Below, piece by piece: positions 1-64,000 of a DNA stretch of 64,000 bases. The stretch is from contig NZ_JALJYF010000001.1 in NCBI RefSeq assembly GCF_024170465.1, positions 1,364,001 to 1,428,000 of the forward strand, written 5' to 3'. The first letter of the stretch is position 1, and the number at the start of each line of letters is the position of its first letter. Source of the DNA: Natronospira proteinivora (lineage in GTDB: Bacteria; Pseudomonadota; Gammaproteobacteria; Natronospirales; Natronospiraceae). The notes under the pieces are model-generated. The model was not told where the DNA came from, did not search any database, and saw nothing but the letters and a program-made list of their open reading frames with translations. A program made the translations under genes and the position numbers.

Positions 1-231
1 TTCGGTCTGGCCGAGACCCCTCGCTTGGCAGACGGGCGCCTGCCGGTGGTTTTCCACCTGCTCTCCCCGGCGGGTCGCCCCCTGGCCGTCACCGCTGATC
101 TGGCCAGTTTCTGGCGGCAAGCCTACCCGGAGGTGCGCAAGGACATGCGGGGCCGCTACCCCAAGCATCCCTGGCCAGAAGACCCCTTGAGCGCTACTCC
201 GACCCGGCGAACCAAGGGCCGGCCCCGCTAG
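1..231 (+). CDS. hrpB: ATP-dependent helicase HrpB, C-terminal end (partial)
   Basis: The reading frame is open from the first base and encodes the last 76 residues of a protein whose 5' part lies outside the window. The tail carries the LLSPAGRPL, TADLASFW and RGRYPKHPWPEDP blocks and ends in a basic PTRRTKGRPR segment. This is the typical C-terminus of the DEAH-box helicase HrpB. The helicase core is not visible, so activity cannot be judged. The next gene is convergent. A 6-bp inverted repeat (AGGGCT/AGCCCT, 233-251) without a T-run lies between the two stops. Confidence 0.85.
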   Translation, partial: FGLAETPRLADGRLPVVFHLLSPAGRPLAVTADLASFWRQAYPEVRKDMRGRYPKHPWPEDPLSATPTRRTKGRPR

Positions 232-250
232 CAGGGCTCTATACCAGCCC

Positions 251-1054
251 TTAGAAGCTGCCCAGAAGCCGTGAGACGGAACGACGCCCCATGAAACGAT
301 CCACCTGAACACCCTCGGCATCAAAAAGCAGCGTGGTGGGAACCCCATAGGCCCGCCAGTCCCGCATCAATTGCTGCTTGGGATCCAGAACCACGGTAAC
401 GTTGGACGGCCAATCGTTTTCATGTTCCGCCAGATAGGCATGCACTTCTTCCGGCTGCTCGCCCACGTTCACCAGCAGCCATTGGGATTCCGGCTGCTCC
501 CTGGCGGCATCAATCAGATCCGGCATCATCTGCCGACAGACGCCGCACCAGCTTGCCCACAGAAAAACCCCACTGGCTTGGCCGGCGGATTCCGCCTGCA
601 GCGACGTCGCTTCCCCCTCCAGAGTAAAGACCGTTTCCGCCTCCGCCAGCTCAAGCGGCTCGGGCTGAAGATTGTGGACCACCACCCAGCCCACCAGCGC
701 CACCACCAGCGCGGGCGCCACAGCGGCTGAAAGCCAGCGAAGCGCCAGACCCCGGAACAGTACAAAGCCTGCCGTGATCAGGCCCATGGCCACCACTGCG
801 CCCCAAAGGGTGTAACCGTCCTGCCAGATATAAAGCGCCTGCCAGGGGGCATCGGCGTACAGGGCCGGGTATTGGATGACATGGCCCAGACGTCCGCCCA
901 GAACTGCGGCAATCAATACGCCGGTCACCCAGCCGTTGATGCCCGGTTCCCGACGCTGGAGGAGCTGGGCAGCCAGCAGCAGGGCAGCCGCCGTCAACAG
1001 GAGGACCAGGCGGTCCAGGGGCAATACCAGGGGGCCGAGACTGACACTATCCAC
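251..1054 (-). CDS. Membrane thiol-disulfide reductase: truncated Lgt-like domain fused to a TlpA-like thioredoxin domain
   Basis: The 267-residue protein has two parts. Residues 1 to about 125 are membrane segments resembling the N-terminal half of prolipoprotein diacylglyceryl transferase, including a GGRLGHV block. The later Lgt regions with catalytic arginines are absent, so lipidation activity is not expected. Residues about 140-267 form a TlpA/thioredoxin-like domain with a WASWCGVC active site and the cis-proline segment GVPTTLLF. The thioredoxin domain probably faces the periplasm and reduces disulfides or supports cytochrome maturation. TlpA proteins with such an N-terminus are known in Proteobacteria; the role of the Lgt-like part is unclear. 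Confidence 0.8.
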   Translation of the reverse strand: MDSVSLGPLVLPLDRLVLLLTAAALLLAAQLLQRREPGINGWVTGVLIAAVLGGRLGHVIQYPALYADAPWQALYIWQDGYTLWGAVVAMGLITAGFVLFRGLALRWLSAAVAPALVVALVGWVVVHNLQPEPLELAEAETVFTLEGEATSLQAESAGQASGVFLWASWCGVCRQMMPDLIDAAREQPESQWLLVNVGEQPEEVHAYLAEHENDWPSNVTVVLDPKQQLMRDWRAYGVPTTLLFDAEGVQVDRFMGRRSVSRLLGSF

Positions 1055-1111
1055 GGGGAGAACACCAATATGGTTTAAGGTAGAACTCAGATGATAACAA
1101 AGGACAATGCC

Positions 1112-1849
1112 ATGAAGGCCACACTGCTCTCCCTGACCATCATGTTCCTTGCCAGTGCTTGCAGCTTGTTTACCCCCCGCCCCGAAACCCCCATGCCGAT
1201 GGACCGGGCTCAGGCCGAGCCGGAATCCGATACCCTATTGGTCCTGCTGCCCGGACGCCAGTCACGCGGCCCGGACTTTCGCAAGCAGGGCTTTCTGGCA
1301 CCGGCCAAATCAGCCGGGCTGGATGTGATCGCCGCTGATGCCCACTTTGGCTATTACTTGGAAGAAAGCGTGACCCGCCGCCTGCACGAAGACATCGTCC
1401 AGCCGGCCCGTGAACAGGGTTATGAGGAAATCTGGCTGATGGGGATCTCCCTGGGGGGACTGGGTGCGGCCTTGTACCTTTCCGATTATCCCGGTGAGGT
1501 GGACGGCCTGATCCTGCTGGCCCCTTACACGGGCGCTGATGCACTGCGCGACGAGATTGCCGATGCCGGCGGTCTCATGGCCTGGAACGGCCAGTCCGAT
1601 GCCGGTAAGACCCATGAGCGTGAGGCCTGGCGGGCCCTACAACACTGGATCGGACAGAATCAGCCTCCGCGCCTGATTATCGGTTACGGGGAAGAGGACA
1701 GTTTTGCCAAGGCCAACCAGCTGATTGCCGACCCGCTGCCAGCAGAACAGGTCTATACCCGGGCAGGCCGCCACAACTGGTCAGTCTGGACCCCCCTCTG
1801 GGAGGCTATTCTGGATGATCATCACTTGCCCCGAGAGGCGTCGAATTGA
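1112..1849 (+). CDS. Alpha/beta-hydrolase fold lipoprotein
   Basis: This is a 245-residue protein if the ATG at 1112 is used; it gives a lipoprotein signal peptide with a lipobox ending LASAC. An in-frame ATG at 1091 would add seven polar residues before the signal and is less likely. The nucleophile elbow GISLGG has its serine at about residue 113, followed by an Asp/Glu-containing segment (YGEEDSF) and a late histidine (GRHNWS), as expected for a serine hydrolase. The substrate cannot be told. The protein is probably anchored to the outer membrane. It is divergent from the TlpA-like gene, with about 57 bases between the starts. Confidence 0.75.
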   Translation: MKATLLSLTIMFLASACSLFTPRPETPMPMDRAQAEPESDTLLVLLPGRQSRGPDFRKQGFLAPAKSAGLDVIAADAHFGYYLEESVTRRLHEDIVQPAREQGYEEIWLMGISLGGLGAALYLSDYPGEVDGLILLAPYTGADALRDEIADAGGLMAWNGQSDAGKTHEREAWRALQHWIGQNQPPRLIIGYGEEDSFAKANQLIADPLPAEQVYTRAGRHNWSVWTPLWEAILDDHHLPREASN

Positions 1850-2070
1850 ATGGCGATGTAACGTTGCCTGATGTGTCATGTTCCAGAATGTGACGCTCAA
1901 AGCGGTGACATCGAATACCGTGTACCACCTCCCTGAATGCTGCTGCTGCCACCTCAATCCGCTCATGACGGCCTCTCCCGCGATTTCTGCCAGCCATTCT
2001 CAATACCTGGCACGCCATATGCACCTAGGAATGGCGAGTAAGTAATTTATCTCGAAACTCAGGAGGAAGT

Positions 2071-2493
2071 ATGAAGATTCGTACCGCACTGATCACGTTT
2101 GCCACTGCCGGTTTCCTGGCTAGCCCCCTGGCTATCGCTCAGGGTCAGCCCCAGCCTCAGGAACAGCAGCAGCAACAGCAGCAGCAAGAAGCTCAGCCGA
2201 TGCCGCAGGAGCAGGAAGCCCCGGAAGTGAGCGATTCTCAGGTGGAAGCATTTGTTGATGCCTATGTGGCGGTCAACGATGTGCGCGAAGACTACACCGA
2301 GCGCCTGCAGAATGCCGAGGACCAGGAAGAAGCTCAGCAGCTGCAGCAGGAAGCCAACGATGCCATGAGCGATGCCATTGCCGAAAGTGGCATGGACGTT
2401 GAGGAATATCAGGAAGTCGCCATGGCGGTGAATGCTGATCCGGAAGTGCGTGAACAGGTCACCGAAATGCTGGAAGAGCGTGGTGCCTTGTAA
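2071..2493 (+). CDS. DUF4168-domain exported protein with Gln-rich linker
   Basis: The 140-residue protein starts 7 bases after a strong AGGAGG site. It has a signal peptide (cleavage near AIAQ), a glutamine-rich linker at about residues 26-50 encoded by a CAG/CAA run, and an acidic helical domain with the VEAFVDAYVAV and DPEVREQV blocks of DUF4168. DUF4168 proteins are small and exported, and their function is unknown. The gene stands alone and is followed by a strong intrinsic terminator. About 220 bases upstream are non-coding with no promoter I can assign. Confidence 0.8.
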   Translation: MKIRTALITFATAGFLASPLAIAQGQPQPQEQQQQQQQQEAQPMPQEQEAPEVSDSQVEAFVDAYVAVNDVREDYTERLQNAEDQEEAQQLQQEANDAMSDAIAESGMDVEEYQEVAMAVNADPEVREQVTEMLEERGAL

Positions 2494-2552
2494 GCACTGA
2501 TTGGTGAAGAACGATGAGGAACGGCCGGGTCCCCCTCCCCGGCCTCATCGGG

Positions 2553-2579
2553 AGGCCCCGCTAGCGCGGGGCCTTTTTT
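2553..2579 (+). terminator. Intrinsic terminator of the DUF4168 gene
   Basis: A perfect 9-bp stem (AGGCCCCGC/GCGGGGCCT) with a TAGC loop is followed by six T. It lies 60 bases after the stop codon of the DUF4168 gene. Confidence 0.9.
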
Positions 2580-2620
2580 GTGGGTCATCGTGGAATTCCG
2601 GGGAGCATATCGAAGCCGAG

Positions 2621-2681
2621 GCCAGCTCATCCCACCACTGCTTAAATTCGGGAGGATCGAGTGCAGGGTGGGACTGGCCAG
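2621..2681. repeat. Dispersed imperfect repeat, copy A
   Basis: This stretch of about 61 bases resembles 30839-30900 in the same orientation at about three quarters of positions, including an identical GGAGGATCGAGTGC core and GCCAGCTCA at its left end. Both copies lie shortly downstream of an intrinsic terminator. In copy B the complementary strand encodes the C-terminus of a 77-residue protein (ALDPPG). Here the same strand also reads ALDPP but has no comparable full gene, so this may be a remnant. Confidence 0.5.
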
Positions 2682-2753
2682 GGCTGTGCGCGACAGGGAT
2701 GTCGCGCCCAGAGCCCCAGGGATGGGTCCATGCGGCCCTGGACAGTTCCACCC

Positions 2754-2984
2754 TGTACTCGAGCCGTGAAGTTTAAACAGAAACCAATACTCTCCGCTGG
2801 CTGTAGCTTGAACGGCCTCGAAAGTCGCTAATGAATATCGCTCCGAGCAGGCGGAGTTCGAACATAGTTCAGCGTTTCAATGGCTCGATGCCAAAGCACA
2901 GTCGTGTCAAAATCCTACGAAAAGATTCAAGCTGGGTCAGCCGGAAGTCGTGGTCTACTTTCAGGACTTCACGGCTCGATCACA
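2754..2984. repeat. Foldback (MITE-like) element, imperfect 231-bp inverted repeat
   Basis: Two arms face each other: TGTACTCGAGCCGTGAAGT at 2754-2772 and its near-perfect inverse at 2966-2984 (17 of 19 positions). Similarity continues inward with gaps; for example AGCTTGAA and TTCAAGCT pair about 40 bases further in. A small CTCCG/CGGAG hairpin sits near the centre. No gene is present. It may be a non-autonomous mobile element or an extragenic palindrome. No target duplication is evident. Confidence 0.45.
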
Positions 2985-3045
2985 TGGTGGGATGTTCCAG
3001 GGACGCTGTGAATCCATCCCTGAGACGCTCGGCAGGGAAGGCGGT

Positions 3046-5076
<2,031 letters not shown>

Positions 5077-5111
5077 TCAACCTCTGATTTTCATAATGGC
5101 GGTAAAAGGGG

Positions 5112-5870
5112 TTAGTCCTGCTCTGAAAGGCTGTCCTTGGCCAATTCACCGAGCGCCTGCTGATCCAGGATGCGCAAGTGCCGACGATCCACGGCGATCC
5201 AGCCCTTATTCTGAAATTTTTTCAGCACCCGGCTGACGGTCTCGGTAGCCAGACGCAGATAATTGGCAATATCCCGGCGGGACATGGCCAAATGGATATC
5301 GGTGGCGGAATAGCCCCGCTCTCCCAGGCGTTTGGCCAGATCCTGAAGGAAGGTGGCCATCCGTTCCTCGGCGGAATGATCTCCCGCCAGGGGCACCATG
5401 GCACTGATTTCCTTGCTCAACAAACGCATGATCTGGCGTTGCAGACCAGGAATATTACTTGCCAGTTCGGATAACTGCTGAAAGGGCAAAACACAGGCAC
5501 TGGCGGTATCCAGGGCCACCACACTGCACTGGTGATAATCCGGATGAATGGCGTCCAGTCCCACCAGTTCGCCCGGCAAATGGAAACCGATGACCTGTTC
5601 TTCACCCTCCCGGTTCACCGCGTAACTCTTGAAGGTACCCGAGCGGACCGCGTAGATGCTGCGCATGGCATCCCCTTTCCGGAACAGGTGATCCCCACCG
5701 TGCAGGGTTTTGGACTTCTCCACCACCTTGTCCAACCGTTCCACCTCGGCACGGGCAAGGCCCATGGGGACACAGAGTTCCTTCAGGGAACAATTGCTGC
5801 AGACACGCTTGAGTTCACGCAGGTCCAGGGGCTGGGCCTGGCTCGAAGCCATTGACATAACGCTTCCCAT
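5112..5870 (-). CDS. fnr: FNR/Anr-type oxygen-sensing transcription regulator
   Basis: The 252-residue CRP/FNR-family protein has the FNR cluster ligands C24, C27 and C33 (CSNCSLKELC), and the fourth cysteine lies in the LDTASACVLPF segment that matches E. coli C122. A cyclic-nucleotide-binding-like fold is followed by a helix-turn-helix whose recognition helix contains TETVSRVL. This has the E-x-x-S-R pattern that reads TTGAT half-sites. It should bind a 4Fe-4S cluster and switch genes on without oxygen. A matching palindrome lies between hemN and the usp gene at 9454-9467. The start at 5870 is the upstream-most ATG; ATGs at residues 5 and 7 are alternatives. Confidence 0.93.
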   Translation of the reverse strand: MGSVMSMASSQAQPLDLRELKRVCSNCSLKELCVPMGLARAEVERLDKVVEKSKTLHGGDHLFRKGDAMRSIYAVRSGTFKSYAVNREGEEQVIGFHLPGELVGLDAIHPDYHQCSVVALDTASACVLPFQQLSELASNIPGLQRQIMRLLSKEISAMVPLAGDHSAEERMATFLQDLAKRLGERGYSATDIHLAMSRRDIANYLRLATETVSRVLKKFQNKGWIAVDRRHLRILDQQALGELAKDSLSEQD

Positions 5871-5972
5871 ATCCGCTCAAATCAGACAACACCGAACGGC
5901 GCCCGGCGAAGTCCTACTTTAAGCCATCCGACAGCGCAGGCATAGCCCGCCACTTTGCCGGCACAGGGCGGC

Positions 5973-7979
5973 CTAAAGGGCTTCGAGCTCCTTGAGTACC
6001 AGGGCTTCCAAGTGACGACAATAGCGATCCAGATAGTTGAGCCCTTCGGAGGCACTGAACAACCAGGGGTTCATCAGGGTATGACGCAGCAGGAAGATAA
6101 AATTGCTGCTATTTTCACCATCCCCCTCCGACTGGAAGCTATCTGGATCCAACCCCAGCTTCTCGGTAAGTACCTGGCGGGCCTCCGGACTCAAACTGTC
6201 ATGGAATACGTTGGTCCGGGAACCAAAGAATTCCCGCATCTGGGGTGGCTGATCCGGCACCACCCGCAACTGCTCGTAAATCCGCTTGCCAAAACGGTTC
6301 AATGCCGGCGCGCTGTGATTACCCTCCGGGTTCAGGGCAATGCAGATCAGGTTGGTGTCCGGTTCGAAGGGCACCACCAGGCGCACCTTGCTCGCCAGTC
6401 GCTCGGCGGTTTCCTGCAATCGGTCATAAAGGTACTCGGTGCTGTGCACGGTGACCTCGGTGAGCTTGCCGAAACGCTTGTAGTCCAGGGGGAAGACCCG
6501 GTGGGTCACATAGGTAGCGGCCGCCATGGAGCCGGGCTTGGAGCCTTCCAGAATATAGCGACCCAGATTGCGCAGCAGGGTATCGGTGTCGGCTCCCTCC
6601 CCCGCCTCATCAAAGACATAGGCCGCATCCTCGCCCAGCAGTGTGGTGATCTCGCGGTTACGGGCAATGAAGGCCCCCACCCCGAAAGGCAAATACCCCA
6701 GCTTGTGGGGGTCCACGGTGACTGTGTCGGCATGCCGGATGGCGGCAAAGGCCTGATGGACCTCCAGGGAAGGGAAGTACTTGAAACCCCGGGCCACATC
6801 CTCGCGACGACGCAATCCACCGCCGGGCTCACGGAACAGGGCCGCCATATAACCCCCCCAGGCGGCATCCACATGGATGCCGAAGTCCAGGGCCGGCGCC
6901 TTGCGGCGCAAACGTTGGCGAATAGCGACGATGTCATCAATAGGGTCGATGGTGCCGTATTCGGTGGAGCCAAGAATCCCCACCACCGCCAGCACCGGCC
7001 GGCCCTCCTCCGCCAGCCGCGCCAGCTCGGCCTCCAGGGCCTTCGGGTCCAGGCGCATATGATCGGTCACCGGTACCGAAATCAGCTGGGCGGAACCAAA
7101 GCCCATCATCTTCATGGCCTTTTTCCAGCTGTAGTGAGCGGTGAGCGGGACCAGCACCACCGGCGGCTTGAGATCCGGATGGGCCGCATGAAAATCCGCC
7201 TGGCCCAAATGCTCCACCCTTGCCGATTCCAATTTTCGGGTAACACGCTGACGTGTCTGCTTGGGCAGGCCCTGCAAGGCTTCGGCCACCGCCTTTTGCA
7301 GGCGGACTACTGTATCCACATCCAGGTTGAACCAGGGCCATGGATCGGGGTCCTCCAGTGACAGCGGCTTGCGGATAATGGCCGCAGGGTCCAGACCCAG
7401 CTCCGCCATCACGGTTCGCGCCGCCAGAGGATAGTACTTGGCCGACCGCAGGTTCCAGAGCCCCTCATAGTTGGCCACCGTCCCTCCGGACGTCAGGTGT
7501 CCCCAGGCACAGGGACGCTGGGCGGGGTCCGTGTTGAAACCCATCATGTCGGCCAACTGACGTCCCGCTGCCAGCTCCAGGCGAACCGTCACCGGGGCCG
7601 CCTCTTCGGTGACGTTATTGGGGTTGTAGAGCGTGGTCACCAGATGAGCAATCAGGCCCGGCAGCAGCAGATCCGAGGCCATATGGCCGATGTAACGGGG
7701 GTTAAAGAAGGGGGCTGAATTCTTGAGATCCGCCGTCAAGCGGTGGAGCTCAGTCTTCATCCGGTCCACGAATTCCAGATAGCCTTCCGAGTGCAGCGCC
7801 CGGATGGGGATGGGGGGCGTATCCTGGGGATGCAGATTCCGGCGCCAATAGACATGATCCCGAAAGAACTCGAGGATCAGTTTTTCAAATAGTTCGTCAT
7901 TCTCACCGTAAGCCCCGAGAAAAAAGGGGCTAAACAGGGCATCCACTTCCGGGATCTGGTCCTGGCTCATAGGGTTCAC
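5973..7979 (-). CDS. Group II pyridoxal-phosphate decarboxylase, tyrosine/aspartate decarboxylase-like
   Basis: This is a PLP-dependent fold type I enzyme of 668 residues. The cofactor lysine is K426 in DPHKLGYLPFG. A stacking histidine lies in TAHYSWKKAM, and the aspartate holding the ring nitrogen lies in HVDAAWGGYM. Overall it resembles bacterial tyrosine decarboxylase (about 620 residues) and the PanP type of aspartate decarboxylase, and is longer than both. The substrate cannot be assigned from sequence alone. The first codon at 7979 is GTG; the ATG at 7970 (residue 4) is equally possible. It lies 25 bases after hemN on the same strand. Amino acid decarboxylation often supports acid resistance or anaerobic growth, which would suit the FNR neighbourhood. 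Confidence 0.8.
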   Translation of the reverse strand: MNPMSQDQIPEVDALFSPFFLGAYGENDELFEKLILEFFRDHVYWRRNLHPQDTPPIPIRALHSEGYLEFVDRMKTELHRLTADLKNSAPFFNPRYIGHMASDLLLPGLIAHLVTTLYNPNNVTEEAAPVTVRLELAAGRQLADMMGFNTDPAQRPCAWGHLTSGGTVANYEGLWNLRSAKYYPLAARTVMAELGLDPAAIIRKPLSLEDPDPWPWFNLDVDTVVRLQKAVAEALQGLPKQTRQRVTRKLESARVEHLGQADFHAAHPDLKPPVVLVPLTAHYSWKKAMKMMGFGSAQLISVPVTDHMRLDPKALEAELARLAEEGRPVLAVVGILGSTEYGTIDPIDDIVAIRQRLRRKAPALDFGIHVDAAWGGYMAALFREPGGGLRRREDVARGFKYFPSLEVHQAFAAIRHADTVTVDPHKLGYLPFGVGAFIARNREITTLLGEDAAYVFDEAGEGADTDTLLRNLGRYILEGSKPGSMAAATYVTHRVFPLDYKRFGKLTEVTVHSTEYLYDRLQETAERLASKVRLVVPFEPDTNLICIALNPEGNHSAPALNRFGKRIYEQLRVVPDQPPQMREFFGSRTNVFHDSLSPEARQVLTEKLGLDPDSFQSEGDGENSSNFIFLLRHTLMNPWLFSASEGLNYLDRYCRHLEALVLKELEAL

Positions 7980-8004
7980 ACCACTTTATTCTGCTTGAGA
8001 CGTT

Positions 8005-9384
8005 TCAAATGACGCGTGAAAAACGCTGCTGATTCTGCTCGGGACCATTATAGGCATCGAAAAGCATGGCCACATTGCGAAGCAGGTATCGGCCCTTGCG
8101 GCTCACCGTAAACCCATCATTATGAAATTCCAGCAAACCATCGTCTGCCATGCGGCGCAGGCCGGGAGCAGCCGCGGCAAAATAGCTCCAGAAATCCAGA
8201 TGGTGATGGCGGGTCACGGCATCCACATTCACCGTACCATTGCACATGATGGACTGAATGACCTGCTGGCGAATCCGATCGTCTGCCGACAACGCCAGAC
8301 CTCGGGCAATGGGCAGCTGTCCGGCCGCCACTTCGGCTTGCCAATCCCGAATATTGGCGATGTTCTGGCTGAAGCTGTCACCCACCTTGCCGATGGCGCT
8401 GGCGCCGAGGCCAATGAGATCACATTCGGCATGGGTGGAATAGCCCTGGAAGTTCCGCTGCAGCTGCCCCCGGTCCCGGGCTGCGACGAGGGGGTCGCCC
8501 GGACGCGCGAAGTGATCCATGCCGATATGCTCGTAACCGGCCCGCTCCAGTTCCTCCACCGCAGTGGACAGCAGCTCCAGCCTCAGGGCACTGTCCGGCA
8601 GAGCGTCGGCATTCATCAAGCCCTGAATGGGGAATCGCTCAGGGAGATGGGCATAGGCATAGATGGACAGACGATCTGGTCCCAATTCCACTACCTGCTC
8701 CAGGGTTCGGCGAAAACCCGCCACCGTCTGATAAGGCAAACCATAGATCAGATCGAAACTGAGGCTTTCCACCCCGGCACGGCGGGCGGCTTCCACCTGT
8801 TCGGCCACCATGGGCACCGGCTGAATGCGATTCACCGCCTCCTGGACCTTTGGGTCGAAATCCTGAATGCCCATGGACATGCGATCAAAGCCGATGTCGG
8901 CCAGGCCCGCCACATCCTGTGCACTGACCGAGCGGGGATCGATTTCAACGGAAAATTCGCGTTCGCCCCGCTCGGCAAAACGAAAGCCTGCAGACAGGGC
9001 ATCCAGCATGCCGGCCAGGGCATCCACATCGTGGAAAGTTGGGGTCCCACCACCGAGATGCAATTGCCTCAGCGTCCGGTCCCGGTCAAACAGGGCCGAT
9101 TGCAGTTCAATCTCGCGGGCCAGGTGGTCCAGGTAGGCTTCCCCCCGATCCGGTCGCCGGGTGATACTGCGATGACAGGCGCAATACCAGCAAGCCTGCT
9201 CACAGAAAGGCAGATGCACATACACGGAAAGATCTCTCGGAATGGGCTCCTCGTTGGAAGCCCGCACCATCTCCCGGTAAGCTGTGGCATCAAAGGTATT
9301 ACTGAATTGCAGTGCCGTGGGGTAGGAAGTGTAACGTGGGCCACGTCCCTCATAGCGCTGCATCAGGTCCGGATCGAATGACAT
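8005..9384 (-). CDS. hemN: Oxygen-independent coproporphyrinogen III oxidase
   Basis: This is a 459-residue radical-SAM protein. The cluster motif CxxxCxxCxC appears as CEQACWYCAC near residue 63, with HLPF before it, and LHLGGGTPTF near residue 112 is the SAM-binding glycine block. Length and motifs match HemN (about 457 residues), which decarboxylates coproporphyrinogen III to protoporphyrinogen IX without oxygen. HemN-like HutW/HemW proteins are shorter or lack the fourth cysteine. The promoter region carries a TTGAC-N4-GTCAA palindrome, so activation by the nearby FNR is likely. Confidence 0.95.
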   Translation of the reverse strand: MSFDPDLMQRYEGRGPRYTSYPTALQFSNTFDATAYREMVRASNEEPIPRDLSVYVHLPFCEQACWYCACHRSITRRPDRGEAYLDHLAREIELQSALFDRDRTLRQLHLGGGTPTFHDVDALAGMLDALSAGFRFAERGEREFSVEIDPRSVSAQDVAGLADIGFDRMSMGIQDFDPKVQEAVNRIQPVPMVAEQVEAARRAGVESLSFDLIYGLPYQTVAGFRRTLEQVVELGPDRLSIYAYAHLPERFPIQGLMNADALPDSALRLELLSTAVEELERAGYEHIGMDHFARPGDPLVAARDRGQLQRNFQGYSTHAECDLIGLGASAIGKVGDSFSQNIANIRDWQAEVAAGQLPIARGLALSADDRIRQQVIQSIMCNGTVNVDAVTRHHHLDFWSYFAAAAPGLRRMADDGLLEFHNDGFTVSRKGRYLLRNVAMLFDAYNGPEQNQQRFSRVI

Positions 9385-9453
9385 GGGTTTAACACTCCGC
9401 TGTCGTTCCTGGTTTGGATGCGACCAGCTTAAACAGCTGGGTGCTCACGCCCA

Positions 9454-9467
9454 TTGACCTGTGTCAA
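9454..9467. promoter_or_regulatory. FNR/Anr-type box in the hemN-usp divergent promoter
   Basis: TTGACctgtGTCAA is a perfect palindrome and matches the FNR/Anr consensus TTGAT-N4-ATCAA except for the fifth base of each half-site. It is centred about 76 bases upstream of the hemN start and 66 bases upstream of the usp start. It could serve either gene or both. Both gene types are classical FNR/Anr targets, and an FNR gene lies 3.6 kb away. Confidence 0.7.
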
Positions 9468-9526
9468 GCCGGAATCAATATTGCCCCCGAAAAGACCCAT
9501 AGCCCAAAAAAGGCGCCCGAATCACC

Positions 9527-10471
9527 ATGAATGCACAGCACCCCCCGTCAATCCGGCATATCGCCGTCATGCTCTCAGATGAGCTGGACGCTCCTCGGGC
9601 CCTGGAAGAAGCCCTGGGCATTGCCCGGGCCCATGAGGCCAAACTCACCGTACTGGCACCCGCCGGGGATCTATCCGGCGGATTGAACAGTGATGAACTC
9701 AGTGAGGATGTCCGCCGGCGCCTGAAAGCGGAGGTGGAAAAGCGTCGGGATCAACACCTGCAAGGGCTGATGGAAAAGGTCCGCAGCCAGCATGCCGATG
9801 TGGATTGCCAGTTGCTGGCAGGCCGCCATTGGCATCAGGCGGTTCTGAACTGGCAGGAGCAACACCCGGTGGACCTGATGATCAAGGACCTGTCAGTGGA
9901 CAGCCATCGCCGCAGTCATCTGTTTACACCGCTGGATTGGCATTTGCTTCGCGGGACCCGGAGTGCATTACTCATTGTCGGGGCCCAGACACAATCAGGG
10001 CCGGTGGTCGCGGCCGTGGACCTGGTGGCCGCCAGGGATAAACCCCTTAGCCTGGATGGGCAGGTGCTCCGGTGGAGCCGCTGGCTCAGCGACCTGCGGC
10101 AACGCCCTCTGCACGTAGCGCACGCTTTTGAGACGGTGGAAAACCTGCGTCTGCCCTTTGGCTTCGACCGCCTGATGCCGGAATCCGACCTAAAAGCTGT
10201 GCGGGCTGAACACCAGGCCCTGCTCGACCGGGTCTCGGAATCCATTGAAGTACCACCGTCGCGACGCCACCTGCTGGAATCCCCGCCCGGGCGGGCCATT
10301 CCCGAGCTCTGCCGAGAGCAGGCGGCGGATACACTGGTGCTGGGTACCGTTCGGCGAGGCCGCCTGGAACGCATGGTTCTTGGCAGTACCGCCGAATCGA
10401 TCATCCATGCCCTGGACGGAGACCTGCTGGCCATTCCACCCAGCGAGACCGACGCCGGCCAGGAACGATAA
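9527..10471 (+). CDS. Tandem universal stress protein (UspE-like)
   Basis: This 314-residue cytoplasmic protein has two Usp domains, at about residues 8-150 and 160-308. The second keeps an ATP-binding loop of the G-x2-G-x9-G(S/T) type (GTVRRGRLERMVLGST). The first lacks it, as in UspE-type tandem proteins. It is the first gene of a three-gene plus-strand operon: the MFS start is 7 bases after its stop, and the third gene overlaps the second. The FNR box upstream suggests induction under low oxygen. Confidence 0.88.
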   Translation: MNAQHPPSIRHIAVMLSDELDAPRALEEALGIARAHEAKLTVLAPAGDLSGGLNSDELSEDVRRRLKAEVEKRRDQHLQGLMEKVRSQHADVDCQLLAGRHWHQAVLNWQEQHPVDLMIKDLSVDSHRRSHLFTPLDWHLLRGTRSALLIVGAQTQSGPVVAAVDLVAARDKPLSLDGQVLRWSRWLSDLRQRPLHVAHAFETVENLRLPFGFDRLMPESDLKAVRAEHQALLDRVSESIEVPPSRRHLLESPPGRAIPELCREQAADTLVLGTVRRGRLERMVLGSTAESIIHALDGDLLAIPPSETDAGQER

Positions 10472-10478
10472 GAGCTCC

Positions 10479-11732
10479 ATGTTTCGAGATTACCTGAGTC
10501 TGCTCAAACAGCAGCCGGCCTTTCTGCTGTTCGGCCTGCTGGCCGCCTGCCTGTCCAGTTTTGGCCAGACCTTCTATATCGGCCTGTTCAGCGGGGAGAT
10601 CCGTGGAGAATTCCAGCTGAGCCACGGGGAATTCGGGCTCCTTTATTCCCTGGCCACTCTGGGCAGTGGGGTAATTCTGCTCTGGCTGGGCCGCCTGGTG
10701 GATCATTTCGACCTGAGATGGATGACGGGCATGACCCTGGCCGGCTTGGCCATGGCCTGCTTGGCCATGGCCATTGTCACCCACCCCTGGCTGCTGGTCC
10801 TGGTGTTTTTCCTGCTGCGGCTGCTGGGACAAGGCATGATGGGGCATATTGCCATTACCGCAATGGGGCGCTACTTTTCGGCAGCCCGGGGCCGGGCGGT
10901 GAGCATTGCCGCCAGTGGCTTTCCACTGGGGGAAGCGGTTTTCCCAATTCTGGCGGTGGCCCTGATCGCTACCGTGGGCTGGCGGATGAGCTGGGCCATT
11001 GCCGGTATCGCATTGCTCATTCTGGGCATTCCCCTGCTGCTTGCCCTACTCCGGGGTCAGGATCGTCGCCATCGCCTTTGGCAGCTCCGTCAAAGACGCC
11101 AACACCAGGCCGATCGTTTTCGGACCAATCAGGATTGGGCCCTCTCGGATGTGCTCAAAGATCCACGCTTCTGGCTTCTGATGCCGGCCATACTCAGTCC
11201 CGCCTTCCTGGTGACCGGTTTCTTCTTTCACCAGGTAGCACTGGCTGAAAGCAAGGATTGGGCGCTAAGCCTGCTCGCCGGCAGCTTTGTGGCCTTTGCC
11301 GCCTGTCAGCTGGGCGGACTTGCCCTGGCCGGATTCCTTAGTGACCGCCATAATGCGGCCAGCCTGCTCCCCTACTATCTGCTTCCCCTGGCACTGGCAA
11401 TGGGCATCATCTGGCAGGTACAGGCTCCGGTCTGGATACCGGTCTACATGGGCCTGATGGGGCTCGCGGCCGGCGCAAGTGGTACCATCGTGGGGGTATT
11501 GTGGGCGGAACTATATGGCACCTTGCACCTTGGAAGCATCCGCTCGGTCTACACTGCATTGATGGTGTTTTCCACAGCAGTGTCTCCCTGGCTTCTGGGC
11601 CAGCTAATGGATCTCAATGTCAGCCTGGAAGACATTGCCCTCACAAGTCTTGCCTGGATCATCATAATTTCCATAATGATGGCATTACTCCGCCCCAGTC
11701 TGAAAGGCGTCAACCATGAACAGAACTCATGA
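10479..11732 (+). CDS. Major facilitator superfamily transporter
   Basis: Starting at the ATG at 10479 the protein has 417 residues and about 12 hydrophobic membrane segments. There is a central basic loop near residues 195-225, where the two six-helix halves meet. The open frame extends upstream to 10245, but that part overlaps the usp gene in another frame and is not coding. No substrate signature is recognised; the layout resembles the oxalate/formate and monocarboxylate transporter groups. It is cotranscribed with the usp gene and overlaps the next gene by ATGA, so translation of the two is probably coupled. Confidence 0.85.
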   Translation: MFRDYLSLLKQQPAFLLFGLLAACLSSFGQTFYIGLFSGEIRGEFQLSHGEFGLLYSLATLGSGVILLWLGRLVDHFDLRWMTGMTLAGLAMACLAMAIVTHPWLLVLVFFLLRLLGQGMMGHIAITAMGRYFSAARGRAVSIAASGFPLGEAVFPILAVALIATVGWRMSWAIAGIALLILGIPLLLALLRGQDRRHRLWQLRQRRQHQADRFRTNQDWALSDVLKDPRFWLLMPAILSPAFLVTGFFFHQVALAESKDWALSLLAGSFVAFAACQLGGLALAGFLSDRHNAASLLPYYLLPLALAMGIIWQVQAPVWIPVYMGLMGLAAGASGTIVGVLWAELYGTLHLGSIRSVYTALMVFSTAVSPWLLGQLMDLNVSLEDIALTSLAWIIIISIMMALLRPSLKGVNHEQNS

Positions 11733-12367
11733 ATGGTATTAATCGCTGGCAAAAACTTCGCCTGATTCTGGAGCTGGTGATCACCCCCTGGCTACCAGGC
11801 CCCAGGCCGCAGCTTGAAACAGAGAATCTCCCGGCCAACTGGTCTGGTGGTCACACCCTGTCCCCGTGGCATGCGGGCATTCGCCAGCAGGTGGTCAAGG
11901 CATTGCGAGATCAAGCCATCACCGGGCATTTTCCGGTGGAGTCATTGCCCATTGACCGCCTCTTGATACGTCAAGAGCTTGAAGACCAGTGGCCCATTTT
12001 TCGTCTCATGGCAAGGGATTGGCCAGGCCTGCGACGGGGACATCCCCAGCTACCCTGGTATCGTAAATGGATAAAGAAACGTACCCGCCTGAACGCCAAA
12101 CGCAAGCTGGCGAAAAGCCGCCAAATCATGATTTCCCTTCAAAAAGATGGCTTTCAAGCTATAACAAGTGACCCGGTAATGGTTTACCGCTCCCCCAATG
12201 GCTGGGTCAGAAATGGGGGCTCCCACCGACTTGCCATCCTAGCGGCCACCGGCCAGACCCATGCCCCGGTGATTGTGCTGGACCGGGATGCCTGCCTGGC
12301 TGACCCCAAGGTGCCCGATGCTGTAAAAGATCACATTCTGGAACTAGACCCCCTGGAACAACGCTGA
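11729..12367 (+). CDS. Hypothetical protein with ParB/sulfiredoxin-like segment
   Basis: The 212-residue protein overlaps the MFS stop by 4 bases (ATGA). No family is recognised with certainty. The C-terminal part contains NGGSHRLAILAATGQ followed by APVIVLDRD, which resembles the Gly-x-His-Arg loop and following strand of ParB/sulfiredoxin-like nucleotide-binding domains. The middle is very basic (residues 100-135, KKRTRLNAKRK), and the N-terminal third is rich in tryptophan and proline. There is no signal peptide. Its role with a transporter and a stress protein is unknown. Confidence 0.65.
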   Translation: MNGINRWQKLRLILELVITPWLPGPRPQLETENLPANWSGGHTLSPWHAGIRQQVVKALRDQAITGHFPVESLPIDRLLIRQELEDQWPIFRLMARDWPGLRRGHPQLPWYRKWIKKRTRLNAKRKLAKSRQIMISLQKDGFQAITSDPVMVYRSPNGWVRNGGSHRLAILAATGQTHAPVIVLDRDACLADPKVPDAVKDHILELDPLEQR

Positions 12368-12848
12368 GAGGAAAGCGGCTAAAACCCCCACCAAAAACCA
12401 TCGAAGAAATCCCCTAAACGAAGCCCCCAAGGAATCGGTGAATTACTTTTAATAAACACCGGACTCACGTTTTCTCCCTTAGCAAATAGATTCGGTGATT
12501 CAGAGCTTATAACAGCAACCTATGCTTTCAGTTTATTCCAAAAGGCGATAAGCATTGAACATATCTGCTTAACGACTCAGAAGAGCAACACTACGTTGAC
12601 TCAACTCTCTCTAAGAGAGAAAACCGCTCAAAAACAAGAACCAGTTCACACTTTCGACATTCATTCGATGCTGAAATTAACATAACAACCATCCCCTCTT
12701 GTATTCGATAAAATCCCTGCCATCTTGTTCCGCTGTTGCCAACACACAAAAAACAGGCACATCAAAAAAATGGGCAACTTCCGGGGGCCGGCATAAAATC
12801 CGGCAAACATTATCCATTGATGAGAATCTGTTACGGGAGTAATGAGTT
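12368..12848. other. 480-bp AT-richer intergenic region before the TonB receptor
   Basis: No gene is seen. The stretch is clearly richer in A and T than its surroundings, and this shift continues into the receptor gene. A short CTCTCT/AGAGAG hairpin lies near 12605-12620. CATAAAAT at about 12793 could be a -10 element, but no matching -35 hexamer is convincing. Confidence 0.5.
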
Positions 12849-15479
12849 ATGTACTCGCAACTCGTAAGAACAATTCTGCCTGTCACATTGACAGCAACAT
12901 TCATCGGGACAGGAGGAACAGCCACACCCATTCATGCCCAAGATGAGGAAGCGCGGGATCTCGGTCGTGTCATGGTTACTGGCTCTCGTCTCACCCGACT
13001 CGAGATGGAAGAGATTAGCCCAATTACGGTCATTGATCGTGAGCAAATGGAAAACGAAGGAATCCAGACCACTCAGGATCTTTTTGACCGCATCCCTTCC
13101 CTGGGAGCTGGGAGTTTCACTGAGGCCGGAGATTCCAACGATGACACTGGCCCGGATACATCAGCTGCAGCCCTGCGTGGTCTTGAGGCCAATGCGACCC
13201 TGATTCTGATCAACGGCCGCAGAACTGCCAACTCACCATTTGCCAAAGGAATCACAACTTCAGCAGTTGACCTAAACACAATCCCTTTTTCTGCGATTGA
13301 AAGAATTGAAGTGATGCGTGACGGGGCATCGGCTATCTATGGAACTGATGCCATTGCGGGGGTCATCAACATCATTTTGCGCAACAATTTACAGGGTGGT
13401 GAGATACACGCCAGCGCTGGTGTATCCGGCGATGGTGATGCCAATGAAGAGCGAGTCAGTCTGATGTGGGGATCCATGGAAGGCAGCAGCCGACACATCA
13501 CCACTCTGGATTGGTATAACCGTGATTCGGTCTGGATGAAGGATCGTCAATACTCACAGAGTGCCAACAAGATCGGCTTGCACCCCGATGCAATCCAGAC
13601 GCAACCCGACGGAAGCAGCCTTCCGATTGATTTCCGGTCCAGCCTGGGCTCCAATCCTGGTGCATATTTCTTATTAGATGACGAAGAGTGGCAGCCGGAT
13701 CCCGCATGCCCATCGGACCGACTCAACGAAAGCGGAGAATTCTGCCTGTTTGATTTCACGCCTAGCATGCAGCTAAGGCCCGACTCAGAGCGCACCAGCC
13801 TAATTCATCTCACTGAATATGACATCAGCAATACTATGCAACTCTACGGTGAGTTCTGGGCGCACCACCGAAACAGCGAGATCCAGGGTGCCGCCACGCC
13901 TTCCGTGGATGAACTTTTCATCTCGGAAGATCATTCCGGTAATCCCTTCAATCAGGACGTCCGTGCACGATACCGTTTCACCGATGCCGGCCCCCGTGTC
14001 CAGCGGCAAAATCACACTAGCTTGCGGGCGGTAGTTGGCCTCACTGGCCTTTTCTCCAATCCAGACTGGGACTATGACGTCGCAGCTGGTTACACGCGCC
14101 ATGCCGCACAACAGCATGGCATAGGTGGCTTCATCAACATCAATCAGGCCCAGGACGCGCTAGACGAAGACATCTATAACCCCTTCGGCTCCGAGCCGAA
14201 CAGCAGTGATGCAATCGACCACATCGACACCAGAACCACCCGTACCGGTGTATCTCGTCAAGCCTTCCTGGATGCCGGCATAAGTGGACACTTGGGTAAA
14301 CTGCCTGGTGGACCAATTGGCCTTGCCGGGGGTGTCCAGTATCGGGATGAATTTATTCGCGACACGCCCGACTACCAATTCCGCACTGGACAGCTCATCG
14401 GAACCGAGGCTACCCAAGCCGAAGGCGGGCGGGATATAACGTCCCTCTATGTGGAAACAGCGCTTCCAGTAAACGATATGCTGGACATCCAGCTAGCGCT
14501 GCGTCATGACGATTACTCAGACTTCGGGACGACCACAAACCCTCGTATCGGCTTACATTTTCAACCTATGCAACGACTTGCTTTCCGGGCCAGTTACTCG
14601 GAAGGTTTTCGCGCCCCAAGCATACCGGAGATTGGTCTTGGTGCCACGGAAGAATCACCAATTCTGGTTGACACCACCCGGTGCGGGCTGACCCAGGACG
14701 ACCAGGACTGTGGTCCTACTGAATACATCGTCCAATTCGAGGGCAACCCGAACCTGGATCCTGAAACCAGCGAGAGCTTTAACATCGGCATAATTGCTGA
14801 GCCACTGGATTGGATGTCCGTGACAATCGATTACTGGCAGATCAAGCATAAAAATCTAATTGCCAGCGACACCCAATTCATCTTGAACAACGAGGACCAG
14901 TTCCCAGATCGTGTTGTTCGTCTGGAGCCAACCTCTGACGAGCAAGCCCAAGGGATACCCGGCCGCATCGATTTTATCAACGACAGCTTCCTCAATTTCG
15001 GCCAACAGGAAACCGATGGTATTGATCTAGACGTGCGTATGGAATGGGATCAATTTGGTGGAAGGCTCCGCTTAGATAACTCCGCCACTTACGTCCTGAA
15101 CTTCGATCGACAATTGCGAGACGAAGGCCCTGTTTCCGAACTTGCCGGCACGTTTCAGCGCCCCCAGCTCCGTATGATGTCGCGGGTCAACTGGGATGCC
15201 TCGACCTGGGGCTGGACGATTGGCGTTCGACATGTAGGGTCCTATACCGAGGAAAATAATTCCGTCGGCCTCCCAATTGACCGGCGAGTCAATTCCTGGA
15301 CGGTCATGGATGCAAGTGTACGGTGGCAAGCCACCGAATCAATGAATGTATATGCTCGTGCTCACAACTTACTGGACAAGGAAGCGCCCTTTGTAGCAGG
15401 CGATATATCGGGCTATGACCTGAGAAATCATGACCCCAGGGGTCGCTTCATGAGTGTTGGCGCGAGCTACGCTTTCTAA
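12849..15479 (+). CDS. TonB-dependent outer-membrane receptor
   Basis: The protein has 876 residues with a signal peptide (cleavage near IHAQ). A plug domain covers about residues 35-175 (VMVTGSRL, LRGLEANATLILINGRR, DGASAIYGTDAIAGVINIIL), and the large beta-barrel ends in a terminal aromatic residue (SYAF). A DxDxxxE-like or STN sensory extension is absent, so it is a transporter rather than a signalling receptor. The sequence resembles receptors of the Xanthomonas/Caulobacter type that take up sugars or peptides; the substrate cannot be named. Its codon use is less GC-rich than that of its neighbours, which hints at acquisition. No TonB-ExbBD genes lie in the window. Confidence 0.92.
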   Translation: MYSQLVRTILPVTLTATFIGTGGTATPIHAQDEEARDLGRVMVTGSRLTRLEMEEISPITVIDREQMENEGIQTTQDLFDRIPSLGAGSFTEAGDSNDDTGPDTSAAALRGLEANATLILINGRRTANSPFAKGITTSAVDLNTIPFSAIERIEVMRDGASAIYGTDAIAGVINIILRNNLQGGEIHASAGVSGDGDANEERVSLMWGSMEGSSRHITTLDWYNRDSVWMKDRQYSQSANKIGLHPDAIQTQPDGSSLPIDFRSSLGSNPGAYFLLDDEEWQPDPACPSDRLNESGEFCLFDFTPSMQLRPDSERTSLIHLTEYDISNTMQLYGEFWAHHRNSEIQGAATPSVDELFISEDHSGNPFNQDVRARYRFTDAGPRVQRQNHTSLRAVVGLTGLFSNPDWDYDVAAGYTRHAAQQHGIGGFININQAQDALDEDIYNPFGSEPNSSDAIDHIDTRTTRTGVSRQAFLDAGISGHLGKLPGGPIGLAGGVQYRDEFIRDTPDYQFRTGQLIGTEATQAEGGRDITSLYVETALPVNDMLDIQLALRHDDYSDFGTTTNPRIGLHFQPMQRLAFRASYSEGFRAPSIPEIGLGATEESPILVDTTRCGLTQDDQDCGPTEYIVQFEGNPNLDPETSESFNIGIIAEPLDWMSVTIDYWQIKHKNLIASDTQFILNNEDQFPDRVVRLEPTSDEQAQGIPGRIDFINDSFLNFGQQETDGIDLDVRMEWDQFGGRLRLDNSATYVLNFDRQLRDEGPVSELAGTFQRPQLRMMSRVNWDASTWGWTIGVRHVGSYTEENNSVGLPIDRRVNSWTVMDASVRWQATESMNVYARAHNLLDKEAPFVAGDISGYDLRNHDPRGRFMSVGASYAF

Positions 15480-15519
15480 ATCGCACTCTTTTGGAAAGTG
15501 GGAATCTGAGTAAACCACA

Positions 15520-15552
15520 AGAAAGGGCGCATCGGTAGGATGCGCCCTTTCT
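15520..15552. terminator. Bidirectional terminator between the TonB receptor and the PQQ dehydrogenase
   Basis: A perfect 14-bp stem (15520-15533 and 15539-15552, AGAAAGGGCGCATC with its inverse) encloses a 5-base loop. A-rich and T-rich ends lie on either side. It sits between two convergent genes. Confidence 0.85.
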
Positions 15553-15574
15553 CCATTCAAAGCTGCAAAGCAAT

Positions 15575-16723
15575 TTAGTTTGCAGGCTCGATACGATAAA
15601 GGCTCGCATCACTGCGATCATTGAGGATATAGATATCCCCATTCGGGGCCTGGCGAACCTCACGAATCCGTCCCAAGCGTTCCAGCAATAACTCTTCCGC
15701 ATGGACCACGGTCTTGTCCTCCAGTACCAGGCGCAAAATGCGCTCGGCACGAAGACCGCCGGCCAGGAGATTGCCTTCCCAGTTCTCGAAGCGGTCACCG
15801 TCAATTACAGCCAATCCGGATGGCGCCAGAGTGGGCAAAAATTCAAAGACCGGATCCACCATGTCTTCCCGGTGACGCGCTTCGGCATCCGGGAATGGCT
15901 CTTCCGTGCGGTAATCACGCCCCAAGGTCGTAGTGGGCCAACCGTAGTTCTTCCCGGCTTCCACCAAATTCAACTCATCGCCACCCCGGGGACCGTGCTC
16001 AGTGGCCCAGATTTCGCCGGTCTGCGGGTGCTGGATGATCCCCTGAATGTTCCGATGGCCGTAGGAATAGATTTCCGGGGCGTAATCATCATTATCCAGG
16101 AAAGGATTATCACTGGGTACGGATCCATCATGATTGAGGCGAACCACGGTACCTGAGTGATCCTCTGTGTCTTGGGCCCGTGGTGGCTCCGCTCCCCGGT
16201 CACCAATGGTCATAAGCAGCGTCCCGTCATCCAGGAATAGAATGCGGGAACCATAATGCCGGCCCGGGGAGGTATAGGTGTTGGATTCAAACAATTCCTC
16301 CATATCCACCAGGCGATCGCCATCCAGACGCGCTCGGGCCAGTGCGGGGACCGTCGCATCGCTGTCCCCCTTGGAGTAGGTCATATAGATCCAGCCATTG
16401 TCCTCGTAGTCAGGATGAACCACGATATCCAGCATCCCCCCCTGGTTGGTGGCATAGACGTCGGGCGCCCCTTCCAGTTCGGTTTTTTCATCGCCGTCCA
16501 CCAGGAAAACACCGCCTGGGCGCTCAGTGACCAGCTTTCGGCCATCGGGCAGAAAACCCACGGCCCAGGGGTGGGAAAATCCATCTGCAACCTCTACCAG
16601 GCGCAACTGTTCATATTCAGTGCCCATGCTACTCTCGAGTACCTCCTGGGCAGAGGCCGCGCCAAACGGCAATACGGCCGCGGACATGAGTAGGGGAACT
16701 GCCGTAAACCACTGTTTATTCAT
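15575..16723 (-). CDS. PQQ-dependent aldose/sugar dehydrogenase, exported
   Basis: The 382-residue protein starts at the ATG at 16723, which has a GGAGGG site 6 bases before it and opens a signal peptide (cleavage near ASAQ). A longer frame to 16786 lacks these. The fold is the six-bladed propeller of soluble glucose/sorbosone dehydrogenases and E. coli YliI, seen in blocks FSHPWAVGFLPDG, GMLDIVVHPDY, GDRGAEPP and NIQGIIQHPQTGEIWATEHGPRGGDELN. It should oxidise aldoses in the periplasm with PQQ. No PQQ synthesis genes are near, so cofactor supply is unknown. Confidence 0.9.
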   Translation of the reverse strand: MNKQWFTAVPLLMSAAVLPFGAASAQEVLESSMGTEYEQLRLVEVADGFSHPWAVGFLPDGRKLVTERPGGVFLVDGDEKTELEGAPDVYATNQGGMLDIVVHPDYEDNGWIYMTYSKGDSDATVPALARARLDGDRLVDMEELFESNTYTSPGRHYGSRILFLDDGTLLMTIGDRGAEPPRAQDTEDHSGTVVRLNHDGSVPSDNPFLDNDDYAPEIYSYGHRNIQGIIQHPQTGEIWATEHGPRGGDELNLVEAGKNYGWPTTTLGRDYRTEEPFPDAEARHREDMVDPVFEFLPTLAPSGLAVIDGDRFENWEGNLLAGGLRAERILRLVLEDKTVVHAEELLLERLGRIREVRQAPNGDIYILNDRSDASLYRIEPAN

Positions 16724-16843
16724 TCTTTTCCCTCCATATTGCCAGGCAATGGATAATTCTCGGCTATCGTCAACGTCTGACACCAAGCATAGCTGCTAGT
16801 TCGCTTTCGTACAGCCTTGCCAACGGACGCCAGCCTTGAGACT

Positions 16844-16987
<144 letters not shown>

Positions 16988-17245
16988 TGGAGTCTATCGT
17001 GTTCGCGCAGCAGTGCTCGCTGCTCTTCCTCGTTCGTGGTCACAATCGACCAGAAACGACGAACATCTGCTACTTGCCCTGGTCTAGATTGAAAAAGGGC
17101 CCAAACCCGCCGGATGGGGGGTTGTTCTTGCTACCAGAAGCCGTAGATTCTATCAGAGGCGACGGGCCTCCGCGAACCATGTCGGCGTTTTGGACGTGAC
17201 GCGGTAGAATAATATGACATATGACACCGCTAGGAGAAGCGCTTG

Positions 17246-18652
17246 GTGCGGACACTGTTCACCATTGGTCTAGCCCTGCTATTGGGCACCTGCTCGTTGC
17301 CTCCATCGCTCTTGGAGCAGGTGCAGACTCGTGGGGAATTGCATGTACTCACCCGGAACAGCCCCACCACCTATTACATCGGGGCGGAAGGACCCACGGG
17401 GCTGGAATATGACCTGGCACAGCGCTTCGCGGATCACCTTGGCGTTGAATTGAGAATCGAAACGCCTGAAGGACTTGCTGCGCTGTTTGATGCGCTGGAA
17501 GACGACCAGGCCCATCTGGCCGCAGCCGGCCTTTCCCGAACTTCAGACCGGGAAAGCCGGGTCCGCTTCTCCAGGCCCTATCACGAAGTCACCCAGCAAT
17601 TGGTCTATCGCTTTGGTGAGGAAGAGCCCCGGGACCTGAGCGACCTGGATGGTCGTTTGGCCGTAGTGGCAGGCAGCAGTCATGAGGCCACTCTGAAACA
17701 TCTCTCAGAAGATTACCCCGGGCTGGACTGGGAATCGGTGGAGGGGGTGGAAAGCGAGGACCTGCTGATCCAGGTTGCCGAGCGGGAGCTTCGTTATACA
17801 GTGGCCGATTCCGTGGACTTGAAAATCAACCGCCGCTACCACCCGGAACTAAGATCTGCTTTCGATCTGGCGGAACCCGACGCCATCGCCTGGGCCTTTC
17901 CACCAAACCAGGATCGTTCCCTGCTCAATGCCGCCAATGCCTTTCTTGAGCGTCTGGAACAACGGGGCACACTGGCCCAGGTTCGGGACCGGCATTTCGG
18001 GCATACGGAACGATTCGACTATGTGGGCACGCGCATCTTCATGCGCCACATCAATAACCGCCTGCCCTCCTACCGCCATTTATTCGAGGAAGCGGCCCAG
18101 CGCAACGAGTTGGACTGGCGGCTACTGGCCGCTATCGGCTACCAGGAGTCTCACTGGAACCCTCAGGCCATCTCACCCACAGGGGTTCGGGGCATTATGA
18201 TGCTGACCCAACGCACCGCCAGCGATCTTGGCGTGGAGAACCGAATTGACCCGGAGCAAAGCATCATGGGTGGTGCCCGCTATTTCCGTCAGGTCCGGGA
18301 ACGCATCCCCGAACACATCCAGGAGCCGGACCGGACCTGGATGGCCTTGGCAGCCTATAACGTAGGTTTCTATCACGTCATGGATGCGCGCATTCTCACT
18401 GAACGCAAGGGCGGAAACCCGGACCGTTGGATGGATGTTCGTGAACATCTGCCCCTGCTCAGTCAACGTCAGTATTACACCCAGACCCGCTATGGCTATG
18501 CCCGAGGCCGGGAGCCGGTGATCTATGTGGGAAATATTCGCCGGTACTACGACATCCTGGAATGGATGATGCCGTTGGAGGACGACATGGAAAGCTTGGT
18601 GGAGACGAGACAGGGCGAGGAAGCTCAAGCGTCTGACGGGGCCGAGGACTAA
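17246..18652 (+). CDS. mltF: Membrane-bound lytic murein transglycosylase F
   Basis: The 468-residue lipoprotein has a lipobox ending LLGTC. The likely start is the GTG at 17246, 7 bases after an AGGAGA site; the TTG directly upstream is possible. Residues about 25-265 form a periplasmic solute-binding-like domain (TYYIGAEGPTGLEYDLAQRF). Residues about 285-410 form the SLT catalytic domain, with the glutamate in GYQESHWNPQA followed by GVRGIMMLT. This is the domain order of MltF, which cleaves peptidoglycan glycan strands to 1,6-anhydro products at the outer membrane. It is convergent with tadA. Confidence 0.94.
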   Translation: MRTLFTIGLALLLGTCSLPPSLLEQVQTRGELHVLTRNSPTTYYIGAEGPTGLEYDLAQRFADHLGVELRIETPEGLAALFDALEDDQAHLAAAGLSRTSDRESRVRFSRPYHEVTQQLVYRFGEEEPRDLSDLDGRLAVVAGSSHEATLKHLSEDYPGLDWESVEGVESEDLLIQVAERELRYTVADSVDLKINRRYHPELRSAFDLAEPDAIAWAFPPNQDRSLLNAANAFLERLEQRGTLAQVRDRHFGHTERFDYVGTRIFMRHINNRLPSYRHLFEEAAQRNELDWRLLAAIGYQESHWNPQAISPTGVRGIMMLTQRTASDLGVENRIDPEQSIMGGARYFRQVRERIPEHIQEPDRTWMALAAYNVGFYHVMDARILTERKGGNPDRWMDVREHLPLLSQRQYYTQTRYGYARGREPVIYVGNIRRYYDILEWMMPLEDDMESLVETRQGEEAQASDGAED

Positions 18653-18681
18653 TCCGGTAAGCCCCCAGGAAAACCGGCTAG

Positions 18682-19158
<477 letters not shown>

Positions 19159-19179
19159 TCATTCCTTCAGCTCGCGCGC

Positions 19180-20754
19180 TTATTCCCACTCAATGGTGGC
19201 CGGTGGCTTGCCGGAGATATCGTAGGTCACCCGTGAGATGCCGCGAACTTCATTGATGATGCGGCGGGATACGTGGTCCAGGAAGTCATAGGGCAAATGG
19301 GCCCAGCGAGCGGTCATGAAATCAATGGTCTCAACTGCACGCAAGGCCACCACCCAGTCGTAGCGGCGGCCATCCCCCATCACTCCCACCGATCGAACCG
19401 GCAGGAAAACAGCGAAGGCCTGGCTGGTTTTGCCATAGAGCTCGTGATCCCAAAGCTCCTGAATGAAGATGGCATCGGCCTTGCGGAGGATATCCGCGTA
19501 TTCCTTTTTCACTTCGCCCAGAATACGGACCCCAAGCCCCGGCCCGGGGAAGGGATGGCGATAGAGCATATCGTGAGGCAGTCCCAGCTCCACCCCCAGG
19601 CGGCGCACTTCGTCCTTGAACAATTCCCGCAGGGGCTCAATCAAACTGAGCTTCATGTGTTCCGGCAAGCCCCCAACATTGTGATGGGATTTAATCACCT
19701 GGGCCTTGCCCGTCTTGGAGCCGGCGGATTCGATCACATCCGGGTAGATAGTGCCTTGAGCCAGCCATTTGACGTTGTCGATCTTGCCGGCTTCCTCATC
19801 AAAGACCTCGATAAAGGTCCGGCCGATGAGCTTGCGCTTCTCCTCCGGGTCCTCAACGCCCTTGAGGGCGAAAAGGAAGCGATCTTCCGCATCCACACGA
19901 ATCACATGCACGCCCATGTGTTCGGCAAAGGTGGCCATCACCTGATCGCCCTCGCCTTCCCTCAGCAATCCGGTATCCACGAAGACGCAGGTGAGTTGCT
20001 TACCGATAGCCTTGTGCAGCAAAGCCGCCACCACGGAGCTGTCCACCCCGCCGGACAGGCCCAGCAGCACATGATCGCTACCTACCTGCTCGCGGATCTG
20101 GCTCACTTGGGTCTCTACGATGTTATCGGGGCGCCAGTCAGCGGCACAGCCGGCAATATCGTGTAGGAAGCGTTCCAGAATCCGCCCTCCCTGGGGGGTA
20201 TGAGTGACTTCCGGATGGAACTGGATGCCGTAGAAGCGTCTGGATTCATCGGCAATCACGGCGATGGGTGCATTGGCAGAGCTGCCCACCACGTCAAAAC
20301 CCTCGGGCAGTTCGGCTACCCGGTCCCCATGGCTCATCCAGACATCCAGACTGGCAATGCCGCCCGATTCAACATGATCCTCAATGCCATCCAACAAACG
20401 GCTCTCACCGGTCAATCGAACCCGGGCATAGCCGAATTCCTGTTCATCGGAGGATTCCACCTGCCCGCCCAGCTGGGCGGCCATGGTCTGCATGCCGTAA
20501 CAGATACCCAATACGGGCACGCCCAGCTCAAACACCACCTTGGGCGCCCGGACGGTATCCTGCTCGGTCACAGAGGCCGGCCCGCCGGACAGAATCACCG
20601 CGCTGGCACCAAAGTCCCGAATCGCCTCATCGCCCATCTCCGGATCATGAATCTCGCAATACACCCCCAATTCCCGGACGCGGCGACCGATCAACTGAGT
20701 GTACTGGGATCCGAAATCGAGGATCAGGACTCGATGGGCGTAGATATTGGTCAT
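19180..20754 (-). CDS. guaA: GMP synthase (glutamine-hydrolysing)
   Basis: Starting at the ATG at 20754 the protein has 524 residues (525 in E. coli); the frame is open upstream to 20784 but family alignment favours MTNIYAHR. The glutamine amidotransferase domain has its nucleophile in VLGICYGMQ and its histidine in FHPEVTHT. The ATP pyrophosphatase domain has the P-loop GLSGGVDSS, and the C-terminal dimer domain ends in PPATIEWE. It converts XMP to GMP. It follows guaB with a gap of 69 bases, forming the usual guaBA operon. Confidence 0.97.
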
Positions 20755-20823
20755 GCGCTTGGTTCCGTGCTTGGGAGAGAACAAACTGCCATTCAGCCAC
20801 CGCAGGGACCGATCACTCGTGGA

Positions 20824-22296
20824 TCAGTCCGTGCGGTAGTTGGGTGCTTCCTTGGTGATGGTCACATCATGGACATGGGATTCCTTGACCCCGGCCCCGG
20901 TGATCTTCACAAAGCGGGGCTTGGTGCGCATTTCTTCAATATTGGCGCAGCCGGTATAGCCCATGCTGGCACGAACCCCGCCCATGAGCTGATGGACGAT
21001 GGCGGCCAGGGGGCCCTTGTAGGGCACGCGGCCTTCAATCCCTTCCGGTACCAGCTTTTCCACCTCGTCGGTCTTGTCCTGGAAATAGCGGTCGGAGGAA
21101 CCGTGTCGGGCGGACATGGCTCCCATGGAACCCATGCCCCGATAGGCCTTGTAGGAACGGCCGTGGTACAGCTCCACTTCGCCGGGGGATTCCTCGGTGC
21201 CGGCAAACAGGCCGCCGATCATAATGCTGTGGGCACCGGCCACCAGGGCCTTGGACAGATCACCGGAGAAACGAACCCCGCCATCGGCAATCAGGGGCAC
21301 CCCCGTACCTTCCAGGGCCTCGGCCACATTGGCCACGGCGGTGACCTGGGGCACGCCAACGCCGGCCACCACGCGGGTGGTGCAAATGGAGCCGGGACCG
21401 ATCCCCACCTTGACTGCGTCGGCACCGGCATCCACCAATGCCCTGGCCGCCTCGCCGGTAACGATGTTGCCACCGATCACCTGAACCTCGGGGTGGGCCT
21501 TTTTGATGCTGGCCACCCGATCCAGAACGCCCTTGCTATGACCATGGGAGGTGTCCACCACGATCACGTCCACGCCAGCGACCACCAGGCGCTCTACCCG
21601 CTCATCGGTATCGCCGCCGGTACCGACAGCGGCCGCCACTCGGAGACGACCCTGATCGTCCTTGCAGGCGTAGGGATAATCGGTGGCCTTCTGGATGTCC
21701 TTGACCGTGATCATGCCCCGCAACGCGAAGTCATCATTGACCACCAGCACCTTTTCGATGCGGAAGGAATGGAGTTTCTCCAGGATCTCTTCCCGTTCCG
21801 CGCCCTCGGGCACGGTCACCAGCTTATTCTTGCCGGTCATGATGGAAGAAACCGGGGCATCGTAATGGGTCTCAAAACGCAGATCCCGGCTGGTGACAAT
21901 CCCCACCAACTCTTCGCCATCCACCACCGGCACACCGGAAATCCCGTGTCGGCGGGTCAGCTCCATCACATCCCGGATACTACGATCCGGGGTCACAGTA
22001 ATGGGATCCTTGATGACACCGCTTTCGTATTTCTTGACGAAACGGACTTCCGCCGCCTGGGCCTCGGGCGGCATGCTTTTGTGCACCACGCCGATGCCAC
22101 CCTCCTGGGCCAGGGCGATGGCCAGACGGCCTTCGGTGACCGTATCCATGGCCGCCGATACCACCGGAATATTGAGGGTGATATCCCGGGTGAAACGGGT
22201 GCTGAGATCCACTTGATGGGGCAGCACTTCTGAATGCGCAGGCAGCAGGAGAACGTCGTCGTAGGTAAGGGCTTCTTCGGCAATGCGAATCGACAT
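20824..22296 (-). CDS. guaB: Inosine-5'-monophosphate dehydrogenase
   Basis: The protein has 490 residues from the ATG at 22296 ([17 protein letters not shown]). A longer frame to 22407 adds a non-conserved stretch and is not used. The catalytic cysteine lies in GPGSICTTR, the mobile flap follows near residue 400 ([10 protein letters not shown]), and a pair of CBS domains is inserted at about residues 93-205. It oxidises IMP to XMP, the committed step to GMP. It is divergent from xseA, with 157 bases between the starts. I see no purine operator or riboswitch there. Confidence 0.97.
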
Positions 22297-22453
22297 GGGT
22301 ATCTGTCCCGGACCGTGTGTCGATGGCGCCGACGGATGAACCGTCAGCGAGGGAGTTAATCGAGTAATTATACGGGGCCAGCGTATTCGCGTAAAGCTGG
22401 CCGCCAAGCCGCGCGACTCGTCGACACGCCGGCGCCCGTGTAGAATTGATCGG

Positions 22454-23842
22454 ATGACTCAAACACCCGTCACGACCCCGGATTCCGCTGATATCTGGAC
22501 CGTTTCCCGCCTGAACCGGGAGGCGCGCTTTGCCCTGGAGCAGGGTTTTCCGGCCCTCTGGATCGAGGGGGAAATCTCCAATCTGGCCCGGCCCGCTTCG
22601 GGGCATATGTATTTCTCCCTCAAGGACGACAAGGCCCAGGTTCGTTGCGCCATGTTCCGCCCCCAGCAGCGTAGCGTGCGTTTTCGCCCAGAAAACGGCG
22701 AAAAGGTGTTGGTTCGGGCCCGGGTGGGACTGTATGAAGTGCGCGGGGAGTTCCAGCTCAAGGTCGAGCATATGGAGCCCGCCGGCGAAGGGGAGCTGCA
22801 GCGGGCTTTCGAAGCCCTCAAGCAGAAACTGGCCGCCGAAGGGCTGTTCGATGAGACCATCAAGCGCCCCCTCCCGGCCATGCCACGCACCATCGGTGTC
22901 ATCACCTCCCCCACCGGCGCCGCCATCCGGGATATTCTCACCACCCTGAAACGGCGTTTCCCACTGGCCCGGGTGATCATCTATCCCGTTCCCGTGCAGG
23001 GGGAAGGGGCTGCTGCACGGATTGCCGATATGCTGACCCTGGCCGGGGCCCGGGCCGAAAGCGATGTACTGATTCTTGCCCGCGGCGGGGGCTCACTGGA
23101 GGATCTTTGGTCCTTCAATGAGGAGATCGTTGCCCGGGCAGTGCGGGCCTGTCCGATCCCCGTGGTCTGCGGCGTGGGGCACGAAGTGGATTTCACCATC
23201 GCGGATTTTGCCGCCGATTACCGGGCCCCGACCCCCACCGGAGCAGCCGAAGCGGTCACACCGGACAGCCGCGAGTGGCTTAGCGCGCTTCGGCAGCGCC
23301 AACAGCGCCTGACGCGGGCCATACAACTTCACCTCCGCCAGGGCGGCGAACGCCATCGGGACCTGGACCGGCGCCTGCAGTTGCGCCACCCGGGACAACA
23401 ACTCCAGCAGCAGAGCCAGCGCCTGGATGAACTGGCCTTGCGAGCCGGTAGAGTCCTGCAGCAGACCCTGAAACGCTCGGAACAGCGCCTCGGACACCTT
23501 CGCACCCGGCTACACGCGGCCAGCCCGGCCTTGCGGCTTGGCCGCGCCGCGCAAAGCCTGCTGGACCTGGACCGTCGCCTCAGGCGAGCGGTGTCCGAGA
23601 CCATGCAGCGCCGCCGGGAAAGACTCTCAGCCACGGTTCGGGCGCTGAATACCGTCAGCCCGCTGGCGACGCTGGAGCGAGGCTATGCCATTGTGGAACG
23701 CCCCGAGGGCGGTATTATTAGACGGGCCGATGAATTGATGGCCGGCGATGAAATCCAGGCACGACTCGGCTCAGGCCGAATCAGTGCCCATGTCATCGAA
23801 GTGGACACCGACACCAACCCCGAACAAGGGAAGGATCAATAA
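22454..23842 (+). CDS. xseA: Exodeoxyribonuclease VII large subunit
   Basis: The 462-residue protein matches XseA. It has an N-terminal OB fold (residues 10-110, with [19 protein letters not shown]), a catalytic region with [25 protein letters not shown] and [13 protein letters not shown], and a long coiled coil rich in Gln, Arg and Leu (residues 280-400). It degrades single-stranded DNA together with the small subunit XseB, which is not in this window. The last base of its stop overlaps the ATG of the next gene (TAATG), so expression is probably coupled. Confidence 0.96.
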
Positions 23843-24714
23843 TGCGCAGCGCCCCCGTTCTGTTTGTCGTTTCACTCTTATTCCTGTTTACCCTGCCGAC
23901 CCTGGCACTGGCGGACGATCAGGCACTCCCGCGACATAACCCGGTGCCGGGCGGTGTGGCAGTGATCGAGCTGCCGGAAAGTGATCAACGTCCTGCTGTC
24001 CGCTACCGGGAGCGGTCTGCATTGGTGGTACCCAGCGGGGGGCGTTACCAAGCGGTACTGGGCATTCCCTTGAGCGCCTCCACTGGCCAGCATGAGTACC
24101 AATTCAGCCTGGGTGACGATGACTGGCAGACTGACACGTTTCATGTTTCGGACAAGGAATACGCTGAATCCCGCATCACCATCGAAGATGAAAGCATGGT
24201 GACGCCGGATGAAGAAGCGATGAAACGGATCAACCAGGAACGGCCCCGAATTCGCCAAGCCCTGTCCCAGCACACGGACAAGGACGATGTTCCCTTGAGT
24301 TTCATCCTGCCCGTGGAGGACGTGGAAACCAGTCCCTTTGGGCGCAAGCGCTTCATCAACGACCAGCCCCGTAACCCCCATGGCGGCATCGATATCCGGG
24401 GGGCTACGGGTACCCCTATCGTGGCCCCCGGACCGGGCACGGTCATCGAGACGGGTGACTATTACTTCAACGGAAAAACCGTGTTTCTGGATCACGGCCA
24501 GGGGCTGGTCTCCATGTTCTGTCACATGGATGAGATCGAAGTCTCGGTAGGAGATGAATTAGAGCCAGGCGATCGAGTGGGCACGGTGGGCATGACGGGC
24601 CGAGTCACCGGCCCCCATCTGCACTGGTCGGTCTCCCTGGGCAACACCATGGTCAACCCGCGCTACTTCCTGGAAGACGAATCCCCGCTGGATGCCAGCG
24701 GGGATGATGAATAA
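23842..24714 (+). CDS. Periplasmic M23 (LytM-type) peptidase
   Basis: This 290-residue exported protein has a signal peptide (cleavage near ALAD). Its C-terminal M23 domain (about residues 155-280) keeps the zinc ligands of LytM/lysostaphin: NPHGGIDI, then the HLHW motif. An N-terminal beta domain covers residues 30-110. It probably cuts peptide cross-links in peptidoglycan or modulates amidases. The xseA-M23 pair is a recurrent arrangement in gammaproteobacteria. All active-site residues are present, unlike degenerate EnvC/NlpD factors. Confidence 0.9.
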   Translation: MRSAPVLFVVSLLFLFTLPTLALADDQALPRHNPVPGGVAVIELPESDQRPAVRYRERSALVVPSGGRYQAVLGIPLSASTGQHEYQFSLGDDDWQTDTFHVSDKEYAESRITIEDESMVTPDEEAMKRINQERPRIRQALSQHTDKDDVPLSFILPVEDVETSPFGRKRFINDQPRNPHGGIDIRGATGTPIVAPGPGTVIETGDYYFNGKTVFLDHGQGLVSMFCHMDEIEVSVGDELEPGDRVGTVGMTGRVTGPHLHWSVSLGNTMVNPRYFLEDESPLDASGDDE

Positions 24715-24723
24715 GGCGGTCGG

Positions 24724-25362
24724 TCAGTCCTCGCTGTCGGTGGCGAGAAACAGGGCGAACCAGCCAGCATCAAGGTTGATGATGGCATAGGCGATATCGT
24801 ATTCGCCGTCGCAGAACCAGCAGGAAAAGCCCGGGTCCAGACCGAAGAGGAACAGGTCCTCCTTCGGGGTGTCATCAAGCAGGGCTTCAAGATACTGCTC
24901 GGTGAGCTGCTGGGCCTGTCCCGCATCCAGCCCATCCCCCAGAACACCGCCATCCCGCAAGGCGCGGAATAGGGCGTCGCCGAATTGCTGAGTGGTCTCC
25001 GGCCAGATACGGGCATCCGCCAGCCAGGCAATGGAACAGCCGGCCACATCCGGGGGCAAATCCTGGGTATCGGCCAGGCTCCAGAGCAGGCTCACTACCG
25101 TCTCCGGGCCCGGGTCCTCGCTGTCATCGTCTTCCTCTGAATCGTCCAGCTCCCAGGCCTGGAAGACAACTCCGCCAGTCACCCAGCTGCGACGCAACTG
25201 TCGGTGAACATTTTCCAGTGTCTGACGTGCCGGGGAGGGCATGGCCATGGGATCTCCGGCGGCCAGATCCACTTCGTCGATGGCATCATCCTCAACGATC
25301 AGGGTATCGCTGGGTTCGGAATGAAAACGTTCGCTGAACTGTTCTACGGACCAGTAGGCCAT
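24724..25362 (-). CDS. Acidic hypothetical protein
   Basis: The protein has 212 residues and no recognised domain. It is strongly acidic, with an Asp/Glu/Ser run around residues 75-85, and ends DSED. Two cysteines lie close together (CWFC, about residue 182). There is no signal peptide or membrane segment, so it is probably cytoplasmic. It is the last gene of the minus-strand group metX-cdo-CPBP-this gene, 19 bases after the CPBP stop, and is convergent with the M23 gene 9 bases away. Confidence 0.6.
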   Translation of the reverse strand: MAYWSVEQFSERFHSEPSDTLIVEDDAIDEVDLAAGDPMAMPSPARQTLENVHRQLRRSWVTGGVVFQAWELDDSEEDDDSEDPGPETVVSLLWSLADTQDLPPDVAGCSIAWLADARIWPETTQQFGDALFRALRDGGVLGDGLDAGQAQQLTEQYLEALLDDTPKEDLFLFGLDPGFSCWFCDGEYDIAYAIINLDAGWFALFLATDSED

Positions 25363-25381
25363 CTTGCCGCTCCTTCGCCGA

Positions 25382-26128
25382 TCAAGGCCGGCTTGCGAGG
25401 AAAACTCCAGTGCCCATCATGGCCAAAGCTGGAAGGATCGTCCATAAGGGTAGGACTTCGGGAAATCCCAGTATATCCATCAGCATGGCACTGCCGTTGT
25501 ATGCGGCATGAAGCACAATGGCGGGCCAGATGCTACCCAGGCGCAATACCGTCAAGGCACAAATCAAACCGAGCACGGCGGTAATGCTGAAATGGGCTGG
25601 ATGCAGATGCAGGATAGCAAACATTGCCGTGGAAAGGGCGACAGCCAGCCATTGAGGGTAGCTGGCCAACAGCCCACTGAGTACGGCCCCCCGAAACAGC
25701 AATTCCTCCGCCACCGGCGCCAGGACAACAATCACCAGCAGCAGGGTCAAGGCCCCCAGGCGCACCTCGGCTTCACCCAGCACCTGCTGAACCTCACGGG
25801 CATAGTCGGCAGCCTCCCCTAAACTGTAGAGATGGGCCAGGGTGGCAGCGATGAATCCGCTCAGGCCAATTCCGAGAAAAAGTCCGGCAGCCATGGCCCG
25901 GGGACCGGGCCAATTGAGTCTCAAGGTGGTGCGAAAAGACAGGGCCGCCAGACTCAGCACCGCGAGAATGGCCAGCAGGCTGGCCCACTGCATGGCACTG
26001 ATCCGCAGCAGGGCCGACAACCAGCCATCCGTCCAGTCGCTGAAGAGAAAGAACAGCACGGCCAGCAGCAGCATCAGAAAATAACTGGCCGCGGCATGAA
26101 GAGGCTGTGGCCCGCGGGGATCCAGCAT
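25382..26128 (-). CDS. CPBP-family intramembrane glutamic endopeptidase (CAAX-like)
   Basis: The 248-residue membrane protein has about seven hydrophobic segments. The CPBP/Abi signature is present: the EELLFRG motif near residue 141 (EExxxR), a histidine in the next helix (LHLHPAHF) and HAAYNG near the end. These residues form the active site of Rce1-like proteases. Bacterial members act in bacteriocin immunity, peptide processing or protein maturation; the target here is unknown. Its ATG overlaps the last base of the cysteine dioxygenase stop (TGATG), so the two are probably coupled. Confidence 0.85.
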   Translation of the reverse strand: MLDPRGPQPLHAAASYFLMLLLAVLFFLFSDWTDGWLSALLRISAMQWASLLAILAVLSLAALSFRTTLRLNWPGPRAMAAGLFLGIGLSGFIAATLAHLYSLGEAADYAREVQQVLGEAEVRLGALTLLLVIVVLAPVAEELLFRGAVLSGLLASYPQWLAVALSTAMFAILHLHPAHFSITAVLGLICALTVLRLGSIWPAIVLHAAYNGSAMLMDILGFPEVLPLWTILPALAMMGTGVFLASRP

Positions 26129-26736
26129 CAGCCGTCGTAATGCAGGCTGCGCACTTCCGGGCGATACCAGTCGCCGTTCTCAGGATGGAAAATGGTGCAG
26201 CGGGTCATCTCCCCGCCATAGATATGCAGGGTCACCGCCACATCATCTTCGCTGTCATTGAGGATGCGGTGATGCTCATGAGGTGGAATCAGGCATCCGG
26301 CACCCCCCACCTCGGAGGTCATCACCTCTTCCAGACGGAATCGCTCCAGACCGGCGCGGGACTCCCGATGGGCGAACTGTTCAATACGAATCCGGCCATG
26401 GCACACCCCTTCCACACACCACAGACCGGAGTGATCGTGAAGCGGTGTCCCCTGCCCCACACCCCAGGTCATGGCCACAATGCTGAAAGCATCCTCCGGG
26501 TCACGATAGACCAGACGGCGGGCATAGTGATCTTCCTCGGCATGCAGAAAGGCATCGGGCAGCTGAAATTGGCGGCTGGAAATGAGTTTACAAAGGCCTT
26601 GCTTGACCCCTTCGGCAATATCATCCGGCGATGGCCGCTTGGCAGCAGCCTCCACCGTCTCAATCAAACGCCGGGCACCGGGAAAATCGAACTCGCTCTG
26701 GATGGTCTTGCCATCAAAGGCATATTCAGTGGACAT
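26128..26736 (-). CDS. Cysteine dioxygenase (cupin)
   Basis: This is a cupin of about 202 residues, with PLHDHSGLWCVEGVCHGRI giving two iron-ligand histidines and PPHEHHRILN supplying the third. The pattern matches bacterial type I cysteine dioxygenase, which oxidises cysteine to cysteine sulfinate with O2 and Fe(II). The region that holds the Cys-Tyr crosslink in mammals is not conserved in the same form; bacterial enzymes often lack it. The ATG at 26736 is chosen over 26742. It lies 12 bases after the MetX-family gene stop, which supports a sulfur amino acid operon. Confidence 0.88.
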   Translation of the reverse strand: MSTEYAFDGKTIQSEFDFPGARRLIETVEAAAKRPSPDDIAEGVKQGLCKLISSRQFQLPDAFLHAEEDHYARRLVYRDPEDAFSIVAMTWGVGQGTPLHDHSGLWCVEGVCHGRIRIEQFAHRESRAGLERFRLEEVMTSEVGGAGCLIPPHEHHRILNDSEDDVAVTLHIYGGEMTRCTIFHPENGDWYRPEVRSLHYDG

Positions 26737-26748
26737 GATCACTCCCCA

Positions 26749-27846
26749 TCAGAGGGTTTGCAGATACTCGGCAATCACCGGCCCGAATCGTTCCCCATCC
26801 ACCAAAAAGGCATCGTGACCCTGGATGGAAGGCAGATCAAAATAAGCAGTACTGATTCCCGATCCTTCCAGGCGTTGAGCCAGCTCCTTTTGCTGGTGCT
26901 GGGGAAAGAGAATATCACTATCAACCCCCACCACCGCCGCGGAGTCCAGATAGGACAAGGCGGCGAAGGGGTCTGCTCCCGATCCTGCATGATCGTCCAC
27001 GTCAAACAGATCCATGGCTCGAGAGAGATAAATGTAGCAGTTGGGATCAAACCCGCCCACAAAGCGATCCGCCTGGGCCTCCAGATAAGACTCGATCTGA
27101 AAACGGGGCCCGAAGCCAGGGTCCGGTTCGGCCAGCTGCTCACGGCCAAAGCGCTCCGCCCATTCTTCCGGGGAGCGGTAGGAAATCATGCCCAGCTTGC
27201 GAGCCTGTCGCATACCGGTGACCGGCGGGGCATCCACCGGATATTCACCCCCCTGCCAGGCAGGATCGTTGCGAATCATCTCCCGCTGCAGGGAGCGCAC
27301 GGCAATGGCAAAGGGCAAGGCCCGGGGCGCGGACGAGATACTCAGCAAATGCCGGGCCCTGCCGGGATAGCGGAGCAGGAAGGCCAGCGCCGTCATCCCT
27401 CCCAGGGAAGGACCGATCACGCCATGGATCCGGGAAAAGCCCAGATCATCCAGGGCCTGAGCGGCGGCCCCGGCGATGTCCTCCACCCGCAGTTCCGGAA
27501 AGTCCAGGCGCCAGCGGTGGCCCGTGACCGGGTTCTCGCTGGCCGGGCCAGTTGAGCCGAAACAACTGCCCAGGGAGTTGAAACAGATCACATGGAAACG
27601 GCGGGTATCAATGGGGCGACCGGGCCCGATCATGGCTTCCCACCAGCCCGGCTCCGGATCAGCCGCCGAAGAAGCCGCATGGGCGCTGGGAGACAGGCCG
27701 GTAAACAGCAACAAGGTATTCTCGCCGTTATTGCGGGGCTCACCCCAGCTTTCATAGACCAGCCGCACGCCTGTCAGGCGGTCTCCGCACCAAGTGGTCA
27801 ATGGTTGGGAAAGATCAATAATCTTGGAGGCTGGCAGCTTGTTCAC
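26749..27846 (-). CDS. MetX-family O-acyltransferase (homoserine or serine O-succinyl/acetyltransferase)
   Basis: This 365-residue alpha/beta hydrolase-fold acyltransferase has its nucleophile in GPSLGGMTAL (about residue 144), aspartate in VVGVDSDILFP and histidine in IQGHDAFL. The family includes homoserine acetyl- and succinyltransferases (methionine synthesis) and serine O-succinyltransferases that replace CysE in Xanthomonas relatives. The segment FNSLGSCFGSTGPAS is closer, from memory, to the serine O-succinyltransferase type than to the LGGCxGTTGPSS of acetyltransferases. Cotranscription with cysteine dioxygenase favours a cysteine-related role. The family call is firm; the substrate call is not. 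Confidence 0.88.
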   Translation of the reverse strand: MNKLPASKIIDLSQPLTTWCGDRLTGVRLVYESWGEPRNNGENTLLLFTGLSPSAHAASSAADPEPGWWEAMIGPGRPIDTRRFHVICFNSLGSCFGSTGPASENPVTGHRWRLDFPELRVEDIAGAAAQALDDLGFSRIHGVIGPSLGGMTALAFLLRYPGRARHLLSISSAPRALPFAIAVRSLQREMIRNDPAWQGGEYPVDAPPVTGMRQARKLGMISYRSPEEWAERFGREQLAEPDPGFGPRFQIESYLEAQADRFVGGFDPNCYIYLSRAMDLFDVDDHAGSGADPFAALSYLDSAAVVGVDSDILFPQHQQKELAQRLEGSGISTAYFDLPSIQGHDAFLVDGERFGPVIAEYLQTL

Positions 27847-28196
27847 GGGCTATGGCTCAGTCCTGAACAGAATGACAAATGGCATATGGGCCGGTGATGA
27901 CAGCCGCCGTCACCTGGCCAACAAGCTGGCGCCGACACCGCAATCACCCCCATTTCGATCACCACATTGTCCGTGAACCCCGCTCATATTGCCAGCCCGG
28001 CACCGTCTTCCAATCACATTGACCCCGACATCTTACCGCCAATAGACGACGTGCCCCATAAGCCACGGAAGACGACTACTCTAAAGGTAGTGGCCCGGCG
28101 ATACGCCCCTTGAATCAGCACGATATCGTCCCGAGGGTCACAGTAGACCGCGCCATAGGGCCCGTTTCCTGCGGTGACCTGACAGGAGGTGTCACC
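27847..28196. other. 350-bp divergent promoter region of the metX-like and pncA operons
   Basis: No gene is present. Candidate sigma-70 signals are weak (TTGACC near 28020 with ATAGAC 17 bases later, toward pncA). I find no SAM riboswitch or other RNA switch. The last 24 bases form the hairpin described separately. Confidence 0.5.
28173..28196 (+). promoter_or_regulatory. Hairpin enclosing the pncA ribosome-binding site
   Basis: GGTGAC (28173-28178) and GTCACC (28191-28196) form a 6-bp stem, and the AGGAGG of pncA lies in its 12-base loop. The start codon follows the stem directly. Such a structure could limit translation or merely present the site in a loop. Confidence 0.45.
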
Positions 28197-28754
28197 ATGA
28201 CCATTGAATTCAAAAAAGGCGATGCGCTGCTCATTGTGGATGTTCAGAATGACTTTTGCCCGGGTGGTGCCCTGGAAGTGCCCGATGGCGACACGGTTAT
28301 TGCGCCCCTGAATCAAGCCATCGAGGCAGCCAGGCAGACGGACACCCCGGTGATCGCCTCGCGGGACTGGCATCCCGAGGGGCATTGCAGCTTCGAGGCC
28401 CAGGGCGGTCCGTGGCCGGAGCATTGTGTTCAGGACAGCTTCGGTGCCGCCTTTCATCCGGATCTGCGCCTGCCCGCCGATGTGGAAATCATCTCCAAGG
28501 GCCAGTCCCTGGATCGGGATCAGTATTCAGCCCTGGACGACACCGGCCTGGGGCAACAGCTCCGGAATCGCGGGATCAAGCGCTTGTGGATTGGCGGGCT
28601 GGCGCAAGACGTCTGCGTCCACGCCACGGTTCTGGATGCTCTGTCCCAGGGTTTCGAGGTGAAATTGCTGGCCTCGGCGACCCGTCCCGTCGACCCCGAC
28701 AAAGGGGACGCCGTTATGGACGAGATGCGGGAGAAGGGCGCAGAAACAGTCTAA
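28197..28754 (+). CDS. pncA: Nicotinamidase
   Basis: The 185-residue isochorismatase-fold protein starts at the ATG at 28197 behind AGGAGG. The frame is open to 28110 but has no other site. The catalytic triad is visible: Asp in DVQNDFCPGG, Lys in SKGQ and Cys in LAQDVCVHATV. Metal ligands are in SRDWHPEGHCSF. It converts nicotinamide to nicotinate for NAD recycling. It lies 21 bases upstream of pncB, the next enzyme of the Preiss-Handler pathway. Confidence 0.95.
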   Translation: MTIEFKKGDALLIVDVQNDFCPGGALEVPDGDTVIAPLNQAIEAARQTDTPVIASRDWHPEGHCSFEAQGGPWPEHCVQDSFGAAFHPDLRLPADVEIISKGQSLDRDQYSALDDTGLGQQLRNRGIKRLWIGGLAQDVCVHATVLDALSQGFEVKLLASATRPVDPDKGDAVMDEMREKGAETV

Positions 28755-28775
28755 ACAAACGCCGAGGAGCAGAAA

Positions 28776-30146
28776 ATGGCATCCACCGGAGTGATTCCGG
28801 GCAGGCAGCCATCGTGGCTGTTAACCGACCTTTATCAGCTGAGCATGAGCTCGGTTTACCATGCCGAAGACATGGACCGGGAAGCCGTGTTTGAGCTCTT
28901 CTTTCGGGCCCTGCCCTCATCACGGAACTTCGTCCTCGCGGTAGGTCAACAGGACTGCCTGGAAGCCATGAGCCGGTTTCAGTTCGGCGCGGACGAGATT
29001 GACTGGCTTCGGAGTCTGGAGCGTTTCCCGGAGGACTTCCTTCAGATGCTCTCCCGGCTTCGTTTCACCGGGGATGTTTATGCTGTGCCCGAGGGCAGTG
29101 TGGTCTTTCCATTTGAGCCGGTCATCCAGATTCGAGCCCCCTTGATCCAGGCCCAGCTGATGGAAACCCTGTTGCTGAATCGGATCCATGCCCAGAGCGT
29201 GATCGCCAGCAAGGCCGCCCGCATCATCCTGTCCGCCGGCGACCGCCCGGTGATGGATTTCGGCGCCCGCAAGGCCCAGGGCGGAGAAGCGGCTCTGAAT
29301 CTGGCCAAATGCAGCTGGATTGCGGGTGCATCAGGCACCTCCAACATGGAGGCCGGCCACTACCTGGACATCCCGGTGGTGGGCACCATGGCCCACAGTT
29401 TCATCCAGACCTTCGAGGACGAAAGCGAGGCATTCCGCCGCTTTTCCAAACATTGGCCGGAAACCACCCTGCTGGTGGATACCTGGGATACGCTGCGCGG
29501 CGTTGACCGGGTCATTGATCTTATCCGCGAGAGTGATGGCACATCCGCCCCGGTCTCGGCCATACGCCTGGATTCCGGTGATTTGCTGACACTCTCCATA
29601 CAGGCGCGTCAAAAACTGGATGAAGCCGGACTTGATCACATCAAGATCGTGGTCTCCTCTTCCATCAATGAATACCGGATTCGTGCCTTGCTTGAGCAGG
29701 GCGCGCCCATCGACGCCTTCGGCGTGGGAACGGAATGGGCCACCGTACCCGATGCACCAACCCTGGATTTCGCCTACAAGCTGTCGGAATTCGATGGCCT
29801 GCCCCGCATGAAGGCCTCCACCGACAAGGTCACCTGGCCCGGCGCCAAACAAGTCTGGCGCCACTGGCGTGGACGCCGTATGACCCGGGATCTGATTGGG
29901 GGTCACGACGAAACGGTCCCAGAGGGGGCAACGGCCTTGCTCAGGCCCGTCATGGAAAGCGGGGACCTACTGCCCGGCGCCGTAAACAGCCTCAATCAGG
30001 TCCGGGAACACGCCCGCCAGGAGCTGGCCGCCTTGCCCGAGACCCTGCAAAACATTGAACCAGCCGAACCCTACCCCGTCTCAGTGAGTCCAGCCCTGGA
30101 AGAGGCCCGGCGCCAGATTCAGGCCCGCTTTATGGACGAACGGTAG
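28776..30146 (+). CDS. pncB: Nicotinate phosphoribosyltransferase
   Basis: The protein has 456 residues and an AGGAG site. Typical blocks are LLTDLYQLSM at the N-terminus, the FGARKAQGGEAAL segment, EAGHYLDIPVVGTMAHSF (with the phosphorylated-histidine region of the family) and IRLDSGDL. It joins nicotinate to PRPP, giving nicotinate mononucleotide with ATP hydrolysis. With pncA it forms a complete nicotinamide salvage operon. Confidence 0.95.
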   Translation: MASTGVIPGRQPSWLLTDLYQLSMSSVYHAEDMDREAVFELFFRALPSSRNFVLAVGQQDCLEAMSRFQFGADEIDWLRSLERFPEDFLQMLSRLRFTGDVYAVPEGSVVFPFEPVIQIRAPLIQAQLMETLLLNRIHAQSVIASKAARIILSAGDRPVMDFGARKAQGGEAALNLAKCSWIAGASGTSNMEAGHYLDIPVVGTMAHSFIQTFEDESEAFRRFSKHWPETTLLVDTWDTLRGVDRVIDLIRESDGTSAPVSAIRLDSGDLLTLSIQARQKLDEAGLDHIKIVVSSSINEYRIRALLEQGAPIDAFGVGTEWATVPDAPTLDFAYKLSEFDGLPRMKASTDKVTWPGAKQVWRHWRGRRMTRDLIGGHDETVPEGATALLRPVMESGDLLPGAVNSLNQVREHARQELAALPETLQNIEPAEPYPVSVSPALEEARRQIQARFMDER

Positions 30147-30223
30147 CAGCAGCGCTTTACGTGGGCTGGCCCGGGATGTCACGCTTACGCCCCTTTTTTC
30201 GCGGAAAAGTCCAAGAGGTTTTA

Positions 30224-30706
30224 ATGGAAGTCGCCAACAAGCGTGTGGTCGAGATCGATTACACCCTGAAAGACAATGAAGGCAATGTACTGGACAGCTC
30301 CGAAGGTCGTGAGCCCTTGGCCTTCATTCAGGGTACCCAGTCCATCATTCCCGGCCTGGAGCAAGGCATTGAAGGCTGGGAAGAAGGCCAGAGCGGTGCG
30401 GTGGAAGTCGCACCGGAAGATGGCTACGGTGAGCACAATGACGAGCTCAAGCAGGAAGTGCCGAAAGACGTGTTCCAGGCCGATTCTGAAATCGAGCCGG
30501 GCATGCGCTTCCAGGCGGTTGGCGAAGGCGGTCAGACCCAGATCATCACGGTGGTCAAGGTCGAGGACGACAAGGTCCTGATCGATGCCAACCATCCCCT
30601 GGCCGGCCAAACCCTGCACTTTGACGTGAAGATCGCCGGTGTGCGTGATGCCACCGACGATGAGCTGGAAGCTGGTCAGCCAGCGGGTGCCGACGAAGAG
30701 CAGTAA
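30224..30706 (+). CDS. slyD: SlyD-type FKBP peptidyl-prolyl isomerase
   Basis: The 160-residue protein starts at the ATG at 30224 after AAGAGG; upstream frame to 30161 is not conserved. The FKBP halves (residues 1-70 and 125-145) enclose an inserted chaperone flap (about 70-125, VPKDVFQADSEIEPGMRF), which is the SlyD layout. NHPLAGQTLHFDV is the family signature. The His/Cys-rich metal-binding tail of E. coli SlyD is absent; the tail here is short and acidic. It is expected to be a cytoplasmic folding helper without nickel storage. Confidence 0.9.
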   Translation: MEVANKRVVEIDYTLKDNEGNVLDSSEGREPLAFIQGTQSIIPGLEQGIEGWEEGQSGAVEVAPEDGYGEHNDELKQEVPKDVFQADSEIEPGMRFQAVGEGGQTQIITVVKVEDDKVLIDANHPLAGQTLHFDVKIAGVRDATDDELEAGQPAGADEEQ

Positions 30707-30731
30707 GTCGCGCAGCCTGTCAGGCTTTACC

Positions 30732-30769
30732 AAGCCCCCGTTGGCCACAAGGCCTCCGGGGGCTTTTTT
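30732..30769 (+). terminator. Intrinsic terminator of slyD
   Basis: AAGCCCCCG (30732-30740) pairs with CGGGGGCTT (30757-30765), with a GGCC/GGCC inner pairing, followed by six T. It lies 26 bases after the slyD stop. Confidence 0.9.
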
Positions 30770-30838
30770 GTGGTGTTTACAGGCTATAGTGGATCGCTGC
30801 CCGAGGCTTTCGACCTGAGCGACTCGAACGAAGGTAAA

Positions 30839-30900
30839 GCCAGCTCACACCTCCACTGTTTTCAGCCTGGAGGATCGAGTGCGGGCTGGGCTTCGGCCAG
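30839..30900. repeat. Dispersed imperfect repeat, copy B
   Basis: This is the partner of 2621-2681 in the same orientation, sharing GCCAGCTCA and GGAGGATCGAGTGC. Here most of it covers the 3' end of the minus-strand 77-residue gene, so part of the similarity may be protein-driven. Confidence 0.5.
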
Positions 30901-31095
30901 TCTGTCCAGAAGGTCCTGGTCGCTGAGGCCGTCGATTTCGGCGTCCGCGTCCATGGCGTTGTCGGCGTAGATGTAGGATTTCATCACCCGGCTGCCGCGG
31001 CATTCGCAGAACAGGATGACCATCGCCCCGTAGGATTCATGACCCCGGGCAATGTCCCAGCGGACCCCTGATTCATCGGTAATCCGGCGTAGCAT
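30862..31095 (-). CDS. Small conserved-looking hypothetical protein
   Basis: The 77-residue protein (MLRRITDESG...) has WDIARGHESYGAMVILF, two cysteines (FCECRG) and a C-terminal helix ending in ALDPPG. No family is recognised. It has no signal peptide. It stands alone between slyD (convergent) and the FAD oxidoreductase, whose stop is 37 bases upstream. Its C-terminal codons form part of dispersed repeat B. Confidence 0.6.
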   Translation of the reverse strand: MLRRITDESGVRWDIARGHESYGAMVILFCECRGSRVMKSYIYADNAMDADAEIDGLSDQDLLDRLAEAQPALDPPG

Positions 31096-31132
31096 AATAC
31101 CCTCTCCCTACGTCTGGACGATGCGCCCGCAT

Positions 31133-32743
31133 TCAGTGACGGCGCCAGAAGCGCCGATGATCGCGAATGATCTCCCGGGCCGCATTATGCCCCGGCGCGC
31201 CGGTCACACCCCCGCCGGGGTGGGCACCGGAACCACAATGATACAGCCCCGCCACCGGACCTCGATAATCGCCATGGCCCAGTACGGGCCGGGCGGAATA
31301 CAACTGATCCAGCTGTAGGGCACCGTGGAAGATGTCTCCGCCCACCAGGCCGAAACGCTGTTCCAGATCGGCGGGTGACAGGGCCAACTGGCCCAGGATG
31401 CTGTCACGGAAATTGGGTGCGAAATAATTCACCGTATCAATAACCGCATCGGCGGCCCGCTGGCGGGTTGCGTCATTCCAGCCCTCCCCCGGCGGCCCCT
31501 CGGGGGCAAAATGCTGGCAGAAGAGACTGGCCACATGCCGGCCCGCCGGGGCCAGACTGTCGTCCAGGGTGCTGGGAATCAGCATCTCCACCACCGGCCT
31601 GCGGGCAATCCCTTCTCGCCGGGCATCCAGCCAGGCCTGGTCCATATAGGCCAGCGAGGGGGCCATTACGATGCCGGCGCTCAGATGCGGGCCCGGATCC
31701 GGCCTTGCCTCGAAACGCGGCAGCTCGGACAGGGCCACATTCATGCGGAAGGTACCCGAGGCGCAGCGAAAGCCCTCGATACGGTGACGAAAATCTTCGG
31801 GCAGATCGGAGGGCGCCATCATCTCCAGGTACAGCAGCTTGGGCCCTACATTGGCCGCCACCCGCCGGGCCGGGAAGAAGCGCCCGTCCTCAAGGGCAAC
31901 GCCCTTCACACGGCCCTGTTCCACCGCCACCTGCTTTACCGGAGCCTGGGTTTCGATACGAACCCCCAATGCCTCCGCCTCCCGGGCCATGGCCTGGGTA
32001 ATCGCCCCCATCCCGCCAATGGCATGACCCCAGGCACCAGGCTTGCCGTTCACTTCCCCAAAAACATGATGCAACAGAACATAGGCCGAGCCGGGCGTAT
32101 CGGGACTGGCGTAATTGCCCACGATGCTGTCGAAGCCCAGCAAGGCCTTGATGGGCTCGGATTCAAACCATTGATCCAGAATGTCCCGGGCACTGCGGGT
32201 AAAGAGTGAAAGCAGGTCCCGCCGGGCGGCTTCCGGCATCTTTGCCAACATGCGCCCATCCCGGATGGCGGCCAGCAAATCGGCCATCCCGCCGCCCACA
32301 TTCGGCGGCGTTTTGAGCACCATTTCTTTAAGGGCACCGGCGGCCTGATCCAGCATGGCTTCGAAGGCCGGCAGTTGCTCGGCATCCCTGGCTGAAAAAC
32401 GCGCCACTTCCCGTCGAGTGTCATCCGCCCCGGGACCGGCTGTCAGGCTATCGCCGTTTTCCAGGGGCAAAAAATTGTTCACCGGCCGCTCCACGATCTT
32501 AAGACCGTGTTCATGCAAGTGCAGATCGCGAATAACCTTGGGGTTGAGCAGGCTGACGGTATAGCTGGCGGTGGAATTGCGAAAGCCGGGATGGAATTCC
32601 TCGGTCACCGCCGCCCCGCCCACAAGCGAACGACGCTCCAGGACACGGACCTTGAGTCCGGCCCGGGCCAGATAGCAGGCGCAGGCAAGACCATTGTGAC
32701 CGGCACCGATGATCACCACATCGTCGATGTTTACCTTGGGCAT
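31133..32743 (-). CDS. Phytoene dehydrogenase-like FAD oxidoreductase (PYROXD2-like)
   Basis: The protein has 536 residues from the ATG at 32743 (MPKVNIDDVV). The N-terminal dinucleotide fold is VVIIGAGHNGLACACYLARAG, with the acidic end of the second strand at LERR. The C-terminal FAD block is CGSGAHPGGGVTGAPGHNAA. This is the CrtI/amine-oxidase superfamily, closest in pattern to the PYROXD2 group of unknown substrate. No carotenoid genes are nearby, so a role in carotenoid desaturation is not supported. Confidence 0.85.
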   Translation of the reverse strand: MPKVNIDDVVIIGAGHNGLACACYLARAGLKVRVLERRSLVGGAAVTEEFHPGFRNSTASYTVSLLNPKVIRDLHLHEHGLKIVERPVNNFLPLENGDSLTAGPGADDTRREVARFSARDAEQLPAFEAMLDQAAGALKEMVLKTPPNVGGGMADLLAAIRDGRMLAKMPEAARRDLLSLFTRSARDILDQWFESEPIKALLGFDSIVGNYASPDTPGSAYVLLHHVFGEVNGKPGAWGHAIGGMGAITQAMAREAEALGVRIETQAPVKQVAVEQGRVKGVALEDGRFFPARRVAANVGPKLLYLEMMAPSDLPEDFRHRIEGFRCASGTFRMNVALSELPRFEARPDPGPHLSAGIVMAPSLAYMDQAWLDARREGIARRPVVEMLIPSTLDDSLAPAGRHVASLFCQHFAPEGPPGEGWNDATRQRAADAVIDTVNYFAPNFRDSILGQLALSPADLEQRFGLVGGDIFHGALQLDQLYSARPVLGHGDYRGPVAGLYHCGSGAHPGGGVTGAPGHNAAREIIRDHRRFWRRH

Positions 32744-32825
32744 AGCCGCCTCTGACCGCAAATGAGGATTTGCATGGTATCAAGCACCATTCCCTGGCGG
32801 GGCCAATCACCGCCAGGCGGGAAAG

Positions 32826-34223
32826 TCACTTGCCCTTGCTATGGCGTTTCAGGCGCTTGCGTTTCTGGAGCTGGCGATCCGTAAGCTGGTTGCGCTTGCC
32901 CTTGAAGGGGTTATCCGTGGTCCGGAACTCGATTTCCACCGGCGTGCCCTGGAGGTCAAAGGTCTGGCGGAAATAGTTTTCCAGGTAGCGGCGATAGGCC
33001 CGGGGGGTGCGTTCGGTCTGATTGCCGTGGATCACAATCCGGGGCGGGTTTTTGCCACCCTGGTGGGCATAACGCAGTTTGATTCGGTGGCTGCGGGTCA
33101 CGGGGGGCGCATGGCGGCTAATGGCATCTTCCAGGGCGCGGGTGAGCACCGGGGTGGGCATATCCCGGTTGGCCGCTTCCCAGGCTTCGTCCACCGACCC
33201 CAGCAACTCTCCCACGCCGGTGCCATGCACCGCCGAGATGAAATGCTGTTTGGCAAATCCGAGGAAGGGCAGTTTTAGATCAATCTCGGCCTTGGTGCGC
33301 TGGCGACGTTCCGGACTCAGACCATCCCACTTGTTAACAGCCACCACCATGGCCCGTCCGGCCTGCAGGGCCAGCCCCATGATGGAAGCATCCTGGTCGG
33401 TCACCCCTTCCGAACCATCCACCAGGGCCACCACCACATTGGCGTCCTCAATGGCCTGCAAGGTTTTGACCACACTGAGCTTTTCAATGTGTTCGCTGAC
33501 CTTGGCGCGGCGCCGGACACCGGCGGTATCCACCAGCACATAATCCCGGCCTTCCCGGGAAAAGGGGACTCGCACCGAGTCCCGGGTGGTTCCCGGCTCG
33601 TCGGAGGCCACCATGCGCTCATCCCCAAGCCAGCGGTTGATGAGCGTGGATTTGCCCACATTGGGTCGACCAATGACCGCGACCCGGACACCCGCCTCAC
33701 TGTAATCCGACGCCGCATCATGGGCTTCGGCATGGGGCACATGGGACAGGGCCTGCTCGATCAGGGGAATAATGCCACGCCCCTTGTAGGCGGAGATGGC
33801 CTGGGGTTCGCCCAGGGCCAGGGCATGAAATTCCGCCGTCACCGATTCCCGAGCCTGGCCTTCGGATTTATTGACCGCGAGAATGATCGGCTTTTTCTGG
33901 CGGCGAAAGGCGTGGGCCAGGGTTTCGTCGGCCGGGGTCATTCCCTGCTGCCCATCCACCACGAAAATAGCCACATCGGCCTCTTCCAGGGCCCGCAGGC
34001 TTTGCTGCTCCATGAGGGTTTCCACCGGCCGCTCGGATTCCCCGATGCCTCCGGTATCGATAACCACATAAGGGCCGGGGCCCGCCCGGCCGATGCCGTA
34101 TTGTCGATCCCGGGTCAGACCCGGGGTATCGGCCACCAGGGCATCCCGGCTACGGGTCAACTGATTGAACAGGGTCGACTTGCCGACATTGGGCCGCCCG
34201 AGCAGGGCAATGACTGGCAACAT
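32826..34223 (-). CDS. der: Ribosome-assembly GTPase Der (EngA)
   Basis: The protein has about 465 residues. Two tandem GTPase domains each have a P-loop ([11 protein letters not shown] near residue 8 and [11 protein letters not shown] near 182), a DTGG/DTAG switch and an NKxE/NKWD base-recognition motif. The C-terminal KH-like domain ends in a basic tail ([11 protein letters not shown]). It acts in maturation of the 50S subunit. The ATG at 34223 is chosen over a TTG at 34229. It is the last gene of the minus-strand block that starts at iscS; bamB lies 33 bases upstream. Confidence 0.97.
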
Positions 34224-34256
34224 GGGCAAGATTCTCTTTATTCAGGGCGCTGAAAC

Positions 34257-35417
34257 TTAGCGCTCGGAGAGACGATAGGCCCTGACACGGCCATCGCCGT
34301 CCTGGACCAGAAGCTTGTCTCCGGCAACCACGGGGGCGGTATTGATGCGCTTGCGGGATACACGCTCTCGAGCCACTAAATCTCCGCTATCGGCATCCAG
34401 AAAATGCAAATAGCCGTCCAGATCCCCCACCACGATGGTATCGCCAAACACCACGGGCGCGGTCATCTGACGGGCCCGCAGGGCATCCTGAACCCAAACA
34501 CTGGCGCCACCGTTACGGTTGAGGGCATGGACTTCGGAATGGCGATCGGTGAGATAGATCATCTCCTCATCCATGGCCAGTCCGGACAAGCTCCCCAGAT
34601 CCCGTTGCCAGCGCTGACCACCCGACAGGGAAATCGCCGCCATTCGATCCGAAGCCGATGCGGCATACACCACCGAATCGCTTGCACCCATGACCGGGGC
34701 AATATCCGCAATCTGCTCCAGTTCATTACGACCAGCAGCAATACCCACAGACTGAGCCCACTGACTTTCCCCGTCCCGAACACCGAATGCACGCACCTGA
34801 CCATTGGCAAAACCAACGATCACCCGGCTACCCCGGATAATGGGATCGACTCCCCCCCGCATCTGCAGGGACGGCACATCTTCTGAACGAGACCAGACCT
34901 CGCCACCATCATCGGCGGACAAACCGCGAACATGGCCATCGGAGGTTTTCACCACAATATAGCCACGGCTAATGGCCGGCGCGGTGAGAATCTCCCCACC
35001 GACCTGGGTCGACCACAGCAATTCACCGTCATCGGCGTCCAGGGCAAACAAGCGCCCATCCAGAGCGCCGACCAACACCATGCCCTGCCCCACCGCAGGC
35101 CCACCGGCCAATGGTGCGTCCAGGTCCATACGCCAGATGCGACGGCCATTTTCCGGGTTTCGGGCCGTCAGGCGACCGGCATGGCCCGCCGTATAAACCC
35201 GCTCGCCATCAAAAGTCGGTCGAAGCCCCAGATAGAGACGCTCGGCACGCCCCCGAGCCCGGGTGCTCCAGGCTGTATCCACATCGTAACGGGCTTCGAA
35301 ACGCTCCAGTTCCCTGGGATCTTCAATGGCATCCGGTTGCGCACAAGCTGCGAGCAGAAACGCTGCCAAGAGCAGGAGATGGGCAAAACCCATCTTTGGG
35401 GCACGGTATTGGAACAT
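34257..35417 (-). CDS. bamB: Outer-membrane assembly lipoprotein BamB
   Basis: The 386-residue protein has a lipobox ending LLAAC and eight PQQ-type propeller repeats (for example GRLTARNPENGRRIWRMDL, LFALDADDGELLWSTQV). It matches BamB, the beta-propeller partner of BamA in folding outer-membrane proteins. Its ATG overlaps the yfgM stop (TGATG). The order der-bamB-yfgM-hisS is conserved in gammaproteobacteria. Confidence 0.95.
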   Translation of the reverse strand: MFQYRAPKMGFAHLLLLAAFLLAACAQPDAIEDPRELERFEARYDVDTAWSTRARGRAERLYLGLRPTFDGERVYTAGHAGRLTARNPENGRRIWRMDLDAPLAGGPAVGQGMVLVGALDGRLFALDADDGELLWSTQVGGEILTAPAISRGYIVVKTSDGHVRGLSADDGGEVWSRSEDVPSLQMRGGVDPIIRGSRVIVGFANGQVRAFGVRDGESQWAQSVGIAAGRNELEQIADIAPVMGASDSVVYAASASDRMAAISLSGGQRWQRDLGSLSGLAMDEEMIYLTDRHSEVHALNRNGGASVWVQDALRARQMTAPVVFGDTIVVGDLDGYLHFLDADSGDLVARERVSRKRINTAPVVAGDKLLVQDGDGRVRAYRLSER

Positions 35418-36049
35418 CAGTCTTCGTATCCAGCCAGGTCGTGATATTTCATTTCCAGCTCGGGTCGAGCTGCAAATTGCTCATCGTCCGATTCCAGAGC
35501 CCGTCGATAGGCCTCCCGCGCGGCGGCGGGGTCGCCGGCAGCCACCAGAGCATCGCCCCGGGCCTCCTGATAAAGGGGCTCAAAGCGTCCCGGATCATCC
35601 ACATCCAGGACCGCCAGCGCGGCATCGCTATCACCACGGGCGACATGGACTCTGGCAAGACGGACCCGGGCCAGCTTCACAAGTTCCGCATCCCGCGCAT
35701 TGTCCACGGTCCACTGCAATAGCTCCGCCGCCTCATCCAACTCCTCAATCTCCACGGCCAGAGCAGCCAGTCTCAGGCTCGCGTGGGCGGCATAGGCGGT
35801 GCGCCCATAATCCGAACGCAGCTCATCCACCAGGGCGGCGGTCTGCTGATAGTCCTGACCTTCGGCGGCCACGGCCACCTGCTGATAAAGATTGGCGGCA
35901 CTGGCGGCCTCGCTTTCCTGGGAAGCCTGCCAAAATCGCCAACCGGCAATCAGGGCAACACCAATCACCAAACCGGCCACCACAAAGGTCCCGTTGTCCT
36001 TCCACCATTGCTTGATTGCTTCAAGTGCTTCTTCGTCTGAGCTGAACAC
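35417..36049 (-). CDS. yfgM: YfgM-type tetratricopeptide membrane protein
   Basis: The 210-residue protein has one N-terminal membrane helix (residues 23-41, FVVAGLVIGVALIAGW) and a periplasmic part with TPR-like repeats. The start EALEAIKQWWKDNG is characteristic of YfgM, an ancillary subunit of the SecYEG translocon that also links to periplasmic chaperones. It starts 2 bases after the hisS stop and overlaps bamB. Confidence 0.93.
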   Translation of the reverse strand: MFSSDEEALEAIKQWWKDNGTFVVAGLVIGVALIAGWRFWQASQESEAASAANLYQQVAVAAEGQDYQQTAALVDELRSDYGRTAYAAHASLRLAALAVEIEELDEAAELLQWTVDNARDAELVKLARVRLARVHVARGDSDAALAVLDVDDPGRFEPLYQEARGDALVAAGDPAAAREAYRRALESDDEQFAARPELEMKYHDLAGYED

Positions 36050-36051
36050 CG

Positions 36052-37338
36052 TTATTCCCCGTTGTGTTGAATTCGATCATGCAGAAGCCCCGGGAGCGCG
36101 CTCCAATCGGCCTCGAACTGTTCCTCACCCGATCGCAGCGGCTTGACACCGATTCGCCGGGCCCCGACTTCCGATTCGCCCAGAATCAAGGCGATGGCCG
36201 CGCCGCTGCGATCGGCCTTCTTGAGTTGTGACTTGAAGCTGCCGCCGCCGCAATGAGCAGTGAGCCGAAGGTCGGCCACCTGATCCCGCAGGGATTCGGC
36301 CAGCTTCCACCCTTCCCGTTCGGCAGCCTCGCCCATCATGGCCAGATAGACATGAGGCTCCACATCCCGGCGCGGCGGCGCTTCGGCCAGCGACAGCAGC
36401 GCGATCAATCGCTCCATCCCCAGGGCCCAACCCACTGCGGGCACATGCTTACCACCCAGCTGGGACACCAGGAAATCATACCGGCCACCGCTGCAAACCG
36501 CATCCTGAGCCCCAAGCCGGTCGGTTGTCCACTCGAACACCGTGCGAGAATAGTAATCCAGGCCGCGAACCAGGCGGGGGTCCACCTCATAAGCCAAGCC
36601 TTGATCATCCAGGCGGGCTTTCAGGGTGTCAAAATGAGCCGCCGACGCTTCGTCCAGATGATCCAGAATGCTGGGGGCCTGCTTAATAATGTCAGCCAAA
36701 TCCGGGTTTTTGCTGTCGAGAATCCGCAGGGGATTGGTCTCCAGCCGACGAAGGCTGTCCTCATCCAGGCGATCTCGATACTGGCCGAAATAGTCGACCA
36801 GTTTTTTCCGATAGGCCTGACGGGCCTCCGGGTTCCCAAGCGAATTGAGCTTCAGTCGCAGATGCCCCAGACCCAGGCGTTTGAACAGGCGGGCGGTGAG
36901 CAGCAACATCTCGGCATCAATATCCGGCCCCTCAAGGCCATAGGCTTCCACGCCCATTTGATGGAACTGTCGATAGCGCCCCTTCTGCGGCCGCTCGTGG
37001 CGAAACATGGGGCCCTGATACCACAGCCGCTGAACCTGGTTGTGAAACAGACCATGACTCATGCCCGCCCGTACACAACCGGCCGTACCCTCAGGACGCA
37101 GCGTGAGACTGTCACCGCTGCGGTCCTCAAAGGTATACATTTCCTTTTCCACCACATCGGTCACCTCCCCGATGGAGCGAACAAACAACTCGGTCTTCTC
37201 CACGATGGGCATCCGAATTTCCCGATAGCCGTATTCTTCGAACACAGCCCGGGCGGTTGCCTCCACCTGGGCCCAGACGGGGCTTTCCTCCGGCAGGATG
37301 TCATTCATCCCCCGTACGGCTTGAACTCCCTTGGACAC
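36052..37338 (-). CDS. hisS: Histidyl-tRNA synthetase
   Basis: The protein has 428 residues if the GTG at 37338 is used, which lies 5 bases after AGGAG; the frame is open to a TTG at 37362. E. coli HisS has 424. Class II motifs are present: motif 2 region ([21 protein letters not shown]), the histidine loops [15 protein letters not shown] and SGGRYDFL, and an anticodon-binding domain from about residue 330. In most relatives ispG lies between hisS and rodZ, but here the rodZ stop is only about 70 bases upstream. Confidence 0.96.
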
Positions 37339-37408
37339 AACCACTCCTCTACCGGCCGTCAACCAGTCGGATCTACAAAAATTGGGAATCAGAGGCGGTC
37401 CCGCTGAC

Positions 37409-38482
37409 CTATTCTGGCGGGTTCACCACTACCCGGGCCGTATTATCATTACGAATCCGCCCGGAAAACTCCATGGACTCGCCGTCCACTTGCAATTCGA
37501 TAGCCGGCGCGTTTCCCATAAACAGCTCAATGGGGGCCAGGCCATCCAGCTCCAGGTGTTGCCCCTCCTGGGCCAGCCCATAAAACAGCTGTTCGCCATC
37601 CGCTGCTCGAACTTCAAGCCAGGAATCCCCAGTCATTTCCAGTACCAGGGCACGCTCCACCGCATTTTCAGGTACTACGGTTTCCGGCTCAGTCTGCCCG
37701 GCATCCTCCTCCGCGACAGGCTCCGTTGATCCAGTCTCCATCTCGGGCAGACGGTCATCCAGAGCCTGGCCAATTTCTTCTTCAAGGCCACTGAATTCGG
37801 GGGCGCCGTCTTCCTCTCCAGCAGATGCCAAAGCCGGTGTCATTTCAGTGTCGCCTTCAGTCCCGATCACCGACAGGTCCGTACGTGTATCCAGATGAAG
37901 TCCATCCGCCTCTTCCTGCCCACTGGCAGAGGCCAGGTTTTCAGGGGAACCCTGATCAGGAGCCTCGGCTTCCATATTGTTTTCCAGCGAACCGATCCCG
38001 GCCACGGGATCCCGATGGGGACCGGCATACCACCACAGTGCCCCCATCAGCAGCATGGCAATCACCACCAGCCAAGCCACCGGGAATATCCAACGGGGTG
38101 TACCGCCGCCAACCACCGGCTCCTGGCGGTGATGGTTCACCTTGGGATCGAAGTGCACTTCCTCGGGCAAGGTCGCTTCGTATTCCTGGAGGACTTCCGT
38201 TTCCGGCAACTCCAGTAAACGGGCATAATTCCTCAGGTGCCCGCGAACAAAAATGGGCGCTTCCAGTACTTCGAAACGATTTTCCTCCAAGGCTTGCAGG
38301 ATACTGGAAAGGACCCGCAGTTCCTGCGCCGCCTGTCCCAGGCTGAGGCCCCGGTCCTCTCGCTGCTGCCTGAGTCGCTCACCCGGTCCGGCAGAGGATT
38401 GCTTGTCCGCCAAATCATCCTGTTTTGTGTCGTGGGGATCCTTTCCCTGATCCGAATCCATCAGAGAGGGATCATCAGTCAT
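37409..38482 (-). CDS. rodZ: Cytoskeleton protein RodZ
   Basis: The 357-residue protein has an N-terminal helix-turn-helix of the HTH_25 type (about residues 34-100, [20 protein letters not shown] and [13 protein letters not shown]). One membrane helix follows (residues 130-148, [20 protein letters not shown]), then an acidic Pro/Glu-rich periplasmic linker and a C-terminal DUF4115 domain ([17 protein letters not shown]). RodZ anchors MreB filaments to the membrane and sets rod shape. It overlaps the upstream pilW stop by 8 bases. Confidence 0.94.
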
Positions 38483-39230
38483 AACCCAGCTCCGCCAGTC
38501 GATGCTTCTCGTCTGAATCAGGGTATTTCGACTTCAGCCGATTCGCATAACGTTCAGCCTGTTCACGGTCATCCAGGGCTTCTTCAATACGGACTCCCAG
38601 CAACAATGCCGAGGCCTCCAACTCACCTTGGTCCGCCAGACGCTGGAAAAAGGCCCGGGCGCTGAGAAACTCTTCTCGCTCATACTGCATGGATGCCATC
38701 TGTCGCAGGGCCTCCTGGTAGTCGGAACGGAGCCTGAGAGCATTACGGAAATATTCCTCGGCTGCCTCATAATCGGGAATACGACGAACACAAGATCCGG
38801 CATTGGCCCAAGCCACCTCGGGTGTCTGGTAGAGCCGATTCTGGGCTGCCTGGACCAGCTGCTCCTCGGCTTCCCGATATTCTCCCTGGCGACACAGGAA
38901 AGTGCCATAGTTGTTGCTAACGGAGGGGTTGTCTCCATCCAGTCTCAGGGCACGACGATAATGCCGTTGTGCCAAACGGCTTTCGTTGATCTGTTCATAC
39001 AGCAATGCAATGGTGGAATGGGCCATGGCATTGCGGTCGTCAAACTCCAGGGACTTTTCCAGGTTGTCCTTGGCCGCACTCAGATTCCCCTGGCGCATGT
39101 AATGCACCCCGAGCTGCAAATGACTGCTTGCCGCTTCCTCGCGCTCCGTATCCCTTTCAGGGGTACCCGTGCAGGCGGTTAAAAACAACAGCAAGAAAAC
39201 CAGAATTGCCCAATTCCGATACACCATCAT
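38475..39230 (-). CDS. pilW: Type IV pilus biogenesis/stability lipoprotein PilW (PilF)
   Basis: This 251-residue lipoprotein (lipobox ending FLTAC) is made of about six TPR repeats ([21 protein letters not shown] and onward). It matches PilW/PilF, the pilotin needed for PilQ secretin assembly. Its ATG overlaps the rlmN stop (ATGA) and its end overlaps rodZ. No other pilus genes lie in the window, as is usual for this conserved location. Confidence 0.93.
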
Positions 39231-40333
39231 GAAGCCACTCCCTCACTGGCAGCCGCTCGACGCTCCTGTCGTCGACTGCGATCTTTGACCTCACCGGCCA
39301 GCTGACCGCAGGCCGCATCAATATCATCACCGCGGGTCTTGCGGGTAATGACGTTAAATCCCTTGTCCAGCAGGATCTTTCGAAAACGCTGAATCCGGGC
39401 GTCGCTGGAACGACTGTAGCGCGCCCCAGGGTAAGGATTGAAGGGTATCAGATTGATTTTCGAGGGTATCCCCGCCAATAGCTTGGCCACCCCGCGGGCA
39501 TGCTCCTCACCGTCATTGACCCCATCCAGCATGACGTATTCCCAAGTGATATGCCGCCCGGGGTGCTGCTCGATGTAATAACGGCAAGCCGCCATGAGGT
39601 CCTTGAGCGGCCATTTCTGATTAATGGGCACGATCTCGTTTCGCAATTCATCGAAGGGCGCATGCAGGGAAACCGCCAGCGCCGCCTCGGATTGCTCGGC
39701 GAAACGATAGAGATTGGAAACCACACCGGAAGTACTGAGCGTCACCCGACGCTTGGAAAGGCCCAGGGCCAAGTCATCCAGCATGACATTGATGGCCGGC
39801 ATGACATTGCGAAAATTGGCCAGGGGCTCGCCCATGCCCATCAAGACCACATTGGTCAGGCGCTTGGCATTGTGTTCATCTCGCCCCAGAAGGCGGTTCA
39901 CATGCCACACTTGGCCCAGTATTTCGGCAGTGGTGAGATTGCGATTGAACCCCTGTTCGGCGGTGGCGCAAAACTGGCAGTCCAGCGCACAACCTACTTG
40001 GGAGGAAATACAGAGTGTGCCCCGGCCTTCCTCCGGAATGAAGACCGTTTCCACCGCGTTACCGGAATCCACCCGCATCAACCACTTGCGGGTGCCATCC
40101 TGGGAAAGATGATCCGAGACCACCTCCGGAGCCCGCACTTCGGCGGTTTCCATGAGATGCTCGCGGAGTTTCACGCTGAGGTCGGTCATGCGGGAGAAAT
40201 CCGTTTCTCCCTGCTGGTAGACCCATTTCATGATCTGGCGGGCACGAAAAGGTTTCTCGCCAATACGCTGGAAGTAAGCTTCCAGCCCGGCGCGATCCAT
40301 ACCCAGCAGATTGTTCTTCAGAACCTCAACCAC
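39227..40333 (-). CDS. rlmN: Dual-specificity 23S rRNA/tRNA methyltransferase RlmN
   Basis: The protein has 368 residues. The radical-SAM motif CxxxCxxC appears as CALDCQFC near residue 118. The methyl-carrying cysteine lies near the C-terminus in [11 protein letters not shown], and the second conserved cysteine region precedes it. It methylates A2503 of 23S rRNA and A37 of some tRNAs. It is 42 bases downstream of ndk, the usual neighbour. Confidence 0.96.
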
Positions 40334-40375
40334 CAGTCTGTCTCTCCACCCCCGGCCAGCGGAGGTCTGCTGCGA

Positions 40376-40801
40376 TTAACGCGGGCAGATGTCATCGTTC
40401 TTGAAGAAGAACTCGATCTCGCTGCGCGCGGTGTCCTCACCGTCGGAACCATGGACCACATTGGCATCAATGGTCTTGGCGAAATCGGCACGGATAGTGC
40501 CGGGCTCAGCCTCGGCCGGGTTGGTAGCACCCATCAACTCACGATTACGGCTGATGGCGTTCTCGCCTTCCAGCACCTGGACCATCACCGGACCGGAGGT
40601 CATGAACTTGACCAGGTCCGCGAAAAACGGCCGTTCCTTGTGAACCGCATAGAACCCTTCGGCCTGATCCTGGCTGAGGTGCATCATGCGAGCGGCGATG
40701 ATCTTGAGGCCTGCTTTTTCAAAGCGGCTGTAGACTTCACCGATGATGTTTTTTTCCACGCCATCCGGCTTGATGATCGACAGGGTGCGTTCCACAGCCA
40801 T
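40376..40801 (-). CDS. ndk: Nucleoside diphosphate kinase
   Basis: The 141-residue protein starts [14 protein letters not shown] and has the phospho-histidine in NVVHGSDG (about residue 118). Length and sequence match Ndk, which transfers gamma-phosphates between nucleotides. It lies 160 bases downstream of iscA, separated by a strong hairpin. In the usual arrangement hscB, hscA, fdx and iscX occupy this gap. Confidence 0.97.
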
Positions 40802-40858
40802 TCTACTTCTCCCAAATATACGGTTAAGGACACTAAAAAAAGGAATTCATTCAAACTG

Positions 40859-40906
40859 TTCCGCCGCCGCCCGACCCCCATCAGGGGCCGAGAGACGGCG
40901 GCGGAA
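40859..40906 (-). terminator. Hairpin between iscA and ndk, probable terminator or attenuator
   Basis: An 11-bp stem (TTCCGCCGCCG at 40859-40869 with its inverse at 40896-40906) encloses a second CCCC/GGGG stem. On the minus strand a T-run follows only about 20 bases later, so termination may be partial. It sits where hscBA-fdx-iscX is found in relatives. Confidence 0.6.
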
Positions 40907-40962
40907 GCAAACGCGTCATTCTACCGGGCGAGGGCTCCGGACGGCAACGTAAATGCGGGGCC

Positions 40963-41286
40963 TCAGACGGTGAAACTCTCCCCGCATCCGCATTCGTCCT
41001 TCACATTGGGATTATTGAACTTGAAGGCCTCGTTGATACCTTCCCGAACATAGTCCAACTCCGTCCCATCCAGGAATGAAAGGTGCTCCCGATTCACCAG
41101 CACCTTCACCCCATGATCCTCGAAGATCACGTCGTTTTCGCTCTGATTGTCGGCATAATCGATCACGTAGGCCCAGCCCGAGCAGCCGGTTTTCTTGATG
41201 CCCAGACGCAGCCCCAGACCATGCCCGCGCTTCTCCAGATGGGAAGTCACGCGATTGGCCGCAGATTCAGTCAAGCTGATCGCCAT
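40963..41286 (-). CDS. iscA: A-type iron-sulfur carrier IscA
   Basis: The 107-residue protein starts at the ATG at 41286, 8 bases after GAGG. The three cluster cysteines are present: GCSGWAY (about residue 35) and the C-terminal CGCGESF pair. This is the A-type carrier that receives clusters from a scaffold and delivers them to target enzymes. It follows the degenerate IscU-like gene by 15 bases. ErpA is a close alternative; position in the isc block favours IscA. Confidence 0.92.
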
Positions 41287-41301
41287 TGATATCACCTCTT
41301 T

Positions 41302-41676
41302 TCACTCGTTTCGGCTGTCGGATTCCAAGTTTCGCGCAGCGTTTCTGGCCGCGTCCTCCACCGTCAGACAGTCATCCATCGCTTCGGCAGGGGCCGCCAG
41401 GGCTTTTGCCAGCTCTCCGGCATCGGGCAGAACCTGCCCCTGACACCAGCGCTCCACGGCATAGTCCGCAGCGGCAATGCCCCAGGGCCCGGCGTGGGCC
41501 AGAAAACCGCCTCGCCGGGGGCTCGCCTGCAGCCAGATCAGCACCTCGCTGTCTCCGGCCCGGCCCCGGGCCCGACCCACGGCCGCACCTTCCGGCGGTG
41601 GCCCGGCATGGCCGGCTTCATTGAAGCGCTGCCAACATGCCTGACTGTAAGGTCCCGGCTCCACCGAAGCTGCCAT
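41302..41676 (-). CDS. Degenerate IscU-like scaffold protein lacking two of three cluster cysteines
   Basis: This is a 124-residue protein between iscS and iscA, where IscU belongs. It aligns along the IscU fold: an N-terminal YSQACWQRFNEAGHAGPP matches the YSEKVIDHYENPRNVG region, AVERWCQGQ matches the TEWVKGK region, and DDCLTVEDAARNAARN matches HCSILAEDAIKAAI. Of the IscU ligands C37, D39, C63, H105 and C106, only D39 (here D42) and C106 (here C103) survive. C37 falls in a gap, C63 becomes proline, and H105 becomes aspartate. It keeps an open frame and operon position, so it may be a regulator or IscS partner rather than a scaffold. The homology call is from pattern alone. Confidence 0.75.
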   Translation of the reverse strand: MAASVEPGPYSQACWQRFNEAGHAGPPPEGAAVGRARGRAGDSEVLIWLQASPRRGGFLAHAGPWGIAAADYAVERWCQGQVLPDAGELAKALAAPAEAMDDCLTVEDAARNAARNLESDSRNE

Positions 41677-41732
41677 GGGCGATCCCGTCTCGTCTCAGTT
41701 GCAGCCGCTGCCAGCTGACTATTTGGGCCATT

Positions 41733-42941
41733 CTAACCTGAAAGCGCGGTCGGACCCGAATCCGATTGCCCCCGTGGAGACAGGGAATGGAGTCGGCGAA
41801 CCACCTGCTCGATCCGGTCAGCGGCAGCGGAGAGCTCATCCCAGTTGCTGAAACGCCCAAAACTGATCCGCAGAGAGGCTTCCGCCTGGGCCTCCGACAA
41901 GCCCAGGGCCCGCAATACATAAGACGGCTCCACGACAGCCGAGGTGCAGGCCGAGCCGCTGGAAACCGCGACATACGGATCCAGTGCGGCCACCAGAGCC
42001 TCACCATGAATCCCCTCGAATCGAAGGTTCACAATGCCCGGCACCCCCTGCGCCGAGGTGCTGTTAAGAGCCGCCCCCGGCAGCGTCAGCAAGTGCGACA
42101 GCAGCTGCTCACGCCAGACCTTGAGACGCCCCATCTCTTCATCGAGTTCCGCAGCCGCCAGGTGGGCGGCCTCCCCCAGGCCCACCAGCTGATGGGTGGC
42201 CAGGGTTCCCGAGCGCAGCCCCCGCTCCTGACCGCCCCCCAGCATCAGCGGTGATACCCGGGCTCGCGGGCGTCGGCGCAGATACAGTGCGCCCACCCCC
42301 TTGGGCCCATAGAACTTGTGGCCGGAGAGAGACAGCAGATCCACCGGTACCTGGCTGAGATTGATAGGCCGCTTGCCTACCGCCTGGGCCGCATCCACGT
42401 GAAAGAGTATGCCCCGCCGACGGGTCTCGGCGGCCATCGCTTCAATCTCCTGTTCCACCCCGATTTCATTATTCACCCACATCAGGCTCACCAGGATGGT
42501 GTCTTCCCTAAGGGCCTGAACCAGCTGGTCCCGACTAATATGCCCCTGGGCATCCGGCGCCAGCCAGGTGACCTCAAAACCCTCTTCCTCCAGGCGCTTG
42601 AATACATCCACCACCGCCTTGTGCTCGCTGCGACTGGTAATCAGGTGCCGCCCCCGATGCTGATGGAAGTGGGCCGCGCCGGCGATGGCAAGATTATTGG
42701 ACTCGGTGGCGCCCGAGGTGAAGATCAGCTCTCTCGGCTCGGCACCGATCAGGGCGGCGAGCTGGGCCCGGGCATGTTCCACCCGGGCCCGGGCCTCCCG
42801 CCCGGGTCGATGGCTGGAGGCCGGATTGGCAAAACAGCCGTCCTGGGTGAGGCACGCCGACATTTTCTCGGCAACCCGGGGATCCACGGGTGTGGTGGCG
42901 GCATAGTCCAGATAGATGATGCGGTCGTTTGGCAGGGACAT
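41733..42941 (-). CDS. iscS: Cysteine desulfurase, IscS type
   Basis: The protein has 402 residues from the ATG at 42941 (MSLPNDRIIYLDYAATTPVDP); an ATG four codons earlier at 42953 has better ribosome-binding spacing. The PLP lysine is in SLSGHKFYGPKG and the active-site cysteine loop is SGSACTSAVVEPSYVLRALG, both IscS-like. It removes sulfur from cysteine as persulfide for Fe-S clusters and tRNA thiolation. The family's last residues that bind IscU are not clearly conserved. No iscR lies upstream; the next gene is a divergent M24 protein. Confidence 0.92.
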   Translation of the reverse strand: MSLPNDRIIYLDYAATTPVDPRVAEKMSACLTQDGCFANPASSHRPGREARARVEHARAQLAALIGAEPRELIFTSGATESNNLAIAGAAHFHQHRGRHLITSRSEHKAVVDVFKRLEEEGFEVTWLAPDAQGHISRDQLVQALREDTILVSLMWVNNEIGVEQEIEAMAAETRRRGILFHVDAAQAVGKRPINLSQVPVDLLSLSGHKFYGPKGVGALYLRRRPRARVSPLMLGGGQERGLRSGTLATHQLVGLGEAAHLAAAELDEEMGRLKVWREQLLSHLLTLPGAALNSTSAQGVPGIVNLRFEGIHGEALVAALDPYVAVSSGSACTSAVVEPSYVLRALGLSEAQAEASLRISFGRFSNWDELSAAADRIEQVVRRLHSLSPRGQSDSGPTALSG

Positions 42942-43092
42942 GGTCTCCCCCATTCCGATGAACTCTCCCCATGATAACGCGGCCAGACGGCAACAGGCTT
43001 GATTGGACGCAAGTATCGGCGAAAAGACTTGACGCCGGGAAGCTGAATTGCGTACTGATGAAATGGCACTGATGCAAGCGGGAGTGGGTCGA

Positions 43093-44259
43093 ATGCGGGA
43101 TCACGAGGGCCTGAGTTTTTCCATCACTGAGTACCAGCGCCGCCTGAGTGAGCTGCGGGCCCGCATGGAACGCCGCTGCATGGATGTGGCCGTGATCACG
43201 GATCCGGGCAACCTGCTTTACCTCACCGGCTACCAGACCACCGGTTACTCCTATTTCCAGGCCCTGGTGGTACCCCTGGAAGATGAGCCATTCATGGTGA
43301 CCCGGCGGCTGGAAGAAACCAATATCTGGCCACGGACCTGGGTGGAACACTCCCGCCCCTATAGCGATACCGGTGATGCCATCGAAACCCTGCTTCAGGC
43401 CCTTAAGGAGTTCGGCCTGGACAAGGGCTGGGTGGGCTATGAACGCAATAGTTACTTTTTCCCGGCCTACCAACAGGAAAGAATGCTGGCCAGCTTTGAT
43501 ACCAGCAACTTCGTTGACTGCTACGGCATCGTGGAAGCCAGCCGCATTCTCAAGTCGGAAGAAGAACTCCAGATGATGGAGAAAGCTGCCCGGGCCACGG
43601 AAGTGGGCATGCAGGCCGGGATAGAGGCCGCCGTCCCGGGGGCCAGCGAAAATGATGTGGCGGCAGCGGTCCATGACGCCATGTTCCGGGCGGGTGGCGA
43701 ATACCCGGCGGTTTCCCCCTACATCACCTCCGGGCCCCGCTGCATGATTGGCCACGCCACCTGGGAAGGACGAATCATTCAAGAAAATGAGGGGGTCTTT
43801 CTGGAGATCGGCGGCTGCATGCGCCGCTACCACACCGCCATGATGCGCACGGTATGGACCGGCAAACCGCCAAAGGCGATGCGGGAAGCGGAAGCCGTTG
43901 CCAATGAAGCCCTGCAGGAAATGCTCTCCACCATCCGCCCCGGCGTCACTTCAGCGGAGGTGGATCACGCCGCCCGTCACATCATTGCAGCCAATCGCCT
44001 GGATGCCGAGCTGATCACCCGTGCCGGCTACAGCATCGGGATCGCCTTCCCCCCCAGCTGGGACGAGGGTTATATGCTCAGTCTTAAACCCGGAGATCGG
44101 CGCCCCCTGGAGCCCGGAATGACCATACACCTCATCCCCTGGCTTTACGGGGTGGAAGGCGACAAGGTCATGGGCACTTCGGAAACCGTGGTGGTGACCC
44201 GGGATGGCTGCCGCTCTTTCTTCAAGGGGCCGGAACGCAAGCTGTTCCTTCAGCACTGA
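43093..44259 (+). CDS. M24-fold (pita-bread) hydrolase without the metal site, creatinase/ectoine hydrolase-like
   Basis: The protein has about 388 residues from the ATG at 43093, behind GGGAG; the frame opens at 43048. It has a creatinase N-terminal domain (residues 10-150) and a C-terminal pita-bread domain. The five metal ligands of M24 aminopeptidases are mostly replaced: the first aspartate is Glu in FLEIGG, the second is His in RRYHTAMMRT, the histidine site reads GYSIGIAFPPSWDEG, and only the last Glu (TSET) remains. This pattern fits the metal-free branch (creatinase, ectoine hydrolase DoeA). A role in compatible-solute breakdown is possible, but no doeB or ectoine genes are adjacent. 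Confidence 0.78.
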   Translation: MRDHEGLSFSITEYQRRLSELRARMERRCMDVAVITDPGNLLYLTGYQTTGYSYFQALVVPLEDEPFMVTRRLEETNIWPRTWVEHSRPYSDTGDAIETLLQALKEFGLDKGWVGYERNSYFFPAYQQERMLASFDTSNFVDCYGIVEASRILKSEEELQMMEKAARATEVGMQAGIEAAVPGASENDVAAAVHDAMFRAGGEYPAVSPYITSGPRCMIGHATWEGRIIQENEGVFLEIGGCMRRYHTAMMRTVWTGKPPKAMREAEAVANEALQEMLSTIRPGVTSAEVDHAARHIIAANRLDAELITRAGYSIGIAFPPSWDEGYMLSLKPGDRRPLEPGMTIHLIPWLYGVEGDKVMGTSETVVVTRDGCRSFFKGPERKLFLQH

Positions 44260-44352
44260 GCAGCAGGCCCTCCCCGCCATGACTGGTCAAGCCGGCCCGG
44301 CTTCCCTATCCTATTCCACCTTGAGCCAATCACATCGATGGAGCCTGTAGCA

Positions 44353-46377
44353 ATGACGGCAAAATATTTTTTCACCGGCCTGACCCTGGCCACCCTCGCC
44401 TTGGGCGGGCCCCAGGCCATGGCCGATGGCATGGAAATGGACGACCTGTACAAGATCAAACAGGTCGGCCAAGTGAGCATTTCACCCGACGGGGAGCATG
44501 TGGCCTATACCCGCAGCGTCCAGCGGGACCCCTATAACGATGACAACGGCCCGACCTGGAGCGAATTGCATATGGCCACCGACGAGGGTGAAAGCCGCAC
44601 CTTCATCGGCGGCAAGGTCAACATCGGCGCCATTGATTGGCGACCGGACGGCAAGGCCATTTCCTTCCTGGCAAAGCGTGAAGGCGATGATCAGCGATCC
44701 CTGTACGTGATCCCGGTGGATGGCGGGGAAGCCGAGCGGGTGCTCAGCCACGAGACGGCCATCCGCAGCTACAGCTGGCATCCGGACGGGGAACGGGTTG
44801 CTTTTTTGGCCACCGAAGCCAAGGATGAAGACCGCACGAAACTGGAAGACAAGGGATTTAATGCCCGCGTCATCGAGGAGCGACTGCGCCCAGTGGCTGT
44901 CTGGACTGCCACGGCCGGAGACAAGGACAGCATTGAGCAAGTTGAGCTTGAGGGGTCGGCCTCCGAGCTGCACTGGAGCCCCGCAGGTGACAAGCTGGCC
45001 ATGATGATCGCCCCCACGCCCTTGGTGGATGACGATCTCATGTTCCGCAAACCCCAGGTGGTAGACGCCGATAATGGTGACGTTGTGGCCACCTTTGATG
45101 TGGAAGGCAAGCTGGGCCCCATGGCCTGGTCCCCCGATGGAGAATACCTGGCCTGGGTGGGCGCCGATGACATCCATGATCCCCGGGAAGGCCGACTGGT
45201 GGTAGGTGATGTCCAAAGCGGCTCGGTCGAAACCATCAAGGGCCGGGAATACCTGGGCCATGTGCAGACGCTGGACTGGGACTCTGATGACAGCATCATC
45301 TGGATGGGGCACCGAGGGACCTACAGCGAACTGGGGCGCATCCACCGCGACGGCAACGAGGAGGAAATCCTCATCGACCAGGGACAGCCCATCCTGCGCA
45401 GCCTGAGCCTGGCCGATGACGGCAGCCTGGCCTTTGCCGCCGACAGTCCGGACCATCCCCGTGAACTCTATGTGCACCAGGATGGCGAGCTGGACCGCTG
45501 GACCGACAACAACCCCTGGCTGGCCGACCGGGAGCTGGCGGAACAGGAAGTGGTCACCCATGAAGCCCGGGACGGCCTGGAACTGGAAGGCGTTCTGATC
45601 CGGCCCCTGAACGAGCGGCGCCGGGGCGGACATCCCATGATCATGGCGGTCCACGGCGGCCCGGAAGCCCATATTTCCAACGGCTGGAACACAAACTATT
45701 CCGACCCGGGACAAGTGGCCGCAGCTCAGGGCTATGCGGTTTTCTATCCCAACTACCGGGGCAGCACCGCCCGTGGAGTGGAGTTCACCAAACTGGGCCA
45801 GGCCGATGCGGCCGGCGCCGAGTTCGACGATCTGGTGGACGCCAAGGATCATTTGGTTGAAACCGGCCTGGTGGATGAAGACCAGGTGGGTATCACCGGG
45901 GGTTCCTACGGCGGCTATGCCTCAGCCTGGGGGGCGACGGCGCTCACCGAGCACTTCGCCGCCAGTGTGATGTTTGTGGGCATCAGCAACACCATTTCCA
46001 AGTTCGGCACCTCCGACATCCCCCAGGAATTGATGTTGGTACACGCCCGCAAGTGGCCCTGGGATGACTGGGAATTCGCCCTGGAACGCAGTCCCATCTA
46101 CCATGCGGAAAATGCCGAGACGCCCATTCTCATCATGCATGGTGAAGCCGACACCCGGGTCCATGTGAGTCAGTCCATGGAGCTTTACCGGACCCTGAAG
46201 GTGCAGGACAATGTGCCGGTCCGCATGGTGACTTTCCCGGGGGAAGGTCACGGCAACCGTAATGCCACCAGCCAACGGGAGTACACCATGCGTCTGATGC
46301 GCTGGATGGACCATTTCGTCCGCGATGGTAGTGAGACACTGCCGGAGGCGGATCTGGACCACGGTGACAAACTCTGA
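44353..46377 (+). CDS. S9-family serine peptidase (acylaminoacyl/dipeptidyl peptidase type)
   Basis: The 674-residue exported protein starts at the ATG at 44353 and has a signal peptide (cleavage near AMAD). An N-terminal beta-propeller (residues 25-385) contains repeats such as SISPDGEHVAYTRS. The C-terminal alpha/beta hydrolase domain has the nucleophile in GGSYGGYAS, the aspartate in GEADTRVHVSQS and the histidine in PGEGHGNRN. It probably cleaves oligopeptides in the periplasm. The following hairpin at 46388-46416 ends the unit or separates it from the next small gene. Confidence 0.93.
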   Translation: MTAKYFFTGLTLATLALGGPQAMADGMEMDDLYKIKQVGQVSISPDGEHVAYTRSVQRDPYNDDNGPTWSELHMATDEGESRTFIGGKVNIGAIDWRPDGKAISFLAKREGDDQRSLYVIPVDGGEAERVLSHETAIRSYSWHPDGERVAFLATEAKDEDRTKLEDKGFNARVIEERLRPVAVWTATAGDKDSIEQVELEGSASELHWSPAGDKLAMMIAPTPLVDDDLMFRKPQVVDADNGDVVATFDVEGKLGPMAWSPDGEYLAWVGADDIHDPREGRLVVGDVQSGSVETIKGREYLGHVQTLDWDSDDSIIWMGHRGTYSELGRIHRDGNEEEILIDQGQPILRSLSLADDGSLAFAADSPDHPRELYVHQDGELDRWTDNNPWLADRELAEQEVVTHEARDGLELEGVLIRPLNERRRGGHPMIMAVHGGPEAHISNGWNTNYSDPGQVAAAQGYAVFYPNYRGSTARGVEFTKLGQADAAGAEFDDLVDAKDHLVETGLVDEDQVGITGGSYGGYASAWGATALTEHFAASVMFVGISNTISKFGTSDIPQELMLVHARKWPWDDWEFALERSPIYHAENAETPILIMHGEADTRVHVSQSMELYRTLKVQDNVPVRMVTFPGEGHGNRNATSQREYTMRLMRWMDHFVRDGSETLPEADLDHGDKL

Positions 46378-46387
46378 CACCCGATCA

Positions 46388-46416
46388 ACCGGGCCCCGGC
46401 TATGCCGGGGCCCGGT
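46388..46416. terminator. GC-rich hairpin after the S9 peptidase gene
   Basis: A perfect 13-bp stem (ACCGGGCCCCGGC at 46388-46400, inverse at 46404-46416) has a TAT loop. There is no T-run, so it may stabilise the mRNA end rather than terminate. Confidence 0.6.
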
Positions 46417-46433
46417 CTGGAACAGGATCAACA

Positions 46434-46649
46434 ATGACGGACAAGAACAAGCGCTACGGCATTCGCATCACCATGCCGGGCAATGACCCCCTGGCCATGC
46501 CCCATTTGCTGGGCGAGGATTGGGAAAGCTTTCGCTGGTATGAAACCGAGGAGGAGAGAAACCGTGCTTTGGAGGACATCCCCCGGGAGCACCAATTCTC
46601 CCGCTCCGGCGATCGGCCCAGCATTCACTGCGAACCCGTGGATCGCTAG
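46434..46649 (+). CDS. Small hypothetical protein
   Basis: The 71-residue protein reads MTDKNKRYGIRITMPGNDPL and is charged and soluble, with an aromatic centre (DWESFRWYETEEER). No family is recognised. A GGA-type site (ggaacaggatcaaca) lies before the ATG. It is convergent with the GGDEF-EAL gene, whose stop is 11 bases away. It could be cotranscribed with the S9 peptidase despite the hairpin. Confidence 0.6.
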   Translation: MTDKNKRYGIRITMPGNDPLAMPHLLGEDWESFRWYETEEERNRALEDIPREHQFSRSGDRPSIHCEPVDR

Positions 46650-46659
46650 CAGAAAGCCG

Positions 46660-49257
46660 CTAGTGAGATTTGACGGGCAAAGCCTGATTGGCTTCCAACA
46701 ATCGTGTCAGTTCTGACGCCCGGCGGGGTCGGCTGAAAAAGTAGCCCTGGGCTTCATCACAGCCCAACTCCGCCAAGATGTCCCGCTGGGCTGCTGTTTC
46801 CACCCCTTCCGCAATCACCTTCAGATTCAGGTTGTGGGCCATGGCCAGAATAGCCTTGACGATAGCGAGTGCACCCTGGTCCTCCGGCAGGCCCATCACG
46901 AAGCTGCGATCGATCTTGAGATAGTGGATGGGAAAATCTTTGAGATAACTCAGGGAGCTGTGACCGGTACCAAAATCATCTACCGCGATATCCATGCCCA
47001 TCTCCGCCACAGATCGCAATACCTCCTGGGCCCGCTCCGGATTTTCCATCATCATGCTCTCGGTGATTTCCATGTGGAGATCCCGGGGTGTCAGCCCATT
47101 GTCAGCAATCAATTTGGCGATTTCCTGAATCAAGCCACGGCGGTTGAACTGCCGGGCCGAGACATTGATTGCCACCCGAACGGGAGGCAATCCCGCCATA
47201 CGCCATCGTGCGGTCTGCTCACAGGCCTCCCGAAACACCCAATGACCCAACTGGCCAATGAGGCCATTGCGTTCCGCCAGGGGGATGAAGGTGCTGGGGG
47301 GAATCACCCCCTGCTCGGGATGATGCCAGCGAACCAATGCCTCGACCCCCGTCATGCGATTATCTACCAGGCTGACACAGGGCTGATAGTGAAGGATGAA
47401 CTGATCCCGTTCCAAGGCGTCCCGCAGAGCCTTGGACATAAGCAGATCTTCGTAGGCACGGGCATTCATTTCGGCCGAGAAAAACTGGGTGGCATTACGC
47501 CCCTTGGCCTTGGCCCTGTACATGGCCGTATCGGCATTTCTCAGCAGGGTATCGGCATCATCCCCATCATTGGGAAAGGCAGAGATGCCGATGCTGCATG
47601 AGCTAACCAGTTCATGACCCTCCACCCACACCGGCTCGGACAATTCGGACAACAAACGGCCGGACAGCTCTGCCAGAGCCTCCATATCAGGTCGACCTTC
47701 GGTCAGGATGGCAAACTCGTCGCCACCCAGCCGGGCCAGCATGTCATTGTCTTTGAGCTGTTCCTCCAGTCGGCGGGCAATCGCGATCAGGAACTGATCA
47801 CCAATGGGATGCCCGAGGGAATCGTTGACCATCTTGAAATGATCCAGATCCAGGAAGATAAGACCCACCAATGTGCCCCGGCGTTTTGCCCTTTCCAGGG
47901 CATGGGTGCACTCCTGTTGGAACAGGGAGCGGTTGGGTAGCCCCGTCAAGGGGTCATAATGGGCGAGCCGCTCCAGCTGGCTTTCGTACTCCTTCTTCTG
48001 GGATATATCGTTGAATACGCATACGAAGTGCCCTGCCTCACCCTCGCTGTCTTTCACCGCACTGACACTCAGCAGAGCCGGATAGACATCGCCTGACTGT
48101 CGTCGATTCCATATCTCGCCCTCCCAGTAACCACCAACCGACAAGGCTTCCCATATAGGTGCTTCCGTCATTGCCTGGCCTTTGTGATCGGAGCATAGGT
48201 GAATACGTTCTCCCATCACTGCATCACGACCCTGCCCGGTAATTCTCGCAAAGGCCTCATTGACAAAGACCACCCGACGATCCTTATCAAGAATAATGAC
48301 GCCTTCCACCGTGTTCTGAAGTGCCTGATAAGCCAAGCGATAACTTTCTTCCGCCTGGCGTTGGCGGGTAACATCCCGATAGATACCAAAAACACCAATC
48401 TGGTTCTCGTCGATCATGACGGGTGCGCCCAGGATGGACATATCCAGCAAGGTACCGTCACGACGAAGGCGCCGGCTTTCTGCATTAACCGGCTGCCCGG
48501 ACAGCACCTGATCGGAAAGGGAGCTGCCTTGCTCATGCATGGATTCAGGGACGATCAGATCATTAATGGTTTCTCCGATGACCTGATCATTTTCGTAGTC
48601 GAACATGTCCAGCCAGGCCTGGTTGGCTTGCAGGATATGATCCTGGGAATCCAGCAGAACAATCCCTTCGGGAGAGGCATGAAACAGTTGGCTGAAAAAG
48701 GCCTGTTGATCCGAGAGGGCCTTTTCCATTTCCTTGAGCGTTGAGATTTCCCGGGTCAGGTCCCGATTGGCCGCCTCCAGCTTCTGATTCTGCTTCGCCA
48801 GCTGTGCCTCCAGCTCGGTGGCCTGACGGCGCAAATGGCTTTCCCGTTCTCGCTCCTGCGTGATATCACGGACATTGGCACGCAGCAGTGGGCCATGCTC
48901 AAAATCCAGGCGGCTAAGGGTCACGTCACATAAGATTCCCCGTCCATCCGCATGCTGATGCAGCCATTCGAATTGATGCTGTCCGTAACGAAGCGCCTGG
49001 CGGATATGCAGCGCGGCCTGGGAACGGGAATCACTGCCATCGGGTTGTTTTGACGGTGACAACTCGCTGGGATGGCAGCCCACCAACTCTTCCGGCCGTC
49101 GGTATCCGAACAAGGACAGGGCGGCAGGACTGCTGGCGACGACCTGATTGGCAGCCAGCACCAGAACGGCATAACTGGAGGCGTCAAACAAGGCCCGATA
49201 GAGCTCGGCATCATCAGGCATGATGGCGGCTGGACGATTCCGTCGTTGACCCATCAA
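46660..49257 (-). CDS. PAS-PAS-PAS-GGDEF-EAL cyclic-di-GMP protein (soluble)
   Basis: The protein has 865 residues and no membrane helix. Three PAS domains lie at about residues 10-130, 185-300 and 305-430, with a coiled coil at 140-185. The GGDEF domain (435-600) has the intact motif ARLGGDEF, but the inhibitory RxxD site reads KDND, so product inhibition may be weak. The EAL domain (about 610-860) has GVEALVRWHHP and the loop VDDFGTGHSSL, and keeps the main metal ligands. It could make or break c-di-GMP. Its start overlaps the stop of the solute-binding protein gene (ATGA). Confidence 0.93.
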   Translation of the reverse strand: MMGQRRNRPAAIMPDDAELYRALFDASSYAVLVLAANQVVASSPAALSLFGYRRPEELVGCHPSELSPSKQPDGSDSRSQAALHIRQALRYGQHQFEWLHQHADGRGILCDVTLSRLDFEHGPLLRANVRDITQERERESHLRRQATELEAQLAKQNQKLEAANRDLTREISTLKEMEKALSDQQAFFSQLFHASPEGIVLLDSQDHILQANQAWLDMFDYENDQVIGETINDLIVPESMHEQGSSLSDQVLSGQPVNAESRRLRRDGTLLDMSILGAPVMIDENQIGVFGIYRDVTRQRQAEESYRLAYQALQNTVEGVIILDKDRRVVFVNEAFARITGQGRDAVMGERIHLCSDHKGQAMTEAPIWEALSVGGYWEGEIWNRRQSGDVYPALLSVSAVKDSEGEAGHFVCVFNDISQKKEYESQLERLAHYDPLTGLPNRSLFQQECTHALERAKRRGTLVGLIFLDLDHFKMVNDSLGHPIGDQFLIAIARRLEEQLKDNDMLARLGGDEFAILTEGRPDMEALAELSGRLLSELSEPVWVEGHELVSSCSIGISAFPNDGDDADTLLRNADTAMYRAKAKGRNATQFFSAEMNARAYEDLLMSKALRDALERDQFILHYQPCVSLVDNRMTGVEALVRWHHPEQGVIPPSTFIPLAERNGLIGQLGHWVFREACEQTARWRMAGLPPVRVAINVSARQFNRRGLIQEIAKLIADNGLTPRDLHMEITESMMMENPERAQEVLRSVAEMGMDIAVDDFGTGHSSLSYLKDFPIHYLKIDRSFVMGLPEDQGALAIVKAILAMAHNLNLKVIAEGVETAAQRDILAELGCDEAQGYFFSRPRRASELTRLLEANQALPVKSH

Positions 49258-50183
49258 TCCCTCTCCTTGCCACTACTTCGCTTATGCAACATGGTACGGT
49301 ACCGGAAAACCGGCTCAAACCAGAGCGCCTCATCATCCAGCGGCGTTTGCTCCGGCAAAAACGGGTTATCCAGCCAAATAATAGGGCGGTCACCAGAAAG
49401 GTATTGTTCTATTGCCATGCTGTGGGCAGGATAGGTTTCAAACAGGGACTGGAAAGCATTTGTTTCAATCGCCCGCTGCAGGCCCAATTCGAGTCTTTCC
49501 GCCAAGGCTCGGTTGTCCGGCGCCACAAAAAAATAAATGGGGGCGGGATAGGCAATCAATGGTCCTGTCCCGGGCACCAGATTGAACCGTTCATAAAGGT
49601 CTTGCTCGGCACCGATTTCCACCACGGCCCGGGGAATGTAATCCACCCGCCCCTTTTCCAGCATCCGGAAAAGCCCCTCATAACTGGCGCTGGTTTCCAC
49701 GGCGATGTCATTGCCTTGTAATATTCGGGTATCCGGCCAATCATGCCCCTGTCCAGGCGAAAAACCCTTCAAATCAGAAAGTCTGGAGACAGAGGCCATC
49801 ATATCCACCTCCTTCTGACGCACCAGTGGCAGACGAATCCCCAGCAGACCCTTGAGTAATGGAACCCGGATCGGGCGCAGCCTGGATTCGCGATCCGGGT
49901 CGGTCATGGACCAGAGCACATCGATATGGCGGCCAGCCAGCATTTCCCGCATGGCGCGGCTCTGATTCATTCGCAAAGGCGCCTCTTGCAACTGGTATTC
50001 ACCAAAATCCTCTTCGGTCTTTTCCAGGGCCAGTTCCAGAACATCCAGGAAATAGGCATCCCGCTCATCGCCCGCCGCGTCCGGCTTAATATATCCGATG
50101 GTCGTGGGCTCGGCTTCGCTCCTGCCTCCAACAAGCAAGGCGAGCCCCATCACAATCGAACCAAGAAGCTTGCCATCAAGCAT
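49254..50183 (-). CDS. Periplasmic solute-binding-like protein (SBP family 3 type)
   Basis: The 309-residue protein has a signal peptide (cleavage near SEAE) and a fold resembling amino acid-type solute-binding proteins. In blocks such as MREMLAGRHIDVLWSMTDPDRESRLRPIRVPLLKG it resembles orphan binding proteins that serve sensors rather than ABC transporters. No permease or ATPase is near. It overlaps both neighbours (8 bases upstream, 4 bases downstream), so all three genes form one coupled unit. I infer that it presents a ligand to the membrane GGDEF-EAL protein. Confidence 0.85.
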   Translation of the reverse strand: MLDGKLLGSIVMGLALLVGGRSEAEPTTIGYIKPDAAGDERDAYFLDVLELALEKTEEDFGEYQLQEAPLRMNQSRAMREMLAGRHIDVLWSMTDPDRESRLRPIRVPLLKGLLGIRLPLVRQKEVDMMASVSRLSDLKGFSPGQGHDWPDTRILQGNDIAVETSASYEGLFRMLEKGRVDYIPRAVVEIGAEQDLYERFNLVPGTGPLIAYPAPIYFFVAPDNRALAERLELGLQRAIETNAFQSLFETYPAHSMAIEQYLSGDRPIIWLDNPFLPEQTPLDDEALWFEPVFRYRTMLHKRSSGKERD

Positions 50184-52578
50184 TTTCCAGGGCCTCCAGC
50201 AGGAAGCGCTCGACCTGTTCTAAGGGCATTGGTCGGGCGAAGTAGTAACCTTGAACCCGTTCACAACCACAGTTTCGGAGAAAGTCCAGCTGAGCCTCTG
50301 TCTCCACCCCTTCCGCCACCACCTCGATCTCCAGATCATGGGCCAGGGAAATAATTGCACGCGTCAACAGCGCATCATCCTCATCCTCGCTGATATCTCG
50401 GACAAAATCCCGGTCGACTTTCAATGTATCGACCTTCATGCGACGCAAGTAGCCCAGAGCGGAATAGCCGGTCCCGAAATCGTCGATTACAAGCGATATC
50501 CCCATATTCTCAAGCCGTGCGAGCAGTTGACGGGTATAACGCAACTCGTCCACAAAAAGCCGTTCGGTCAATTCCAGTTGCAAGGCCTCACCCGACAGAT
50601 GGCTTTGCTGCAGGGCCTGGGAGACCGTGGCCAGAAGGTCACCTTCCACCAGCTGGCGGGAGGAGACATTTACCGCCACCGTCATATCCTGCAATACCGG
50701 GTGGCGTCGCAGGGAAGCCAGGTCCAGCAGGCCTCTCCGAAGCACCCACTCACCGATGGGAATAATCAGGCCATTTTCCTCGGCCAGGGGAATGAACTCA
50801 TCCGGCGGCACCAGTCCACGCTCCGGGTGCCGCCACCGAATCAAGGCTTCCAGGCTTACCGCCTTCCCGGATGACAAACTGATCACGGGCTGGTAATGCA
50901 ACTCGAACTGCCCTTCGGCCAGAGCATGACGAAGATCTCCTTCCAGGGTCAGGCGATGCTGGCTCTCGCGCCCCAGTTCAGACTCGTAAAAACGCAGGGA
51001 ATTTTTCCGGTCTCCCTTCGCCGCATACAGGGCCGTATCCGCCGCCTGCAGCAGTTCCCGGGCCGTCTGACCGGATTGCGGGGCCATGGCCACGCCGGCC
51101 GTTATGGCGACAAAGAAGGTTTCATCGCCCAGGGGAATCGGTTCACGCAGTGCGGCCATCAGGGCTTCAATACGTTTTGCCAAACCGTCCGGGTGCTGAA
51201 TATTCGGCATGATGACCAGAAACTCGTCACTGCCGAATCGAGCCACAATCCAGTCTTCTTCGCTATAGCGAGTAAGCCGATCTCCCACCACCACCAGGAT
51301 TTCGTCACCCACTTCATGACCCAGACTTTCATTGACGTACTTGAAGTTATCCAGGTCCAAAAACAACAGAGCCGTGCTTTGCCCCTCTCCGGCCCGGTGT
51401 ATGGCCCGGGTCAGGTGCTCATAGGCCAACACACGATTGGGCAATTCAGTAAGGGCATCAAAATGGGTATGGAAATCCAGGCGCTCCTGCACGGTTCTCA
51501 GCTGCGTCGTATCCTCAATAAGGGCGATATAGTAGCTTGACTCCCCTTCACCCACGGCCTTCAGGGAAATCCAGGCCCATCGATAATGCTCATCTTCCCG
51601 CCTGAAACGGATTTCACCCTGCCATGTCTCACCGGCCATCACCGCTTCCCAGGGGTCGCCGGCCCCCTCTGCAACGCTCACCCGCTGATGCAACCATCCC
51701 CCTTGTTGGAAGGCAGGCTCACCAAGAACATCGTTGGCCTCACAACCACTGAACTCCACGAACCGTGGGTTCACATACTCCACACAACCATCATGATCCA
51801 TGATGACGACACCGGCCGGTGACTGTTCCAGAGCCTTGGCTAGCAGATTCCGCTCCTTTTCCACCACTTCCCGAGCACCGATGTCAGAACGGATGCGCGT
51901 GACGGCATGATCAAAGGCCTGACTGACATCATCCAGCTCATCCGGTCGAAGTAAGCCTCCTTCACTGCGATTCAAACGCAAGTGCTCACCCAGTTGATCC
52001 AGACGCAAGCCATGGGCAAAGCGGCCCAGGGCCTGGAGGTGCCGGGTAACCAGATAATAGAAGGCGGCGAGTATCAAGAGGGAGACTGAAAAAGTCTTGA
52101 CTCCCTGGGTGACCAGGATGAACAACCCCATGTTCCACAAGCGACCATGAATGGCTTCAAGGTCGGCTGCCACGGTGACTGTCCCCAAGGTCTGGGGATC
52201 ACCTTGCTGACCCTGATAGACAACCGGGATCTGGTGACGCAGCTGATGGGGATAGTCACTGCTCTCCCCCACCGTCATTTCCAGATCCCCTTCAATACGG
52301 ACCTGGCGAACATGGGGCAGCTGCAATATGCCCCGCAACTGCAGCCCCACCTGGGTCTCATCCAGGGCCCAGACGCTACGCCCCAGGCTCTCGGCGAAAC
52401 TGGTATCAGCCTGTTCCAGTCGCTGCTCCAGGCCGCCCAGATCTCGCTGATACTCCCCGTAAAGCTGGTAAACCGTGATGGCCAGCGTAAACACGGAGCT
52501 GATGAGCAGGATCACCAGTACGACCCGCAAACTCAAGCGTCGATGACGCAGCCACTGAGGCAAGGAAATGGGCTTCAC
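50176..52578 (-). CDS. Membrane sensor GGDEF-EAL protein
   Basis: The protein has 800 residues from the GTG at 52578 behind GGGGGAG; the frame is open to 52662. Two membrane helices (about residues 14-38 and 180-205) enclose a periplasmic sensor region. A HAMP-like segment, one PAS domain (about 250-370), GGDEF (380-540) and EAL (550-800) follow. The cyclase motif is altered to ARFGSDEF and the RxxD site is absent. The EAL part reads SLEALIRWRHP and IDDFGTGYSAL, so phosphodiesterase activity is more likely. It is first in an operon with the solute-binding gene and a second GGDEF-EAL gene. Confidence 0.92.
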   Translation of the reverse strand: MKPISLPQWLRHRRLSLRVVLVILLISSVFTLAITVYQLYGEYQRDLGGLEQRLEQADTSFAESLGRSVWALDETQVGLQLRGILQLPHVRQVRIEGDLEMTVGESSDYPHQLRHQIPVVYQGQQGDPQTLGTVTVAADLEAIHGRLWNMGLFILVTQGVKTFSVSLLILAAFYYLVTRHLQALGRFAHGLRLDQLGEHLRLNRSEGGLLRPDELDDVSQAFDHAVTRIRSDIGAREVVEKERNLLAKALEQSPAGVVIMDHDGCVEYVNPRFVEFSGCEANDVLGEPAFQQGGWLHQRVSVAEGAGDPWEAVMAGETWQGEIRFRREDEHYRWAWISLKAVGEGESSYYIALIEDTTQLRTVQERLDFHTHFDALTELPNRVLAYEHLTRAIHRAGEGQSTALLFLDLDNFKYVNESLGHEVGDEILVVVGDRLTRYSEEDWIVARFGSDEFLVIMPNIQHPDGLAKRIEALMAALREPIPLGDETFFVAITAGVAMAPQSGQTARELLQAADTALYAAKGDRKNSLRFYESELGRESQHRLTLEGDLRHALAEGQFELHYQPVISLSSGKAVSLEALIRWRHPERGLVPPDEFIPLAEENGLIIPIGEWVLRRGLLDLASLRRHPVLQDMTVAVNVSSRQLVEGDLLATVSQALQQSHLSGEALQLELTERLFVDELRYTRQLLARLENMGISLVIDDFGTGYSALGYLRRMKVDTLKVDRDFVRDISEDEDDALLTRAIISLAHDLEIEVVAEGVETEAQLDFLRNCGCERVQGYYFARPMPLEQVERFLLEALENA

Positions 52579-52698
52579 CGAAATGCTCCCCCGGTTTCGG
52601 CATCCTTGGAGGCCATTGTTCCGGCCATGCTCGGACGGGAATGCCACCCCCCGATTCTCCAAGCGTAGCAGGGCCCAAGAGCCCGCGGGAGCAATTTG

Positions 52699-55017
52699 CT
52701 ACTGGCGATCCTCCACCTGGGGGAGGCTGAGGGTATCCCCGGGCCGCAAGCGCGCCATATCCATATCCGGATTGTATTGCTGCAGCAACCATTCCGGCAG
52801 ATTGCCAAAACGCCGGGTGATCACCCACAAGGAGTCGCCACTGCGCACGCTGTAATCTTCGACGCCGGCAATTCGGTGATCCTGGAAGAACTGGGCCTGA
52901 ATCTGCTGATGGAAAGCATGGCGGCGGGTCTCGTATTCCGACGGGGAAACCTGCGCGAAATCCAGCCTCAGCCGATCACCGGCGGATACCGACTGCCCAA
53001 AGCGCAACTCATTGAGCTGACGCAGACGCTGGGTGGGAATCTCGAGCCAATCGGCATGGTGACCCAGTGTCTCGCCCCATTGCAGCTCCACCCGGCCATC
53101 CGAGCCCACGGCGTAATCGGCCGGGTCGGCCGCCAGCTCCGGCTGGGTTTCGGCCAGCATGGCATCCGCCATTTCCGTGGCAACGACACCGGGCTCAGCG
53201 TCCTCATCGATGACGGCCTCGGGGGACTCCTCCAGCGCCGGAACGTCATCCACAGTCGGATCCGCGGCAGCCACTTCCGTTTCCGCCTGGCTGTCTTCCT
53301 CGGCCGGGGCCTCGGGTTCTTCCGTTTCCACCACCTCCTCAGCCCGGGGCTGGCCAACCTGAATGGTCTGTCCCGGAAAGATCCGGTCGCCATTATCAAA
53401 GTCATTGAGGGCGTTCAGCTCAGACACCGAGGTAGCAAACCGCTGGGCGATCAGGGAAAGATTGTCACCGGGCCGAACCCGGTACTGACCATCCGCAGGC
53501 ACGCGCTCTTGCCGCAAGCTCGCACCACCCCCTCGTCCGGGGAGGGTCAATCGCTGCCCCTGGCGTACCCGATGCGGGTTAGCCAAATCATTGGCCGCTA
53601 TCAACTCGCTTAAACTAATATCATAACGGTCCGCCACCAAAGACAGACTCTCTCCACGACGCAGAACATGGACACCATCCCTGGCTCCGGCACCCCTTGC
53701 CGTGGCCGCTGCGGCCTGCCCCGGCAAGGTAAGCCGTTGCCCCACTCTGACGCGATGGGGGTTTTGCAGATTATTGGCCGAAACCAACTCGCTCAAACCG
53801 ACCCCGTATCGGTCCGCCACATGGGACAGCGTCTCCCCCCGGCGAAGAACGTGGTAACGATCCGGCTCCTGACGGGCAAAGTGTTGATCCTCGGGCACCG
53901 CGGCCAGAAGCTCGCTTCCATTGATCCCCGAATGGTCCTGCGGCAGCCTCAGGACGTAGCCGCGAGGAATATGCTTGCGTCCGTCCCACACCGGGTCCCG
54001 CAGGGCCGGATTCAATCGCCGCAGGGTTTCTTCGGCCAAGTCCAGTGCCTCGACCACCGCCGAGAGCGGCAGATAGGCCTCCATCTTCACGCTATTCGGC
54101 GCCTCCGCCGAACGGATATTCAGATCGTTAAAATATCGATGGGGCTCGGCATGCAGGTCAAGCGCCGCCAGAAAGGAAGGATAGAAATTGCGGGAAGCGA
54201 AACCGAAGCGGCGACCTTCATACTGGCGATTGAGGGTGACGATGTCATCGCTGCCCATCACCGAGACCGCCCGCCGAACCCCGGCTGCACCATGGTTGTA
54301 TGCAGTTAGTGCCAGCGGCCAGCTGCCGGTGGTTTCATAATTGTGCCTGAGTAATTGGGCCGCGGCCACGGAGGAAAGCCAGGGATCCAGCCGCTCGTCC
54401 ACCACATGGTCCACCTGCATGAAACGCTGGCCCGTGCCCTGGGTAAACTGCCACATGCCCGAGGCCCCCACCCGGGAGCGGGCATAGGGGGTAAAGGAGG
54501 ACTCCACATGCGGCAAGGCCACCATCCCTTCCGGCACGCCGTGCTCGCGCATCACTTCCCGAATATAGGCATCCCATAGCCCGGACCGCTCCAGCCCGGC
54601 CCTGAAGCGGTCCGACTGGCCCAACTGAAAACGGATCCGGTCCGCCGCGGCGCGGTAATCCGCGGCGCCAAACTCCTCCCCCCATTTCTCCCGCAGTGAA
54701 CGGGCCGAGGCCGTGTCCGCATCGGGGTTCTGGGCCATGTCCAGCAGCCGGTCACGATGATATTCCCGGCGCTCCGTCAGGATCCGCCGCCGCTCGCTGC
54801 GACTGGCACCCTCGGGAAAGCGCACCACTTCATAGACCACATCCAGATAACGATGATCGTGGAGCAGCCCCCCATCGGTGTCCACTTCGCTGTATACCCG
54901 CTTCCAGAAGTTGACGTCCGCCTCAAACTCGTCCGGCTTGGGAAAGGGATCACGGATATCGGCCTGAGCCTCCAGGCTCATTAGCAGTAACAGCGCCAGC
55001 AGGGAGGTTCGAATCAC
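52699..55017 (-). CDS. Exported lytic transglycosylase with five LysM domains (MltD-like)
   Basis: The 772-residue protein has a signal peptide (cleavage near AQAD). The SLT domain (about residues 150-300) keeps the catalytic glutamate in LPHVESSFTPYARS and the GASGMWQFTQGTG and TAYNHG blocks of the MltD type. Five LysM-like modules follow (about 390-435, 450-495, 515-560, 660-705 and 720-768), the fourth diverged. A long acidic linker (about 565-655, rich in Glu, Ala, Pro) separates the third and fourth. It binds and cleaves peptidoglycan. It is much longer than E. coli MltD (452 residues), mainly because of the linker and extra LysM copies. Confidence 0.9.
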   Translation of the reverse strand: MIRTSLLALLLLMSLEAQADIRDPFPKPDEFEADVNFWKRVYSEVDTDGGLLHDHRYLDVVYEVVRFPEGASRSERRRILTERREYHRDRLLDMAQNPDADTASARSLREKWGEEFGAADYRAAADRIRFQLGQSDRFRAGLERSGLWDAYIREVMREHGVPEGMVALPHVESSFTPYARSRVGASGMWQFTQGTGQRFMQVDHVVDERLDPWLSSVAAAQLLRHNYETTGSWPLALTAYNHGAAGVRRAVSVMGSDDIVTLNRQYEGRRFGFASRNFYPSFLAALDLHAEPHRYFNDLNIRSAEAPNSVKMEAYLPLSAVVEALDLAEETLRRLNPALRDPVWDGRKHIPRGYVLRLPQDHSGINGSELLAAVPEDQHFARQEPDRYHVLRRGETLSHVADRYGVGLSELVSANNLQNPHRVRVGQRLTLPGQAAAATARGAGARDGVHVLRRGESLSLVADRYDISLSELIAANDLANPHRVRQGQRLTLPGRGGGASLRQERVPADGQYRVRPGDNLSLIAQRFATSVSELNALNDFDNGDRIFPGQTIQVGQPRAEEVVETEEPEAPAEEDSQAETEVAAADPTVDDVPALEESPEAVIDEDAEPGVVATEMADAMLAETQPELAADPADYAVGSDGRVELQWGETLGHHADWLEIPTQRLRQLNELRFGQSVSAGDRLRLDFAQVSPSEYETRRHAFHQQIQAQFFQDHRIAGVEDYSVRSGDSLWVITRRFGNLPEWLLQQYNPDMDMARLRPGDTLSLPQVEDRQ

Positions 55018-55280
55018 AAGTGGTATTCCTCCGAAAAATCATCCATTAAGCGGGTATCGGCCGCACCGGCCCCGCATCACCCCTGGGTGTCAGCCGTGGG
55101 ATCTACCTTGCCAAAACCATGGGACAAGCATTTGCTCACAAGGTTCGTATGACTGGCCGTCATTCTGACACTGACTGGGTAACTTGTCAGCGCAGCACGA
55201 GACTCTGTCAGTCCCACCTGCGCGAAGGCCACCCAGTGCGTTATGCTGTAGGACTTTCACGTCAAAAAACGGATCGAGTC

Positions 55281-56615
55281 ATGCAGCAAGCTCCAACCCG
55301 CGATGCCGACCATCTGGCCCATATTGATACCGTCCGCCGTCGTTTCGACGACGCCATGGCGGCCCATGAGGTGCCCTGTGTCGTGATCGCCAGCGGCGGC
55401 GTCGCCCAGCGTTTTCTGGACGACATCGCCTACCCCTTCAAGGTCAATCCCCTGTTCAACTACTGGGTGCCGCTGACCCAGCACCCGGACAGCTACCTGA
55501 TTTATCGGCGGGGGGAGACGCCCCGGCTGTTGCTCCACGCCCCGGAGGATTTCTGGCACAAGACCCCGGAAGCCCCCCAGGGCGCCTGGACCGAGGCCTT
55601 CGAGATCGAAAGTCATGGCGAGGCTGATGCCATGGAAAAGGCCCTCTCCGATCTCGAGGATGCGGTTTTCCTGGGGGAGCAGCCCCCCGAGGCGCTGCAG
55701 TCCCGGCCCCGGAACCCGGAAGGCCTGCTCAACCACCTGCATTACTATCGGGCCTGGAAGACCACCTATGAGCTGGACTGCCAGCGGGAGGCCAACCGCC
55801 TGGGGGCCCTGGGCCATCGGGCCGCAGAGGCCGGCTTCCGGGATGGGGCCAGCGAGTTCGAGCTGCACCAAGCCTTTTGCACCGCCTGTGGGCACACCCA
55901 GAACGATCTGCCCTACCCCGGCATCATCGCCCTCAACGCCAATGGCTCCACCCTGCACTATGATCGCCTGGAACGTGAAACCCCTGAAACCCATCGCGCC
56001 TTCCTGATCGATGCCGGGGCCGGCTATGCCGGCTACGCCTCGGACATCACCCGCACCTATAGCGGAGGCGACAAGGGCTTTGCCGACTTGATCGACGCAG
56101 TGGACGCCATGCAGCGGGAACTCTGCGATCTGGTCCGGCCCGGCGTCTCCTTCGGCGAGCTGCACGATCAGACCCATCGCCGGGTGGCCCGCCTGCTGGC
56201 GGATTGGGCCTTCATTACCGTCTCCGCCGACGAGGCCTTCGATTCCGGCCTGACCCGCCGCTTCTTCCCCCACGGCCTGGGCCATTTCATCGGTCTGCAG
56301 GTCCATGATGTGGGCGGGCACATGGGCGGGCCGGACGGACGGCGGGCACCGCCACCGGAGGCCCACCCCCATTTGCGCACCACCCGAGAACTGGATACCG
56401 ATCAAACCCTGACCATTGAACCCGGGGTCTACTTCATCGATAACCTGCTTGATCCCATTCGGGATACCGATGAAGGCAAGGCCGTCAACTGGGAACAGGT
56501 GGATGAATTCCGGCCCTTCGGGGGTGTTCGCATTGAAGACGATATCCGGGTCACGGCCGACGGCCACGAGAACATGACCCGGAATGCCTTTAATAAAGTC
56601 CAAGCAGGAGGATAA
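55281..56615 (+). CDS. pepQ: Xaa-Pro dipeptidase PepQ
   Basis: The protein has 444 residues from the ATG at 55281 (443 in E. coli); the frame is open to 55119 but the extra part is not conserved. The N-terminal block LDDIAYPFKVNPLFNYWVP is diagnostic of PepQ. All five metal ligands are present: DAGAGYAGYASDITRT (two Asp), HGLGHFIG (His), EPGVYF (Glu) and VRIEDD (Glu). It splits X-Pro dipeptides in the cytoplasm. A DUF4438 gene follows 2 bases after its stop. Confidence 0.95.
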   Translation: MQQAPTRDADHLAHIDTVRRRFDDAMAAHEVPCVVIASGGVAQRFLDDIAYPFKVNPLFNYWVPLTQHPDSYLIYRRGETPRLLLHAPEDFWHKTPEAPQGAWTEAFEIESHGEADAMEKALSDLEDAVFLGEQPPEALQSRPRNPEGLLNHLHYYRAWKTTYELDCQREANRLGALGHRAAEAGFRDGASEFELHQAFCTACGHTQNDLPYPGIIALNANGSTLHYDRLERETPETHRAFLIDAGAGYAGYASDITRTYSGGDKGFADLIDAVDAMQRELCDLVRPGVSFGELHDQTHRRVARLLADWAFITVSADEAFDSGLTRRFFPHGLGHFIGLQVHDVGGHMGGPDGRRAPPPEAHPHLRTTRELDTDQTLTIEPGVYFIDNLLDPIRDTDEGKAVNWEQVDEFRPFGGVRIEDDIRVTADGHENMTRNAFNKVQAGG

Positions 56616-56617
56616 CA

Positions 56618-57592
56618 ATGCGTCACCATCAATCCATTCAGGCAGCCAGTCTGCTACTGGCCTGTGGCCTGTTAGTAGGCTGCAACACCCCGGCTCATGG
56701 GGATGTCCGTCCACTGGAAATCAACGAAAATGAGCTGGTGGAGCAATCGGTCATCGGTGAGATCACCCAGCCCCATCAGGCGGACCCGCCCCTGCGGGTA
56801 TCACCGGAAGGGGATGTAAAAACCTTGCCGGGTACCGGCGGCATCACCTACAACTTCCGAGCCGGTGATTCGGCCGTCCACATGGCCGGTGACCACGTGG
56901 AGCCGGCCGTAAGTATCCGCAATGGCGATCCCGGGGATACGGCCAACCATGCCCTCAATGTGATGGCCCAGATCGGCAACCGGGTCCGTATCATTGACGG
57001 CGCCGCGGAAGGCGCCGAGGGCCGGGTGATCGGCAAGCATGGCGGCATCAACAACGTGATGGTGGATTTCCCCGACCAGGTCTATGACGATTTGGTAATC
57101 GGCGATCGCATGCAGATTCGCACCATCGGACTGGGCATGGAAGCCGAGAATGTGGACGACGTTTATATTCGCAACGTCAGCCCCGCCCTGCTGGAAGCCA
57201 TGGAAGAACGCGGCATGGGTGTGAATGAACAGGGCCAGCTTCGCATCCCGGTGACCCACCGCATTCCGGCCAAGATCATGGGCTCCGGCCTGGGCCGCAA
57301 CCACGTGGCATCGGGGGATTATGACATCCAGTTCTTTGATGAAGAGGTGGTGGAGCGGTATGGTCTGGACAGCCTCCGCTTTGGAGACATCGTCGCCATC
57401 ACCGATGCCGACCACAAATACGGTCGCATCTATCGCGGCGGAGCCATCAGCGTGGGTGTGGTGGTGCACGGCATCAGCCGGGTCGCCGGGCATGGCCCGG
57501 GTGTCACCTCCCTGTTCACCTCGCCCTCGGGGAATATCGAGCTGCAGGATGACGAGGAGATGAACCTGATCAACCTGCTGTCGATTCACTAG
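56618..57592 (+). CDS. DUF4438-family lipoprotein
   Basis: The 324-residue protein has a lipoprotein signal (LLVGC). The body matches DUF4438: HVEPAVSIRNGD, GAEGRVIGKHGGINNVMVDF, GSGLGRNHVASGDYDIQ and SVGVVVHGISRVAGHGPGVTSLFTSP. The family's function is not established. It follows pepQ by 2 bases and is followed by a terminator, so pepQ and this gene form a two-gene operon. A role in peptide use is only a guess from the neighbour. Confidence 0.85.
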   Translation: MRHHQSIQAASLLLACGLLVGCNTPAHGDVRPLEINENELVEQSVIGEITQPHQADPPLRVSPEGDVKTLPGTGGITYNFRAGDSAVHMAGDHVEPAVSIRNGDPGDTANHALNVMAQIGNRVRIIDGAAEGAEGRVIGKHGGINNVMVDFPDQVYDDLVIGDRMQIRTIGLGMEAENVDDVYIRNVSPALLEAMEERGMGVNEQGQLRIPVTHRIPAKIMGSGLGRNHVASGDYDIQFFDEEVVERYGLDSLRFGDIVAITDADHKYGRIYRGGAISVGVVVHGISRVAGHGPGVTSLFTSPSGNIELQDDEEMNLINLLSIH

Positions 57593-57635
57593 GCTGCACC
57601 CCGTGGGTCGTATTGAATCAGTTTGATTGCTGCGG

Positions 57636-57666
57636 ACGCCCGGCCCCACAGGGTCGGGCGTTTTTC
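57636..57666 (+). terminator. Intrinsic terminator after the DUF4438 gene
   Basis: ACGCCCGGCCC (57636-57646) pairs with GGGTCGGGCGT (57651-57661), including one G-T pair, and is followed by a T-run. It separates the pepQ operon from nhaC. Confidence 0.85.
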
Positions 57667-57693
57667 TTGAAAACCGCCTAGGGGAAGACCGAG

Positions 57694-59052
57694 ATGGAAT
57701 GGCTGTCCCTGCTGCCGCCCCTGGTGGCCATTGCCGTGGCCGTCTGGAAGCGCGAGGTCATCATCGCCCTGCTGGCCGCCCTGTTCGTCTCCGAGACCCT
57801 GCTGGCGGGTTTCAATCCCGGCGGCGGTTTCACGGGCATGCTGGATCGGGCCACCGATGTCTTCTCCAGCCCCAACAGCACCCGCATCCTCCTGTTCAGC
57901 CTGCTGGTGGGGGCATTGCTGTACTACATCCAGTACTCCGGCGGGGTGGCCGCCGTGGTTCGCTGGCTAACCCGGGGCGGCTACACCACCAATGCCCGCC
58001 GGGCAGGACTGCTGCCCACCTTCACCGGCTTTGCCATTTTCATCGAAACCAATATGAGCATCCTGACCTCGGGGATCGTGGCCCGGGGTCTGTTTGATCG
58101 CTTCAAGATGAGCCGCGCCCGGCTGGCCTATATCATCGATTCCACCTGCGCCCCGGTGGCGATCCTGATCCTGCTCAACGGCTGGGGGGCCTATATCCTG
58201 GGCCTGCTGGACGAGTTCGACTATGAGAGCCCGGTGGCCATCCTGGCGGCCACCATCCCGCTCAACTTCTACGCCCTGATCACCCTGGCCCTGGTGCTTT
58301 ACACGGTGATCACCACCCGCGTCCACGGCCCCATGAAGACAGCCGAGTCACGCATGGAAGAGATTACCGAGGATGAGTCCATCGAACCCACCCGGGCCCG
58401 CTACATGCTGCTGCCTGTGGGGACCATGATCGGGGGGATTCTCTTCTTCCTCTGGCTCACCGGCGATGGCAGCCTGCTGGCCGGCGCCGGTGCCCAGTCG
58501 GTTCTCTGGGCCACCGCCCTGGCGGTGCTGGTGGCCTATGTCCTGCTGCGCTGGGACGGGGTCTTTGAACACAAGCGGCTGGTGGACCTGGGTTTCCAGG
58601 GCATGGGCAAATTGCTGCCAGTGGTGGCCACCGTGCTGCTCGCCCTGGCCCTGGGCGCCAGCATGCAGGGCCTGGGCACCGGGGAATTCGTGGCCGCCAT
58701 GCTGGGCCCGGCCCTGCCGGTCTTCCTGCTGGCACCCCTGGCCTTCATCGCCGGCGGCATCATCTCCTTTACCACAGGCACCTCCTGGGGCACCTACGGC
58801 ATCCTGATTCCCATCGCCCTGCCCCTGGCCGCAGCCATGGATGTGCCCCCGGCCCTGGTGCTCGCGGCGGTCATGGGCGGCGGCGTCTTCGGCGACCACT
58901 GCTCCCCCATCTCCGACACCACCATCATCTCTTCCCTGGGCGCCGGCTGCGACCACCTGGAACACGTCCGCACCCAACTTCCCTATGCCCTGGTCGCCGG
59001 CCTCGCCGCCGTCCTGGCCTACACAGCCAGTGGCCTGCTGATGATGTCCTGA
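57694..59052 (+). CDS. NhaC-family Na+/H+ antiporter
   Basis: This 452-residue inner-membrane protein has about 11 hydrophobic segments. The family blocks are visible: FIETNMSILTSGIVARGLFDRFKMSRARLAYIIDSTCAPVA, FTTGTSWGTYGILIPIA and GGGVFGDHCSPISDTTIISSLGAGCDHLEH. It exports sodium (or carries an organic acid counter-ion in some relatives) and fits life in salty or alkaline conditions. It is the last gene before the low-GC RHS island; the island boundary lies within about 50 bases of its stop. Confidence 0.9.
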   Translation: MEWLSLLPPLVAIAVAVWKREVIIALLAALFVSETLLAGFNPGGGFTGMLDRATDVFSSPNSTRILLFSLLVGALLYYIQYSGGVAAVVRWLTRGGYTTNARRAGLLPTFTGFAIFIETNMSILTSGIVARGLFDRFKMSRARLAYIIDSTCAPVAILILLNGWGAYILGLLDEFDYESPVAILAATIPLNFYALITLALVLYTVITTRVHGPMKTAESRMEEITEDESIEPTRARYMLLPVGTMIGGILFFLWLTGDGSLLAGAGAQSVLWATALAVLVAYVLLRWDGVFEHKRLVDLGFQGMGKLLPVVATVLLALALGASMQGLGTGEFVAAMLGPALPVFLLAPLAFIAGGIISFTTGTSWGTYGILIPIALPLAAAMDVPPALVLAAVMGGGVFGDHCSPISDTTIISSLGAGCDHLEHVRTQLPYALVAGLAAVLAYTASGLLMMS

Positions 59053-59291
59053 GGTACGAGAATCCGAAGAGCCCGCCGAGCGTTCCTGGAACTACTCATC
59101 CAACGATCTATATGAAAAACAACTAAGCTAGTGAACCCCACAAAGTACCATTTGAGGAATCCCCAAAATAAATATTGAGCAAGACACTTTCCCCAAAATA
59201 CAAGCACTAAAAACTCTGAAATAATAGCCAATAAAACAAGAAACAGAATATCTGGAATTAATCCCGAAACATGGTGGCGAATCTTGCTCAT
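59019..59291 (-). CDS. Small two-helix membrane protein, candidate immunity or remnant
   Basis: The protein has 90 residues from the ATG at 59291. Two hydrophobic stretches (PDILFLVLLAIISEFLVLVFW and WGFLKWYFVGFTSLVVF) are followed by a basic tail. The tail and stop run into the nhaC 3' end in the opposite direction, so the original C-terminus may have been lost at the island junction near 59060-59100. It lies downstream of the tip-1 module, where an immunity gene is expected. Homology is not recognised. Confidence 0.4.
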   Translation of the reverse strand: MSKIRHHVSGLIPDILFLVLLAIISEFLVLVFWGKCLAQYLFWGFLKWYFVGFTSLVVFHIDRWMSSSRNARRALRILVPQDIISRPLAV

Positions 59292-59330
59292 TGGGAATAA
59301 CGTTCCTGGTAAAAAGCACAATTGACGACG

Positions 59331-59504
59331 TCAATCAGATCCAGTTGGACATAATATTGAGAGTTTGTCGAATACAAAATGACTTACCAAACCTGTCGAA
59401 ATAACACTATAAAGGCATGCAGCCACAAGCATCAGTAACACATAAATCGCAACAACGACGATAACCTTAATCCAGCCCGTCCTGAAATATTTCCTAATAT
59501 TCAA
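59331..59504 (-). CDS. Small membrane protein downstream of RHS tip 1, candidate immunity protein
   Basis: The protein has 57 residues if the TTG at 59504 is used (MNIRKYFRTGWIKV...), behind a GTGAGG site; the frame also opens at 59558. One strong membrane helix (VIVVVAIYVLLMLVAACLYSVI) is present. It directly follows the stop of the tip-1 frame (59518), the usual place of an immunity gene. No family is recognised, and the start is uncertain. Confidence 0.4.
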   Translation of the reverse strand: MNIRKYFRTGWIKVIVVVAIYVLLMLVAACLYSVISTGLVSHFVFDKLSILCPTGSD

Positions 59505-59517
59505 AGCAGCCTCACTT

Positions 59518-60470
59518 TCATAAAGAAAGACAATCCAAAGCGCATTTCGAAGTTCCACCTACTGTCGCTGCAGATGAAAAAATACCGCCACCTCTTATTA
59601 TGCCCTTAGCAACAGCCCTCCCCTCCCTACTTAAACACGCCCTAGCAATTCTATTACTACCAAGCTCTGCAGTGGAGGAGAGGACTTCGGCAGCCCCACC
59701 CTCGCCAACACAGATCATCATGCACTGAACAAGGTCGAATCCAGTCTCAAGTTCTTCACCAACGGTGCCATAGCGTGTTTCATTTGGATGAGATGGAACA
59801 GACCCATGCCCAGGGCCTTGCTGTTGAGAGATTGGAACGAAGCCAGTTCCTGTAGGAACTCCAACCAAGCCCGTCCAATCAACCCAATTTACTGGATCAT
59901 TCAACACATACCCATAAAGATTCGGCCCATCCCCATCAAAACGAATCGGATCCTTAGCCGTCCACCGGCCGGTTTTTGGGTCATAATCCCGCGCCCCGAA
60001 GCGCACCAGCCCTGTGTGCTGATCATAAACCCCACCGGCGAAGCCAAACGGTTGGAATCCCGGGTTCGTATCCTCTAATACCCGCCCAAATTCATCATAG
60101 TCCAGCCGCTGGACGATTTCTCCGGTGTCGGCGTGGATGACCAGGCGGACGGAGCCCAGGTGGTCGGCGATGAGGCGGTAGCGTTCACCGTTCCGGATCA
60201 TATAGTCGGGGACATTGGGGCGGGTGCCGTAGATAAACCGCGCAATGACATTGCCATCACCATCCAACTCGGCGACCGGGTTGAGTTGGTCCTGGTAGAG
60301 GAAACCCTGTACCAGCTCGCCGTTGACCTGTTTACCGACCCTGCGGTTGCGACCATCGATCAGATATTCGATTTCTACATCCCCGGCAGGCTGACGTGGC
60401 GCAGGTTGCCGAAGGCGTCGTCGTTAGAATCGGTTCTGGGCCGGCTTCGGACCACACCAAGGATAGAAGA
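59518..60470 (-). pseudogene. Orphan RHS core 1 with variable tip 1 (5'-truncated, frameshifted)
   Basis: The conserved RHS-associated core is clear: [52 protein letters not shown] and [16 protein letters not shown] variable tip of about 120 residues follows (from GLVGVPTGTG to CALDCLSL), with Cys and Gly but no recognised toxin motif. Upstream, FGNLRHVSLPG is in another frame: at 60381-60384 a G-run has four G where copy 2 has five, producing a stop. Similarity fades beyond about 60440-60470. An internal TTG at 60267 could still start a 249-residue product. It is best read as a displaced, decaying RHS end. Confidence 0.8.
59894..60388. repeat. RHS core direct repeat, copy 1
   Basis: This is a 495-bp stretch nearly identical to 61396-61891, same orientation, about 1.5 kb apart. 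The first 100 bp are almost invariant; differences elsewhere are mostly single bases. The copies flank tip 2 and its immunity candidate, so recombination between them would delete that module. Confidence 0.9.
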
Positions 60471-60486
60471 AAATGCCCCTATAGCT

Positions 60487-61050
60487 CTAATAATGTGTGG
60501 CGCGTCGCACACTAAGATTGATTTCAATGGAACCATAATCACTACCATTCTGCTGATCTTTTAATTCAGCCACCAATAGGCAGTCGGATTTGATGCCTCG
60601 GGGAACATCCCTTGGTACACGCAACAAAACCTCCGAATGCTGCTGCCACGATGGGACCTCTTGCTTATACACAAGAATTTTCTGTACAGGATCGGTCCCA
60701 CCGCAAGACAACCTCACCAGCAAAGGAAAGGACCGACTATCAATATTCCGATAGCCACTGCTAACCTGAGCTCGAACATTATAGTTCCCGTTATATGGGA
60801 ACTCGATAGTCCTCTGCACCCCCACAAGAAGTTCATCGACGGTTGATACTTCATGGAGAACAACCGGATAAGGGTCCAATTCCCTTGCTAGAACGTATTC
60901 GGCAACACCAAGTGACTTGTCTCCCTTAGCCCAAATGAGCATAAATTGAGCCAAATGGTCGCTTCCTCGTAGAATAGAAAGGACGATAAGAGATACCGCA
61001 ACCACTAGAACCAATAAGACTCTAAACACAATCCTGACCTGGTCTGTCAA
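60487..61050 (-). CDS. Candidate immunity protein for tip 2 (membrane-anchored)
   Basis: The 187-residue protein has one N-terminal membrane helix (about residues 7-26, [21 protein letters not shown]) and an extracytoplasmic domain of about 155 residues rich in beta strands, with two cysteines. Its ATG overlaps the stop of the tip-2 gene by ATGA, so the two are translationally coupled. Topology, size and position match the gene at 63147-63677, and the two domains look distantly alike. This is what is expected of an immunity protein that blocks a toxin acting in the periplasm or at the membrane. Function is inferred only from context. Confidence 0.7.
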
Positions 61051-61892
61051 TTTCGAACCCTCTCTAAGCGACGGTAGACATTCAGGACTGTAGACACAAA
61101 GTCCTGACAGTTATACCCATAAAGGTCATACTCACTTTCACTCCACCAGCTAGAAACCTCACTTACGGCATCACGCATGAGATCGTCGTCATACTTTGGA
61201 CTATCGCATGTATAGTCATCATATCGATCGAAGGTGTCTGCTCTTATTTGACTGTCTGCAAACCAACCAACATCTTCCCAGACACGATCATCAAAAAATA
61301 TATGCTCATGGTACAAGGGTCCCACAATGAAACCAGGCACCTCTAATGGCCTTCTGCAAACACGCGCTTCACCCGCCGGATCCCACCAATTAACCGGATC
61401 ATTCAACACATACCCATAAAGATTCGGCCCATCCCCATCAAAACGAATCGGATCCTTAGCCGTCCACCGGCCGGTTTTTGGGTCATAATCCCGCACCCCG
61501 AAGCGCACCAGCTCGGTATGCTGATCATAGATACCACCGGCAAAGCCAAACGGCTGAAAGCCCGGGTTCGTATCCTCTAATACCCGCCCAAATGCATCAT
61601 AGTCCAGGCGCTGGGCGATTTCGCCGGTGTCGGCATGGATGACCAGTCGGACGGAGCCCAGGTGGTCGGCGATGAGGCGGTAGCGTTCGCCGTCTCGGAT
61701 CATATAGTCCGGGACATTGGGGCGAGTGGCGTAGATGAAGCGGCTGACGACATTGCCATCACCATCGAGCTCGGCTACCGGGTTAAGCTGATCCTGGTAG
61801 AGGAAACCCTGTACCAGCTCACCGTTGACCTGTTTGCCGACTCTGCGGTTACGGCCATCGATCAGGTAGTCGATCTCCACATCCCCCGGCAT
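61047..61892 (-). CDS. Orphan RHS core 2 with predicted papain-like toxin tip 2
   Basis: The open frame has 281 residues. Residues 1-168 are the RHS core ([17 protein letters not shown] to [16 protein letters not shown]). The tip (about 169-281) contains RVCRRPL, then YHEHIFFDD, and near its end [10 protein letters not shown]. The Cys in NCQDF and the His in HEHI suggest a circularly permuted papain/NlpC-like hydrolase, inferred from pattern. The 5' end is cut 5 bases from an IS end, so the large N-terminal RHS part is missing. Expression would need the ATG at 61892 or recombination with a full RHS gene. Confidence 0.8.
61396..61891. repeat. RHS core direct repeat, copy 2
   Basis: This is a 496-bp partner of 59894-60388. 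It keeps five G in the run where copy 1 has four, so this copy is in frame. It ends 5 bases before the terminal repeat of the IS element. Confidence 0.9.
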
Positions 61893-61896
61893 GAAG

Positions 61897-63108
61897 TAGT
61901 TTAGTATTTACCCGACAGTCGCCCCTGAAAGGGGCGGCCACCGGGGTCTCCGGTAGACTCTTAGTTGCGACACTGAGAACTACCAGGAGAAATCCCGATG
62001 ACCGCCATCGCACAGAGTACCAAGCGCAAGCTTTCCCTGCTGCAACTGGCCGAAGAACTCGGCAATGTGTCCAAGGCCTGCAAGATCATGGGCTACCACC
62101 GGGACACCTTCTACGAAGTCAAAAAAGCCTTTAAAGTCGGGGGCGTAGCTGCCCTCGTCGAAGAACGGTGGGGGCCCAAGAATCCCCATCCCAACCGGGT
62201 CTCCGAGGAAATCGAGAACGAGATCCTCGACTTCTGCCTCAAACAACCCACTTACGGGTCCCAGCGCGTTGCCAACGAACTCCGCCTCCGAGGCATTGAG
62301 GTCAGCCCGTCCGGGGTCCGAGGCGTCTGGCTTCGCCACGAGCTGGAGACCCGCTACAAGCGGCTCCTGCGGCTAGAACAGAAGGCCCAGGAAACCACCC
62401 ATGTTCTGTCAGACGAGCAAATCCGACTGCTGGACCGCCACTCCCCGGAATTCCGGATGCGCCATGTCGAAACCAGTGCGCCGGGCGAGTTTCTGAACCA
62501 GGACACCTTCTACTGGGGCCAACTCAAAGGTGTCGGCAAGATCTACGTCCAGGTCGTTGTCGACGCTTTCTGCTCGCTAGCTTTTGCGAAAATGTACACC
62601 TCCAAGATGCCCGTCACCGCGGCCGATACACTGTACGACCGCGTCCTGCCGTTCTATGAGGCCCTCGGCGTGGCCGTGAAAACCATCCTCACCGACAACG
62701 GCCGAGAGTTCTCCGGTCGTCCCGAGCAGCACCCTTATCAGCTCCTGCTCGCTCTCCACGACATCGAGCACCGGACCACCAAGGTTCGCTGTCCTCGTAC
62801 CAACGGTTTCGTCGAACGGATGAATCGAACTCTGCTAGACGAGCACTTCCGCACCAAGGACGCGAGAAGTGGTATGAAACCGTTGAGGAAATGCAGGCTG
62901 ATCTCGACAAGTTCCTGCATTTCTACAATCACAAACGCAGCCACCAAGGCTATCGTCTGAAGGGCCGCACGCCGATTCAGGCTCTCAAGGAGGCCCTAGG
63001 CCGAAAACGGCTGCCACCGATCATCCCAAAAGAGGATGAAAACGCTGCCGATCAGGCAGCATAATGTGAGCTGCCGGAGACCCTGAGTGTCGGGTAATAA
63101 CTAAACTA
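61897..63108. mobile_element. IS481-family insertion element
   Basis: The terminal inverted repeats TAGTTTAGTATTTACCCGACA (61897-61917) and its inverse at 63088-63108 agree at 19 of 21 positions. Similarity continues inward (GGGTCTCCGG), but the left arm has about 23 extra bases with a GCCCCT/AGGGGC hairpin. One transposase gene fills the element. The flanks (GAAG and GTAC) show no target duplication, which suggests rearrangement after insertion. Confidence 0.85.
61998..63064 (+). pseudogene. IS481-family transposase, frameshifted near its 3' end
   Basis: The first frame runs to 62960 (320 residues): an N-terminal helix-turn-helix (residues 10-60) and an rve integrase core with acidic residues in NQDTF, LTDNGREF and NGFVERMN. 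Near 62862 the frame changes: the expected DEHFRTKGREKWYETVEEMQ reading continues in the next frame, which goes through FYNHKRSHQGYRL to a stop at 63064. One missing G in the run before CGCGAG explains it. The DDE triad lies before the shift, but the truncated product loses the conserved C-terminal region. Confidence 0.88.
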
Positions 63109-63146
63109 GTACACCCGGGGGAAGTCTATCGTCGTTCTTTAGCACA

Positions 63147-63677
63147 TCAAGGCCTTCGATCTCTAGAAACATACACCATCACCTTATGCTTCCGAAGATC
63201 GATATTGATATTATTAGCATCAACTACTATCTTTTGTTTACCACAAAAAAAACGCCCCAAAGGCGAAAAACGATATATAGTCTTAGACCACACCCCACCT
63301 TGATCCCAGGCCCAACCAGATTCCTGAAGATCTACCAACCTCTCAAAACCCAAACCATTCTGAGATACATTCACCTTCACGTGCCCTGAAACTGAACCGC
63401 GCGCGTTTCGCATGCTTTCAACCTGAACTGGAGGGTCAATCCTAAAACCGATTTCTCTGGCATAAAATCGATTACAAGGCACCTCAAGCTCTATACGAAA
63501 TGAATCCGCGCCATACCAATCTGGTTCTTGATAAGCAACCATTGGCACACCAAAAAACCCATCTTTCATAGGAATAAACAATAAGACTGCTAACACCAAC
63601 GCAACCAAGGAAAATAAAATAGCAAAGGCACTCATAAATGGACGTCCCTTCATTTTTTTTGAGAATAACCCAATCAT
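63147..63677 (-). CDS. Candidate immunity protein for tip 3 (membrane-anchored)
   Basis: The 176-residue protein has an N-terminal membrane helix (about residues 16-36, MSAFAILFSLVALVLAVLLFI) and a beta-rich outer domain with two cysteines (VPCNRF, FFCGKQK). Its ATG at 63677 overlaps the TGA of the tip-3 frame (ATGA), the same junction as between tip 2 and its partner. An internal ATG at residue 15 is a possible alternative start. Codon use is AT-rich. It is probably a distant relative of the 60487-61050 protein. Confidence 0.7.
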   Translation of the reverse strand: MIGLFSKKMKGRPFMSAFAILFSLVALVLAVLLFIPMKDGFFGVPMVAYQEPDWYGADSFRIELEVPCNRFYAREIGFRIDPPVQVESMRNARGSVSGHVKVNVSQNGLGFERLVDLQESGWAWDQGGVWSKTIYRFSPLGRFFCGKQKIVVDANNINIDLRKHKVMVYVSRDRRP

Positions 63678-64000
63678 AAGCCGCCCCTAACAGTACTGAC
63701 AAAATCTTGGCAATTATTCCCACCGAGACTACTTGGTCTCAACCTATAGTCTTCCGCCTGAAAATCACCTCGAATCTCATCAATAACACTCATAATCTCA
63801 TCTTTACTGGCATCAATATCTTCACATCTTGAGTACTCGCTTATATCTTCCCCTTGATATATCCATCCGTACCAAAGCCTATATCATCGCCATCATCGAA
63901 AATAATATGCTCGTGACCTATCACTGTATTAAAATTTCTATCCACTTGATTCCCAATCACGCCAACCCGGACTGCCCTGAGCGGACGGAAACATGCTTGC
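63674..64000 (-). pseudogene. RHS toxin tip 3 (partial at window edge, frameshifted)
   Basis: Read leftwards from the window edge, one frame gives ACFRPLRAVRVG, then GHEHIIFDDGDDIGFGTDG, and stops at 63841. Another frame continues with IYQGEDISEYSRCEDID and ends [16 protein letters not shown] at 63674. Together they match tip 2 in order (C-x-RPL, HEHI-x-[12 protein letters not shown]). The shift lies at about 63852-63876. It is either a decayed toxin or a base error in the sequence. The RHS core that should precede it lies beyond the window. Confidence 0.75.

Follow-up and report, generated by a model that had tools for sequence, protein, structure and literature searches.

A CHASE5 c-di-GMP enzyme and its co-encoded, transporter-free binding protein probably form a two-piece receptor in Natronospira proteinivora

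YfiR regulates the membrane-bound cyclase YfiN via a small periplasmic domain (CHASE8), and NspS of Vibrio cholerae is PotD-like. According to PMC8079147, NspS binds polyamines, is encoded upstream of mbaA, and acts with MbaA, a membrane GGDEF-EAL protein whose altered motif (SGDEF) still allows some c-di-GMP to be made. In ScrABC of Vibrio parahaemolyticus, the periplasmic binding protein ScrB, when liganded, drives ScrC, a GGDEF-EAL protein, toward phosphodiesterase output, and the scr operon also includes ScrA, a signal-making enzyme (PMC11315295). AruS of Pseudomonas aeruginosa is a CHASE5 sensor with a binding-protein gene nearby; its output is a histidine kinase, and PMC11113362 reports no two-hybrid signal between its CHASE5 domain and the binding protein PA4985, which is of the SBP_bac_8 family and whose gene lies at a distance of a few genes rather than immediately adjacent. 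No paper stating a general link between CHASE5 and binding proteins was found in a literature search that covered sources other than subscription journals.

The locus described here lies in a stretch of 64,000 nucleotides of the Natronospira proteinivora genome, the whole of which is referred to as the window, and resembles each of these systems in part. As in NspS-MbaA, a periplasmic binding protein is encoded beside a membrane GGDEF-EAL protein with an altered motif, but the binding protein is predicted to be of the amino-acid type and its gene lies downstream, not upstream, of that for the enzyme (gene A). The combination of binding protein and GGDEF-EAL protein is shared with ScrABC, although no counterpart of scrA was seen at the window locus. 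YfiR-YfiN likewise joins a membrane c-di-GMP enzyme bearing a small periplasmic domain to an adjacent gene for a periplasmic protein, but the fold of YfiR differs from the binding-protein fold here; AruS shares the CHASE5 domain and the nearby binding-protein gene. In gene content the locus corresponds to a binding-protein-coupled c-di-GMP receptor, with a binding-protein gene beside a membrane GGDEF-EAL gene and no transporter, and by analogy the pair most likely works like NspS-MbaA or ScrB-ScrC.

Three overlapping minus-strand open reading frames (ORFs) were confirmed between positions 46660 and 52578 of the window (Table 1), with the start of the binding-protein gene within the final codons of gene A. 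The first-pass annotation had given overlaps of 8 and 4 bases: the 8-nt overlap between gene A and the binding-protein gene stands, whereas that between the binding-protein gene and gene C amounts to 4 nt only with the TTG start at 49257 and shrinks to 1 nt (TGATG) with the ATG at 49254. Chance is exceeded not by gene overlap as such, which is not rare, but by the recurrence of the gene A/binding-protein overlap in all nine loci that carry the pair. On the plus strand, an ORF of ~75 aa (about 46430-46660) converges on gene C, and a similar-sized ORF occupies the corresponding position in each of the other two Natronospira genomes. An upstream MltD-like gene was considered as a hint of a cell-wall ligand and dropped, since it adjoins the pair only in Natronospira (sequence search). 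The 2.9-Mb genome contains 37 GGDEF matches versus four BPD_transp_1 domains; signaling enzymes are many and such ABC importers few.

Table 1. Features of the locus, in window coordinates
Feature	Coordinates	Strand	Remarks
Gene A, membrane CHASE5-PAS-GGDEF(GSDEF)-EAL protein	50176..52578	-	800 aa, GTG start
CHASE5 periplasmic domain, gene A aa 42-147	52138..52455	-	Pfam PF17149; flanked by two predicted long helices
PAS domain, gene A aa 250-361	51496..51831	-	Pfam
GGDEF domain, gene A	51001..51465	-	motif GSDEF at 51220-51234
EAL domain, gene A aa 548-783	50230..50937	-	catalytic motifs intact
Overlap of gene A stop and binding-protein start	50176..50183	-	8 nt, ATGCTTGA
Periplasmic binding protein gene	49254..50183	-	309 aa; hydrophobic N-terminal helix, then predicted type II binding-protein fold
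Gene C, 3xPAS-GGDEF-EAL	46660..49254	-	864 aa (ATG at 49254) or 865 aa (TTG at 49257)
GGDEF domain, gene C	47494..47964	-	intact GGDEF; I-site K-D-N-D
EAL domain, gene C	46726..47433	-	catalytic motifs intact

LapD-type receptors have a degenerate, inactive EAL domain, and gene A, with its EAL motifs intact, was rejected as a member of that type. Its product had been described as a membrane protein with an altered GSDEF motif; this is correct, and the periplasmic domain proved to be CHASE5, matched at 65.7 bits versus the Pfam cut-off of 27. Hydrolysis of c-di-GMP looks like the activity under selection in gene A, because all eight orthologues compared have intact EAL residues, whereas their GGDEF motif varies (GSDEF in three, GGDEF in two, GNDEF in two, and SGDEF in one) and the I-site is missing from every one. 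By analogy, the GSDEF domain would be either regulatory or a weak cyclase like the SGDEF domain of MbaA, whose residual activity makes a cyclase role conceivable for gene A as well.

As a single sequence, the binding protein had no Pfam, NCBIfam, or phmmer-PDB match, including none to SBP_bac_3 (PF00497) at E ≤ 1, so a family-level profile and the fold were needed to place it. SBP_bac_3 was matched by 39 of 72 members of the binding-protein family at E ≤ 0.1. The AlphaFold2 model is confident (mean pLDDT 93.7), its best matches being 2o1m_A in VIA-align (Z 17.3, rmsd 2.9, 214 aligned) and 5org_A in Foldseek (E 1.3e-10), and on this fold match the predicted structure belongs to the polar amino-acid group of type II periplasmic binding proteins. 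The N-terminal helix is hydrophobic in sequence. The gene is single copy in the window's genome, and homologues on plasmid records are annotated as “transporter substrate-binding domain-containing protein” or “hypothetical protein”. In a profile alignment to AncQR, an Asp of the solved protein, which presumably holds the amino group of the ligand, faces a variable column beside the invariant Arg185, and the ligand may be other than a plain alpha-amino acid. Elsewhere in the window, an SBP_bac_3 domain (17345-18004, +) occurs inside a 472-aa open frame, which looks like an MltF-type lytic transglycosylase; outside the window but in the same genome, SBP_bac_3 and GGDEF share one 501-aa open frame (G000:C2:372632-373927, -), a fused binding protein/c-di-GMP enzyme.

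The conserved unit is the pair of gene A and the binding protein. A binding-protein gene that overlaps the end of a preceding CHASE5-GGDEF-EAL gene is present at nine loci, namely those of the window, two other Natronospira genomes (G001 and G002), three Ectothiorhodospiraceae bins, two Aquisalimonas bins, and Methylonatrum kenyense. Gene models were greedy ORF calls rather than annotations; the CHASE5 gene of one pair locus (L017) is split into two ORFs, the binding protein of L018 was read by hand from its start codon (the greedy call being antisense), and L012 and L015, on the same contig of G001, were counted once. In three further loci (L051, L058, and L091), a binding protein of the same family lies upstream of a 511- to 514-aa histidine kinase with overlapping ends. 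CHASE5, HisKA, and HATPase_c were found by Pfam in all three kinases, CHASE5 exceeding the Pfam cut-off in two and reaching 22.7 bits versus 27 in L091. Gene order is thus opposite between the GGDEF-EAL and histidine kinase groups. In a quick tree, from which the fragment L086 was left out, the binding proteins paired with GGDEF-EAL, nine in all, cluster together (SH-aLRT 99), and the three paired with kinases make up a separate cluster (93) among unpaired relatives. Among the best 80 of 350 homologue loci found, 70 lack a CHASE5 gene within the stretch examined, and most members of the binding-protein family therefore act either without CHASE5 or with a CHASE5 protein encoded elsewhere. G226 has a CHASE5-GGDEF-EAL gene with no adjacent binding-protein gene and a binding-protein homologue on another contig. 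L046 (candidate division KSB1, 6861-13236) has the gene for a window-type binding protein between two large genes, of 1,012 and 817 aa, each of which it overlaps slightly.

The association was also approached from the CHASE5 side. CHASE5 was matched in 42 of 369 class genomes searched, at 51 places over the cut-off, of which 48 were taken; two Natronospira places were deliberately excluded, and the G261:C27 region missed its CHASE5 place. These 48 stretches hold 50 CHASE5-like ORFs, and a binding-protein gene, counted as adjacent within 600 nt, adjoins 37 of them, mostly abutting upstream, versus 0/20 CHASE4 genes (Fisher p 3.5e-9); the positives include a 64-aa fragment from a broken gene (L170) and a divergent hit (L180). 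Pfam alone detected SBP_bac_3 at E ≤ 0.01 in 20 of 49 upstream neighbors of CHASE5 genes, and in a Pfam scan of the CHASE4 neighbors SBP_bac_3 was not among the matches listed (25 of 81 families). Used as a profile, the CHASE5 partners match amino-acid binding proteins from end to end (AncQR, E 1.2e-23). Beside three (L196, L198, and L202) of the 13 CHASE5 genes with no adjacent match lies a Pfam periplasmic-binding-protein family. The outputs of 47 CHASE5 proteins comprise HisKA (37), GGDEF (7), and EAL (6).

For a held-out test the profiles were frozen and applied to a draw of the phylum, where 66 places passed, three of them already used and 63 new; 40 of the new places, those with the best E-values apart from the skipped G481:C324 and G394:C13, were chosen before their neighbors had been seen. 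An adjacent binding-protein gene was present for 22 of the 40 CHASE5 genes versus 0/20 CHASE8 genes, and one of the 18 with no match (L255) has a neighbor that is SBP_bac_3 by Pfam. The controls were all 20 CHASE4 genes over the cut-off and the best 20 of 43 CHASE8 genes, and for both the binding-protein profile was the one trained on the first CHASE5 set. As a positive control, 17 of the 20 CHASE8 genes (L282-L301) have an upstream gene of 170 to 204 aa, and six of six scanned neighbors are YfiR/HmsC-like; as YfiR is the known partner of YfiN, examining neighbors does identify a genuine periplasmic partner.

Distance matrices of CHASE5 and the binding protein are correlated over 45 pairs (r 0.58, with 0/5000 permutations as high), in part through shared ancestry. 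The correlation is seen in the 35 class pairs alone (r 0.44, 7/5000 permutations as high) and in the 10 window-type pairs (r 0.87, 0/5000). Of the eight class genomes that encode a window-type binding protein, six also have CHASE5, counting G363, where the CHASE5 match is weak, and G261, where the binding-protein match is weak, versus 36 of 361 others (p 3.7e-5; 369 genomes). Furthermore, the window-type and general CHASE5 partners are related to each other (hhalign probability 97.65, E 2.6e-12, 197 columns).

We infer from these data that the pair is probably a two-piece receptor. The periplasmic binding protein would capture a small ligand and dock on the CHASE5 domain of the co-encoded gene A protein; docking would change the output of the PAS-GSDEF-EAL portion in the cytoplasm, most likely the rate at which the EAL domain hydrolyzes c-di-GMP. 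The ligand-sensing c-di-GMP module proposed by the first-pass annotation, with the binding protein signaling to the membrane phosphodiesterase, thus gains support from the conserved transporter-free pair, the recurrent CHASE5/binding-protein adjacency, and the intact EAL domain, all of them features of sequence and gene order. CHASE5 might instead sense a small molecule or the state of the envelope directly, the binding protein only buffering or delivering the ligand with no docking. The predicted structure of the region bears on this possibility: residues 1 to 250 of gene A, modeled with AlphaFold2 from 10 sequences (mean pLDDT 79.4), are predicted to fold into a small alpha/beta domain between two long helices. 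In Foldseek an integrative model of WalK ranks first, the LapD orthologue CdgS9 provides the closest solved single domain with its periplasmic domain (4u64; weak, E 4.8e-3), and small-molecule chemoreceptor domains are also weakly near. These fold matches are weak evidence, and with the CHASE5 genes that lack an adjacent binding-protein gene they lean toward direct sensing. The periplasmic domain of LapD, however, itself works with a periplasmic protein, LapG, and adjacency in both CHASE5 sets versus none in either control speaks against direct sensing, which is considered unlikely.

Another alternative is that the trio is the working unit, with c-di-GMP synthesis by gene C set against hydrolysis by gene A and both governed by the same ligand. 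Gene order is kept in the three Natronospira genomes, in all of which the GGDEF motif of gene C is intact, but gene C is absent from the other six of the nine pair loci, so that the pair is conserved and the trio is not, except at the level of the genus. Pfam finds three PAS domains, GGDEF, and EAL in gene C and calls no periplasmic domain. Its EAL residues are likewise intact, and the direction of its activity is for that reason not readable from sequence; the opposite activity ascribed to the soluble partner has no sign in the sequence, where both sets of motifs are intact. Gene C had further been credited with an intact GGDEF and a lost RxxD site. The GGDEF is indeed intact and the I-site Arg is a Lys in the window (KDND), but the loss is a change of the window's lineage, because the other two Natronospira genomes keep the Arg (RSSD and RESD). 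As a conserved unit the trio was rejected, its role as a working unit within Natronospira is rather improbable, and gene C is, by its domain content, a cytoplasmic PAS-GGDEF-EAL enzyme that joined the operon in Natronospira only.

The absence of a transporter, as first described, is borne out. No transporter gene lies nearby, and none of the four BPD_transp_1 permease domains of the genome is near the locus. Motif searches of the same 80 homologue loci found an ABC-ATPase-like ORF within 4 kb of the binding-protein gene in two and within 2 kb in none; a search in relatives thus gave no sign of an adjoining ABC transporter within 2 kb, and with the permeases of its own genome also distant the protein was not classed among ABC transporter binding proteins. 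That it serves a transporter encoded elsewhere and merely hitchhikes in the operon after gene A is very unlikely, since against its predicted polar amino-acid fold and the 70 homologues apart from any CHASE5 gene stand these transporter results and a CHASE5 pairing that recurs with two output types.

Beyond the docking receptor of the window, adjacency and co-inheritance statistics tip the balance slightly toward a wider reading, in which CHASE5 would generally dock dedicated transporter-free binding proteins and serve as a portable input to kinases and c-di-GMP enzymes, the window family, which has no Pfam model of its own, having been recruited at least twice. The negative result for AruS and PA4985 limits such a rule and does not break it, because PA4985 belongs to another family and its gene is not adjacent. 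To our knowledge, the signals of most bacterial sensor proteins are unknown. The CHASE5/binding-protein pairing recurs in many bacteria and suggests a likely function for this sensor domain, which is poorly understood. Should the input to CHASE5 be a binding protein and not a small molecule, screening CHASE5 domains in isolation for ligands would fail, and the target to screen would be the binding protein encoded next to them. If true, this would provide a testable input for dozens of orphan kinases and c-di-GMP enzymes.
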